From Chlorella sorokiniana (Eukaryota; Chlorophyta; Trebouxiophyceae; Chlorellales; Chlorellaceae), in the NCBI GenBank assembly GCA_025917655.1, contig CP084611.1, forward strand, positions 124,001 to 188,000: a stretch of DNA of 64,000 nucleotides. The letters run 5' to 3'. The notes under the pieces are model-generated. The model made no database searches. It was given only the letters and a program-made list of their open reading frames with translations, and had not been told where the DNA came from. Of the stretch, positions 1-64,000 are shown piece after piece (the stretch's first letter is position 1; every line of letters begins with the position of its first letter). The translations under genes were made by a program, and so were the position numbers.

Positions 1-3000
1 AAACAAGAACAGCCACCAGCATCCCGCCCCCAGCATCCGCCCCCACCCAACGCACCGCCGTCGGCGCCACGCGGCGAGTGGGGCAGGGTGCCGGGCGCCA
101 GCACTTCGGTCCATGGGGCATCATCGTCGTAGGAGGTGCCAAACTCGTCATTTATCAGGTCGATCATGTCCATCTGCAATATCAAGAATCCAATGACAAA
201 CGGTCCGGTGAGGATGCGTCTGATCGAAGGGTGTTGGTGCAAACTGGTGAACGGGCAATGCGATGTTGCAGAGAGGCTGAGAGCGACGCAGAAAGCCCCG
301 GCCCGCATCCCCCGCCCCCTTCCCCCTCCAAAGACAGCCCTCATACAAAGAAAGGCACAGCGCGCAGCACAGCGGGCAGCACAGCGTTCAGCGCGGCGCG
401 CCTTGCGGTCGCAGGCGGGGCACAGCCAGCCCTCGTCCTCGGGCAGCTCCTCGGGGTTGACGGGGGCACCAGGCAGCGCACGTGGTAGGCGCGGTTGCAC
501 ATGCCGTCGCACAGGATGATGTCGTTCTCCTGTTGCGCACGCAAATTGGTGTGTGTCTGTGTCGGTGTGGTGTGGGTGGTTCGGGTGCGAGCGAGGTGCA
601 GGCGGGCAGCCAGGGAGGCGGATGGGCACCCTGCCTCCCAGCAGAGGTGTGCACAGAGATCGCTGCCAGCAACACTCGTGACTGCCCCCCACACCACCCC
701 CATCCCCCAGCCAAACACAGATCACACCACCCCCAGGCACCCACACCCACACGCCCGCGCACCTCGTCGCTCTCGTTGCCGCGGCACTTGGAGCAGAAGA
801 TGTGGTCCAGGTCGAGCTCGCCGTCGGAGTCGAACAGCTCAGAGGGGATGGGCACGTCGCCCTCTGCGCGCAGGAAGAAAGAAAGGACAAGAAAAGTGTG
901 TGTGTGGGGGTGCCCCACAGGCGAGCAGCGTGGGTGTGGGGGGTGTGGGGGGGGAGGCGGCAAAGGGGGGAGGCGGGCGGCGCAAGGTGCAAGTAAAAAG
1001 CTTGTTGGGTGGCGCAAACAGGGAGTGGCGGCGCTGCCGCTCACCCGCTTCGTCGCAGTAGCGCACGCACTCGCGGATGGCCTCGCGGCACTTGGCGATC
1101 TGGGTTGGGTGCATGGGAACGGGATCAATGAACAAGCGGCGGTGAGAGGCGGAGTCCAGATTGGCGGCGGCGGTCGAAGCGGACAACAAACTCGGGCTCG
1201 GGGCCTCTCTCCACCCGCCCAGCCGCCGCTGTCAGACCCCGATCATCACTAAGCCCCACACAAGCACACGCTGCTGTGCCAGGCGCACGCAATGACGGGG
1301 GAAGCAGCCACGGGCACACCGGCGCCCACCGCACTCGATGCCGGTGCCCCCCCCCCATCCCGGTGCTTCTCTCCCATCCCTAACAACCCCCACCCCCACC
1401 CCCACCCCCCCCCCACACCCCACCCCGGCAGCCGGTGCTGCTCCTCCCTCCCGCCGCAGCCCACCTGTTCCTTGGCCCGCCGGATCTCGGCCACCGGCTT
1501 CACCTTTTCTCGGGAGGCGCCCCGCCAGCCGTCGGCGGCGTACGCCTCCACCAGCGCCTGCTCGTGCCTGCGCCGCGGTTTTGGTTGGTTGGTTCGGGGG
1601 AGGCAGTGTGTGTGTGTGTGTGTGTGGTGGGGGAGGCAGTGTGTGTGTGTGTGTGGGGGGGGGGCAGTGTGTGTGTGTGTGTGTGTGGGGGGGGGAGGCA
1701 GTGTGTGTGTATGGGGGGGGGGGGAGGCAGGGAGGCACGTGTGTAGCCGTGTGAGGTGCAGGAGTGAGCCACGCAGTGGTGTCGGTGGTGGGGGTGGGTG
1801 GGGTGGGGTGGGATGCATGCGTGTATGTGTGCATGTGCGTGTGTATAGAGTGTTAGTGGCAGAGGTGGGTGGAGGGTAACGTCACGCCATGTCAGGTCGA
1901 TTCAGGCGAGGTCCGGCAGCGGGGCGGGGCGGCGCGTACCTAAGGCGGGAGAGCTGGGAGCGCAGGCGCGCCAGCTGGCGGTCGTAGTTGTTCCTGCGCC
2001 GGGGAAGGGGCACAGGAAGTGGGTTAACAGCCTTTGCATGAACCGGCCCCTGCAATCCTGATTGTGTGGAGGTGCAGCACAGCACGTGCGGCCGTGGCAA
2101 GCGCCGCAGCGCTGTCCGTGGGACGGTGCAGGGCCCAGCAAGCAGCTTGCAACCGCACATGGGGGTGCAGCCCAGCAAGCCTTGCAGCGCTGCTGTTCAG
2201 CTGTGAAGGGGGCATGCAGGCAAGCAGCCTGCAACCGAGGCAGGCGCTGCAAAAGCCAGGCACGCACCGGCTCTCCTGGATCTCCTCCCGCCGCTTGCGC
2301 CGCTTCTCAGCGGCGGCGCGCTTGGCGGCGGCCGCCGCCTTGCGCGCCGCCTCCGCCGCCTTCTTCGCCTCCTCGGCGCTCTGCGGCACCGGCTGCTGCT
2401 GCTGCTGCTGCTGCTGCTGCGGGGGAAGCGGCGGCTTGCCCCCTTGTTGGGCTTGCGCGGCCGCTTGCGCCCAGGTGGCGACTGCTGCTCGCTGCGCCGC
2501 CGCTTCTTGCCGTCATCGCCGCCGCCGCCGCCGCCGCTGCCACCAGAGCCGCCCTTGCGACCGCCGCCGCCAGCGCCGCCACCGGCGCTGGCTCCTGCCC
2601 CGGAGCCGCCGCCATTGTGCCCCTTGCTGCCGCCGCCGTCGGGCTTGCCGCTGTTGCCGTTCTTGCCGCCGACGCCGCCGCCCTGGCGGGAGGGGGCCGC
2701 GAGCGCGGCCGCTGGAAGCACCAGGGCGCCGCCGCCCGGCCCGTCATCCTTGGGGCCTGCGCCGCCGCTGCCGCCGGCGCCAGAGCCGCTGCCTGGGACG
2801 CCCGGTGCCGGCGCCTCGCTGGCATCTCCAGCATCACCCCCACACCCCCGTCTGGGTTGCTGTCGCCGCCTCCAGGGGGGCAGCAGGGGCGGCCGGGAGA
2901 GGGGCAGGGCCCGCAGCCTGCTGCGGTGCAGCCTGCAACCGCTTGGCTGCAGCTGAGCCCTCGCCATCCTCGCTCCCGCCAGCCTCCTCCCGCCCCGCTT

Positions 3001-6000
3001 GCGGCTGCCAGCTTGCGGCTCATCGGCCGGCGGCCGCGCCGCATCAGCCACAGCGGCCACACCAGCGCCTGCCTGCTGTGGGGGGCTTGCCCGGTCGCCA
3101 GCGGCTGCTGCAGCGGCGCTTCCACGTCAGCGACAGCTGGCACCTCAGGGCCCGCCGGAGCGGCGGCCGGCGCTGCGGCCGGAGCGGCGGCAGGGGCGGC
3201 GGAGGCCTCGTCTTTCGCTGCAACAGCCTGCTGCGGCTGCTGCTGCTGGGGGACGGCCACAGCAGCGGAGCCTGGCCCGCAGCCGGGCCCTCCGGCCCGG
3301 CGAGCGCCGCCGCCACCGCCGCCGCATCGCGCTCCCCGCCGCCTCGCCCTCACCGCCCTCCTCCTCCTCCTCCTCGCCGCTTGAGGCGCCCCCTGCGCTG
3401 CCGCCGCTGCCGTCGCCGCCGGCAGCCGGGCTGCCGTCGCCCTCAGACGGCGGCAGCGGCAGAGGCTTGACCTGCAGCCGAGACGGGTGGCGGCGGTGTG
3501 ATGGTGGTGGGGAATTTCGATTGTATCGCAGGGGCGGGCCAGCACAGACGCTTGGCTTGCCAGGTTCGTCCCCACGCAACCTTCAGCCCGCAAAAGCAAG
3601 GGTGTACCGCAGTGCCAGCAGTACCAGCCTAGCTGGCACACAGCACAGCGTACTTGGTCGGGTGATCAACAGAGCACACATGGTCAGCAACACCCAGAAC
3701 GGCTTTGCCCCCAAAAGACACTTTCCCCTAGCTACTCTCCCTTGGCTTCACTTCCCCCAGCCTCACTTCCCTTCAGCTTCCCCCAGCTTCCGCACCTGCG
3801 TCGCATCCATGCCCAGCTCCCGCGCCTCGCTGGCCAGCCGCTGCTCCCGCCGCTCCAGGTCCGCCAGCTGGCGCTGCAGCTCCGCCAGCCGCGCCTCCTC
3901 CTCGTGCTTCTGCTGGGGGGAGGAGATGTGGGTGGTCGCATGTAAAACGCATGTGTAAACAAGAGGGTGTGTGTGTGTGTGTGGTGGTGTGTGGTGGTGG
4001 TTGGTGGGGAAAGGAGAGGGGGAAGGGGGGGGCACGCTCCGGACCTCCGAACCCCTAACCCCCCGTCATACACAACAGGACATTGATCATAGTTGCCCCA
4101 CCTGCTGCTTGATGGCCAGGCAGCCCTTCTTGAGCCCCGGGTTGAGGCAGGTGCGGCAGTGCCCGCACTTCTTGCGCTGACCGGGGGCGTGCCGCCCAGG
4201 AAGGCGGCAGCGGCAGCCGCCGCCGCAGCCTGAGCCTCGGGGCTGAGCGCTGCAAAGGCCTCGCGCGCCGCCATGGCGGCGGCGGCGGCGGCGCTGGCGG
4301 CGCCGTCGGTAGCGGAACCGCCCTCGCCGCCCCCGCTTCTGCGCTGGGCGACGGCAGCGCGGTCGCGGGGAGGGGCGGCAGCGGCAGGGCCGGCAGCCCC
4401 GGCAGGGCAAAGCTCAGGCCAGGCAGCAGCGGCGGCAGCGGTGCCGCCGCGGCGGCGCCGCCCGCCACCGCCCCGCGCCGCCGCCGCCGGCGCAGGGCTC
4501 GCCCCAGCGCCTTCGCCCGCCTGCTGCGCCTGCGCTGCGGCGATCGCCGCTGCATATGCCTGCATGTAGGCGGCCGCTTGCGCCTGGGACTGGGGAGTGC
4601 CGCCGTGGCCGGTGCGGGAGGCGCGTGCCGCCGCCTTGGAAGGATAGTACTCCTCATCCGAATCGGCCTCGCCGGGCAGCCGCCGCCGCGCGGGCTTGTG
4701 CCGCCGCGGCCGCCCCCGCCTCCCCGCCGTCGCCCTCTTCGGCGCCGCTGCCCTCCTCGCCGGCGCGGGCGTGGGCAGCGGCAGCGGCGGCAGGCCGGGC
4801 GGCAGCGGCGGCAGCGGCAGCGGCAGCGGCGGCAGGCCGGCAAAGCCCAGCCCGCCGCCCGCCGCCGCGCCGCCGCAAACATGGCGGCGATCTCGGGCGG
4901 GACGGCGCCCAGCCCGCCGCTGCCGCGCTTGCCGCCGCGCCGCGCGGCGCGGAGGCTTTGGGGGCGCTGCGGGGCGAAGCCCAGCGCTTCAGCCACCTTC
5001 ACCATGCTCTTGAAGCGCTTGCCGTTGGGAGAGTAGTAGTAAGCATCGATGCCGCCTGCAGAAGGCAGGGCAGCGTGTGGGTGAACCAGCAGGAAGCAGA
5101 CGTGCACTGTAAACTGCGGGCCGGGCGCCTAACCGCCTGCCACGTGGGCACGGCGCCAAGCAGGGCGGCGCGAGGACAGGGACGGGGCTCTTGTGCGGCA
5201 TGTTCTGCGAGAAGAGCAGGCGCAGCGCAGCGCACCCGCCGAGGCGCCGTTCTGGCGGATGGCGGCCTTGACGGACCAGCCGTAGGGCAGAGCCTGGCCC
5301 ATGTCGCTGCAGGAAGGGGAGCCACATAAAGTAGTTCACAGGTAGACTGGGGCAAGTTGCAGGCCGGGCAGCTTAGATCTGGGGTGGGTGTGGCGAAGGA
5401 GCAGCCGGACGAGGGTGGGGTGAGATGAAGCGGCGCCGCCGGGCTTAGGGCAGGAGAACGGTTGACGGCAAGCCGGGGCCGGAAGGGCGACAGCTGGGAG
5501 CGCGGGGTGGAGGAGAGGCTCCGCCGCCGCCGTCCGCTATGCAACCGCTGCGAGGCGCCCATGCATGCTGCGCTGTCTGCACCGCTCTGCCCTGTACTGC
5601 CCCATTCACGCAGTCCCTGTTCCGCAACCACTCAACGCCCGTACCGCCCCCACTCACGCGATGTACTTCACCAGGCGGTCCATCAGCGCCCGCTCCGCCT
5701 CCTCCACCGTCTTGCCGCGCAGGGACTGGGGGGGGGGGGCGGGGGCAAGAAGGGTTGGATTAAAAGGAAGGGAAGAAAGCTAGGGGGAGGAGGGGCGGGT
5801 GGGTGAATGCGAGCATGTTGGTGCGTCGGGGTGGGCGGAAATGGGGGCGTCGGCCCGGCAGTCGCAACCGCAGGGGAGGAAGCGCTGCGATCACGGCACT
5901 GACTGCCCCCTCCAAGGGCAGGCTGGGCACGACTGTGGGAGGCGCTGGGAAGGGCCCCGTCGGACGGCGCTGCCAGCAGCACTAGCCGCTATGGGGGAGC

Positions 6001-9000
6001 TGAAAGCCAGCAAAGGGGAGCATTGATGGGGGTAGGAAGAAACGAGCTGCGGCCTCACCCCAGTGGTGGGCTTGGGCAGCTTGGAGCCACTGCCGGTGCC
6101 AGGCGCCGCCGCCGCCGCCGCCGCCGCGGCGCCGCCCTCGGGCGTGCCGCCCGCCTCGCCCGCCGCCGCCGGCAGCACGCCAAAGGCATGCATGATTGCG
6201 GGTGGGGGCCGCCGGCGTGGACCACGCCCGGCCGGTCTGCCAGGCGGGGCCTGTCGCCAGGCTGGCGCGGCTGGCTGGTGGCGCGGGGGGCGGCTGCCGG
6301 GCGGTACTCATCGTCATCGGAGCCCTCCCCTGCCGCCTCAGACCCCTCATCTTCGTCGTTCTGCCCCGCCGCAGCGGCGCCGCCGTCCGCAGAAGCCGCC
6401 CCCGCCGGGCTGCTGCCCGCCCCATCCACGTCCATACCTTCCGCCGCTTGCTCAGCCGCCTCCTCGTTGGCTCCAACCGCCGCCGCAGCAGCCGGCGAGC
6501 GCTCCCCGGGACGCGCCGCCGCCGCCGCCAGGGGTGCGGGCGTTGCTGTGCGGCTGCGCTCGCCGCCTTGCCCTTGCCCTTGGCCTTGGGCGGCTTGCCG
6601 AGCATCGCCAGAAGGAGGTTGGCGTTGGCGTCGGTGAGGCCTGTCGGGGGGGTGAAGCATTGTCGGCACACGTGGTGTTTCGGGGGCATCCATCGGCGGC
6701 ACCAGGCCCCAGCTGCCGGCGCTGCTTTGGGCGTTGGCCTAGGGGTCTCAAAGACAGCCTGAGCAGGGCAAGCAGGCCTGCAGGCAGCCTATGCAGCGCT
6801 CTTGTCTGCCTCCCTCCCTCCTCAACGGCAACCCCACCCCAGCAGCCGCACACACCTGAGGGGCTGGGAGGCTGCTCAGGCTCCTCCTCCTCCCCCTCCG
6901 CCCTTGCCGCCGTCGCCGCCGCCCGCCTTGCCCTCCTTGCCGCCGCGGCCGGCGCCGCGGCCCGCCGCCTTGCCACGGCCGCCGCCTCGCCGCCACGGCC
7001 ACGCCAGCGGCTGCGGCCCCGGCCGCGGCCCCGGCCGCGGCCCCGGCCTTCGCCCTCAGCCCCGTCCTCTCCCCGTCCTCGCCGCCGCTGGCGTCGCCGC
7101 TGGGGCGCGAGGCACCCGCGCCGCCGCCTTCACCGCCGCGCTCACAAACTCCTCGTCGCTGCTGTCGTCCGCCTCCTCCTCTGCATCCGCCGCCGCCGCC
7201 TCCGCCGCCGCCCGCGCCGCGTCGCCCGCCGACAGCAGCGCCGCCGCGCACGCGCCGCACAGCGAGCTGTGCCGCCGCACCACCCGCAGCACCGCCCTCA
7301 TTATCACTTCCCCAGCCTCCTGGCCGTCCAGCTGTTCTTTGTTGTCCAGCTGGCCGTCGCCGCCACGGCCCCCGCCACGGCCCTTCTCCCTGGCACTCTT
7401 TCCGTCCGCCGCCGCCGCTGCCGGCGCCGCCGCCGCCGCCGGCTGCAGCGTCAGCGTCACGGCGTCGTGCTGCAGACCGCAGCCGCCGCCCTCACAAGCC
7501 TTGCACGGCACGGGCGGCAGCAGCAAGCCCTCCTCCACCGCAGCAGACACCGCCGCTTCCGCGTCCGCCAGCTGGCGGGCCCGCCGCTCCGCCAGCTCAG
7601 CGTCGGCCAGCCGCACGTAGCGCGCGGCGGCGGCGTTGTCGCCGCGCAGCCTGCGGGGCGGCGGGGCGGTACAGGAGGGCGGTACAACAAGGACGTGTTA
7701 GAGTCAAGGGGGAGGCAGGCTGAGGTGTTCTGGCTATGCGCTGGCCAACGTTGCGTGGGGGCCTCACGCGGCCAGCCCTCCACCCGCAGACACGCAGCAG
7801 CGAGGGAAATGCAGCCTGCCCCCCAGCATGTGCGTTCACGCGCCGCCAACGCCTCCCAACCCGTCACACGCGCCGCCACCCCCGAGCCACCCACCGCAGC
7901 AGCTCGGGCGCTGCTGCGACAGCAGGTTGAGGGCCATGATGACGGCCGGCTCCCTCACATTCTTGCTCAGCAGGCAGAGCCAGCCGTCGTAGCTGCATGC
8001 GTGTGTGGGGGAGCGAGCGGGGGCGGGGCGGCGGCGGGGCTTGGTATGCAGCAAAGGCAGCAGGGAGGGTGGCGGCGGGGGCGCGCTGCAGAGCCACAAG
8101 CATCAGAATGAAGGGGGTGCATGTGTCTGACACCAAGCAGCCCAGCGGCGGGGTACTCTCGCGGGCGCATGCCACACGCAGAGCAAAGGAGGGAGGCAGG
8201 GGGACAGCTCACGTCTCCTGCGCGTCGCCGGCGCCGGCCATGGCCAGCAGCAGCTCCGCCAGGTCGCCCATCACAAAAGTGCCCTCGGGGTCTGCAGAAG
8301 AAAGAAGAGGAGCATGGGGGTGGAAAGTGAGGAGGCTTGCTTGGAAAAGGGGCACGACAAGCAAGAGGAGCGTGGGGATGGAAAGTGAGGAGGCTTGCTT
8401 GGAAAAGGGGCACGACAAGCAAGAGGAGCGTGGGGGTGGAAAGTGAGGAGGCTTGCTTGGAAAAGGGGCACGACAAGCAAGAGGAGCATGGGGATGGAAA
8501 GTGAGGAGGCTTGCTTGGAAAAGGGGCACGACAAGCAAGAGGAGCATGGGGGTGGAAAGTTGGGAGGCTTGCTTGGAAAAGGGGCACGACAAGCAAGAGG
8601 AGCATGGGGGTGGAAAGTGAGGAGGCTTGCTTTGGTGAAAAGGGGCACGACACAGGCGGCCTCAGGGCCAGTGCGGGAGGGTGTGGGTGAGGGGACGGAA
8701 TGGGTGGGTGGAGGGCCGGGGGAGGGGGTGCATACCGCCTGACATACAATTCCTTACTCACGCCGCCCCCAGCAGCAGCTCACCTTTGTCCTCGGCGGGG
8801 TCGTCCTGCCATTTCTCAGAAGGGGTCCACGTGTTCCAGCCGCGCGGCCGCCGCACCTTGGGCGCAGGCGGGGGCTTGGGCTCGCGCGCTGCCTTCTCCC
8901 CGCCTGCAGGAAGAAGAAAAGAAAGCGTTGACGCTAGAGATCAGTGCATGAAAGAGCCGGCCGGTGGGGAGGGCTGGGCGCACGGGGCAACCCACCATCC

Positions 9001-9904
9001 ACCCGCCCCCAGCGCAGCAACACACCACCCGACGTTCAAGCCCCACACACAGCCTCGCTTGCTCCTGCATGTGAGCCCCACGTGCCCCTCAATGTACAGG
9101 CGCTCCCGCCCCACCCCTCCCTCAGCCTCGCCACGTCAGCATGGCCCACCTGGCGCAGCGCCCTCCTTTGGCGGCCGCGGCTGTTTGGGCGGCCGCGGGC
9201 GGTCGGGATCAGCGGGCGCCGCGGCGCGCGCGGCTTGGGCGCCACCCCGGGATCCAGCCCGAGGCCCCGCGCCACCGCCACCTTGCTGCGGAACGTCTCA
9301 CCGTGCGGCGCGATGAACCAGCTGCAAGGGAAGGGCAGGGACGGGGGCAGGGAGGAGCCTCGCGCTTGGAAGGGAGCTGCGGGGAGAAGGTTGAAGGCTC
9401 CCGACCGGGCAGCAGGTGGCGGGCTGACAGCTCACGGCTCCAGCCGCCCACGCCTGGCGCTTGTGCGACGCTGCACCCTTGTAGCAAGCAGAGGGATGGG
9501 GCCGAAATCCACAGCGGCCGCGCAGCTCTAGACTGGCGGCTCACGTGTCGAGAGAGCCTGCTCGTGAGCCATAGTCGCGGATGCTTGCGCGGCATCGCCA
9601 CGCGCCGTCCATCCGCCCCCAGGCTTTCCACATACTGCCGCAGCTTCGCCAGCTGCTCAGACTCGATGGATTGCTGCAAAGAGGGGAGCGCAGGGAGCGG
9701 GCAGGCGGCACTGGCGCGCGATCAGGGGCATGGTGGCGCGGCGGCGAGCGCGGCCGGCCCCGTTCTGCCCCGAGGCGACATCTTCTCAGCCCTATGTCGC
9801 TGCTGCGGCCGGTGTGAGCGCTTGAATATCGCTGAGCTGCTACCGGGAGGCGGGGCCAGCCGTGATGGCAGCAAAAAGGCCAGGCAACCCACCACCGTCG
9901 CCAT
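1..9904 (-). CDS. Multidomain chromatin reader: MBD-like, half-CXXC and PHD finger protein (partial)
   Basis: Large nuclear protein likely to read DNA methylation and histone marks. Exons in transcript order: 9673-9545, 9321-9150, 8903-8784, 8291-8213, 7992-7891, 7650-6856, 6640-6059, 5725-5658, 5306-5236, 5055-4102, 3909-3797, 3471-2268, 1993-1940, 1567-1465, 1099-1045, 863-763, 529-about 386, 173-56, then off the edge. Visible modules: an MBD-like piece (WFIAPHGETFRSKVAVARGL); acidic and Ala/Gly-rich linkers; a fuller MBD across two exons (ALPYGWSVKAAIRQNG, then YYYSPNGKRFKSMVKVAEAL); a half CXXC finger (KKCGHCRTCLNPGLKKGC); a coiled coil; an AT-hook-like RKRPRKP; polyQ; a helical region (EALVEAYAADGWRG type) and an extended PHD finger (DHIFCSKC, NDIILCDGMCNRAYHVRC) as in plant PHD-homeodomain proteins (PRHA/HAT3.1). 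Any homeodomain would lie off the edge. The start, ATGGCGACG near 9904, is a guess. A single gene is favoured because no UTR-like break is seen; two adjacent genes remain possible. Several frame breaks sit at G/C runs. Confidence 0.6.
1597..1735. repeat. Compound GT/G-run repeat in intron
   Basis: Four imperfect copies of a unit made of GGAGGCAG followed by (TG)n and a poly-G run. It lies in the intron of the chromatin-reader gene between the exons at 1567-1465 and 1993-1940. On the gene's own strand it reads as a CA/C-rich tract. Confidence 0.85.
8312..8657. repeat. 58-bp minisatellite, six copies, intronic
   Basis: Six tandem copies of a 58-bp unit. The shared core TGGAAAGTGA starts at 8321, 8379, 8437 and 8495, with slightly varied copies at 8553 and 8611. 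The array lies in the chromatin-reader intron between the exons at 8903-8784 and 8291-8213. A 58-bp period is not a multiple of three, so the open frames across it are by-products. Copies differ at only a few positions, which suggests recent expansion or homogenisation. Confidence 0.92.
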
Positions 9905-10713
9905 GATTGTAGGCGCAGCTCCTCCTTTGAGCTCCCGCGCGTGCAGCGTCGCGCACGCGACGCCTACCGGTCGCAAGGACCGATCGAAAGCTACAAAGGC
10001 GGGTAAAGGGGAGGGGGTAGAGTGAGGGTGCGGCGGCGGCGACCGCGCGTCGCTGTTGGGATGGCTGGCCCTCCCAGGCTCTTGCACGCCCCCTGGAAGT
10101 CTGCGCGCCGCGCCACGCCACCGGCGCCGCAGCTTCGTTAGCTTCAAGCGGCAGCAGGGCGCGGGGAAGACCAGGGGGCAGCCAAGCACCGCCCCCGCCG
10201 CCGCCAGAGCCAGCACCCCTGGCTGCCGAGGGGTTCGCCGGCCGCCCCGCTCACTTCTAAGGATTCCAGCAGTCTAGTACGATCGCTGCGAGTCCCTCCC
10301 GGACGCAGAGAGCTTCGTTTGCAGAGCCCGCCCTTTACTGCTGCCACAGGTGCCGTGGAGTGGCCAAGGCAGGTTCAAATCGCATCTGAACGGCGTGGGA
10401 ACATCGGCTGCTAAGGTAAGAATGCGCGGCGGCTCCCCGCTTCAGGGGGAGGGCACCTGGCTCGCTGCTGGCCAACAGTGGAAGGCCATGGGCTCTTTCT
10501 GGCGCCTCTCCTGCTTGCCGCTGCGCACACGACGATGAATCATGGTCACGTCGCGGAGAGGAGCTTACAACAGGAGCATGGGCCCGGATGGAGGGGTTTG
10601 CGGCGAAGGCGGGCGGGACCCAAGCGCCGCCGCCGCCGCCGCCGCACTCTGCCAGGGAAGCAGCCGGCCGAACGAGACCAAGGGACACAATTGCAGATTG
10701 CTTTCCGAGAAGC
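9905..10713. other. Intergenic region, chromatin reader 5' side to transporter 3' side
   Basis: No convincing gene. It should hold the promoter and 5' UTR of the minus-strand chromatin reader and the 3' UTR of the upstream minus-strand transporter. A minus-strand TGTAA lies at 10565-10569. Short open frames here have no recognisable domain. Confidence 0.5.
10565..10569 (-). terminator. TGTAA polyadenylation signal (transporter gene)
   Basis: TGTAA on the minus strand about 145 bases after the transporter stop codon. TGTAA is the usual green algal poly(A) signal; assignment to this gene is inference. Confidence 0.45.
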
Positions 10714-13389
10714 TCACAGCAGCCACAGGAAGCCGCAGGCGGCTCCAATGCAGAGGCCCAGGATCAGGAACAGCACCATCAGGTTGCCAACCGCCTCCGC
10801 AGCGGCAGGCGGCACCCGGGCCGGCGCCTCCACCATGGCACACGCCGTCAGGTAGCCGTTGCTGGCGCCCAGCAGCGCCGTGAGCGGGCCGATGGCGGCG
10901 GGGCCCGCGCCGCTTGTTGCCGCCAGGTGGAAGGCGGGGATGAAGAGGGCGCGGGCGAGCGTGGCGCCCAGAATGCCGCGGGGTTGCTGCAACGCGAGCA
11001 GGGGGCAGCGGTGGAGGCATCAAGGCGGGGCTCAGGCAGGCTGCCGACATCCTGATGTGGCGCGCGATGACACAAGTTAATGTCGGATGCCACGGTGTGG
11101 CCAGCAGGACGGGTCGATAGGTGGGTGTGCGTGGGTAGGAGAGGCAAATCGTTGGGGAGGAGGCGGGCGGCGGGAGCTGGGCAGGGGAGCAGCCTGCAGC
11201 AGCCTCTGCCCCTGGGCCAGCGCAGGCAGGCAGCGCCACGCTGCGCCACAACCCCACCTGAGCCGCGCCGCCGCCGCCCCCGGCAAGCTCTTGCCCGCCC
11301 AGTCGGCGGCGTTGAAGGCGGCGATGAGGGCAACCGGGTACCAGCTGCCCAGCTCCGCAGAGTGAACGTCCTCCGCCAGGACCCCGGGAAGATGGAAAGC
11401 GTGACACTGCACAGCACGGGGAGCAGAAGAAGGGCGGCAATCGGGTTGGCAAGGTTCGGCCAGCCAGAGAACCACAGAGGAAGCTGAGCGCCGGGTGTGA
11501 TGTTGATGGCCAGTGGCAGCGTGCGGCTGCAGCTGGGCAGCGGCGGACGGGGACCCAGAGAGGGCGTGCTGGCGGGCAGCGCGCGGGGCGTGCACGCGTG
11601 CGGCGAGCGGGGAGAAGAGCGGCGTGGCCGGCGGCAGGGGCCTCACCCGTATATCAGTACAAGGGCGGCGGCGAGGGGCCACACCACCGGCAGCGCCGCC
11701 CACGTGGAGCGCTCGGCGCCCAGCCCCGCTTCACCCCTTCCACAGCCGGGCGAGGGGGCGGCGGGCTGCCGTCGCTGCGGACAGCCGCGTGCAGCTCGTG
11801 CAGCAGGCCGCGCTCTGCCTGCTGCCCCGCCCCATCAGCCGCGTCGCAGCTGCCCAAGCCATGCCCCCTTGCGACCGCTGGGGGTCCTCGGACGAGCTCC
11901 AGAGGCGGCCAGGGGCTCTCCGGGCCCCCACGCAGCCACTCCGCCTCGGTCGCCCCCGCCTCCTGCGCCTCCCACCCGGCCTTGGCCGCCCCGCCGCCGC
12001 CGCAGGCGTCGTCGCGCAGTGCGGCCTCCAGCGCGGCCCGCCTGTACTGCCGCAGGCTGGGCAGACGGGGCAGTACGGCGCCGTACACCGCGGTGCAGGC
12101 GCCGCAGACCAGCGCCGCAATCAGGAAGTAGAGGTCTGCCGAGCGGCGGAGGCCGGCGGGGGTGTCGGGGAGCGTGGCCTTTGTGAGCACCCGAAGGAGC
12201 GACACCACCACGCCTGCCAGAGTTGGGTTGGGAGTTGGGAGGGGCAGGCAAACTCTTTCTCAGCGAGCGCCCCGCCTCCATCTGGCTGCAGCAAAATACG
12301 AAGGCATGCCAGCACAGCTGCAAAGCAAGGCCGTGCACGGCAGGAGGGCGAGCGAACGGCGGGTTCCTGCCGGCACACACACACAGGGCGCTGACGGCGG
12401 CGACACCTGCCGACCCGACCCAGCGGACACCTGTGCTGCGTACGTTTCGCGCAGCTCACCCGACACAGCGGTACCGGCCACGAGCGCCTGCGTGTACCGC
12501 GGCGGCAGCAGCGCGACCTCGCCAAACAGCGCCCCCTGCGCCAGCCCGTCGCACACGCCGCAGAGCGCCACCAGAAGCAGCACGGCGGCGAGGGCGGCAG
12601 AAGAGGGCGGCGCCGCGTTGAGCTGCGGCAGCGGGGCAAGGAGGGGGCAGCTGGGCAATGAAGACGAAGCAGCAGCACGAGGCACCCGCCGCTGCAAACC
12701 TGTGCAGTGGCAGCTGAGCAGAGGTGCAGGAGGGAACCGCGCTGCACGGCACAGCCCCTGGCGGGTGATCGGGCAGCGCAGCGGCAGCAGGGCAGCCAGG
12801 CAGCGTAAGTAGCAAGCAGGGAGCACGCAGCGCAGGCAGCGCATGCCGCATCGCACCAGCGTGACCGCAAGGAGTGCGAAAGTGAAGCCGAGGAGGCCCG
12901 CTATGACGCGCAGCCGCGGCCGCACCCGCCCATTCCAGTGCACCATGGCCGCTATGACGACCAGGTTGACCGGCAGGTAGCATACCGTGAGCAGGCGGTC
13001 GGTGTGCTTGCCCTGGATGGGGGAGGATGGTGGGTGCGGGGGAGGGTGCAAGAGGTCGTGGGGATGAGAGCGAGGGGCTTGCCAGCCACAGAACCACGCT
13101 TTCCTGGCAGCGCAGGGAGGAATAGCGGCACGTAGAGGGGGGCCGACGTGGGTGCTGTCTGCCTACCGCAAGCTTTGTAGTGACAGGTTGCATTTGAAGA
13201 CATTATGAATCGAGCGTCAAAGCAAAGTGGTGCAACACAGGGGCCAGCCCTCACCGGGAAGCGAGCCTCCCACCAGTCGGCGGCTGTGATGAGCACGTTC
13301 CAGGGGAACAGAGTGCCAGCACCTAACAGCTGGAAGCACCAGTAGGCTGGGTCGGCAGCAGCGCTGCCTGCACAGCGGCCGAAAGCCAT
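10714..13389 (-). CDS. Equilibrative nucleoside transporter (ENT/SLC29 family)
   Basis: Multipass membrane carrier for nucleosides or nucleobases. Exons in order: 13389-13255, 13012-12857, 12621-12460, 12213-11647, 11483-11258, 10986-10714. The first exon carries the family opening (FQLLGAGTLFPWNVLITAAD). Hydrophobic segments follow (VCYLPVNLVVIAAMVHW; ALAAVLLLVALCGVCDGLAQGALFGEV), then a long soluble loop and a second half with the typical FPGVLAED and the FNAADWAGKSLPG signature. It ends in VLFLILGLCIGAACGFLWLL. The length and order of membrane segments fit 10-11 helices. The ATG at 13389 is in frame and close to the first helix; an upstream exon cannot be excluded. The frame breaks at G/C runs near 11724-11727 and 11382-11385, and the last intron phase does not match as written, again suggesting missing bases. 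It is divergent from the SR factor gene. Substrate preference cannot be read from sequence. Confidence 0.85.
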
Positions 13390-13802
13390 AAGCAGGCACA
13401 CAAGCGGGGTGCGTGCCCCTGCTGGGAAAGGCGGGCTGGTCGCCAGAGCCCGGTGCTGAGCGCCACGGTGGTTGGGAGGCTCAACAAATGTCAATACATG
13501 ATTCACAGCATACTGCGACAGTTCTGCACTGTGCCAAGCAGGGAAAGGCTTGAACGAAACGAGGGTTGTCAAGAAGCGGAGTCGCAGTGACTGCCCACGG
13601 ATAAACGATTGATCCGCTTGCTGAAGCGCATGCCTCTACGCTGTGTGCGGGTCGCAACCTCTTCAACCCAACCTTGCATTGCCAGGTACCGCAGGCCCCA
13701 TGATAATTCCCCAGTCGCCCTCATTGTCCGTTCAACACACATAGCATCGCATTACGGGCTTACAGTCGGTGCCAGCCGACCACAGACGTTCCCTGGCCCG
13801 AG
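13390..13802. promoter_or_regulatory. Divergent intergenic promoter region (transporter / SR factor)
   Basis: 413 bases between oppositely pointing start codons. It is less GC-rich than the flanking exons and holds no open frame with a domain. It probably contains both promoters; no clear TATA box is seen. Confidence 0.5.
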
Positions 13803-15067
13803 ATGGCCAAGCTGTGGATTGGTGAGCTCCGCAGCAGCCTATATGGGCACCCTCCAACACTCCACTTTCAGTTATCTATATGAGCGTATGTCAGCGTCGC
13901 TTTGCGTTGTGCAGCCCACGACCATCTGCCCGGTTCCTGTTCGCCACCCTCTCCTCTCCTCTGGCTCCGTAACTATCTTTTCAACTACAAGCGCAGTACA
14001 GCCAGCGGTTCCGACCAGGACCCGCCAGCCTGCCCGTCCACCCCCTGGCCCCTGCCAACGCCGTCTCCAGCCGCTGGCGCCCGTCGCACTGCACGTTGTT
14101 CCAAGCATCTTCGTCTGCCACGCCTTGCAGGGAACCTGCCCCGGGCATCCCAGATCGCGATGTGGAGGATGCGTTTGCCAAGTATGGCCGTCTGAGGAAC
14201 ACCTGGGTCGCACGCAAGCCCCCGGCTTTGGCTTCGGTGAGCACTCCAGATTCTTTGGGTGCTGGTGGAATGGAGACGGGGAAACAAACAGCACATCAGG
14301 CGCAGGCTCTTTGAGTCTAACGCCCACACTGCCCCCTCGTGCACACCACCGCCAGCCGCCCTCCATGCGCCGCCATCGCGACGGCCCTCTTCCGTCCCGC
14401 CCCGCTCACCCACCCCATCCACCCGTCTCGTCCCGCTACACGCGCTCCCTTCACCTCATCTGCAACACCCACCTCGGCCCCTCACTACCCGTCTCGGCCG
14501 CAAGCCGCGGCTCCCTTCGTCGCAACTCGCCGCCGCTCCTCCCCTCACCGACCGTCGATCACCCCGCCTGCAAGCGGCTTCACGTCGTCCGCGACCCGCC
14601 ATCCCTCCTCACCCGTGTCCCGCCGCTTATCGCCTCCATCCCATCACCCATCCACCGGCCTAGCTCTCCATGCTGTGGGACACCCCTCCACCCTTTGCTG
14701 GCCCCTCGCCAGCCTCACCTTCGTCCGGCAGCCTCACCTGCGTCCGAGGCCTGAATGCCGCGCGAGGCAAGCTGCCGAGCGGGCGTGCCCGAGATTCCGC
14801 GCCAGATTCCGCGGCCAGCCAGCCGGAACCCCTGCCCGCCCTCCGCTGCGGCTGGCACACAGGTCCCCCTCCTCCGCCTCCCCGCCCTGGAACTGGTTTG
14901 CTGCAACCTGCGACTGCCTCGCCTCCCTGGGCTCCCCCTCTCCACCTCCTGCAGTCGAGTTTGAGGATCGACGGGACGCTGAGGATGCGGTGCGCGCCCT
15001 GGACGGCCGCAACGGCTGGCGCGTCGAGTTTGCGCGCTCCTCGGGGCCTCGTGAGAAGGGCGGCTAC

Positions 15068-15103
<36 letters not shown>

Positions 15104-15701
15104 TACGGCGGCGCCAGCTTCAGCGTGAGTGCTCTCCTGGTCTGCTCGCCCTCACGCTGCAACTGGCTGCTGATCATTGCTGCCAGGGTACGTGTGTCGC
15201 TTGCCGCACTGCTGGCAGGTGTGAGGGCTCCCTGGTGGCTGCATGCAATGGCGCCCAACGCCTCCTCCCCTTCTGCTGCGGTCCGGGCTGTGCAGGACCG
15301 AGCCCCCCTATGGGGGCGGCTACGATAGGGAGCGCAGCAGGCGCTCTCCCAGCCCCCCGCCCCGTCGCCGCTCCCCCAGCTACGAGCGGCCGCGGCGCAG
15401 CCGGAGCGGCAGCCGCGAGCGCCGCCGCCGCGACAGCCGCAGCCCGCCCCGCGGCGGGCAAGCCCCCTCGGCGTGCAAGCCCGCCGCCGCGCGGCCGCAG
15501 CCGTTCCCCCCCCCGCCACGTCGTCGTGACAGCCGCTCCCCCCACCTCGCCGCCGGGCGACAGCCGCTCCCCCCACCGCCCCGCCGCCGCGACAGCCGCA
15601 GCCCTCCGCCGCGCGGCAGGAGCGAGGAGAGCCCCCGCCGCCGCACCGAGAGCCCGCCCCCGAGCGGCCGCTCGCGCAGTCGCAGCCCCATGGATGATTG
15701 A
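13803..15701 (+). CDS. SR-type splicing factor (one RRM, Gly-rich linker, RS domain)
   Basis: Nuclear pre-mRNA splicing factor of the single-RRM SR class, close in layout to plant RSZ and animal SRSF3/SRSF7 proteins. Exons: 13803-13821 (MAKLWIG), about 14131-14236, 14954-15123, 15293-15701. The RRM reads [20 protein letters not shown], then [19 protein letters not shown], then [18 protein letters not shown], with the aromatic RNP residues in place. A run of about ten glycines follows, then repeated RRRDSRSP units, ending SRSRSPMDD. No CCHC zinc knuckle is visible between RRM and RS domain, unlike RSZ proteins. Two frame breaks in exon 2 (14143-14145 and 14219-14223) fall in G/C runs and interrupt an otherwise perfect RRM. 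The tiny first exon and long pyrimidine-rich introns leave room for alternative splicing, which is common in SR genes. Confidence 0.88.
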
Positions 15702-15795
15702 GGGGCCGGCGATGCCGCTCCCTCTTGGTTTGCGTTGCTTCCTGCATGCACCTTGGGTCTGCCACCTGCCCTATGAATGTCTCATTCAACCTGTC

Positions 15796-15800
15796 TGTAA
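15796..15800 (+). terminator. TGTAA polyadenylation signal (SR factor gene)
   Basis: TGTAA 95 bases after the stop codon, in the expected 3' UTR. Confidence 0.5.
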
Positions 15801-15982
15801 TGAGGTCGCAGGCTGCTTGAGCAGCACAGGCAGAGGTGGTGTGAGCAAGGTCTGAAGGGTAGGGCATCGCCAGCATGCCGTGCGGCAGGTCAGCGCGCCT
15901 TGCGAACCACCTCACGTTCGCGCTGCAAGTCGCATGGTGTCGTCATACCTCTTATTCGGGCTTCGATCGGTGTTGAGAGGCG

Positions 15983-18900
15983 ATGAAGTACGTAAAGCTC
16001 GGCGGCAGCGACCTCAAGGTCTCCATCGTGTGCCTGGTGAGAGCTCTGCGGCCCTCCATCCGTCGCACGGGCATGAAGGGCGCAATGTATGACAATGCTG
16101 CATGCACCGCTGCGCCACACGTGCGTGCAAGCTCTGCGTTGCCCCCGCTGGCCCCTCCCGCCTTGCGCTGGCGGTGGCACACGCCAACGTGCGGCTGCTT
16201 GGGCTGCATCCTGGCATCCCCCGAACTCCTAATTTGCAGACTATTAGAAACACATGAAAACAGCAAAATCGTGCATGACCAGCAGAGCGCCACGCGGGCC
16301 AGTCTATCAGCTGTCTGACGTTGGCTTTGCCACCGCTGCTTGCTCGCCGCCGCCGCTTACCCGCCGCCGCCACCTGCCCGCCGCCGCCGCTCTGCAGGGC
16401 ACGATGACGTGGGGCGAGCAGAACAGCGAGGAGGAGGCGTGGGAGCAGCTGGACTATGCGCTGTCGCAAGGGGTAAACTTCATCGACACAGGTTGGCCTG
16501 GGACAGATGCTGCCTCTGCTGCCGCCGCTGCTGCCGCCGCCCCTGCTCCTGGCGCCCCTGCTGCCGGCGCTGCGTCTGCCGCCGCAGCGGCCCCGCGGCC
16601 CTCTCAGTGCGCGTGGGGGTCAGCATGACCAGGGCGTGCCCTTGGTGCGGGGATTCGGATGGTACTGCTTGATTTTTTTGCAGGTGTTGTCCCTGGGCAC
16701 GGAGCCCCTGACTCGTCCCCCACAGCCTGCCTGCAAATCTGGTCACAGCATCTCGCACCTGTTCACTGCCTCATCACCGCCTACACCCCACCCCACCCCC
16801 AACCCCCAACCCCCAACCCCGCCCACCTCCACGCCCTGCAGCCGAGCTGTACCCCATTCCGCCGCGAGCGGAGACGTGCGGGCGCACCGAGGAGATCATC
16901 GGCCGGTGGATGGCGGCGCGCGGCTGCAGGGACAAGGTGGTCCTGGCCACCAAGGTCATGGGGGCGCCAAGGTGGGCTCTCCTTGCTGCTGACTGTGGGC
17001 GGGGGTGGCCCTGCGTTGTGACTTGGGTGGGTGCAGCCGCCGCCGGGGCCGACCAGCCCTCGCGGCGGGTGCCAGCCAGGCCTGGTTGCACAGCCCACCG
17101 CGGGGAGTTTCAAGTGCCGCCACTGGTGGTGGTGGTAGTGGTGGTGGGTGGGTTGGTGTGGGGTGGGGTGGGGCATGGCGGGAGGGACTGAGCTTGGATT
17201 CTGCCACCAATCCAGGCATTCACTTGCACAGAATCCCCCTCCCCCACCCCACCCCCCCCCCCCGAGCAGGACGGCCGCAACTTTGTGCCCGCAAACCGCA
17301 CCGTGCCGCCGACGGCCGACGCCCCCGCTCCCGGCTGACGCCCGACCAGATCCGGGCAGCAGTGGCGGGCAGCCTGCGGCGCCTGCAGACGGACTATGTG
17401 GTGGGCGGCTGTGCTGTGCTGTGCTGCGCTGTGCTGTGCTCCGCGACGCTGCCTTGTGTTGTGCAGCATGCGGCCTGCAGGCCCCCTGTGTGCTGGGCGG
17501 TTGTGCAGCTTTGTGCTTGCTCGCCGCTTGCCCGTGCCATCTGCGCTGTGCTAGCACCTTGCTCGCAGCACCCACCCACCATGGCACCCGGCTGGGCCCG
17601 CTGCCTTCCCTACTTGCCGCCATTATCAAACACAACAGCTCCCACCCTTCCCCGCCCCTTGCAGGACCTGATTCAGCTGCACTGGTGCGGCCCCCATGCC
17701 GCCTCCCCACCCCCTCCCGCTCTGTGCTGCCCCTGCCTGCCCCTGCCTCAAAAGCGGCAGCTGGCTGCCCCTCTCGCTGCGCTGTCAGCGGCGCTCTCTT
17801 GCATGCGTGCCCGCACCCCTGCACACACCGCCGACGCACTCCTGTTCCTAGCCATGAGATCAGCCCAGCCACTCTCACATCTTCCTCCGCCCTGATGCCC
17901 CAACTGCGCTGCTCAGACTCACCATTGACACACATAGTCCTGTCTTCTCTCACCGCAGGCCAGACCGCTACGCGCCCATCTTTGGAAAGAACCAGTACCA
18001 CGCGGATCAGCACTACGATGCGGTACCGTTTGAGGAGCAGGTGGCGGCGGTGGGCGAGCTCATCAAGAAGGGCAAGGTGGGTGGGTGGGGAAGGGATCCT
18101 TGTTTGTCTACGCCCTGTTTTTGTCAGACCTGCTGCTGCTGTCAGCTGCTGCCGCCGGGCAAGGGTGGTTGCGGTGCCCTTATGCCCTAGAACCTGCCTT
18201 GTCACTTTCCAGCCCTACTTTCCACAAATGTGCAATCGTACAATCTCACGCCTGGCGCAACCCGGTTTCTCACCGCCCGCACGCTTTACATACCCACACC
18301 TCCGCAACCACCAACCAGAACCACCACCACCGCCCATATGCGTCCCTCTATCCAAAACTCCTCCCCAACACACAAACGCGCACAAACACACGCACACACA
18401 TTCTCCGCAGGTACGTGCCTGGGGTCTGTCCAACGAGACCACCTTTGGTGTATGCCGCATGTGCGAGGTGGCGGCGCGGCTGGGCGTGCCGCCGCCCGTC
18501 TCCATCCAAAACGACTTCAGGCGAGCGGCGGCAGAAGGGTTGCAAGCCCCGCCCGTCTGTTTGATCGGTACTGCCCTCCCCAAAGGGTGGACTGACTTTC
18601 GTTCGCTTCTTTCTGCCCGAACCCACCCCGCGTTGCAGCCTGCTGGACCGCCGCTTCGAGGGGCACCTGGCTGAGGCCTGCGCCCCGCACCACCTCAACC
18701 TGGGGCTGCTACCCTACGGCCCACTTGCTGGCGGCACATTGACCGACAAGTACTGCGGCGGCGGGGGGAGCCGGGCGCCAACGCGCGGCACGTGAAGGTG
18801 TGCTTGCCGGGCAAGGCTTCAGTACGAAGAGGCATGGCATGCGGCCTTTTGGAAAGGGACGGTATGCCTCTCACGCGCATGACCCTGTCACTTGAACACA

Positions 18901-19648
18901 AACAGAGAATGGGTGCCCCTTGCCCTTGGGTGTGCGGCGAACACAACGCCTTCTTTCTGCTTCAAGAGCCTGTCAGCGCTCTGCCGTTTTCTTCCACCCA
19001 GCACCCTTGCTGCGCAACCCTGCACCGCAGTTTCCGGGCTTCCAGCCGCGGTACCACAGCGAGCCGTCCCGCGCGGCTGCCGCCGAGTACGCCGCCCTGG
19101 CGCGCTCCAAGGGCCTCACCACCGCCCAGCTGGCGCTCGCCTGGTGCAAGTCGCGCTGGTGGGTTGCCGCTGCGGCGCAGAGGGGGAGGCGAGGGGTCAC
19201 TGCGGCCTTGCCCGGCAGTCGCCTTGCAGGCGCCCTCTCCTTTCTTGACGCTCGTGGTCCTTGCTCCCAAACCCTGGTGAATCAACCAAACTTTCAGGCG
19301 CCCGTGCTGCCGCCACCTCGGCAGTTCAAACCTAGCCCCCTCTCGTCTCTCCTCCCTTCCGCCCCTCCTCAACAGCCCCCCCCACTCCCCCACCACTCCC
19401 TTTCCCCCGCCTCCCATTCCCCCTAAACACCCACCCACCCATTCTTACCCACCCATTCTTCAACACCCACCCACCCACGCTCCCTCATCATGCCGTGCAG
19501 GTACGTGGCCTCCACCATCATCGGCGCCACCTCGCTGCAGCAGCTCCGGGAGAACATCGCCGCCTTTGAGCTGGACCTGGGCGAGGCCACGCTGGCGGCC
19601 GTTGATGCCATCCACCTGCGCCACCGCAACCCCAACGTCACCGACTGA
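15983..19648 (+). CDS. Aldo/keto reductase, Tas-like
   Basis: NADPH-dependent oxidoreductase with an aldo/keto reductase barrel. Ten exons: 15983-16036, 16398-16491, 16842-16971, 17270-17400, 17665-17684, 17959-18076, 18411-18520, 18639-18797, 19031-19158, 19501-19648. The protein starts MKYVKLGGSDLKVS. The catalytic set is visible: Asp and Tyr in FIDTAELYPIP, Lys in VVLATKVMG and His in DLIQLHWPDR. RAWGLSNETTFGV, VSIQNDFSLLDR, LLPYGPLAGGTLTDKY and STIIGATSLQQL follow family order; the last holds the cofactor-binding end. It stops after NPNVTD. The long loop YAPIFGKNQYHADQHYDAVP is typical of Tas rather than classical AKRs. Oddities are a 20-nt exon at 17665-17684 and a GC-AG intron after 18520. 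Frame breaks in exon 4 and at 18763-18768 fall at G/C runs. The physiological substrate is unknown. Confidence 0.9.
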
Positions 19649-19966
19649 TGCAGGGGGAAGCAGGAGCGAGTATTTTTACTTTTCCCAGCCCTCAGCGGCA
19701 TCCCATGGGCTGCCGCCACAACCCAAAATGTCACCGACTGATGAGGGTGCTGCCCTGACATGCAGCAACAGGCGGGCGGGTGGTGGCAGGCTGCCAGTGG
19801 CGGCTGCCAGTTGCACGCTCGTCGGAGCTGTGCCAGCGGCCTGCATAGGGAATACCATCCAGCTAACACTGACATGCCATCATGACAGCGCAAGGCCCAG
19901 CAGGGTGCTGCCAGGTCTGTTCCTCGTTTCGTTCAAGTCTATTTGATTCCATGGCATAAAAGAAGT

Positions 19967-20113
19967 TCAATAAATTTCAATAAACTGAATAGGCCAGTCC
20001 TTGTGAGAGTCGAAACGATACGCCGGATGATGATGAACGAGATGGTTGCCCTGCGTGCCATCACCGCTGCCCCCGCTGCCGCCGCCGGGCGCCGGCGCTG
20101 CGCGTGCGACGGG

Positions 20114-20151
<38 letters not shown>

Positions 20152-21699
20152 GGCGTAGCATGTCTCGCAGGCCTACGTACCGCACAAAGGCCTTGTATAT
20201 GTCGGGCGCAATCTCTGCTGTCTCGGGCAGGCTGGGCTTGCGGCCGTGCTGCGCTCGTAAGCATCCATCCACCCAAACACGCGCTGGCGCAGGCGAGACA
20301 GCTCGATCACCGCCGCCTCCCGCTCCAGGGCGGCGGCCATCGGCGGCGGCGCCGAGCCCGCCGCGGCCTCGCTGCCGGCGGCGGTGGCGCCGCTGGTGGG
20401 TCCCCGCTCAGCGCCCTCCCGCGCGCGCCGCCGCCGCTGGCCCTCCGCCATTCGCTGGCGGCCCTCGGGGCTGCGTGTGGGGGGGAGGGGCGGTGGGCAC
20501 AGCCGCGTACCGTCACGGTTTCAAGAGCAGGCCATGTTGCTTGCATGCACCTTCCCCTTCATCACACACAAAGGCCAACAGCACCCCTGAAGCTCCCACG
20601 CACCCGACCACCTTGCCGGCGTGGCTGCGGGACATGCGGTACCGCACATCCAGCCCCCACCGCCGCCCCGTCGCCGCCGCCGCAATCTTGGCCCGCGTCT
20701 CAGGGCTGCATCCAGCGGGGAGCGAACAGGTATCGGCTGAGCCCGGCGTGCCACGGGACGACGAACTCCTCGACCAGCCGCACTGGCGTACATCGGCAGG
20801 ATGGAGCAAAGCAGCGATGGGAGAGCAGAGTGCAGGTCCATCAGGGCAAGCTGTGTTGGCCTGTGGAGGATGGAAGGGGCTGAGGAGCATACCTTTTGGG
20901 CAGGCGGCGGCGGTCCATTCCAGGATCCTTCGGGGGCGTTGGGCTCCTGCACAGCACCGAGCAAGGAAACTCGACTTCACAGGTGTTTCCGGAACGCTAA
21001 CGGCAAGCGGGTCTGGCTGGGACGCCGGCTGCTGGGCTCGCCTGTCTGGGTGTGCCGCCCGCCACAAGGCCCAGCGCTGCCGCGCGGCCTCAGCCAGCTT
21101 GCGGCGGTGTTCCTCGGAGAAGCGCCGCTTGCCTTTCTTCCGCTGCTGGGTCTCCTGCGGTGCGGACTGGCCGGTGTCCGGCTGAGGGGCGTCTGTGCCG
21201 TCGCTCTGCCTGCAGCAAGGGCGGCCGGCAGTGTGGCGGGCGGTGATGCTGGTGGCTGTGCGCCAATGCGCCTCTTCCCCGACCGTGCAGCCTCTGATCG
21301 CCGATCGTTGTACACATTTCTGCTTGCCTAGGGTGTTTGCTCGGTCCCGTTGTGGAGGGCTCCGCTTCCGGCAAGGCGGTCGGCTCCAGCTCCACCACTC
21401 GGCGCATGGCGCAGCAGCCATGCCGCCGATACGTGTTGGAGCTCACATGGCGAGTTGACGGTGATGACAGGCCAACCCTGGGGAGCAGCCGTATGCCGGG
21501 CAAACGCAGGCGCACGCGTAAAAGCTTCCAACTGCACGAATCGTGCGTCAGGAGCGATCTCGGAAAGTTCTGACGCAAATGCACCACCACTGGAGGGCTT
21601 GCGACACGATGCCGTGGTCGGCCCGCTGGCGCCAGCTGCAACAACAGCCAGCTGCGGACGGGGCACAAGCCACACCTGTCTGCATTCTGCCACCGCCAT
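19967..21699 (-). CDS. Protein with repeated NUMOD3-like motifs, probably organellar
   Basis: I do not recognise a named gene. Exons read so far: first coding part around 21699-21330, then 21209-about 20977, 20946-20893, 20705-20612, 20470-19967. Three motifs of the form S-P/E-E-x-R-x-K/R-[ILM]-A recur: KRRFSEEHRRKLAEAARQRW, SPETRAKIAAAATGRRWG and SPEGRQRMAEGQRRRR. They resemble the nuclease-associated modular domain NUMOD3, found in homing endonucleases and also, without a nuclease, in plant nuclear-encoded proteins. The C-terminal half has a helical patch (AVIELSRLRQRVFGWMDAYE), then AEIAPDIYKAFVRYVGLRD and a glycine run. The N-terminus from ATG 21699 is Ala/Ser-rich and could be a transit peptide. 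No GIY-YIG or HNH catalytic motif is visible. The exon before 20705 is unclear. It lies tail-to-tail with the aldo/keto reductase. Confidence 0.55.
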
Positions 21700-21931
21700 G
21701 AAAAGCTGATGATAGTCCTAAACCGTGCAAACCTTGAACAATATGTTTCACAGACCCTGCTTGAGGGTGTCCATGATGTTACAATGGGATGGGGGCGGGC
21801 GGCGATGAAAGCGAGTTGCAGATTGATCGATAGATGGGCTCTAGCAGCAGCCAAAACTGGAAGGGTGAACGCTCAAGCGGCACACGGCCATGAAATGAAA
21901 GGGAAGCGCATGGGTTCATAAAAGGGGGCAG

Positions 21932-21936
21932 TTACA
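21932..21936 (-). terminator. TGTAA polyadenylation signal (SRPBCC gene)
   Basis: TGTAA on the minus strand about 160 bases beyond the stop of the SRPBCC-domain gene. Confidence 0.45.
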
Positions 21937-22095
21937 GCGGACGAATGCACAGCTAAGCAAGCGCATGTGCACGCCGTTGCCCTCGCCGGCATGCCTACAG
22001 CGGTGCCACAGCTGCATCGGCCATGCTTCGTTTCTGGTTCCAAGGGGCTGAGCTCCCGACTCGCTGGCTCAGCTGCTAAACCAACCTCTGGTTCG

Positions 22096-23822
22096 CTACT
22101 GCAGCCCCTGCTGCGGCCGCGCCTCCAGCTCTCGTTGCAAATCCTCCAGAATGCTCACCACCTGCCAGGGTGCCATAGTGCCATTGACGGTTGGTCAGTC
22201 CGCCTGGCTATGGATGGGTCCACCCCAGTTGCGATGGGCACCAATGCTGCACACGCCCTTCACGCCGCAGCAAAACATGACCGGCTCAGCACGCAAGCAC
22301 GCTCACCTGCCGCCGGAAGATGCGCTTGCTGAGGTCGCCGATTCGCTGCGGCGGGCTCACCACCGGTGTGACTGACAGGCGGTGGCGCACCTGCATCGTT
22401 GTTGGGGGGGGCAAGGGGAGCATGGACTCATGAGAAGACGGGAACACACGGGCCTACACGAGAGGCACACGTGCAAGGGCTCCTCTTGCGAGTGGGCATG
22501 CGTGCTGCGGGTGAAGCTTGGCTGTGAAGCCGGCAGGAAGGGGGTTCCGCCAAACCACCCATCAGCAGCAGCCCGAGCCGATCACACCGCCTGTGCTACC
22601 CCAGCCCGCCCGCCCGCCTGCAACGCCGCACCTCGGCGCCGCCCTCTGGCAGCGGCCGCACGTCCCAGGAGCCCAGGAACTCTTTCATGAAGGCCGACTG
22701 CACCAGGGAGAAGGTGAGCTGGCGGCGCACAGGCTCCTCCACCACGTTGAGCTCGTTGGCAAAGGTGCCGCTGCGCAACAGGGGGAAGGAGCAGCGGAAG
22801 GAACAGGACTCCGTTCAGCTTGCGATGCGTGGACTGGGAGTGTGTGTGTTTGGGCCGGAGGGGCCGTGGAGGCAAAAGGCAAGTGCACGTGTGTGTGGGA
22901 GGTGGTTTGCTGAGTGGTGAGGGGCGAGGGGACGGATCCCTGTGCGGCCAAGGCAGTGCAGAAGCCGTGCAGTGGCGGAAGCACTGCGGCCACAGCAGTG
23001 TGCCCGCCAGCAGCTCAGCTCGCAGCCTGCGACCTGCCGCTGCAAAGATCAGGCCACTGTGTATGATGAGCGTGGGATGCAGACGGGGTCTGAATGCGTG
23101 TCTGCCTCCCCTGTTGTGCGTCAGGGCTGCCGTGCAGCGCGGCCCACCTGAACACGAGGAAGGCCCAGCGGCAGGTCTGCACCACCTGCTTGCGCCCGTG
23201 TCGGGGCACGTGCGCACCGCCGACGCCTCTATGTTGTGGAACACCCTGGGCAGCGCTTCGTAGTCTGTGAGCACCTGTGAACACCGGGAAAGTCATACGC
23301 AGAAGAAAGCACGGATGAAGTAAGCAAAGGGATACAACGGGAGTCGGGGGCCCGCAGGCAGGTCAGCGTGGGGCATCTGGGAGTGGCTCCTCACGTGCAT
23401 CCCACGCAGCCTGAGCTGGCGGGTGCTGCTCCCCTGGATGGAAAGTGGGCTGCCAGGTGTGCACCCACCTGGTACACTGTGTCAGGGCTGGCGGGTGTGA
23501 GCAGGAGGCCTTCAACAGTGAACTGGCCGCCGGCATAGACCAGGTTCTCAATGTCCACGCTGCCCGACGGCGGCGCATCCACCGCCGCCGCGCCGCAGGG
23601 CCGCCACCGCTGCCGCTCCTGCCCGGATGGCTGCCTAACAACCCACCCTCGGGGGACTCGCTGCTGCTGCTGCTGCTGCCGCTGCAGGCGTTGCGAACAG
23701 TTTGCCGCCACCGCAGGCGGGCTGGGTTGGCGGCGCTGCGACAGCCCCGCCAACACGCCCTGCTGGCCTGTCGCCCTGGCCGACATTGATCCAGAACGCC
23801 CGGCCGTGATGCAATGGCTCAT
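22096..23822 (-). CDS. SRPBCC (START-like) polyketide cyclase/dehydrase-type protein
   Basis: Small helix-grip protein predicted to bind a lipid or other hydrophobic ligand, as in plant plastid polyketide cyclase/COQ10-like proteins. Exons: 23822-23469, 23274-23148, 22770-22632, 22390-22307, 22161-22096. The conserved domain begins VDIENLVYAGGQFTVEGLLL, continues YQVLTDYEALPRVFHNIEAS and GRKQVVQTCRWAFLVF, then SGTFANELNVVEEPVRRQL and FMKEFLGSWDVRPLPEG, and ends VRHRLSVTPVVSPPQRIGDL and a final helix VVSILEDLQRELEARPQQGL. The first roughly 85 residues from ATG 23822 are Ser/Ala/Arg/Gln-rich and look like a plastid or mitochondrial transit peptide. One frame break lies at the short C run 23195-23197. 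It is divergent from the PTB gene. The ligand is unknown; a coenzyme-Q chaperone role is only one option. Confidence 0.8.
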
Positions 23823-24320
23823 TCTAAAGGAACAAGGACGGCAGAAGACTGCCCGCAGCGCGACTTTCAGGTGAAGTTCCGTCTCGACAGAGATTCAGGG
23901 TCCGTCGTTTAAACCTGGAATTCTGTGCGGAGATCACTGTCGAATAAGCTACGCGTAGCATCCAGATTGCGAGTGCAATCCTCAGGGAGCGAGTGTAGTG
24001 CTCCGGAGCCCTGTGTACATCTGTCGCTCAACAAGTGCGCTGCCGGGCCACCGCGCCTGCGATCACACGCCTCTGTTTGGGTGTCATCGTCATCTACATC
24101 CCGCCACACACCGGCATCCGTTTGCAGTGCTCCTGATCGACAAGCGGTGCGCGCCTTGACGTGCGTTTTGCTCTGAAACCGAGACCGGCGGTTGTTGGGG
24201 ACCGTTAGTACCTTCCACTGCAAGACCGACGGCACAAGCTTGCTGGGTGGTCGCCGCCCACCCGCCGCTCCCGCTCCGCCAGCACTGGCTATCCCAGCGC
24301 CTGCTGCCACCGTCAACCAC
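23823..24320. promoter_or_regulatory. Divergent intergenic promoter region (SRPBCC / PTB)
   Basis: 498 bases separate the two outward-pointing start codons. No domain-bearing frame is present. It probably holds both promoters and the 5' UTRs. Confidence 0.5.
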
Positions 24321-27300
24321 ATGGCGGGCTACCCGCCGCATGGCTATGGGGCACCCCCGCCATATGGCGGGGGCTACGGGCGCCACCCATGTACATGCAG
24401 CCCGTGGCGAGCGACCCACACGTGTCTCCGCAGTTTATGAACCCAACAAGGGTGCGTCGTTGTTGCTTCTTTGGCTTCTCTTGCCTTGCAACGACAGCCC
24501 CCTGCAACCCTCTGTGTGAATCCCGCGAATCATGCACCAACCTATCTGCCGGCCAAGCAGGCGCTGCTGCGGGCGTTCGACTCGCCGCAGCGTTCCTGGC
24601 TGCGCCACCGCCGCCATGCTGCTGCCTCGCCAGCACGCGCGCATCTCCTTCTTCTTCGCAGCCCACGCACCCAACCAACCATCAGCATGAAGCGTGCAGG
24701 CTGCTGTATGCGCCCCCGACTTTCCCCATCTTTCATCATGCTCTGCTACCCTCCACCGCGCACATCTCTCTTCTGCACGCCCACACCCACACACCCCGCC
24801 CCTCCCCATGCACATCTCTCCTCAGTACACCCACACATGACGCACCCCGCCCCTCCCTACGCAGGTCATTCACTTCCGCAACCTGCCATTCGACCTGACC
24901 CTGGAGGAGCTGCGCGAATTCTGCGCACCGTGGGGGCGGTTGTGGCCATGAAGGACAAGGTGTGCGGGGCTGCTGGCGGGAAGCTGCGGGTGTTTCAGCT
25001 CTTGGGCAGCAGTGGCGCTTGCTGGCATGCTGGCTGCTCAGTGGCCCGCGGACGGCAGCACGTTGGGATGGCGATGGCGGCGCGGCTTGCGACACCTCGC
25101 CTGGGCCTCCTGCTGCAAGGCAGCGCGCCCGCGCCTGCGGGCTGCCAGCCACGGGCTGCGTCACAGGTTGCCAGCGCCGCCGCCGCCGCTTCTTCCGCAG
25201 GTGGGCTCCAACAAGAATCAGGCCTTTGTGGAGTTTGCCACGCTGGAGTCTGCCGTGGCCATCGTCAATCACTACGCGGCGCTGCCCGAGCCCGCGCGCT
25301 TCCGCGGCCGGCCCACCTGGCTCAGCTTCTCGGGCGGGACAAGCTGACGAATGTGACCGCGTCGTACGACAACCCCACCCCCGTGCTGCAAGTCACGCTG
25401 GCCTCTGTGTCGGTGCGTCCGGGGGGGGGGGGGGCGCGCTTCTGTTCCAGGGTCGACTGCTTATATTGCTGGCAGCGTGGGGCAAGAGGTGCAGAGGTTG
25501 CATCCGGGGTGAGGTTAGCTCTCAAAAGTGCCTCATAGGCTGTGTTGTTTCACAGCCCAGGTGTCCGGTGTAGCCATGTGGTGCGAATAATGTGTGTGCC
25601 GCCCCCCCCGGGTTGCGGTGCAGCCCGAGCTGCAGCAGGGTCTCACGCTGGAAGCGCTGCACTCGCTGTTCAGCGCCCACGGCTTTGTGAAGAAGATGGC
25701 CACGTACGCGCGGCCCGAGGGCGGCCTGCTGGCCTGGGCGCAGTTCCCTGATGCCGCCACCGCCACAGCGGTGGGTGCCGCGCTGCGTTCCTGTTGTGGT
25801 ATCGCTGTGGTTGCGTTGTGCTGCGCAGCCCAACGTCTGTGGCGCGGGCCACACGTGCTGCGCCGCTGTGTTTGCCCCTCTGCTGCGCTGCTGCTGCAAG
25901 TCTGCGTCTGCGGGCCTGGAGGCTTGCGCACCAGGCAAGTCGGCTTCTTCCCGGTGACCACACACGCGGCTCGACTGCTTGGCTGCTGGCGCTGTCTGCT
26001 GCTGCTGCAGGTGAAGAACGCGCTGCAGGGCCAGCCTGTGCCGCCGCACCTTGTGAACAACCACCCGTCGCCCCCACGCTGGACCTGGCGTTTTCCGCCA
26101 GCCCGGACCTCCCCATCCGCACTCAGAGCCCCAGCACACGGTGGGTGGAAAGGAGGGGGGGACCTGCTGGCAGTACATGTCGGCCTGCTGCTGGGATTGC
26201 GCGGCATCGCCTTGTTGTCTTGCTTCGCTCTCGCTCGTTTTCTCTTCAAGGGCAACCTGCGGCTTGCTGCTGGTCCTTTTCGCCACTCTGCCGCCCACGC
26301 TGCACGTGCCCGCGCCTCTCTGCTGTCCTCTTTGGTTGTGCGGCGCTGCTGTGGACAATGCCGCGCTGGCTGTACTTTCTTTGCTTTGCTGCTCATCTGG
26401 CTGATCCTCCTTCCTTCGTTCGGTTGCACTTTGGCTGGCCTCTTGTGCTGACGGGAGCCGCATCCTGGCTGCTCCTCTGCTCCCTTATTGACCACCGCCT
26501 TTCTAATTCTGCCTTTCTGCTGCGTTTGAGAGTTTGCCCTGGCCCCGCTGCACTTGCTCACTTGTACAACCTGTTTCCTTGGCCTCTGCTGCGCTGCCTA
26601 CGCACATACGCACCACTGGCAGCTGCTTGCCCACCTCCTTCTTTGCTCCCTGCCCGCCTTCGTTTGCACTCATTGGCTGTGTTTTGTCTTCACATGCCTC
26701 CCCAAAGGGGCAAGCTTTCCATTGGGATGTCCTGGGGGAGGGGAGGGGACACCTTCCCATGCCGCTTGCCTCGCGTGCTTGCCGGGCGTACTGCCTCGCA
26801 CAGCGCCTTGCTGCTGACCCTGTGCTGACCTGCCGCCGCTGCTGCCCTGGCTGCCGCGCCGCGCGCCGCCGCCGCCGCCGCTGCTGCAGAGACTTCACGA
26901 ATGCTGCGCTGCCCGCTGGCGAGCCCGACATGCGCATGATTGAGGGGCTGCTGCCTGCCGCGGGGGGACCGACGGCCCCTCCAACGTGCTGTCGGTCAGC
27001 TTTGACAGCATGACGTACCCCGTTACCGTGGACGGGGTGCACACGGTGGGTACCGCGCTCCGGCGGCGGCCTGCGGCTCCGGGCGCAGCGGCAGCGCTGG
27101 CGCTAGGGCTAGGGCTCCCTCGCCATGCTGCGGTTCCATCCCATGCCCACCCGCACGCACCACTTCCGAACCGGCCCCCGCACGCGCCCCCCCCCCCCTC
27201 CCCCCGCTTTCCTCCTTCTTCGCGGCCCCGCCCCGCAGATCTTTTCCACCTACGGCACCGTTCAGAAGATCCACATATTTGAGCGGGACGGGCGTACCGT

Positions 27301-29009
27301 GGCACTGGTGCAGTACCCGACATCCCCACCGCCGACAAGGCGCGGGCGGCGCTGGAGGGGCACGCCATGTACGACGGCGGCCACAACGTGGTGAGCTGGT
27401 GCTGCTCCGCTGCTTGCCCGCTGCCCTTGCCTCTCTTGTTTCGGCCCGTGGTTGTGCCTGAAGCCTCACAGCGGTTGCGAACTGCCGTGATGCTCTCCGC
27501 CGGCGTGCTCCTTGGGGAATGCCGTGCTTGGGATGTGTGGGGCCGGCGCTAGCGCAAGAGGCCTGCTGCGTCCTTCCACTTGCGGCCTTCCCCCGCCTGC
27601 GCACCTGCTTCCCTCTGCCTGCACGTGCGTCCAGCCCTGCTCATGCTCAGCCGCCGTCTGTGGGTTGTTTCTGTTCCTGGCGCAGATGCACGTGGTGTAC
27701 TCAAAGCACCGCAACCTGCAGATCCGCCCGGGGGCTGACCGCTCCCGAGACTACACCGGCGGGCGCTGCCCGCAGACAGCGGGGCCCCTGCTGCCGGCCC
27801 CGCGCCCCCGCAGCTGCGGCGGCCCATGCGGCCGGGCCGCAGGCGCCGCACTACGGCCCGCCGCCGGGCGCCGTGGCCGGCCCGCCGCAGCGGCCTCCGC
27901 AGGGGCTCCCGCCGGGGGATGTATGGCGCGCCACCGCCGGTACCCCAAGTCGACCCCCACTTCCACGTCACAGGTGAGCTTCCCGGCAGCTTCCCCTGCG
28001 GCACGCTGCCCTGCCTGCCTGCCTGCGGCTTCAGGAGCTGCCCGGCGCCAGCCTGGCGCGCTGCGGCTGCTGCTGCCAGGCTGGCGCCGCTGCAGGCCCC
28101 CCGCCGCCGCTGCGCACCGCCCACTTGACATGGGCGCTGCTGCTGTGCCGCTGCGCTGACTCCCAACTGTCCTGCATGGATTACAAGCCTGGGTTGCAAC
28201 CGCCCCCGTTGCCGCCACAGGGGAGGACTATGTGCGGCAGCACGAGCGGGTGTTGCAGCAGCACGGCGGCCGCACCTCGGGAGAGGCGCCCCGCTCCTTA
28301 CGCTGCCGCTCCTGCGGTGCGTCTCTCAGCTGCTCATCCAGCATCGGCATCTGGGCATGGGTGCTGCTCCATCACGCTGCAGGCTGCGCAAGTGCAGTGC
28401 TGCTGCAGCTGGCCCCTGCCCTCTCAAGCCTCCGTGCCTTCCCTTCCGGTGCCTTGCAGCCCCCCAGCTTACGGCGGCTATGCACCCCCGCGGCGCCCGC
28501 CTTCCCGCCACCTGCGGCACCAGCTTATGGTACCGCCCCCAGGCAAGGCGCTGCGCTGCTGCCGCGGCGGCCGGCTGCGGGCTGGCTGTGCGGTGAAGGT
28601 CCCAGGTCCCTTTACAACTGGCGTTAGCCAACCCGCCTTGGAGCCGGCTGTTTGCTTCTGTGTGCTATGTGTGGCTGCTGGTCACGATCCTGCACCGCCG
28701 CCGCCAGTTGCAGGCTTATGGCGCTTATGCGCAGCAGCCCCCAGCAGCTGGCTACTACGGCGCCGCCGCCCCGCCGCCCCCTGCCTATGCCGCCCCGGCC
28801 GCCTACGCCGCTCCTGGCGGCTATGCTGCCGCGCCAGCTGCGTCTTACGGAGGCCCCCCTCGGCTGCGGGGGCGCCGCCTGCGTATGGCGCGGCACCGCA
28901 GCAGGCCTACGGCCAGCCGGCGGCGCCGCCGCAGCAGCCGGGGGCCTACCCCGCTGGTGCCTACCCAGCTGGCGGCTACCAGGCTGGGTACCCTGGGTAT
29001 GGGTACTGA
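24321..29009 (+). CDS. Polypyrimidine tract-binding protein homologue (PTB/hnRNP L class)
   Basis: Nuclear or shuttling RNA-binding protein that regulates splicing through pyrimidine-rich sites. Main exons: 24321-24451, 24865-24959, 25201-25412, 25624-25770, 26011-26140, 26890-27045, 27239-27390, 27686-27973, 28221-28317, a further Pro/Tyr-rich exon near 28460, and a last exon 28712-29009. RRM1 is VIHFRNLPFDLTLEELREFC with AVVAMKDKVGSNKNQAFVEF. RRM2 includes LTLEALHSLFSAHGFVKKMA and LLAWAQFPDAATATAVKNAL. RRM3 includes LSVSFDSMTYPVTVDGVHTI, FSTYGTVQKIHIFERDGRTV and AALEGHAMYDGGHNVMHVVY, with RNLQIRPGADRSRDYT after it. These long RRMs without an aromatic RNP1 are typical of PTB. The tail is rich in Tyr/Pro/Gly/Ala and ends GYQAGYPGYGY. 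The ATG at 24321 (CACATGG) opens a short GYPPHGYG-rich leader. Frame breaks at 24932-24936 and 26071-26075 fall in G/C runs. Confidence 0.88.
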
Positions 29010-29175
29010 TAGGAGGGAGACAATGAGGAGGAGGACACGAATGTGGCTCCGTTGGACGCCGCGCTGTGCTGTGTCGGCTGCCGGGTTGGCTGGGACGCGG
29101 CGCTCTTGATGTGTTGCTTCAGTTGGTGTGCCCACAGCACCCAGGCTGCACCGTTGTGGAGGAAACCCCTTCAGA

Positions 29176-29180
29176 TGTAA
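29176..29180 (+). terminator. TGTAA polyadenylation signal (PTB gene)
   Basis: TGTAA 167 bases downstream of the PTB stop codon. Confidence 0.5.
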
Positions 29181-30264
29181 CGCTGCACCGCATGATCCCG
29201 GAAAGGTGCTGCTCTGGGGGCACAAAGGAGGTGGTGGCGACTGGCTTCCTGAGCGGTGGCATGTCAACACATGCCGTCCAGTCGAACCTGACGCCTGGCC
29301 TCGACGTCCATTTGTGATGCAGGAAAGCACCGTCAACTTTTTGAAAGCAATGCAGCAGATGCAGAGGAGCACCCTGTTCAAGCGCCTGCTGCGTGTGAAA
29401 TCCCCGCCAGCAGGGAAGGACTTTTCCGACCAAAACAGCCTCCACCCATTCATCCCTTCACCACCAACACCCGTGGACCCGGGCTGTGCAGCTTCACTCT
29501 GACTGTGACTGCAAGAGGCTTGGTTTGTTCACGCGCCTGCCTCTGTCTCGCGTAGAAGGGGCAGCTGCACGGCATTATGGCTTATGTCGGGCTGCCAACC
29601 AACATTTACGCTGACAGCTGCACGAACGCAGCTGCCTGAGAGCAGCGCTGCCACGCGAGGCATCAGCCTCCGCACGATCGCCCCCTCTCGCTCCCCAAGT
29701 CGGCCACCTTTTGAAAAGTGGTGTCATCAATGGGCGATTCCTTGCATCACGGGGCGCCCGACCCTTCACACAGCATGATGCACTTTACAGAGCGCCCTGG
29801 CGAGCCTGGCTGCCTGGTGAGCTCGCCAGTGGGTAGATTGATGCGCACTATAAACCTAGAGCAGGCCCCTGTTGAGGCGCCTCGTCCACCCATTCAACTC
29901 TTGTGTTCGCCTGCCGCAGGCTGGCGCGTCCCCTTTGCAGCCGCAGCAGCACAGCAGCCTAGCAGCAGCGCCGATGCGCAAGCCGGCCCACACACCACAG
30001 CCTCCCAGGCGCACCACGGGCACGCGTCTCCCCAGGCAGCCCCCACGCCTCAAGCTGGGAGGAGGCAGCTGCGCCACAGACGGGCGGTGAGCTTCCCGTG
30101 GGCTGTTGTACGGGCGACTGCGCAGCCCAACCATCCCCGCCCGTTCTATGTGGCTGCCGCCGTTTATGCTGCGCTTCAGCTGTTGCAAGCCATGGCATCA
30201 TGTTGGTTTGTTCGAATCGGTCGCAGGCCCCGCCTCTGGCACCCCCGCCACACCGGCAGCCGCC
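29181..30264. other. Intergenic region with possible TATA box
   Basis: No recognisable gene. A TATAAA at 29849-29854 could serve the next plus-strand gene, whose transcript would then start near 29880. An open frame from 29974 ending at a GT near 30088 may be 5' UTR or a first coding exon; I cannot decide. Confidence 0.4.
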
Positions 30265-32895
30265 ATGCAGCAGCAGCAGCAGGCGCTGCAGCGTCAGCAG
30301 CCCCCGCGCTGCCGGCAGCGCCGTCTCAGCAGGCGGCTGCGCCCCAGTCGAGGACGAGGCTGCAGAGGTGTTGGCGCGGCTGTCGGCAGCCCAGGCCGCC
30401 GCGGCTGCAGCGGCGCCCACCGCTGCCGGCTTCCGCACTGCACCCACCTCAGCCGCAGCGACATCTGGCAGGGGGAGGATGAGGCAGGAGGGCAGCGCAG
30501 CGGCGCAGTTGCAGCAGGTTTCAGGTGAGCGGCCAGATATCTGCCGGCGATGCTGGCTTCCATCTGTGGGTGGCAGCTAGTTGGCACCTTCTGCCGGCTT
30601 TCTGGCAGTACAGGCTGGCATTCCTTGCGGTACGGCAGCCCTCCGCAAGTGCCCCTGCTCGCCAAGCGTTTAACACAGAAATGTGTCCTCCTGCGTGTTC
30701 CCGCGCCAATGCAGCCCTTGCCAGCAGCCTGGCCGGCGGCGGCCACTTGCAGCCTGCAGCAGGCGGGGGCAGCCGCCAGCTGGCGCTGCGCAGCCCGCCG
30801 CCGCTCGTGGTCACCCCACATACAACCTGGTGAGGCCGGCGCCATGCAACCGCCGCTTTCTGTGCCCCTTAGGGACGCACCCTGCTCTCTAGCCTGCGGA
30901 CAGGTGCAGCAGCCCCCTCATGCCCCGATCGCACCCTGGTACAACCACGAACCCGTACCCCACTATGCATGCACGCCCATCCACCCATGCACACCCGCGC
31001 CCCCCACACACACACACACAAAAAAACAAGAAAACATACACACACGGCCATACGAGCGCGTGTGGGCGACCCCCGGGCTTCCAATTGCCCCCTTGTCCTG
31101 CCCACATTCATCTTGAAACTGCGCGCCTGCATCCTTGTGCGCAACGCGTGCAGAACTCTCGGGTGGGCCAGGCCAGCGTGGCGATCGTGGACTACATCCG
31201 CCGCCACCAGGCCTTCTACCTTCAGTCGGGCGGCAGCGGCGTGCCGGAGCGCATGCTCAGGTTGGGACAGGGCTTCTGTGCTGCGCTGTTTTTGCACTCA
31301 GTTTGCACATCGTTTGCCGCATTGACCACCCAAGTATGCTTCTGCACGAGTCTCACGCACATAGGAACACCACACCCCGCACTGTATGCCTGCAAGGGGT
31401 GCTGCGCAACAATCCTGACATGGCAACAAGTGACCCCCATCCTGCCCGCTGCTGCTGCCGCAGGCAAGCCTTTGGCAACAACCCGGACACGAGCAAGGCG
31501 CTGCGCTTCTTGGTGGCCGAATCCCGGATAGTGCGGTCAGGGCTGGGGGACGCAAGGACCCGTACAGCTATGTGGTGCGTTTGTACCGCCTCGCGGCCCG
31601 TCGCCCCTGCCTCTTCGGCTGCCTCGTTTCTTCTTGTCTTGCACGTGGACTTTCTGTTGCTGTTCACTTGTGTGTTGTAGAGACCTTGTTCATGATCCAT
31701 GCATGCTGCTTTCTCTGAACTGCGAGTGCCCAGGGGGTATTCGCCGAGAACATTTCTTTGCTTGGCATCATGTGCATTAACCACGCCGCGCGCTCCTTGC
31801 CGCTCTCTCCCTGCTGCAGCTGGCCGCTGGTCCGGCTGCGGATGAGCCCCTCCCTTGGCCACATCAGGCGGCAGAGCCTCCGTCGCCGCCCGTGCGGTGC
31901 CTGCCACCAGCCACCCGCCGCGGCAGCAGCAGCAGCAGCCCGCGGCGCAGCAGCAGCCCCAGCAGCAACAGCAGCAGCAGCAGCAGGCGGCGCAGGCGGC
32001 GGGCCCCACGCCCTGCGCGGTGCCAGCAAGCGCAAGCCACAGCATGCCCGCTCGGCTTCCCTCACCCCCGCCGGTCGTGGCAGCCTGCCAGACGACGCTT
32101 CACTCTCCGAGCGTCCGGACGCCTCTGCCAGCTTTGGCGACGCCGCGGCCGAGGGCGGCCGCCGCCGCATGCGTCGCCCTTCCGCCAAGGCTCTGGAGAA
32201 CGCGCACGCAGAGCAGCTGCTTGAGCAGCTGGATGGCGGGGGCGGAGGGGGTCAGCGGGGCGGTTTGCCGCGTCCCGCCGACGCGCCGCCGCCGCCCTGT
32301 CCCCGGCCCGCGTGCCCCCTCCTCCGCCTGGGAGGACGACGGCGAGGGCGAAGCGGAAGCTTCCAGCAACTGGATCGCAGGCAGCGAGGTGGAGGGCGGT
32401 GGCAAGCGGTTGCGCCACGGCGGCGCCTTCACCCCCGTCGCTGGCAGCGCCATGCTGGCGCCACCTGGCGTCATGGTTCCCCCTCCCGGCGTGGTCATGA
32501 CCCCCATGCTCCCCATGACTGCGGGCTGCGTGCTGCCGACGCCAGCCAGCGTGGCGTTGGCGGCGCCGGGGCTGCCGCCGATGGGGCCGTACGGCTCGCC
32601 GGCTGCGGCTGCGGCCGCGGCGGCGGCGGCGCAGCAGCAGCAGGCCGCCATGGTGGCTGCGCAGATGCAGGCAGTCACGCAGTACGCCTACCTGCAAATG
32701 CAGCAGATGCAATGGATGCAGTGGGGACACATGCAGCACATGCACGCGGCGGCGCAGCAGCAGCCGCCCCCGCAGCAGCAGCAGCAGCAGCAGCAGGTTG
32801 AACCCCCAGATCAGGCGGTGCCGCCCGCTGCCTTCCCAGGGTCCCACCCCGGCCAGCAGCACGCAGCGCCCCCGCCGCCACCCGGTCAGCCCTAG
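30265..32895 (+). CDS. Unrecognised Gln/Met-rich nuclear protein with winged-helix-like core
   Basis: I do not recognise this family. Exons: 30265-about 30523 (start uncertain), 30715-30829, 31154-31260, 31464-31574, 31820-32895. The only compact conserved-looking part spans the two middle exons: VGQASVAIVDYIRRHQAFYL, GVPERMLRQAFGNNPDTSK, ALRFLVAESRIVRSGLGGRK and DPYSY. Its helix-helix-helix then basic hairpin pattern suggests a winged-helix or other small DNA- or protein-binding fold. The rest is disordered: polyQ blocks, a Ser/Arg stretch (SKRKPQHARSASLTPAG), a basic LEQ-rich helix, an acidic tract (EDDGEGEAEASSNW), then GVMVPPPGVVMTPMLPM and an Ala/Gln/Met-rich tail that ends HAAPPPPPGQP. 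This layout suits a transcriptional or RNA-processing co-factor. Frame breaks occur between 30300 and 30400 and around 31900-32330. Confidence 0.6.
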
Positions 32896-33819
32896 CACGG
32901 CGGGAGCAAGGACCGCGGGGGCCGTTTTCTCCTCCTGTAGACTTGTGTGTAGCACCACCGCAGGCTGCACGTGCCGCTGTGCACGCGGCCAGCAGCCGCT
33001 CTTCCAAGCAGCCGCCCCACTCCCCTCAGTCATAAGTCATTGCCAGCCAGCTAGGAAGCTCCCAGCCAGCCATGACCGCTTTTTTCACTCTTCTTCCTTC
33101 CTCTCAAAAGCCGCCAGGCGATGACGTAAACCAACCCTGCAGCCTCAGAACCCCTGCTTCCCTGGTGCCCCCTCCCCCCCTCCCCCGATACTTATTTGGT
33201 AGCCCCCGCCGCACTTGCTCCTTCACTTGCCTTGAACTGACCTTCACTGCCTTCCCGCTGACTGTGCCCCCTGACAGCCCCTGCGCACGCCGCCCTCCCT
33301 CCCTGCGATGTGCGCTCTGCCGCGATGCAACCGGGCCTGTGACAGTTACGATCGTGCGAGGCGAGATGCAGCCAGGTGCACGCCGGCTGTGTGGTGCCGT
33401 ATCGAGGTTTTGGGGCGCCAGCGCCCGGCCCAGCTGCCGCGCAGGAAGTGACGGTACCAGACAGAGCAGCAGCGGGACGGGCAGGCTCTGCAGAGCGAGT
33501 GGTTGCGGTCTGGCTGGGTTGAGGCCGCAGTGGTTGCAAACCCCGCCGGCAAACGATGCAGCGCCCAGGCCCTTGCTGTGTGCTGTGGTTCGGCAGCAGG
33601 CACGAGCGCCGGCAGGGGCAGACCCTGCCTGGGGCGAAACCAGCCCACCAGGCGCACCCGCCTCACCCTGCAAGCTTACAGCGCATGGCGGCAGTTCAGT
33701 CTGTTTTGGCTTGTGGACAAGTGGTGACATAAACTATGCTGTTTCACTTGCGGTTCGCCTCCGCCCCCAGCGGCCGCTTCAGCAGCAGCTGTCGGCAGCA
33801 TGGGCACACGCGGCAGCCT
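32896..33819. other. Tail-to-tail intergenic region
   Basis: Between the 3' ends of the Gln/Met-rich protein gene and the multipass membrane protein gene. A minus-strand TGTAA lies at 33676-33680, about 140 bases past the stop at 33820. No gene is supported; open frames on both strands lack domains. Confidence 0.55.
33676..33680 (-). terminator. TGTAA polyadenylation signal (multipass membrane protein gene)
   Basis: Minus-strand TGTAA about 140 bases downstream of the stop codon at 33820. Confidence 0.45.
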
Positions 33820-36128
33820 TCACTCCTTCTTCTTCTTCGCGCAAAAGTAGTTGTACAGAGACAGCGCCGTGATGCCGCCAGAGAAGGCGAGCTTGGCTGC
33901 CGCCGCCGCCCCAGCGACGGCGTGCCCCGCCTGCAGCGCCGCGGCGGTGTTGAGTGCGGCGGTGAGGCCCACCACAGCCACTCCTGCGAGCGGCAGAGGG
34001 GCACATTTCAATGAGAAAACGCACTTCTGAATCAGAAGCGGCCGGCTGGCAGAAATGTGGAGGTTGGGGCAGTGATCAGCATGCCGCCGCAGAGCCCGCT
34101 CAGCCCCACGCCAGGCTGGCGGTCCCGCGCTGTAACCGACGTTGCTGCCCCGCCAGCAGGACGCACCGACGTTGAGCGACTTGAAGGTGGAGGCGGCGAG
34201 GCGGCCGCGCTGGGCGGCGTCCTCAGAGTGAACAGCACCAGCGCCAGCAGCAGCATGCCGACGCCGGCGACGGCGGCGAGCGAGCCGCCCAGCGCTCCCA
34301 GCGGCACCGCCAGCAGGCCGCGCTGCAAAAGGGGCAGGGGCGGAGGCCAAGGGGACGGCGTAAGGAGCGCGAACGTGTGTGCGGTGTGTGTGGTGCCGTG
34401 TGTGGATGTGTGTGTGTGTGGGGGGGGCGCGCGGGGCAGGGTAGGGCGTGAGGGGTGTTTGAGAGTGCGTGTGGCTGTGGAGGCGGCAGCACACGCATCG
34501 CTGTGCCGAGAGGGGAGGGACCGCGCCCGCTCTCAAAGCCTCGGCCAGGCAGCGAGGCAACAACAAGGCGGCTGCGAGAGGCGGGCAGCACGGCCCATCG
34601 CCGACCACACGCTTGCAGAAGAAAATAAGCAGCGATTTGTTCATGGCGGGCAATCCTCTTTGCTGCCTCCGCGCGCACCCACCTGTGCCAGCTGCAGCCG
34701 CCCTTCCAGCAGCATGGCCGCGGCGGCGGCAGCGGCCAGCTTGGTTCCGAGGCCGTATCCCCACAACGAGCCGACAGCTGTCTGCTCCGTGACCTGGTAG
34801 GAAGCCAGGCTGCCCACAGAGCCCAGAAACTGCCTGCGGCAAAGCGTGGGCCAAGCCAGCGTGGGGCGCAGCACAGCTTTCTAGCACAGTAAGGGAGGGT
34901 GTCGTTCAAGCCACACCGCTGCAGCAGTTGCACGCACGGAGCAACCCCGGCTGCTTGCAACCAGGGCGCGAGCGGGGGCAGCGATAGGCTACAGCGCAGC
35001 CCGTTGTAAGAACCTATAAGAACGAGCAGGATGGAGAGCAAGGGTAAGCCCCCACGTCCCCCCACCCCCCTCACTTGCAGAGGAACACCGGGTTCAGGCC
35101 GCCCTTGCAGGTTTCTTGGTACGTGAGCGCCGCATGCGCTGAGGTGGCGCACAGCAGCACCGTGCACAGCCTGCGGCGGCAGAGCGGCAGTGGGCGTGGG
35201 GAGGTCAAGCCTCCGTTCCCCCAATGAGCCACCCACCCACCCACTCTCCACAGGTTGCAGGCAAGGCAAACAAAAATCCCTGGTGATCCTTCCGGGCGCG
35301 ACAAACATGGCAACAAGGCAGGGCAGCGGCTGCTGCGCCCAGCGGCAGCGGCCCGGGCGCACCCCAGGGCCAGCCGGATGGGCTGCTGCGGCGCTGTCCA
35401 CAGCGCCAGCGCCGCGCCCAGCCCCCACCAGCCCAGGCCCAGGTTCAGCCGCTGGTACGTCTCCGACTTCAGCCGGTCGTGCTCCGCGGCTTCCTACCGG
35501 GGTGGGGGAGGGGGAGGGAAGCAGGGAGGGGATTGATCAGTGATTATGGTACGGTTCTCGGGGGCGGGGGGGGCTTGGTTGTGTGCGTGTGAGGTGGGGG
35601 GTGGGGGGTGGGGGGCAGCAGGAGGGGCACAGGCAGCTGCGGTTACTGCTAAGCCGTGAAGAGTGCAAGGCCAGGAGCGAGCAGAGCGCCCGGCACGGCC
35701 CCGCACCTTGAGGCAGTGCGCGCAGACGGCGGCGAGCAGCAGCGTGGCGCCGGAGAGGCGGGCCAGCCCCGCCACCACCGGATGCGGGCACGCCGCCCAC
35801 ACAAACTGCACCGCTGCAGAGGGGGCTGCTGCCAGGGCCAGGCCCGCCGCTCCCAGAAGGGCGGTGATCCCCAGATAGGCCAGCGCGCGCTCAGACTGCC
35901 GCTCCACTTCCAAAATCGGGTTGGCGGCCACCCCGCAGGCTGCACCGGCAGCGGCTCGTCGCCCGATCCAGTGGGACCTCCAGCCGCGGCGGCAGCGCAG
36001 GGCTGCCGTCGTCGAGCGCGTGCAGGCGCCGCCACGGCGGCAAACGACGGGCGGTGGCGTGCGGCAGAGGGTGCTGGGCGCGGCAGCGCGGTGCCCGCCC
36101 CAGACGGCGTTCCGACCGCTAGCTTCAT
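33820..36128 (-). CDS. Unrecognised multipass membrane protein with transit-like N-terminus
   Basis: Family not recognised. Exons: 36128-35707, 35493-35363, 35170-35075, 34833-34683, 34322-34167, 33983-33820. The first about 55 residues (MKLAVGTPSGAGTALPRPAP onward) are basic, Ser/Ala-rich and lack acids, like an algal plastid transit peptide. Then come alternating soluble and hydrophobic parts: ILEVERQSERALAYLGITAL, LARLSGATLLLAAVCAHCLK, a conserved-looking DRLKSETYQRLNLGLGWWGL, LCTVLLCATSAHAALTYQET, VTEQTAVGSLWGYGLGTKLA, AVAGVGMLLLALVLFT, STFKSLNVGVAVVGLTAALN and a C-terminal TALSLYNYFCAKKKKE. About seven or eight membrane helices are likely. Repeated short amphipathic linkers between hydrophobic pairs hint at an internal duplication. 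The lysine-rich C-terminus could face the stroma or cytosol. A frame break lies in the first exon near 35920-35990 and another near 34200-34230. Confidence 0.6.
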
Positions 36129-37644
36129 GTGTGCGACTGTCAGGATCGCAGAAAGCTATGCTGCCAAGCTGCGGGCGCGACGATACTGACTGGAGCGAGA
36201 CGGACAGAAGCGGGAGGCGCAAGGCGGTGCTTGAACGTACAATTGTAGGCCCCTCAGCCCGCTAGATGCAGCGATCGCTCTGATTCTCTTCTCACTCATG
36301 TGGTCGGTGACCTGGCACCTTATTTCTCGGGCGGCTCTCCGACGGCTGTATGGATCGCGGTATGGACGTCATTCTATATTTCGCACTATACTCGAGTGAC
36401 CCCCGCCTGGAGGCTTCGCGCCGACTGCTTTTGCCCTGTCGACAATTGTTTGGCAGGTTTCCCGTCAGATCAGATATCCAAAGTAGTTTGAAATGGGGCA
36501 CAGTGCAGCGATAATTTTGCAGGATCACTCAAGTCCGACACACTTGCTGCAGGGTTCAAGTGGCGGCGCTGCCCGCCAGCCGCTGGCAGTCGCATTGGTT
36601 CCGTTCTCTTTGGCAGCTCTGTGGAGCCCATGGATGCAAAGGGGCTTGCCATTGGGTTTCGCAGCGGAAGCTGTTGTTGCCAGGTAAACAAGCTGTTGCA
36701 TTCTCGTTTTGAAAGCAGTAACGGAAGGCTCAACACTGCGTGTGCATCGCCAGCCAAGCCTTCCCAACCTTCAAACCTGGGTCGCCAGCATTGGAGGAGG
36801 TGCCATCGCTAGACACAGCAGCAGCCGAGGATCCCCCTGCAGGAGGTCTGCCCCCTTGTCCAGCCCAATGCGCAGCTGGGCCTCAATCCGCTCGACGCTG
36901 TGGCAGTTTGCCTGCGCAGGTGGTGCAGGCCGCTTCAGTTACCTCCTCACCAAAGCCTGAACAAGCAAGCAAAGCCGTAGGGGCGCCCCAGCAATCTCAC
37001 TCGCCTGCAGCTCAGGCACCACCGGCCCGAGCCCCCTTCAGAGCCTCGGTCATCGACGGCGTGGCGGGGACGCTGCCCACCCTGCTGGTCTCTCCTGGCC
37101 GAGGGGCGGCGGCAGCTACCCTGGCCTGGCGGCAGCGCGAATGGAGGCCATCACCGCAGCAGTAACTGCAGGGCCCAGGTCTTGGTTGAAGGAGCTGTCA
37201 TGGGAGGCCTTCAGGGCTTCAACATCCATGGTGTCTTTGTAGCCTCTCGTGATTGCTTAGGTAATAGCGTGATTGAGTCTGCATGCAGGGGCTTTGCGCA
37301 ACCTCAGCAGGGTTCAGCGCGGGCAGCCGCAGATCTTGGAATCGGCAACCAACTCTGCTGTGCTACGCTGAGCCGCAGCATCCCTCACCGTGCACCTTCA
37401 CTGACAGTCGTGCAAAATAACCAGTGTTTCCAGGGGTATTCATGCGCTGCCCAGGGATCCCTTGACTGTCTTGCCTCACGCTGTGCTTTGCCGCCTGCCG
37501 CCACAGGTGCCGCCCATTGACATGAAGGTTGGCCCCAAAGCCCACTGCTCGAATTCCTCACATTGAATACCTCTTATGCGATTATTGTCTTCCCAGCACG
37601 TCTATCTCCCGCAACGCGCCTGATCCTTCCTGAACCTTGTCAAA
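36129..37644. other. Intergenic region, possible small unrecognised gene
   Basis: No domain-bearing gene. It contains the promoter side of the minus-strand membrane protein and of plus-strand PSMD9. On the plus strand there are exon-like pieces: an open stretch ending at a good donor at 36683 (CCAG then gtaaac), and frames after CAG acceptors near 36920 and 37011 that read into ATGGAGGCCATCACC at 37140. Codon use there is less GC-biased than in the neighbouring genes. I would not call a CDS on this alone. Confidence 0.35.
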
Positions 37645-38570
37645 ATGGGCGGCGGGGACGCTTTGAAGGCGCAGATAAAGTCGCTGGGAGAGCAGCGCGC
37701 TACATTAGAGCGAGAGATCGCGCAGCGCAGCGCCCGCCTGGAGGCGGCGGGTGTCGGCCTGAGCGGCGCTCTAGTCGACGGCGAGGTGAGCAAGGCCAGC
37801 GGGAGAGGGGTGCAGGCAGTGCAGGCCGTCTAAATCTGTATCGGCCGTTGATGCTACCTGTTTGGAGCATGCCACATGCAGGGCTTCCCGCGGGCAGACG
37901 TGGACGTTGCCGCTATCCGAGCAGACCGGCACGCAGTCATCAGTGCGTCTCATGGCCCAGCCGCTGCGGCGTCCTGCCTCCTCCTGCCGCCACTCTGCCC
38001 GCAGGCGTCCCCGTGTTAGCCTGAGCAGCTCCGCGCTGTCTTTGAAGCCTGCCTTTACGGGAATCTCCTGAACTCTGCGGGATTGATTGATGTGTGCAGC
38101 TCTGACGAATGACCACAAGGCGCTCAGCCGTCAGCTGGAGGCGCTGCTGCACCAGCTGCACTCCCTCTCCAACGAAGCGCGAGCTGGCGGCGGCGGCGGT
38201 GGCACTCCCCCACAGCGCGCCCCGACAGCCATCCCGCGGTGGCGGCGGCCGGCTTGTCAGCCGCTGGCGGCGGGCTTGCAACCAGCAGCGCGGGGCGGTG
38301 CCGCCGCCGTTTGCAGTGGTGGATGAGCTCACCCCTGGCTCTCCGGCTGCGGAAGCCGGGCTGCAGCTGGGCGACCAGCTGTGCCGCTTTGGCGTCGTGA
38401 CGCGGCAGACGCCCGGCGCGCTGGCAGCCATGGCCGCGGCGCTGCAGGCCAGCGAGGGCCGGCCGGTGGAAACGGTGGTTCTGCGGCATGGGGCGCCGCT
38501 GGTGCTGGCGCTGACGCCGCGCCGCTGGGATGGCCGCGGCTTGCTGGGTTGCCACCTGCGGCCGCTCTGA
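37645..38570 (+). CDS. PSMD9: 26S proteasome assembly chaperone PSMD9/Nas2 (p27)
   Basis: Chaperone that helps assemble the proteasome base by holding the ATPase subunit Rpt5 through its C-terminus. Exons: 37645-37785, 37882-37942, 38100-38570. The N-terminal coiled coil (LKAQIKSLGEQRATLEREIA), the link GFPRADVDVAAIRADRHAVI and the second helix ALTNDHKALSRQLEALLHQL are diagnostic of this family. A C-terminal PDZ domain follows: FAVVDELTPGSPAAEAGLQL then GDQLCRFGVV, and QASEGRPVETVVLRHG. It ends LLGCHLRPL. Total length is near the usual 200-220 residues. A frame break between 38180 and 38300 separates the coiled coil from the PDZ; both sides are otherwise intact. Expression regulation is not visible from sequence. 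Confidence 0.92.
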
Positions 38571-38605
38571 GTGGTCATACCTGTTTGATGTTTGGTGCGC
38601 TGCTC

Positions 38606-38610
38606 TGTAA
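38606..38610 (+). terminator. TGTAA polyadenylation signal (PSMD9 gene)
   Basis: TGTAA 36 bases after the stop codon. Confidence 0.5.
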
Positions 38611-39229
38611 TCACAGCAGTATTGGTTTCTTGCGTAACAGATGGCAGCCTGCGCAGCGAAAGATTTGTTGGAGATGTTTGGGGCCGGCAGCTGTTCCTGT
38701 AGCTGCCGTCTGCTCGCCCAGGGGCGCCTGGGCTGGAAGCTGGTTGTGGCTGACCACAGCTGGGCTCCAGGGGTGTGTGTGACCTCATTTACCCTGCGGG
38801 AGCTGAGAGAATGAAGCCATGTGGCCGGCCAGGAGTGGCGGCATGCTGTGGTGCATGGTGGTGCCTGGCACCTGCCTGCCAGGTGGGTGCGTCACGCCAC
38901 GTCGCCACCTGACCACATCTGTACTCGGCGAAGAGGCACCGTGATGTCACCACTCAACTAGTTTGTTGTAATTGAAGCCTTCAGCGTCTTATTCTTCAAA
39001 CATATGCCCCTGCAGACACATTGCTCGTGGCGAAAGCGGTGATCGCTGGAAGAGCGCACTGCACGGCATTGGCCGACGTCGGTTGCACGTTGCAGCAGTG
39101 TACGGTGCAGGTTTCCGCTATCACACGCACAAGCGGCACGCGTGTACTGCGACACCCTCTTCAGCGGCCGCTTGGCGGGAAGGCACCCTCTCATAAAGGG
39201 TCGACCGGCGCGGGGAGCCCGCCCTGGCT
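38611..39229. other. Intergenic region upstream of PP2C gene
   Basis: No gene seen. Somewhat AT-richer around 38940-39010, as expected for a promoter. Confidence 0.5.
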
Positions 39230-42200
39230 ATGGATGGCGCTGCCACCGCTGCCGCCAGCGCGCCTGGCGAGGGGCGGCCGCAGGCCGAGGCCGCGCCGGC
39301 AGCCGCCCCAGCAGCAGCCCAGCCACCGGGTTTGCAGCCAGAGAAGACCCGCTTTGATGGATCCACCAAACCACGACAAGCAGCTGAAGATGGGGCTGAC
39401 CTAGAGAGGTGGGTGCACAGCTCGCTGGCTGTGTAAACGTGCATCGCGTCGGGACCACCGGCGTTACACCTTGTGTTGTTTGTGCTGGGGCAGGAGGCGA
39501 TGGCTCACTGGCCTGCATCAACCCGGCCGCTTATCCTCTGAATGCATGCGGGCCCTGCAGCGCGCACTGTCGTGACATGTACTGCCCACCATTCAAGCAC
39601 CTGTCAGTGGGGGCCCCACAGTCTAGCGCTGCCGCCGCCTCTGCAGGCCTGCAAGCCGCGCCGCCGGGCAAGACCCCACGACACGACGCGGCCGCAGCCG
39701 CAGCAGCAGCCGCGATGGCAGCGATAGAGCGCGTGCGCGGCATCGCAGCCGCAGCGGCTCCCGCAGCTGCAGCCGCGGTCGGGGCCGCGCGGGGCACGAG
39801 GCACGCAGCCCCACCCGCAGCCGCAGCCGGGAGCGGCGGCGCCGGAGCAGCGGAAGCCGCAGCAGCAGCCGCTCCGGAGGCAGCGATGGGGATGGGGCCA
39901 CGCGGCACAGGCACAAGCGGCACAACCACCACCGCCATCAGAAGCCCAGGCACGGCGAGCACAGCCACAAGCCCTCCAGCCGCCGCCACCGCCACCACCA
40001 CCACCACCACCACCACCGGAAGCGCAGCAGGAGCCGCTCGCCGGGGGCAGCGGGGTGAGCTGGCGGCCGATGCAGCGCAGCCTCCCTCTGGCGGTCCCTT
40101 TGCGGCCGCCGCCGCCGCGCCACCCGCCGACGCGCCAGCCGCGGACGGAGGCGCAGGAGCAGAGACGAGCGACAAGGGCGAGGAGCTGATGCGTCGCTAC
40201 AGCAGCGGCGGCGCCTCCTCCCTCGTGCGGTTGAGCCTGCGCCCCGGCGGCGCCCCCTCCCCCGCCGCAGCGGCCGCCGCCGTGACGCTTGCGGGCGCGC
40301 GCGCGGCGGCGGCGGCGCCCGCCCCCGCGCCGCGGCGCCCTCGCCGCTAGGGCCCCCAGTCTGCCGCCCCTGCACACCCCCTCTGCGGCGGCGCTTGCAG
40401 CGGCGCAAGGGATGGACCTCAGCGATGCGGCCCTGGTGCAGCCATCCCCGATGGCGGCCGAAGCCACGGTGGCGGCCCTGTCGGCACTGATGGCCCAACC
40501 TGCCCGGCAGCCCTCGGCGCAGGCCCCCGCTGCCCGCGGGCCACGCGCCACCACCGTCGCAGCAGCAGCAGCAGCAGCAGGCCAGGCGCGGCGGCAGCAA
40601 CCAGAAGCAGCTGCTGTCGTTTGGCGACGAGCTGGACGACGGTGGGTGAGGGGGCGGCTCCGTGGCTTTCGCGGGCGGCGGGCCTGGCGGCAGCGTGCCG
40701 TGCGCGTGCCTGCCTTTGGGGGCGCATCCCCCTCTGTTTTCCTCCCTCCTTCCGCTGTTTAATGCGGTTTCCGTCTCTCAAGTGGAACCCTCTTACAAAT
40801 TCGACCGTCAAATTCCTTCCCAGCTCGGCCCTTGCCGCTCGCCTGTGTGCTGCTACACGCCCCTCTCGGCAACCGTGCGCTGCGCCAGCCACGCCATGCC
40901 GCCCTTGCCCTTCCCGCTGCAGACGAGGCCCAGGGCGGCTCGGCCGCCAACCGCCCCGGGGGCTGTCTGCGGCCACCGCCAAGCGCTTCAAGCACGAGAA
41001 GACGCTGGTCATGCTGAACCCCAGCCTCAGCGCAGGTACGGCACCCTCGCTTTGTGGGGCGCTGGGTGGATGGGTGGGTGGCTGTGTGAGGGGAGGTTAG
41101 AAACGCCTACACTTGATTATGTGGCAGATGCGTGGTATATGGGCGGGTGCGTGATGGCACGGTGGTGCTGCGCGGCGCATTGTGCATTGCCCCCCCTGCC
41201 CTTCCTTCGGCAGCCGCGGTGGTTCACTGTTTCACGTCTGCGCTCACATCTGCGCTTCTGTCCCTCCACGCACACACCCCTCTACCCGTCCTGCTGCAGA
41301 CCTGCAGGCCCACCCGCTCTCCTCCTTCGACGACGACGAAAGCCTGCCCTGCTCCCCGATGGCGGCCCTGGACCGCCGGCTGGGCCAGGTGCTCTGGGGC
41401 TCGGCGCAGGTGAGCCGCTGGGAAGTGAGGCAGGGACGGACTGGTACCGCAGGCAGGGAGCGGTACCGCATGCAGGGAGGGAGTGGTACCGCAGGCAGGG
41501 AGGGAGTGGCACCGCAACGCGCGCTGTGGCTGCCGGGCCGCTGCCCGCTGCAATGCCCGGCGCTGCCTCCCAGCACGGCCCTCCTCCTCCCAGCTTCCGG
41601 CGTTTCCCGGCTCGCGGCGGCACCTTGCTTGCTTCCACTTGATCGCATCCACCCGCACTCCACACCATCACGACCCTCACAGCGCTTCTCCATATCTCTC
41701 TCTACCTCTCACACACACACATCTGTCTGCCCCCAGGCCAAGGGCTTGCGGCCGTACATGGAGGACCGCCACACCGTCATTGGCTCCTACCACCCCCGCA
41801 CCTCCTCCGGCCAGCAAGTGCAGGTGGGGCTAGCAGGATGGGCGGGGGGCGGCCTCACCCGCTCACCTCTCGCTCACCTGGGTCTCACAAGGAATCACAC
41901 CCCATCTCCTCGACCCTTTTTGCTTTGCGCGCGCGCCACGCCCCGCCGCCCCGCCCACCACCCCCCACATCCCATTTCAAAACAACAACATAACATCCCC
42001 ATCCCCACTGCGCCGCACACATGCTGATCCCACCCCACCACAACATTCTCCTTGCCCTGCGACGCCGCAGGACGGCGTGTTCCGCTCCTACGCCGCCGTG
42101 TTTGACGGCCACAACGGCGCCGGCGCCGCCGAGCACGCCGCCGACCGCCTGCACCACGTGCTGGCTGCTGAGGCCGCGCTGCGCACCTGCACCGGTGGGC

Positions 42201-42961
42201 GCGGGGCTGCCGGCCGCGGCCGCCGCCGGCTGCGACTTGCTGTGCTGAAGGCGGTGTAGGCTGCGCTGATGGCAGGCTCAGCAATGAAACTCTTCACGCA
42301 AGCCTTTACCCAGAGCTCCACGACAGAACAGTGCGAAGCACGAACTTGCCCCCCCAACCACACACACACACACACGCACACACACGCCGCTCCCCTCCCC
42401 CACAGGCGAGGGCCCCCCGCGGCGGTGCTTCAGGAGGAGGAGCGGCTGGGTGCGGCGCTGGTGCACTGCTTCGAGGCGGTGGACCGGGAGGTCTTGGCCC
42501 GCTGCCGCCTGGAGGGCACCAAGGGCGGCGCCACGGGGCTGGTGGTGCTGCGCATAGGCGAGCACACCCCCGCTGCTCCTCTGCCCCCTTGCTCTCCCCC
42601 TGTTTGGCCTCTGGCCCCCTCGCTTCGCCTCGCTCCGCGTGCGCTGCAGTTTGGATGCCCATGGCCTCCCATTGCTGCTGCTAGTTCTGCGTGGACGCAC
42701 CTCCACCCTCCACCCCCTCACCCAACCCCCACCCTTCCTCCACCGCCCCACTGGGCAGCTCCCACCACCCACCCAACCACAGCCACCACACCCACACCCA
42801 GACGCCGCCCCTCCCGGCCCCGCAGGCAACCAGCTGTATGCAGCGCACTGCGGCGACACGCGCGCTGTGCTGAGCCGCGGCGGCGAGGCGCTGAGGCTCA
42901 CTGAGGACCACAAGCCCAACCTGCCGCGGGAGCGCAAGCGCGTGGAGGTGGGGTGGGTGTT

Positions 42962-42997
<36 letters not shown>

Positions 42998-44569
42998 GGT
43001 GGGGAGAGGGGGTCACACTATGCTGCCGCTGGAGCGCAAACGTGTGGAGGTGGGTGGGGTGCCGCTGCGCCGCCAGCCTCTCCGTTGCCCTTGTTGTGCG
43101 CCGCTCATCCAAGCGAGTGGGGCTTGTCGAGTGTTGCTTGCCAGCGTTTGAGCAGGTTAGTGGCATGCACGGAACGGGCCCCAGCCTTGTGCCTTGCCCC
43201 GCCCATCCCCCTCCGCAGGCCATTGGCGGGCGTGTAGACTTTGCACGGTGCTGGCGCGTGATTGTGGACCCCGGCGGCGGCCGCCCGCCAGCGCCTGGCA
43301 GTGTCGCGGTGAGCGGGCAGCCGGCCATGCGTGCGGTGCCGTCGCCGCCTGTGGAGCCCCCGGCGGTTGCTCCGCGCCACCCGTGGCACGCTTTGCGATT
43401 GGCCCTGTAAAACCGCGGCACCTTGTGCAGTAGGTGCTCTCCCTCCCCAAGGCACACCGCCCTCCCCCAACCCCCAACCGATCCCAATCCCAGCCCCCAA
43501 CCCTCGCCAACCTGGTTGCTGCTCCCCTTTTACCCGCCAACAACAGGCTCTGTTGCCTCCCCATTGTATCACCCCGCCTCCCTCACCCTTGCCATCCCCC
43601 TCCATCCCCCAATCCCCAGCTCCTTTGGCGGCCCTCCTCTGTCTCTCACCCCGCCTCGCTCGCCCCTCCCCTCCTCCCCCTCCTTTCCAGCTCCTTTGGA
43701 GACCCCCGTTGTCTCACCCTGCCTCGCCCCCCCAGCTCCTTTGGAGACCCCGACTTCAAGGAGCCGCTGCACCTGGTCACCGCCACCCCAGACGTGATGC
43801 GGGAGCGGCTGCAGCCGGGGGACGAGTTTGTCATCCTCGCCTCGGACGGCCTGGTGCGCTGGGTGTTGGTGTTGGTGGGCGGGTGGGTGGGTGGGGTGGT
43901 GGTGTTGGTGGGCGGGTGGGTGGGTGGGGTGGGGTGGGGTGGGGTGGAGGGGGGTCGTCGCTGCCCGGTGAAGAGCTGGTTGCGTGGGTTGTGTGGAGGA
44001 GCTGGGGGAGTTGAGGTGGGTGTGCCGGATGCCAGGGATGCTGGGCACGCGTGGGTGGCAAAGGGAACCCAGCAGCAGATTGTGGAGGCTGGTTCGCATA
44101 GAGGGCGGGGGGGCGGGCCGTGTGCCAGCGTGGTATGGCCGCGGCCGGTTGAGCTGTCACACCAACACGCTCGCTCTGCCCAGCTGGGGCGACAGACTAC
44201 CAGACATCGCTCCTACGCGCGCCCCTCGCCCCCGCCCCCCCTTCCTCCACCCCCTCCACACACATGAACACACATACACATACCCCCACCCCCGCCCCCG
44301 CAGTGGGATGTGCTGTCAGACTCAGAGGCCTGTGCCGTCGTGCGGCGCCACCTGCAGCAGTCGGGCGCCCCCCGCCAGATCACGCCGCCCCAGCTGCTGC
44401 CCGGCGCCGCGCCTACGGCGCCTCGTCCTTTGCGGAGCAGCTGCGGCGGCCGCACGCGCCGACGGCGGCGCTGGCCACCGCGGCGGCGGAGCGCTTGGTG
44501 CAAGAGGCGCTTGATCGCGGTACCATGGACAACGTTACCGCTGTGGTGGGCTTGATGCAGTGGGACTGA
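39230..44569 (+). CDS. PP2C-family Ser/Thr phosphatase with N-terminal RS domain
   Basis: Metal-dependent phosphatase. Exons: 39230-39408, an RS-coding exon from about 39646 to 40641, 40923-41035, 41300-41410, 41737-41823, 42071-42194, 42406-42557, 42826-42947, 43219-43308, 43736-43853, 44304-44569. The N-terminal half is disordered: Ala/Pro leader, an RS domain ([20 protein letters not shown], then [12 protein letters not shown]), His runs, [28 protein letters not shown], and [12 protein letters not shown]. The catalytic half begins [20 protein letters not shown] and has [84 protein letters not shown] and [16 protein letters not shown], so the metal-binding aspartates are present. Exon phases join both halves (for example GACGACG to ACGAGG at 40641/40923), supporting one gene. 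It has a GC-AG intron after 42557. Frame breaks occur at 40052-40055 and other G/C runs. An RS region suggests nuclear-speckle targeting (inference). Confidence 0.83.
41426..41516. repeat. Short tandem repeat in PP2C intron
   Basis: Four imperfect copies of a roughly 20-23-bp unit built on GGTACCGCAGGCAGGGAG, starting near 41443, 41462, 41485 and 41508. It lies just after the donor at 41411. Confidence 0.75.
42958..42996. repeat. GT dinucleotide microsatellite in PP2C intron
   Basis: A (GT)n tract with a few T interruptions, close to the donor at 42948. Confidence 0.8.
43615..43749 (+). repeat. Tandem copies of a 3' splice site plus exon start (PP2C)
   Basis: The intron end and exon start CCCAG/CTCCTTTGGAGACCC occur three times: acceptors end at 43619, 43690 and 43735. 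Copies 2 and 3 share about 46 bases including TTGTCTCACCCTGCCTCGCC; copy 1 is more diverged. Only the third continues into the conserved [12 protein letters not shown] weaker fourth relative may lie near 43548. Confidence 0.8.
43861..43955 (+). repeat. G-rich minisatellite in PP2C intron
   Basis: Two copies of a unit containing GTGTTGGTGGGCGGGTGGGT followed by (GGGGT)n. The unit has four G triplets separated by single bases, fitting a G-quadruplex pattern on the transcript strand. It begins seven bases past the donor at 43853. Confidence 0.8.
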
Positions 44570-45000
44570 GGGGTTTTAAGGCCTCCTCCGGCGCCGGCGC
44601 CCTGTGGCCTTCTGCGGCGGCCGGGCGCCAGCCACCTGGCGCTGCCACCCGCCGCCAGTTGATTTGTGACCACCCACGCTCCTGCATTTCGCACCTGCAT
44701 CTCACAGTACTATTGATCAATAATTTAATGGTAGCCGTGAACGGAGGAAAGTGAGCGCCCACGATAAGGCTGGACTGATGGCGACAAAGATGCCAGGTGG
44801 CGAGGGCGCTGATCCCTCAGCGAAGGCATGCCTGATCGCCAGTGCCACGCTCTCATGGACGCAACATATCCCTCTGAGAAGTGGGTAGCCCGGAGGTCTT
44901 GCATGGAAGCCTCAGCAAGCCTAATCTTGAGATGACTAACGCGGCAGGCCGTGTTGTCGGGCCATTGCGCAGCCGTTCTTCGGTGCATGGAAGACGTGCG
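44570..45000. other. Intergenic region, PP2C 3' side to protease start
   Basis: No gene supported. An AT-richer stretch near 44705-44735 may mark the PP2C 3' end. An ATG at 44932 is in frame with the protease and could give a longer N-terminus. Confidence 0.5.
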
Positions 45001-47212
45001 ATGATGATGGCGGCGGCGTTTCTCGCGCTGATCGAACCGATGGCGGCGGCCGCTGCCCCCGCCAGCCGACGGGCAGGTAAGCCCGGCCATGCTGCTGTCT
45101 GAACCCCACCCCACTTTCTCACGAATCACCGACACCAACGTGCTATACAGGGTGCTATCACAGAGCCAGGACGTGTCTGCGGCCATTGTCGGCGGTTCTA
45201 ACGCTCCAAAGGGCAGGTGGGCAGCGCCGCCGCCCGCGTGTCAGCCGGGCTCCCAGGCGGCGCAGCTGCAGCGGCAGAGCAGCGCCGCGTGTCGCGCCAT
45301 CATGCTGCTGCCCGTGCCCCCGCAGGTATCCCTACGCCGTCTCTCTGCGCCAGCGCAGCGGCATGCAGCTGCATTTCTGCGGAGGTGAGAGCCCTCGCTG
45401 GCTCGCCGCTCCCTCTTTGAGCTGGCTGTGCAAGCACAGGGCAACCAAGCTTGCCCCACCCCTTCTGGCCTCTCTCGAAATTCGCCGCTGCCGCTGCTGA
45501 GCACACTGCCGCCCCACATCACGGCATGCTTCTCAGCCGCCACAACGCCGTGCCAGTCACAGCCGCTGGGTGCTCTGTGTCGCCGCTGCAGGCTCGCTCA
45601 TCCACCGTCGCTTCGTCCTCACAGCGGCCCACGTGAGCTTCTCCCCTGCCGCTGCCGTGTGTTTGCGACGCGTCACAGCATTTTTGCACAGCATTCTAGC
45701 ACAGCTGGATGCCGCTGGGGAAGGGCCGCTGGCAAGTATGCTCTCAATCAAACGCAGCCAATGTCCAACCTCCCACCTGCCTCCCACCTGCCTCCCATCT
45801 GCTCCCCATAACAACTCAACAACTGCGCCTCATCGCCACCCGCAGTGCTTTTTCAAGGAGGACGGCACGCCGGCCGCCCGCTCCTTCCGGGCGCCGCTGG
45901 TTGGCAGCAGCCTCGTGTGGGGAGGATGGGGGGGCAGCGCTGCTGCTTGCGGCACCTTTCTGCGGCACGCCTCCTCTGCCTCCGGCCTGAGCCTTTACCG
46001 CCCCTCCGCTCTTTGCCGCCCGTCCGCCCTCACTAATCCCTTTGCCTGCCCCCTTCCCCACTCCCTTGCCGGTCCCCTCCTGTTGGCAGCTGCGCATAGG
46101 AGGGTACGTCAAGTATGGGTCAGACCCCGGGCACGAGACGCGCCGCACCGCCATGCTGCGCCCCCACCCCCAGTTCAGCCCCGAACGTATGAAAACGACG
46201 TGGCGCTGATCCTGCTGGACCGCCCCTCCGCCAAGCGGCCCATCGGCCTGCCCGCCGCCAGCACGGCGCCGGCGGCGCCCCCGGGACAGGTGCTCACGGC
46301 GATCGGCTGGGGGCTGCTGCGGCAGGGCGGCCCCACCGCTACAACCCTGCAGCAGGTGCGCTGTGCGCGATATGGGTGGCAGAGTATTCATTGTTGGATC
46401 TGTTGGGTGTGGGTGGGGGTGATGCTGCTGTACCGTGAGGGTGTGTTGGCGCTGGGGCTGGGGCTGGGGGAGCAGCAGCATGCGCTGGAAAGGGCACCCA
46501 GCAGCTCATTCAGTGCCTGGACCTGTCGCCTAGCAACCGCACTGCTCCCCGCACCCACCTACTCATTCCCCACCCATTTCCTCATCGCACGCAGGTGGGG
46601 CTGAAGCTGCGCGGCAACTCCGTGTGTCAGCAGTACATGCCAGCCGAGCGGTGGGGCCGCAACTCGTTCATGTGTGCGGGGGAGCCCGGCAGCGGGCGCG
46701 ACACCTGCGCCGGCGACTCGGGCTCCCCCTGCTGCGCCGCACCACCAAGGGCAAGCGGGCTTGGGACCTTCAGGCAAGGGGGCCTCGGCCAGGGGGTTGG
46801 GGCGGTTGGGGTTGGCGGATTGATGCCCCGGGTGCTGGGCAAGAATGGCAGGGGTTTGCGGGGCAGTTTGTGCGAACTGCTGCAAACTGCGTGTGGGCAG
46901 ACAGGGGACGAGCATCCACAGCGCTTCAGGCCCTGCCAGCAGCCTGCGGTCTGCGCCGCCTATAGAAAGGCAGCCGGCCCTGCCGCCACGCCCGCAGGTC
47001 GGCATCACCTCCTGGGGATACGCCTGCGCCGGCAGCCGCCCCGCAGTCTACACCAACGTGGCCCGCATGGCGCCCTGGATCAAGGCCCAGATGCGGGCGA
47101 TGCTCAAGGCGGAGCGCCGCCAGCAGCTGCGGCAGCGGCGGGGGCTGCTGGGGGCACAGTGCCTGCAGCTCTGGGCCTGGCGGGCGGCAACGGCACCGCC
47201 CTGGCGCAGTAG
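45001..47212 (+). CDS. Secreted trypsin-like serine protease (S1 family)
   Basis: Secreted or lumenal endopeptidase. Exons: 45001-45076, 45151-45216, 45326-45384, 45592-45632, 45846-45899, 46090-46354, 46595-46773, 46998-47212. A signal peptide starts at the triple ATG (MMMAAAFLALIEPMAAAAAP). The mature N-terminus is expected at IVGGSNAPKGRYPYAVSLRQ, the usual zymogen cleavage site. The catalytic triad is visible: His in RRFVLTAAHCFFKEDG, Asp in ENDVALILLDRP and Ser in DTCAGDSGSPLL. GITSWGYACAGSRPAVYTNV and APWIKAQM close the domain. The intron after 46773 has a GC donor (CAG then gcaagg). The C-terminal tail is Arg/Gln/Leu-rich and its stop is ambiguous: a frame break at G runs near 47140-47160 would give the stop at 47212, otherwise the frame runs to 47339. 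Cleavage preference for basic residues is likely but not proven. Confidence 0.85.
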
Positions 47213-47778
47213 GCCTAGGGGCCCAGCCCTGCGCGGTGGGGCTCCTCCGAGGCCGCCAGACCCCAACATGGTTGGTTGCTCCCAAGACTGCTGTGGACCT
47301 GCGCTGGTTTTTTATTTAGTACATGCTTTTTTTCAGTAAATGCTTTCGTCCCTCAAGTTTCATTCCCTCTGTCGATGTTTCTGACCAATGTTGGTGATCC
47401 TACAAGGCATCCTGCCCGGTCTGCCGCGCCTTGCACCATCAGGTTCGTGCTGCGATGCCAGAAGTGCGGCGCCGAGCAAGAGCCTGCCTCAGCTGCCAGA
47501 CTGCAAGCTGCCCTCGCAGGGTTATGTACATGTGAAGCAGGGCGGTGAACAGAGGGAGCACATCTCAATTTCGTGGGTCAGGCTGGTTAATACCTCCGCA
47601 CAACTGATCAGGTTTGCATGCGCTGCTGGAGTTAGGCCCCTCTGAGGCGGGATCCAGTGTGGCTTCAAGCTGCGTTCATAGCCCACAACCTCCACGCTGT
47701 TGGCCCATGGGCTGCTGGCCAGCTGGCAGGCGGAGGCAGCAATGGCGAGGTTGCTGCCCAGGCTGCACACGGGGCGGC
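47213..47778. other. Tail-to-tail intergenic region
   Basis: Between the protease and the minus-strand type I membrane protein. No domain-bearing frame or clear TGTAA is seen. The alternative protease end at 47339 would use its first part. Confidence 0.5.
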
Positions 47779-49422
47779 TCACAGCTTCTCGTAGTCGCTC
47801 TCCCTGATGACTTGGATGAACTTGGCCCGCTCGCCGCCGTGCTTCTCGCTGTCACCGCCCCCTCCACGTCCTCTTCGCCCTCCCCCTCGCCCTCACCCTC
47901 CTCCGGGAAGCAGTGCCACACAACAACCAGTGCAGCACCGGCCGCCAGGCACACAAGCGCCACGCCTGCGGTGGAAAGGGGAAGGGGGAAGGGGGGTTGG
48001 GCAAAAGGGCATCAGTGTGAGCCCCTGTGGCGTGGCAGGTGCCTCCTGCGGGCAAGCGAAGCACGCTTTGGCGTTTGTGCATGGGGCAGCACTTCGGGGC
48101 AAGGGTCTCGTCGGAATGCTGCCGGTCACCATCTACCTTCCCCCGCCCCCTTTCCCCTACACCCCACAGAAGGTCAGCAGCGGCTCACCGCTGATGGACA
48201 CAAAGTACTCGCGCTGGGTCACCTCCTGCATGGAGCCCTCGCCGCCGTTGCTGCCTGCAGGGAGAAGGGGGCAGGCGCGCTGGCGTGGGCGTGGCGCATG
48301 CGTGTGGCGGTTGGCTGTTCTTTCTTCATTTCTGACGGTTGGCTGTTGCTGTGGATGGGAGGCACAGCGCGGAAACGAGGTGGCCTGTCTGAGGTATGAA
48401 CTGGACAGAGTGAGGACAGAGTGAGACGGCGGATGAGGCTGGGTGAGAGCGGGCCGACAGCGCAACCCACCACGCAGGGCGATGAAGCGTCGCCGGGTGG
48501 CCCAACCCACGCGGATGTCAAAGAGGCCCCGCTCGCTGGTGTTGGCTTGGCTGCTGCAAGCAGAGGGAGGAAGCGTGGCGCGGAATGTGTGCCGTTTCAA
48601 GCCACCCCGCAGAAGCTCAGCCCAAGAGCAGGGCCTGGTCGTCTCTGCAGGGAGTCATCCTTCCGCCACCCGCAAGCTCTGCTGGCGCGCACGCACCTGG
48701 CCACTCCAAAGGCGGTTTCGTTGCGGCTGTACACCAGCTCCGCCTGCCAGCCGCCCGGCAGGCTGAGGGCGAGGTCGGGCCGAGCGGCTGCCGTCGATCC
48801 GGACGGCGACGGCGTCTCAGCAATGGCGGCGGTGGCGCCTACCATGTTAAGGCCAAGCTCCGGCGCGGCGTCGACGTCAGGGGTGCCCTCAGGCGGCTCT
48901 GGCGGGGCCAGCTTCAGGGCAGCTGCCAGGGCCAGCTCGTCCGCATCGGCCAGCAGCTGCTGCAGCATGTCGGACGCGTCGGCCGAGAGGCGGGCGGCGG
49001 CGGCGGCGGCGTCGGGAGGCGCGGGGCGCCGTCCACAGTCACATCCCACTCCCATGTGCCTGGGAGTGCTGGCTGGCTCGGTGTTGCGCTTGCGGCGCTG
49101 TGGGTTGATCGAAGAGGGTGGCTGGCGGTGGATGGAGGGGTGCCTGGCAGGCTGAGCAGCCAAGCCTCATCAGCCGCCTCAGCAGGCGGTACCGTTGTAC
49201 GGCGGACGGGTTGGTTGTGGCCCAGCGCAACGGGTGCTGGCGGCAAGGGCGGGGCCGCTGGGCCGGGCTCTGGCCCCACAGCCACCAGCTGCACGGTTGG
49301 GGGAAGGCCCAGCGCTGGGTGGCGGCGCCGCCGGCCGGCGCCTGCTCAGCGCTGGTGGCCGTCCCGGCGGCCGCGGCTGCAAGCAGCAGCAGGGCTGCTG
49401 CCACCGTGTGCAGGCTGCTCAT
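47779..49422 (-). CDS. Predicted type I membrane protein of the secretory pathway
   Basis: Family not recognised. Exons: 49422-48697, 48550-48471, 48254-48189, 47965-47779. A classical signal peptide opens the protein (MSSLHTVAAALLLLAAAAAG). A long Pro/Ala-rich linker follows, then a helical acidic part (DMLQQLLADADELALAAALK) and a compact lumenal domain: GWQAELVYSRNETAFGVA, SERGLFDIRVGWATRRRFIA, EVTQREYFVSISG. One transmembrane helix (GVALVCLAAGAALVVVWHCF) is followed by an acidic stretch (EEGEGEGEGEEDVEGAVTA) and a short tail ending ERAKFIQVIRESDYEKL. NET and NTS in the lumenal part are possible N-glycosylation sites. The topology suggests an ER or Golgi resident or cargo-type membrane protein. 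It is divergent from the CAF16-like gene. Frame breaks lie near 49020-49030 and in the tail. Confidence 0.68.
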
Positions 49423-49909
49423 GGCTAGCAGGGCTTGCAGGGAGCAGGAGAGGTTGCTTGAGTGAGACGAGGAGGCAGCCGGCCGATAGGGTTGGTCGGC
49501 CTGGGTTGTGTAACTCGTCGCGATTGTTTGGAGCTCACTGAGCCCCCGGCGTCAAACACGACAGACTGCAGGGGCAACTCAGGCTCCCAGCCTCCACCTC
49601 CAAGGCTCTTGGCCTTTCCAATTGCGTCCGCCGCCACATGGGCTGCCCAGCCTTTTCCTTCCTGTCAAACCACGGTGTGGCCGAGTCATTTATTCCCGAT
49701 CGTGTATTGAACCAATTCGTTTGCCCCGTTAACTTCTGCGGCGTCGCTACAGCACCCTCCATTCCGCACTGCGCGCATTGCTGCTGCTGTTTTTTGTCCG
49801 GTCGCATAAGCTCTTTCTCGCCAGCACAAAGTGCCAATAAGCCTGCCCAGCCCCCGCCTCGAACGCCGCCCGCTCGCCGCCCCCTCCCCCCCCGCCGCCA
49901 GCCCTCACC
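49423..49909. promoter_or_regulatory. Divergent intergenic promoter region (type I membrane protein / ABC ATPase)
   Basis: 487 bases between outward-pointing start codons, with an AT-richer core around 49675-49740. It probably holds both promoters. Confidence 0.5.
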
Positions 49910-51671
49910 ATGACGGCGTCGCAGCCGCTCGCAGCCGTGGCCTCGGTGGCTGCAGGCGACACAGAGGAGTCGGTGGTGGTCCGCAGCCTGAACTTCTCCT
50001 TCCCCATGAGCCCACCAGTCATCCAGGACCTGTCCCTGGAGCTTCCCCGCGGCTCCCGCTGCCTGCTGACCGGGGCCAACGGCGCGGGTGCGCCGCCGCC
50101 GCTGCTCCGGCGCCTCCCACTATCCCGGCTGTGCACCGCAGCAGGCGCCGACAGAGTGCATGCACAGCGTCGCAGACGGGCAGCCGCTGCAGATGCTGGG
50201 CTCGGAGCTCCTGGACTGCCCTGCCCACCCAGCGCTCGGCCCATGTCCCCTCACTCTCCTCGCTGCTCTCACCCCTCTGGTGCCTGTTTCGACACCAGGC
50301 CGACGGAGTTGAGCTCCCGGGTTTTACCCCCCCCTTCCTCCGCAGGCAAGACGTCGCTGCTGCAGGTGCTGGCGGGCAAGTATCTGGTGGGCGAGGACGC
50401 GGTGCGCATCCTGGGCCGCCCCGCCTTCCACGACATCCAGCTGGTGAGCGGCGCGCAGCAGCTTGCTGGGCCGCACGCGTTCGGCGGCGACCGGCGCCGG
50501 CTTCTGCTCCTGCCTGCACCTTTCTCTTCCTGTCCTCTTTCCTCTTCTTCCGTCTAGACTGCTTTGCGGTGTCCCGGTGTGCTGCTGGCATATTTTCTCG
50601 GCTTCCTCAAGACACCTCTCCCTGAATGAGGCGACCTCTCCTGCCTGCCTACCTTCCGTTTCCCCCCCTCCCCCATCTCCCGCAGACTGCCAGCGGCGAC
50701 CTCTCCTACCTCGGCCCGCAGTGGCGGCGGGACATCGCCTTTGCCGGCAACAACGTGGCGCTGCAGGGCGACATCGGAGCTGGGCAGATGTTGTTCGGTG
50801 TGGAGGGGGTGGATCCTGAGCGGCGCGACAGGTTGGTGAACTGTGCCAGCGGTGTTGGTGTGTGTATTGGGGCGGGGGCGATGGGTTCAGGGGCTGCATG
50901 CGCGTCGGCAGGGCAGGATGAATGCAGAGCGCTGCGGGAGGTGAGCGGTTGAAGAGGGAATACAATCGTGTGTGCATACGCACCGTACACCCCAGCCAAT
51001 CCCCACAATGCACACACACAATCAGTCACTTCCCGCGTTTGCTCACCACTGCTCTTTAGCGGTTTATCTATCCTGCTTGCTTCTTTCCCTCCCTCCCTCC
51101 CTCCCTCCCTGCACCGCCAGGCTCATCCGTCTGCTTGACATCGACCTCAACTGGCGCCTGAACAAGGTGTCGGACGGGCAGCGCCGCCGCGTGCAGATCG
51201 CGATGGGCCTGCTGAAGCCCTACCAGGTGTGTGCCTTGCAGCGCATGCACTCAGGAATGCTGCGGCGCTTGGGGAACACGCCGCTGCGTGGCCCCCACCA
51301 CCCAAACGCCCACACCCACATCCCCCCCACCCCAACCCGCTGATCCCTCAGGGTGCCGCACTGCCTGCCCTCTCCCACTCCCAGCCTTGAAACTTCCTTC
51401 CTTCATTTCACGACTGGTTTTCCTGTCGGATCTTGAAATTTCGATCCCTCCTGCCTTCCAGGTGCTGCTGCTGGACGAGATCACGGTGGACATGGACGTG
51501 GTGGGGCGCCTCGACCTGCTGGCCTTCTTCACGCAGGAGTGCGCGGAGCGGGGGCCACCATCATCTACGTGAGCCGCAGCTGCCTGCCATGGCGCGTTTT
51601 CGCCTCGATCACTTATTCGCTCAATCGAGGGTTTGTGGTCGTGGATGTGTGGGATGTGGGTGGAGGTGGGG

Positions 51672-51704
<33 letters not shown>

Positions 51705-52353
51705 GGGGTCAGAGCGCGCTCGCAAGGGGCGACATGCGCTGGGGGCGGCCACATGCTGAAATATGTGCTGGCAAGGCTGGGTGCGGCTGCGGCGCAGGAG
51801 CGCCTGCAGAGGCGCGCCCAGCTGGCCACGTGCCGCTGCCTGGCTGCCTGCCTGACAGCAGCAGCACCCGGCGCTGCAGGCCACCCACATCTTTGACGGC
51901 CTGGAGCGCTGGCCCACCCACTTTGCGTACCTGGAGGGCGGGCGCATGCTGCGAGGTGCGAGCGCGCGGCTTCCGTGCGCCCAGCTGACGCGCCGTGTTG
52001 CAGCGCAACGCGGCTGCTCTTTCGGCGGCCGACAGCGCAGCTGGCCGGCAGGCGCCTGTTTAGCAGGCGTGATGGGCACGGTGTTTGGTGTTTTTTTTGG
52101 GGGTGCAGCTTCTCATGGCCGCCCCGCCTGCCAGGCTGCTCAACTGGCCCGTTTTGCCCCTGCAGGTGGCGCTGTCGGCGGCATTCCGGAGCTGCAGACG
52201 GGTGGCAAGCTGCTGCATGTGGTAGAGGGCTGGCTGCGCGAGGAGAAAGAAGCCCGGCTGCGGCGGCGGGCGGAGGAGGCGGCTGCGCCGCCACCACCGC
52301 CCAAGCCGCGTGCGCCGCTCATGCCCAGCAAGCACATGGCGTTTTTCCGCTGA
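49910..52353 (+). CDS. CAF16-like soluble ABC ATPase (plant ABCI19/20/21 class)
   Basis: Single-domain ABC ATPase without membrane helices. Yeast Caf16 associates with the CCR4-NOT complex; plant ABCI19-21 are cytosolic homologues. Exons: 49910-50087, 50346-50443, 50686-50831, 51121-51226, 51462-51568, 51880-51955, 52166-52353. Family-specific opening: [20 protein letters not shown]. Walker A is split by the first intron ([20 protein letters not shown]). Then [20 protein letters not shown] and [20 protein letters not shown] with the signature, Walker [21 protein letters not shown], and the H-loop [20 protein letters not shown]. The C-terminus [20 protein letters not shown] and [10 protein letters not shown] is also typical. 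One frame break sits at the G run 51550-51554, immediately before ATIIYATHIF. Length and order match the family, so this is a confident call. Confidence 0.93.
51673..51702. repeat. GT dinucleotide microsatellite in ABC ATPase intron
   Basis: About fifteen uninterrupted GT units followed by a G run, within the intron 51569-51879. Confidence 0.9.
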
Positions 52354-53373
52354 AGAGGACCGTGCTTCTTCATCATAGCGGGGCAATATGTGATGCAGGC
52401 GTTTTTCCAAGGTGAAAGGAAGGCACACCAGGCGTGCAGTGCCTGCGCGCAGGAGCGCAGCTGCGGCAAGCCAGGTGGCGTATGGGCCTCATGGGCCGTC
52501 CTTTCACTGGAACCGGCTGCAGCGGCTCAGCCTCGCAAATTCTTCGTCATCAAGCACACCTGCTGCCAAAATGGGCTGGGTGTGCTGGTGCGGGCAGAGG
52601 CTCGCAGGTATTGCAACTGGTCCGGTAAAAAGCCCGATTCCGAAGACTAACGCGTGAGAACGTGATGTCGGTATGTACAAAACATAAGTGACGAAACGCA
52701 GGAAGGCTTAAAGGGCTGAAGGAGCGGGGGAAGAGAGGGGTTGTCCAGCCTTGCACGGGAGGAAAGGCTCGCCTTATACGAGGGTTTGGCGGTCTCGTCC
52801 ACCGCTCGCCGTGGCAGAGTTCCGGCGATTTGGGCCAGCAAGGTCCAGCGTTCCGGCCAAGCGTTCCCAGCAACCTCAGAGCTCCCTCTGTTCCCACCCT
52901 ATCGCGGCGCAGCCTCGGGTCCCGAGGCCTCCAGCCCCATAAGCGGGTTGTTGGCGGCGTGGGACCACCAAGTTTGCCTGGAGATCAGGTGAGCCTCGTC
53001 TCGGGTTCTCGCGGCGGTGGCCCTGTAGGCAGTGCCCAGCCTAGCCTTGCAGCTGCATCAGGAGCCGTGCACGAGGGCAGGGCGCGCCGTACATGGCGCG
53101 GCGGCTGCCCGCCTGGCACAAAGCGGCGGCGGCCCTAGTCGGCCTGGCGCCGTCCCGGCCAGCCCCTGTTTGGCACCATTTACGCTGCGCCTGCTCGCGA
53201 CGCTTGTCAATGTTGTCTGGTGTTTTTTGCTAAAGGTTTCCAGCACAAGTGGCCTCCCCGCTGCGCGCAACCTGCGGCGTCCACGCTGGGTGCTCGCTGC
53301 TGTTCACGGCCCTGCCAGTATCCCCTGGCACTGCCTGCACGCAGGCGGCCGCGCGCGCCCGCAGCGCCCCGCC
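52354..53373. other. Intergenic region upstream of RWP-RK gene
   Basis: No recognisable gene. It holds the ABC ATPase 3' UTR and probably the RWP-RK promoter and 5' UTR. The longest plus-strand frame near 52741-52992 begins with a non-ATG codon and has no known domain. Confidence 0.5.
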
Positions 53374-56300
53374 ATGAGCACGCCGGCGCTGGTGCCTTTC
53401 AAGAAGAAGAGGACCAAGGGTGAGGCTGGGCGCAGCAAGCTGGGTGCTGCCGCGCCGCGGCCCGCCGCGCGGGCGGCACTCGCGCCTCCCACACGCCCGC
53501 ACCTTGGTGCCCCTGCCAACTCCGCTCCCCCTCCATGCCCTGAGCAGGCGGTCGATACTCCCACGAGATTACTAAGGATGAGATTGAGCAGTACTACCAC
53601 ATGCCGTGCGAGGAAGCCAGCAAGCAGCTGGGCATCGGCCTGACCATCCTCAAGCGCATCTGCCGCCGCATGGGCATCGAAAAGTGGCCCTACCGCCAGC
53701 TCAAGCGCGGGGGAAGCTGGGAGATGCGGCAGCCGCGGCGGCGGCGACTGCCTCCGGCGGCGGCGGCAGCGGCGGCAGGGCTGCTGCTCCAGCGTCGCCG
53801 TTTGCCGCGGCGGGCGGCAGCCCGGGCGGGGGCGCAGGCGGGCAGGCAGCGCTGCCGCCTCCACAGCAGGATGAGTGGGGCGAGGGCGAGGGGGCGGGAG
53901 CGGCAGCGACGACAGCGGCGGCAGCTGGCGGGCGCACCGTGGGGGGCTGCGGGGCCCGTGCTGCCGCTGGTGTCCATGCGGCGGCAGGGCTCGGAGCCGC
54001 TGCCGCCGCCGCCGCCGCCGCCGCCGGCGCGGCAGCACCCCGCGCGCGCCGCCTCGCCGCCGCCCGCTGCCGGAGAGGAGGGCCCCGGGCGCCGCTCGCT
54101 GGAATTGGGGGCCACGGCGCGGCAGGGCAGCGGCCCGCCCCGGGCGACCCGCCGCCGCTGGACGGCGCCGCCGCGCCTCCGCTCGCCATGCAGCGCGCGC
54201 CCAGCGGCGCGCTGAAGCGCATCCGGGAGGAAGACATCGACCCGCTGCTGAGCCTGCTGGACGGTTCCTCCTCCGCGGAGCCCTCCCCAACCCCTTTGCC
54301 GCCGCCGCGTCTGCCCGAGCCCGGCTGGGAGGCGGGCGGCGGCGCCCGCCGCCCCCTTGGGCGCCGAGTCGCTCGCCGCGTCGCTCAACCGGCTGGCCAT
54401 GCGCACGCTCAGCCTCAAGCGGCAGTGCTCCAGGGACGACACGGCACTGGATGCGCTGGACCAGGCGCTGCTGGCAGAGGTGGGCGCCGCCGCCCGCGCC
54501 GCCGCCCCTGCCGACTTGCCAGGCTCTGTTGAGTGGCTTTGTGTTTGTTGAAAGGCTCTGCGGTTAGTTGTTCGCTTCCATTTCGGCTGGTTGCTTTGCT
54601 TTCCATTCGCTACAGTCTTGCCTGCTGGGGTGCGGCAAAGGGATGTTGGTTGCTGTGCCGCTGCTGCAGCATTGCGAGGGTCACCCGGAGCCCTGGGGAG
54701 GTGGTTGGGTCTGCCGCACCGCATCTGATCGGGCCGCCCCGCTGCCGCCTGGCCCTGCAGCGTCTGGAGGCGCAGGCGGCGGCGCCGAGCCACGCGGCAG
54801 CCCTCGCCCTCGGCCGCGCCTGCTCCATGCCCACCCACGGCAGCCTGCCTGCGGCCAGCCCTCGCATGCCGCCCCGCGGGCCGCCGCGGGCGCCGCCAGC
54901 CGGCTACGTGTCGTACGAGCCCGCGACGGAGGTGCAGCGGCTGCCGCCGCGGCCTCCTGCCGGCGGTCCGCCCTTTGCGGCGGCGGGGGCGGCGCCGCCG
55001 CAGCCCAGCGGTTCTCCCTTTGCGGCGGCCATGGGGAGGGCGGCGCGCCTGTGGTGGAGGAGGCGCTTGAGTCGCAGCTACCGCTCATGAGGTGAGTCCC
55101 TGTGGCCCACACCACTCTGCGCGCCTTTGCCTGGCTGCCCCCACGTTGTTTGCTGTGAGGAGGAGCAGCTGGTTGGGGGAAGCCGCGGCCCCTCCCCGCC
55201 CACCACCTCCACCCACCATTCGCATCAACCTGCCTGCCCCTCAACCGCGCATCGCGGAAAGTTCCCCCACCCCACAATCACCCTGCCCCTCACCATGCCT
55301 GTCCTCCTGCCAACCCTTTGGGGCGGCCGCCCGCCTGTGCTCAAACTCAGGCTCCCCGCCTGCCGCTTCTCCCCTTCCTTCCGCCACCGCAGCGACCGCA
55401 GCTTCAATGCGCTCCTGTTTGGCCGCGAATCTGTCACAACGTCAGAGCCACTCAATCTTGAAGCGCTGGTGGCGGAAGCAAACGCGGGGTCGGCAGGGCC
55501 CGCCCGTGGCGGCGGCAGCGGCGAGGCGGCGCCGGTGGCCAGGTTCGCGCGCGCCGCGCTGCCCTTTGATGCGTGTTGGCACGGCTGGGCAGTGCATTCC
55601 CCTGGTTGGCAGTCTTTGCTGGCCGCCCTGCTCGCTGTGTTGCGCCTGCGCCGCCGCCCCCTCCTCCCGACCCCCAACCCCTTACCCCGCCCTACGCGCG
55701 ACGCCAAACCCCCACCCCCACCCCACCCCACCCCACCCCCTCCCCGCCTCGACAGCATGGCTGGCAGTGACTGGACAGACGGCTTGCCCAGCCTGCCCAG
55801 CCCGTTTGGGAGACGCACGGCGAGGGCAGCACCACGCAGCAAGACGGTGAGCAGGCGCTGCTTGGCATGGGGTTGTTAGTGCATCGGTGCATGCGGCTGC
55901 GCACCATGTAGCTGCACGGGAGAGGGAAGGCATCCTTTGAATGATGTCGGCCTCGCCGTGTGCAGTCATTTCTTGTCATGCCAAGTGCCTGCAAACGCCC
56001 ACTATTAGCGCCCAACCTTCCACCCATGCTTCCAACCCTCAGCCTTCCACCCCAACCAAGGCTGATCCCAGCCTCACTCACCCCCTGCAGCGCTCTGCTT
56101 GCCCCACCCACCCCCTGTTGTGCCCTGACAGCCTGCCCCCCCCCACCCGCTGTTGCAGTGGACGACTTGCTGGCCGAGTTCTTGGGCCAGCGGCCGGTGA
56201 GCATGGCTGATGGGCGCTCTGCCGAGCTTCCAGACCCCGCGGCGGCCCCGCCCCCTCTGCGTTTGCGGCGGCAGCCTGCGGCAGCGGCGGCGACCCCGCG

Positions 56301-57218
56301 GCGACGCCGCCCTCCGCGTTTGCGTCTGCGGCAGGCGGCGGGGCGGGGCCAGGGGGCGAGGTTGATGTGATGCAGCTGGCCAGCCAGCTGGTTTCTGATC
56401 CGGATCCCGTGAAGCAGATGCTGGCCAGCAGGCTGCTGCAGATGCAGCAGCAGCAGCAGGCGGCGGCGGCGCAGGCGGCGGCCGCCGCGCAGCAGCAGCA
56501 GCAGCAGCAGCGCCAGCTGCTGGCGCACCACGCTGCGCACCAACAGATGCTGGCCCATGTGCATGCCGCGGCCGTGGCAGCGGGGCAGCAGCAGCAGCAG
56601 CAGCAGCAGCAGGGTTCAGGCGGGAGCCCGGCAGCGGTCGGTTCCTGGGCCGCGGAGCGGCAGGAGGCGCCTTCCCCGCAGCTTTTGGAGCTGCACAGCG
56701 TGGCGCAGCACGCGCAGCAGCTGCAGACGGCCTGCCTGCAGCAGCGGCAGGCGGTGCGGGCGATGCTGGAGCAGCGGGGTGTCTCCCCCTCCAGTTTGGC
56801 CGCGGATCCCGAGGGCTTGGCCCAGCTCACCCGTCTGAAGCATCTGAAAGAAGCGCTGGCAGCCGCGCAGCGCGGCTGGCCGCCCTGCGCTCGGCGGCCA
56901 CCGCGGCGGCGCCGCCGCCCAGCGGGCTGGCGCCGGCCTTTGGCGGCGTGCCGCCGCTGGGGCCGCCGCCGCCGCTGCCGCCTCTGCAGAAGGAGACCAG
57001 CATTGGGGCTCTCTATTCGCAGTGGCAGGCGGAGGAGAGCCTGGGCTTGGATCAAGTGCACCGGGTTCGGTGGGAGGGCGCGCCGCCGCCGCAGTGGGGC
57101 ATGGCTGCGGCGGCGGCGCGCGGCCTTCGTGCCGGTGCCGCAGCAGCACGCTGTGCTGGCACAGCGTGCCGCCTCCGCCCCGCTGACCTACGAACTGGAT
57201 TGGAACGCGATCCTGTGA
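53374..57218 (+). CDS. RWP-RK domain transcription factor with polyQ tail
   Basis: Plant/algal DNA-binding regulator. Members control nitrogen responses, gametogenesis and mating-type or egg identity. Exons: 53374-53419, 53548-54479, 54761-55091, 55393-55542, 55756-55846, 56159-57218. A basic leader (PFKKKRTKG) is followed at once by the RWP-RK domain: HEITKDEIEQYYHMPCEEAS, KQLGIGLTILKRICRRMGIE and KWPYRQLKR. The canonical RWP tryptophan-proline is present as KWPYR rather than RWPHR, with RQLK in place of RKIK. The remainder is disordered with islands that look conserved: ALKRIREEDIDPLLSLLDGS, SLAASLNRLAMRTLSLKRQC, DRSFNALLFGRESVTTSEPL, DDLLAEFLGQRP, VDVMQLASQLVSDPDPVKQM, two polyQ blocks, AQHAQQLQTACLQQRQAVRA and a C-terminal SAPLTYELDWNAIL. 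The N-terminal position of the domain is closer to RKD than to NIN-like proteins; no PB1 domain is seen. Several frame breaks at G/C runs. Confidence 0.87.
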
Positions 57219-57943
57219 GGTTGCGGCATGGGCCGAGCAGCTGTTGCATCTCCCGAATGCCGCTTCACGACATCTCTGCCCACACTGTTGATCCGTGGTC
57301 AGCTTTGCCCCGCCGTGCCTTGGCCCCGCTGCCGTGTGTGTTGCTTGCTCATTGACTTTACAAGGCCAGTTTGTGCAACCACCCTTCTTTGCAACCAACC
57401 CTTCCGCCCTGTTGGATGTTGGTGCCCCGCTTGATTGTCTTGCAGGCAGATCCATTGCCTTGCTGCATCTCCCAGCTAACCCGTCATCTTGCTTTTTTTT
57501 TCCAAGAGGCCGTCCCTCGCTGCAACCAAGCTTTGAATCTTCAGCTTCTGCTGGCAGCTGCTGTTGGTTGTCGGGCGGCCGAGGCTCGAGCTGCCACCGC
57601 TGCGCCCTTCCGTTCCTGGTCTCTATCGCCTGTACCTCTGGAGAAATGCATCCCGACCACCTTGCCACACCCACTCTGCCGGCCATCGTTGCCCCCCCCC
57701 CCGACTATCTTAAGCAACCCTTCACCACCACCACCCTTGACTACTTGACTTGCCATGCGTGTCGGCCATAGTATGCAGGCATTCTGGCTGGCGGCTGTAC
57801 CACCCAGGCCAGCCCCTTGATCTTCCTTCGTTGAATTTGTTGACTCGGAATCCTTCAGCCCTCCCCCACATGCCTTGCGTAACAAGCATGCCCCCTTTTG
57901 CCTGATTGGCGCTGATTCGGCGCCGCCCTTTTAATGATCCCTT
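57219..57943. other. Tail-to-tail intergenic region
   Basis: Between the RWP-RK gene and the minus-strand KAP gene. T-rich, less GC-rich than the flanking exons, consistent with two 3' UTRs. No domain-bearing frame. Confidence 0.55.
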
Positions 57944-60900
57944 TTACAAGGTCCGCCTCAAAAGGGAGCCTATGAGGTCAGCACAGCGCTCACCGGGTTC
58001 AGGCTGCGGCTGGTAGCGAAATGGCAAGTGGTCAACCGCAGCCGTGCGGCGTGTGCGGAGCTGGCGGGGTCGTATGGTCTCAAGCCGCGGCCAGCGGGCT
58101 GCCGCCCCAGAACGCTCCGATGCGCTGCTGGTCCCCCCAATTCGACCCCACTGGCGCTGTGCGGCCGCCTCGTTCTGTGCGGCGCCCTCTGCTGCCGCTG
58201 CTGCAGCCGCAGCATCCATCTGCGCCACCACCTGCAGCCACTCGCGGTTGTGTGCCTCAAACTTGAGGCGCCGCACGCTGGCGGCCCAGTCGGGGCTGGC
58301 TGCGGCCGCAGCGTCCAGCGCAGCGGCGGCCGCCCGCGCCAGCTGGCGGTGGCTGCTGCGCAGCAGCTCTGCCAGGCGAGCGGCCAGCTCTGGCCGGGCC
58401 AGCAGCGCGGCGCGGGGAGGGGGCTTGCGCCAGCAGGCGTGTCGCCGCAGAGGTCGCGACCAGCAGGGACTCATCCTGCTCCTCCTCCTTCCCACCGTCC
58501 AGCAGCAGGGCGTGCAGGGGGCAGCCTGCACGGGCGCACGGGAAAGGCACCTCCCACACCTCGGCAGCCATGCATCCATGCGGCCATGCAGATTGCGTCT
58601 GCAGCGTCTACACAGGTGCGTGCGTGCGCCGACTGCTGGCACAGCACTGCTCCGCTGCCATGCTGCAGCGCCACACTACACAAGCAGCACAAGCCACGGC
58701 ACCCCATCCCGGGCGATCGAACCACGCAAAGATCCTGGGTCCCAGCTGCGCTCACCAGGCCGGCTGCCACCAGCATCTCGGCACACGCGTCGTCAGCGCA
58801 CATCACCCCAACCGCAGACATGCAGTCCAGCAGCGAGGTGTGGGCCGCGGCGCCGTCGCTGCCGCCGCGTGCCGCCGCCGTCGCCAGCTGACCGGCCAGG
58901 GTGGCGAGGAAGGCGGGCAGCTGGGTGGAAGCCAGCAGGGACGCGTAAGCGAAGCCGGGGACGTGCAGCCGGGCGAGGCACGCCAGCACCGCGCGCAGCG
59001 CGGGCGGCGGCAGCTCCCAGCGCGTCAGCAGCGCGGCGAGCGCGGCAGCGCAGGTGCAAAGCGTGCGCGCAGCGGCTCCGACTCGTGCGCTGCCAGCTGG
59101 CGCAGCAGCGCCCACAGCGCAGCATCCTCCGCCCACGGCCCCGCGCCGCTGGCCCTGCCCCCGCCTCCACCCCCTGTGCCTTTCCCTCGGCCGCTGCCTC
59201 TGCTGAGAGTTGTGCCTCTTCGGCTCCCTCCCCGCCCTCGGCCGCTGCCTCTGGAGGGGCCTCTGCCGCTCGCCGCGCTTAGGGTTGCCTGCTGCTGCTT
59301 CTGGTCCGCCGACTGGTGCTACCGTAGCACTTCCACCCTCAGCACCCCTACCCTGGCTATCGGCGCCTGCCTCCAGAGGCGGCTCAGCGGGACCCACCGC
59401 CATCTCCACCAGCTGCTCCAGCCGCCCGCGCGGGCCATCTCTCTCGGCTACCCGGCAGCTGCCTGCCAGGCTGGCCATCAGCGCCGCCAGCTGGGGGCAG
59501 GAGGCCAGCAGCGGCGTGCGGGAGGACAGCAGCATGGCGTGCAGGCACGGGAGGGCGTCTGCGCGGCAGACGGGGGCGTTTTGGGCACTCGTCAGGCCTT
59601 CACACTGTGCCGGGTGGGAGCCCTGACGCCTTCCGTGTTGAGCCAGGAGCACAACCAAACGTTCTCATTCTGGCGGTGCCTCGCCACGCTCAAGGCCAAG
59701 CACATCCTGCCCTCATCCCCCCCTTCCCACACCCACACACCCACCTGAGCGCAGGAACATGGTGCGGTGCTTATCCAGCAGGGACAGGTTGTGCAGCAGG
59801 CCCAGGGCCAGCTGCAAGGGGCTGGGCTCGGCGCCAGCTCCCGCAGCTCCTCTCCCCCAGCCGCCGCCCCCACCGCTGCATGCTGACGCGCCGCCCGCGT
59901 CTGCGTCGCTGGCAGGCAGCGCCGGCAGCAGGGCGGCCACGCGGGCGATCGTCCCCGCCGCCGCTATCTGGCCCCGCATGCCCTCGTCGCACGACAGGCT
60001 GTGCAGCAGTTTGAGCAGGGGTGCCAGCAGGCGGCGGCCGTCCTCGCCATCGCCGCTGCCCACCGCCTCTACCTCGTCAGCGCCCGGCAGCAGGGCCGCG
60101 AGGGGCGCCGCCAAGCCCGCCTCCCGCAGCGCCGCCGCGTGCTCACAGGGGGAGGGAGAGGCGGTGCAGGAAGGAGACCGCCAGGAGCAGCAGAGGGGGC
60201 TGCCTCGCTCCAGCAGCGGGCACAGCAGGCCCAGCAGCCCCTGCGGGCGTTGCAAGCACACGCGGCTGCCCATCAGGGGAAGGAAACGATACTAGCCCCC
60301 TCCCATCCCCATCCCATCACAGCATCGCACACAGTGTAGATCAAAGAATGCAGCCGGGCCATCTGCGACGGCCAGCTCCACACTTGCTGGAACGCTACCA
60401 CTCAGGCGCCGCCTTAGTTTCCTTGTGGCATCCCCGCCCCGTCAGACTCGGTGCAAACCCCGGAAAGCAACCTAGAGCTTGAGGAGCATTTCCGCAGCAC
60501 CGCACCTTGTTCACCATCTTCTGCTGCACCGCTGGCACCTCCCCCAGGCTGAGCAGCAGCGCCAGCGCCAGCCGCAGCAGCGGCTCCTGCCGCGCCAGCG
60601 CCGCCGCCAGCCCCCGCTCCGCTGGCGCCAGCGGCTGCCGCCGAAGCAGGCGCGTCCCCAGGGTCGCCACCGCCGCGCCGGCCTGCTGCGCCCAGTGGGC
60701 TGTGCGGCGGCCCTCCAGCTCCAGTAGGTCCATGGTGAGAGCCCCCACCTGGTTCTGTCACAGGGGAAGTGGAAACCCGCCGATTGCGACATGCCCCCAA
60801 AACATGATCCCGGTGATGGCTTAGTTGCCATGGCAGCTGAAGAGGCGGCGAGCTTGTGCCAGGCGCTAGCCGCAATCACAATGCGAATCACAGCCACCCA

Positions 60901-62230
60901 CGGCAAAATCACTTCCACAGCAGCCTGTGGCTGGAAGCGGCTTTGCTGCCCGTTTTGCGGCGTGCAGCTGCGCAACCGCCGACAGGGCCAACACCTCCCC
61001 ACCCCAGTATGCTTAAAGGCTGCTCTAGTAAGATTTCACCTGGGCCAGAAGCGGGTGGGCCGCCGCCACCCGCGACAGCGCCAGGAAGGTCGACAGCAGG
61101 GCGGCAGCCAGGTCGGCGCCCCGCCGCGCCTCCTCTCGCAGCAGGCGCGCCAGGGCCGGCAGCAGGGTGGGGTGCGCCAGCAGCGGCAGCAGGCAGGCGG
61201 GGTCCGCAGCGAGCTGCGCCACGGCGGCCGCCGCGGCGGTCTTGGGGGCAGGCTCTCCTCGTACAGAGCTTCCTGCGCAGCATTGGATGGTGGGGTTTCG
61301 GCTGTGCAGCAGCCCATTGTCTCATCACGGTCCAGCTGGCTGCCGTCGGCGCAACAAACGGCAATCGCCCGCGGTGGAGCAGCAGCGGCGGCACATGAGT
61401 AACACTGCTGGTGAAGCAAGGTTGGAACAGCTCGCAAAAAGAAGTCCGAACAGCAAGCCTGAATGTTGCTGGGCGGCAGGCGCCTACCAGGTAATCCTCC
61501 AGGAGGTCCAGGCTGGCTGTGGCGGCTGCCGCCCTGAGCGCTGCTGCCGCTGCCGCCAGCGCGCGCTGCTGCTCCTCGCGCAGCAGCTGGCGGTCCTGCT
61601 CAGTGACTTGTCGCGATAGGGCCGCGTGTTGCGGCGCTGCGGCGTCGCCATCTGGCGACACCCGGGCACTAGGCCCCAGGTCGAGCTGCTGGGGCTGTCG
61701 CTCAGGCTCCAGCTGGTGCTGCCGCCGCGCCCGCTCGAGCAGCTCGTGCACCTCTGCCAGGCGTGACGCATGCAGGAGCTTGCTTCCCTCTACGATGTGT
61801 TGTGCTGCCGCTGCAAGATCGGCGTCCTCAAGGAGGCCGAGCTTTATCCTGCAGCGACAGAGAAGAGGAAATCAGGGTTCAAGCACAAAGCAAGCGGGCA
61901 TGCCGCCGCGCCGGTCGCTGCACCCACCGCTTTACGCCTTGTTTGGTGGACTGCAGGAGCTCTTGGCCATTTGGGAGGACCGCTATCTCTTGGCTCTGCG
62001 GAATGGGCGTTCAAAGAGAACGGGTCGAGGTTGCAGTTCCCGCAAGCTGCGGGAATGGGAGCCTTGCCGCCTACCTCGTAATGGACCTCCAACGCCCTGC
62101 CATCAGCAGCAAGTTCGATTTCCCCGGGCCGCACCTGTGCAGCCAGAGAAACAGAGCGCTGTTGGCAGCCGCAACAGAGGAGGAGTAGCGCCACTCAGCA
62201 ATTGCGCACCTTCTTATGAATGGAGGACAT
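57944..62230 (-). CDS. Kinesin-associated protein KAP (kinesin-II accessory subunit, FLA3/KIFAP3 homologue)
   Basis: Armadillo-repeat subunit that links heterotrimeric kinesin-II to cargo; in Chlamydomonas it drives anterograde intraflagellar transport. Exons: 62230-62210 (MSSIHKK), 62134-62075, 61995-61928, 61848-61488, 61272-61040, 60754-60506, 60240-59745, 59558-58756, 58525-57944. Family-diagnostic pieces in order: GEIELAADGRALEVHYE, HIVEGSKLLHASRLAEVHEL, the coiled SRQVTEQDRQLLREEQQRAL, LYEESLPP, then ARM-like VAQLAADPACLLPLLAHPTL, VGALTMDLLELEGRRTAHWA, LARQEPLLRLALALLLSLGE, ALGLLHNLSLLDKHRTMFLR, LLDCMSAVGVMCADDACAEM, CPLHALLLDG and the C-terminal PDWAASVRRLKFEAHNREWL. Splice phases join cleanly at the first four junctions. 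The stop at 57944 overlaps a TGTAA and may not be the true end. Frame breaks at G/C runs in 59558-58756 and 58525-57944. The first coding exon is only 21 nt. Confidence 0.88.
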
Positions 62231-62454
62231 TTCACAATTGACAATGCCCGCCTGCGGCGCGGCCGGGCGCTCCCAGCCTGGAGGCACCTTTCAAGAGTGT
62301 TGACCCGCCTTGGTAAGGCGCTCAATTGCAGAATGAATTTCGAACACGATGGGAAATCAATGTAGAGTAGAAGCGAATACAGCCGGCAGCGGCTGGCTCA
62401 GGGTCCAGAACTCTTTGTGAGCCTGCCAGCGCCGCTAGCGGCCGCTGGCAGCTG

Positions 62455-64000
62455 CTACTTGCGCCGCGCTCGCTTGCCCGCCTGCGAGGGCTCCACCACT
62501 TTCAGCACCTCGGCACGCAGGCCTGCATCGTTGAGCGCATGCATCCAGGCCGTCTGCTGGCTGGACAGGCGGTCGCGTGGGCCCTTCACCTCCGCCAGCT
62601 TGGCATCCCGCTTGGCGGGCGCCAGAGCAGCAGGTCGGGCATGCCGCCTGCGGGAGTCGCAGGGGGCCAGCGAGGCAGGTATGGCACATGAGCATGCTGC
62701 CAGTTTTGACCAAATAATCTGGCAAGCGGGATGACAAAACGGCAGCTGGGTGCTGACACAAACAACAGCCGCAGGCGCCCCTTCCGCCGCCACCTCACCC
62801 GACCAACCAGCGTGGTCGGTCGCCAGCAGGCGCATCACGGCGGCCAGGCCGCGCCCCCACACACTCCGCCACCTGCTGCAGCTCCTCCAGAGTGTGCCGG
62901 TCCCAGCTGACGCCGCGGCACATCACACCGCGGTGCTGCTCCCAGGCCAGCCGCAGCAGGCGGGGGCCTCGCCGGGCGGCGATGCGCTGCAGGCAGCCCT
63001 CCACCGCTTCCTACACCGGCGGCAGGCTTGAAACCTACGTGAAGCAAAATGCTACAAGTGCAGAGCACGCCTGCGTGCAAGCAAAGCTAGCATTGCTGCC
63101 GGCCCAGCACAGCTGTGGGGCGGTGCATTTCACCGACTGGAGACGGCTGCCTGGGCGCTGCCTGACCGGGGGCTCCTCCCCAGCGCAGCTGGCAGCACAT
63201 GGCGGCAGGGGCGCAGCGCCCATCAGGGGATCACCTTGCGAGTGGGGTAGAAGGAGGGGGAGTTGAGGTCCAGCGGCGCGGTCTGCGCGGGGACAACACA
63301 GCCACAGCTAAAGCGCGAGCTGGAGGCACCTGGCCCGCTGGTCCGGACTGAGTGCATGCATGGGCACGCCTCGCTTGATGCGACTGCCCGCTGCGCGTCT
63401 TGCAGCCGTCGGCGGTCCGTGCGCGGCGCAGAAGCGCGGCATGCATGCCACCACAACCGCTGTGTGCCAAGCTCAAGGGAACACCACATCAGACCCCTTC
63501 GCCGCCCCAACCCCAGTTCACTGCTCAACGCCCCCACCCACCCACTTCTGGCCCTTCCACCCCTCAAGCAACCAAACAGCCTACCAGCCCACCCGGCTGC
63601 CAGCCACCCAGGCAACCCACCTGGAAGGGGGTGCGGAACACGTCGGGCACCGGCATGAAGAGCGCATCCCACAGCAGCAGGCCAAACAGGGTGGCCCACA
63701 CGCCGCCCTCGCTGCAAGCGGGAGAGGGTCAGGTGAGCAGGGGTGGAAGGTGCGTGCGTGGTGATATTGTGGAGGTGTGGGTAGCGTGTGGGTGTGCGCG
63801 CGTGTGTGTGTGTGTGTGTGGCCCCCATACCCTTCCCCTGCCCACCCAAACGCCAGCAAGGTAACAGCCGCGGACCACCATAGGCAACGACACACACGCC
63901 AAACCCGCCTGCCCACCTGTGCACCCGCGCCACCCGCCGCCCTCCTGGCTGGCGTAGTACTGCAGGGCCAGCGCCTCCACCCCCACCTGCTCGTCGTCCA
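62455..64000 (-). CDS. FAN1: FAN1-type structure-specific nuclease, VRR-NUC domain (partial, C-terminal part)
   Basis: DNA repair nuclease that cuts branched DNA at interstrand crosslinks. Exons within the window: 64000-63917, 63711-63621, 63282-63235, 63010-62799, 62647-62455; the N-terminal part lies beyond the right edge. FAN1-specific blocks in order: VEALALQYYASQEG, EGGVWATLFGLLLWDALFMP with VPDVFRTPFQ, TAPLDLNSPSFYPTRK, EGCLQRIAARRG, HRGVMCRGVSWDRHTLEELQ and MRLLATDHAGWSG. The VRR-NUC PD-(D/E)XK core is GMPDLLLWRPP then AKLAEVKGPRDRLSSQQTAW, followed by ALNDAGLRAEVLKVVEP. It ends in a basic tail (AGKRARRK). The intron before 63010 uses a TAG acceptor instead of CAG. One frame break lies between GMPDLLLW and EVKG. 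It sits 224 bases upstream of KAP in the same direction. Any N-terminal UBZ or SAP domain cannot be seen here. Confidence 0.9.
63795..63822. repeat. GT dinucleotide microsatellite in FAN1 intron
   Basis: A run of GT units with one GC interruption, in the intron between the exons at 63917 and 63711. Confidence 0.8.

What the first reader, a model, noticed from the sequence alone, without database searches (positions are those of the whole stretch)
57944..62230. Kinesin-II accessory subunit KAP, an intraflagellar transport gene, in a Chlorella-like genome
The order and identity of blocks (ALEVHYE, HIVEGSKLLHASRLAEVHEL, LYEESLPP, MDLLELEGRR, LARQEPLLRLALALLLSLGE, KFEAHNREWL) match KAP end to end. 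KAP has a known job only with kinesin-II, mostly in cilia. If the host is a coccoid trebouxiophyte with no described swimming stage, a maintained full-length KAP argues for a hidden flagellate or gamete stage or for a non-ciliary kinesin-II role. The host identity is my inference.
Basis: partly seen in the sequence, partly recalled or inferred. Interest (0 to 1): 0.7.

Follow-up and report, generated by a model that had tools for sequence, protein, structure and literature searches.

The report
KAP gene in Chlorella-like alga
A green alga close to Chlorella, which is not known to make swimming cells, carries the gene for KAP, a helper part of the motor that builds cilia, plus a reduced kit of partner genes that seems to have kept the outbound half of the transport line and lost the return half.

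Summary
The gene is real and it is KAP. On the minus strand at 62230-57944, nine exons read collinearly as KAP (Pfam 1.6e-55; PDB KAP3 2.4e-47). As assembled, the frame breaks at eight places. Sequencing error is likely: C/G runs pile up at length 5 and drop at 6, and six other kinesin loci change frame too, though only three of nine such sites hold a run. The host is near Chlorella: a CP26 exon is 103/113 identical to 8bd3 (C. ohadii) and 88/112 to 6kac (Chlamydomonas, recalled). The genome also has a kinesin-2 motor, IFT88, IFT52 and IFT144, probably IFT57, kinesin-9B and two axonemal dynein heavy chains. No third dynein heavy chain, so no dynein-2, and no match to IFT172 or IFT140 queries. 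Cryptic sex and cilium genes in Chlorella are already in print, with most IFT genes said to be missing. The new part is a kept outbound set without the return half. Expression, selection on KAP and species were not tested.

The parts
57944..62230 (-). KAP (kinesin-2 accessory subunit) gene, nine exons, eight GT..AG introns, 958 aa when eight frame breaks are read through with N
62210..62230 (-). exon 1, MSSIHKK
62075..62134 (-). exon 2, VRPGEIELAADGRALEVHYE
61928..61995 (-). exon 3
61488..61848 (-). exon 4, holds HIVEGSKLLHASRLAEVHEL; alone Pfam KAP profile 45-87, E 0.022, under the cut-off
61040..61272 (-). exon 5, alone Pfam KAP profile 139-208, 30.9 bits, over the cut-off; frame break near 61248 at a run of five C
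60506..60748 (-). exon 6, VGALTMDLLELEGRR...MVNK; alone Pfam KAP profile 208-289, 23 bits, under the cut-off
59745..60240 (-). exon 7, repeat region; no Pfam match alone; frame breaks near 60199 and 60152, both at runs of five C
58756..59558 (-). exon 8, repeat region with a low-complexity insert; no KAP match alone; three frame breaks (about 59260, 59162, 59060), only the 59162 one at a run of five
57944..58525 (-). exon 9, C-terminal repeats and KFEAHNREWL block (alone Pfam KAP profile 614-677, E 0.0018), divergent tail, stop; frame breaks near 58521 and 58423 at runs of five C

Best explanation
This is the true KAP gene of a Chlorella-family alga. KAP binds a kinesin-2 motor and helps it pull IFT-B trains that carry axoneme parts outward into a flagellum. 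The eight frame breaks are sequencing errors and not decay. The genome keeps an outbound kit (kinesin-2, KAP, IFT88, IFT52, probably IFT57, and IFT144 of IFT-A), axonemal outer-arm dynein alpha and gamma chains, and kinesin-9B. It has lost the return motor (dynein-2 heavy chain) and, as far as tested, IFT140 and IFT172, which organise the turn and the return. I infer that the alga builds a short-lived motile flagellum, most likely on a rarely formed gamete, by mainly one-way IFT. Shown: identity of KAP, the partner genes, the two dynein heavy chain loci. Inferred: that the frame is intact in the cell, that the genes are expressed together, that the losses are real, the gamete stage.
For: KAP identity. 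Frame breaks as errors: C/G runs of five 303 seen, 200 expected, runs of six 34 seen, 65 expected; 683 and 79 in 190 kb of 20 other loci; short-gap frame changes at nine sites in six other kinesin loci, among them the LGGN motif of L032 and L041 with five G where six are needed. Kinesin-2: neck (motif recalled), tree support 0.85, top five PDB sequences all kinesin-2, KIF3B 305 bits against 214 for the best other class. IFT144 6.4e-53 to PDB IFT144; IFT88 in five and IFT52 in three collinear pieces, reciprocal matches; IFT57 1.1e-8. Dynein: two domain searches and a DYNC2H1 segment ring at the same two loci, alpha and gamma outer-arm type from 70- and 49-residue stretches. IFT172 (961 residues) and IFT140 (289) gave no match in the search where IFT88, IFT52 and IFT144 did. 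IFT172 and the switch to return trains: PMC13290226, passages.
Against: No transcript, protein or microscopy evidence. No dN/dS for KAP: no relative's DNA was at hand. Two of eight KAP frame breaks are not at runs of five, and in other kinesin loci only three of nine frame-change sites hold such a run (1035 of 5000 random 60-base stretches do), so the run effect alone does not explain the breaks. Only one motor with the canonical kinesin-2 neck was found in 20 of 21 loci, whereas Chlamydomonas needs two different ones (PMC7652414, passages). IFT144, an IFT-A part, kept in two copies does not fit a plain loss of the return half. IFT57 is one bit under its cut-off, was not checked reciprocally, and the same family rang below the cut-off in 7 of 14 control genomes. 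The losses rest on one error-prone assembly searched exon by exon; IFT172 and IFT140 were queried in part; one of 19 candidates was not scored; PF23387 gave nothing and had no positive control. A lone axonemal dynein survives without cilia in Ostreococcus lucimarinus (PMC6529398, passages), so axonemal dynein genes do not prove a flagellum.
Confidence: 0.6

Rival explanations
1. The kinesin-2/KAP pair has been kept for a non-ciliary job, such as vesicle transport or division, and the IFT genes serve in that too.
For: [quoted passage not shown] C. variabilis and Coccomyxa were never seen with cilia, some IFT proteins have cytoplasmic roles, and Ostreococcus lucimarinus, without cilia, keeps one axonemal dynein that may be repurposed (PMC6529398, passages). 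Dynein-2 was not found.
Against: Two outer-arm dynein heavy chains, kinesin-9B and several IFT genes are in the same genome; together they are, to my knowledge, used in motile cilia.
Confidence: 0.2
2. The alga has the complete two-way IFT set and the missing parts are gaps or errors of this assembly.
For: The assembly carries many indels. IFT172 and IFT140 were only partly queried; one of 19 candidates was not scored. PF23387 had no positive control.
Against: 15 contigs for 38.8 Mb. Two independent dynein domains and a DYNC2H1 segment find the same two loci and nothing else. Between human and the PDB chain IFT172 is at least as well conserved as IFT88 (1648 bits over 1721 aa against 575 over 709), yet only IFT88 rang.
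Confidence: 0.15
3. KAP here is a decaying relic (pseudogene) left from a recent loss of cilia.
For: Eight frame breaks as assembled, two not at runs of five. One IFT144 copy has no C-terminal match.
Against: Frame changes are found in six other kinesin loci too and run lengths are distorted genome-wide. All eight introns keep GT..AG and the codon pattern is strong, GC at positions 1, 2, 3 of 0.82, 0.55, 0.81. The two IFT144 copies differ with dN/dS 0.35 over 141 codons (Fisher p 0.004 or 0.015 by rounding).
Confidence: 0.05

Closest known systems
KAP / KAP3 / FLA3, accessory subunit of heterotrimeric kinesin-2
   Same: Collinear match from the N-terminal block to the HNxxWL block near the C-terminus; armadillo-type repeats; a kinesin-2 motor in the same genome
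   Different: A low-complexity insert in the repeat region, a divergent tail, and no clear second kinesin-2 motor
Reduced ciliary gene sets of Chlorella variabilis and C. vulgaris (CiliaCut; Blanc 2010, Cecchin 2019)
   Same: Chlorella-family host, outer-arm dynein genes kept, no cilia seen
   Different: Printed accounts say C. variabilis lacks most or all IFT genes (PMC12636532, PMC6529398); here kinesin-2, KAP and three to four IFT genes are present. Blanc 2010 was not held, so its own gene list was not seen
Centric diatoms, flagellate only as male gametes
   Same: Reduced IFT; for Thalassiosira pseudonana loss of IFT-A and BBSome with IFT-B kept was put forward (PMC5654045, passages)
   Different: Leptocylindrus danicus keeps IFT140, IFT172 and dynein-2 (PMC5654045); here these were not found while IFT144 was

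Membership tests
KAP (PF05804) | Pfam KAP score over the curated cut-off of 25.6 bits | tested here: met
   30.9 bits for one exon alone, 189 bits for the joined reading
KAP (PF05804) | Collinear similarity over the whole length, not only a shared armadillo repeat | tested here: met
   query 5-866 to 9w9h_C 10-688 in four pieces, the third very weak; armadillo hits not named KAP at most 21 bits
KAP (PF05804) | A kinesin-2 motor to bind, in the same genome | tested here: met
KAP (PF05804) | Continuous open reading frame | tested here: inconclusive
   broken at eight places as assembled; errors likely but not proven
KAP (PF05804) | Physical binding to the motor tail and a role in IFT | not testable with these tools
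   needs biochemistry or imaging
Heterotrimeric kinesin-2 | Two different kinesin-2 motor subunits | tested here: inconclusive
   one clear motor (L033); L048 groups as sister with support 0.85 but has another neck; 20 of 21 loci examined
Bidirectional IFT system | IFT-B core | tested here: met
   IFT88 and IFT52, IFT57 probable; other members not searched
Bidirectional IFT system | Dynein-2 heavy chain | tested here: not met
   only two dynein heavy chain loci, both closest to axonemal outer-arm chains
Bidirectional IFT system | IFT-A complex and IFT172 | tested here: inconclusive
   IFT144 present; partial IFT140 and IFT172 queries without match; PF23387 empty without control

The most novel reading that the evidence does not exclude
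A Chlorella-family alga builds a flagellum with one-way IFT: kinesin-2 with KAP, IFT-B and IFT144 carry parts out, while dynein-2, IFT140 and IFT172 are gone, so trains are not walked back. Only a two-headed outer dynein arm (alpha and gamma) drives the axoneme. This would be a natural test of whether retrograde IFT is dispensable for short-lived motile flagella.
Probability: 0.35. Interest if true: 0.75.

Novelty: new variant of a known kind. Interest (0 to 1): 0.5.

Why it matters
Whether Chlorella has a hidden sexual, flagellate stage has been open since its meiosis and cilium genes were described in 2010. A kept kinesin-2/KAP/IFT-B set makes the question testable: tag or follow these genes and look. 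If the return half of IFT is truly lost while the outbound half is kept, it would show which part of IFT a short-lived motile flagellum really needs.

Tried and rejected
Another armadillo family: rejected, PDB armadillo designs score at most 21 bits against 165 and 60 for the two KAP entries. Host as Chlamydomonas-like: rejected on the CP26 exon, 103/113 to 8bd3 against 88/112 to 6kac. Species name: not reached. The 18S family search did not complete, and a recalled 18S start of 130 bases gave nothing (the tool skips very common words and says an empty answer shows nothing). A paper search for a 38.8 Mb assembly: none of the 30 rows listed of 543 held that size. PF23387 for IFT80/IFT172: empty, no positive control, not used as evidence of absence. 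dN/dS for KAP: not possible, no relatives held; the two IFT144 copies were used instead. Run-length collapse as the only cause of frame changes: not borne out, three of nine sites in other kinesin loci. Structure prediction and fold search were not run. In one search the last frame break was bridged with one N and gave the wrong frame; one search used two.
Full report
Observation. On its minus strand, from the ATG at 62230 to the stop at 57944, nine exons separated by eight GT..AG introns read as KAP, the accessory subunit of kinesin-2. Of six exon pieces scanned alone, four hit Pfam KAP in collinear order (profile 45-87 at E 0.022, 139-208 at 1.1e-7, 208-289 at 2.7e-5, 614-677 at 0.0018), one of them over the cut-off; two gave no KAP match. 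The joined reading scores 189 bits, E 1.6e-55, and matches PDB 'Kinesin-associated protein 3' at 2.4e-47 in four collinear pieces, the third very weak. The genome-wide Pfam KAP search returned one match, here, and none in 14 control genomes. PDB armadillo hits not named KAP score at most 21 bits.

The frame is broken at eight places. I bridged them with N and restored no base. Six sit at runs of five C or G, though I placed them by eye; two do not. The window has 303 C/G runs of length five and 34 of length six, against 200 and 65 expected from a first-order model. In 190 kb of 20 other loci of the same genome the numbers are 683 and 79. In those kinesin loci a scan for frame changes over gaps too short for an intron gave 13 rows, nine distinct sites by my reading, in six loci; three sites hold a run of five, among them the LGGN motif of L032 and L041, where five G stand and six are needed. 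Since 1035 of 5000 random 60-base stretches hold such a run, runs are not the only cause: the assembly carries indels more widely. The KAP breaks are probably of that kind. Only accurate reads can settle it.

Host. The genome has many light-harvesting genes (41 matches). A CP26 exon (L057) is 103 of 113 identical to PDB 8bd3_S and 88 of 112 to 6kac. A paper listing (PMC10416949, title and hit counts only) ties 8bd3 to Chlorella ohadii photosystem II; that 6kac, 7kzm, 8bda and 8bd7 are from Chlamydomonas is recalled. The host is thus near Chlorella. The species stays unknown.

Partners. Pfam Kinesin rings at 78 pieces that I group into 21 loci. Of the 20 fetched, L033 has the kinesin-2 neck NKPKVNEDPK/DALLREFQAEI (motif recalled), groups with KIF17, KIF3A and KIF3B (support 0.85; 14 human motors recalled), and has KIF3B, OSM-3 (two sequences), KIF3C and 2vvg 'Kinesin-2' as its top five PDB sequences, 305 to 241 bits, against 214 for the next class. 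L048 is sister to kinesin-2 (0.85) with another neck. L032 is kinesin-9B (0.998); PMC5795050 (passages) says kinesin-9 is present in organisms with motile flagella. The locus C1:2437372-2437910 was not examined.

IFT genes. Pfam TPR_IF140-IFT172 rings at C1:700052 and C1:679054 (below the cut-off in 1 of 14 controls). The first is IFT144, 6.4e-53 to 8bda_I; the second is a copy, 87% identical over 2.2 kb, with no C-terminal match. IFT57 rings at C2:2765129-2765278 (1.1e-8, 39 bits, one under the cut-off) with a weak collinear piece beside it (0.159); the same family rang below the cut-off in 7 of 14 controls, and I did no reciprocal check, so IFT57 is probable only. A joined query of 2683 residues gave 16 matches: IFT88 at C2:1212651-1215178 (five collinear pieces), IFT52 at C2:1926502-1927640 (three), IFT144 (four, at both places) and the DYNC2H1 segment (four, at the two dynein loci below), but nothing for IFT172 (961 residues) or IFT140 (289 residues); one of 19 candidates was not scored. 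Reciprocal checks: L058 to 8bd7_A IFT88, 102 bits over its whole length, second to a designed repeat protein; L059 to IFT52, 48 bits, all three hits IFT52 (one of them recorded as 'Osm-6-like protein'). PF23387 gave nothing and had no control.

Dyneins. Two domains, PF12774 (10 matches; rings below the cut-off in 4 of 14 controls) and PF08393 (11 matches; 0 of 14), and the DYNC2H1 segment all ring at the same two loci, C7 about 1.02 Mb and C13 about 0.97 Mb, and nowhere else. A 70-residue stretch of the first is closest to the outer-arm alpha heavy chain (132 bits, next 108). A 49-residue stretch of the second is closest to the gamma chain (82 bits, DNAH5 80). So no dynein-2 and no inner-arm heavy chain was found.

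How it works, most likely. KAP joins the kinesin-2 motor and lets it pull IFT-B trains outward to build a flagellum. The kept axonemal dyneins and kinesin-9B point to a motile flagellum. Dynein-2 is the return motor, and IFT172 binds IFT144 in outward trains and IFT140 in return trains (PMC13290226, passages). Loss of dynein-2, IFT140 and IFT172 together would leave mainly outward transport. In Chlamydomonas FLA10 alone binds KAP but probably not the IFT complex (PMC7652414, passages), so a single motor would be a further change. Against this: nothing shows expression; IFT144, kept twice, is an IFT-A part; and Ostreococcus lucimarinus keeps one axonemal dynein without cilia (PMC6529398, passages). 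The two IFT144 copies differ with dN/dS 0.35 over 141 codons (Fisher p 0.004 or 0.015 by rounding), which suggests constraint on at least one copy.

What is known. PMC12636532 (sections 6 and 14 read, passages elsewhere) says that Blanc et al. 2010 found dynein arm genes in C. variabilis but most or all IFT, radial spoke and central pair genes missing. PMC6529398 (passages) says C. variabilis and Coccomyxa keep outer-arm parts, lack most of IFT, and were never seen with cilia. PMC6972661 (passages) finds 114 of 195 CiliaCut genes (58.4%) in C. vulgaris and proposes flagellate gametes; PMC12636532 counts 38.5% for the same species. The rows listed (11 of 12; 25 of 37; 20 of 438; 12 of 22; 6 of 495; 4 of 5) showed no paper that, by title and abstract start, describes kinesin-2, KAP or IFT88 in Chlorella; this is no proof that none exists.

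Verdict. KAP identity is firm. The hidden-flagellum idea is old. The new and testable part is a kept outbound IFT set with the return half not found.

Noticed in passing
L052 (G000:C1:698552-701959) and L053 (G000:C1:677554-680949): IFT144 is present twice about 21 kb apart, 87% identical over 2.2 kb; no C-terminal match was found for the L053 copy
   Followed up: partly
whole window and 20 other loci: C/G runs pile up at length five and are rare at six, and frame changes occur in other kinesin loci, three of nine sites at such runs: an indel-rich assembly
   Followed up: yes
62455-62922 (-): VRR-NUC nuclease domain next to KAP, E 1e-9; looks like the end of a FAN1-type nuclease (name recalled)
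   Followed up: no
45501-46601 (+): Trypsin-like protease exon, E 8.5e-12
   Followed up: no
43434-44264 (+): PP2C phosphatase exon, E 8.2e-6
   Followed up: no
L048 (G000:C5:2381500-2391000): Kinesin that is sister to kinesin-2 in the tree but has the neck VNEDLDHRTLLRKYERELRRLRAEL; class not settled
   Followed up: partly
G000:C7 about 1.02 Mb and G000:C13 about 0.97 Mb: Only two dynein heavy chain loci found in the genome, outer-arm alpha and gamma types by short stretches; no beta, inner-arm or dynein-2 chain found
   Followed up: partly
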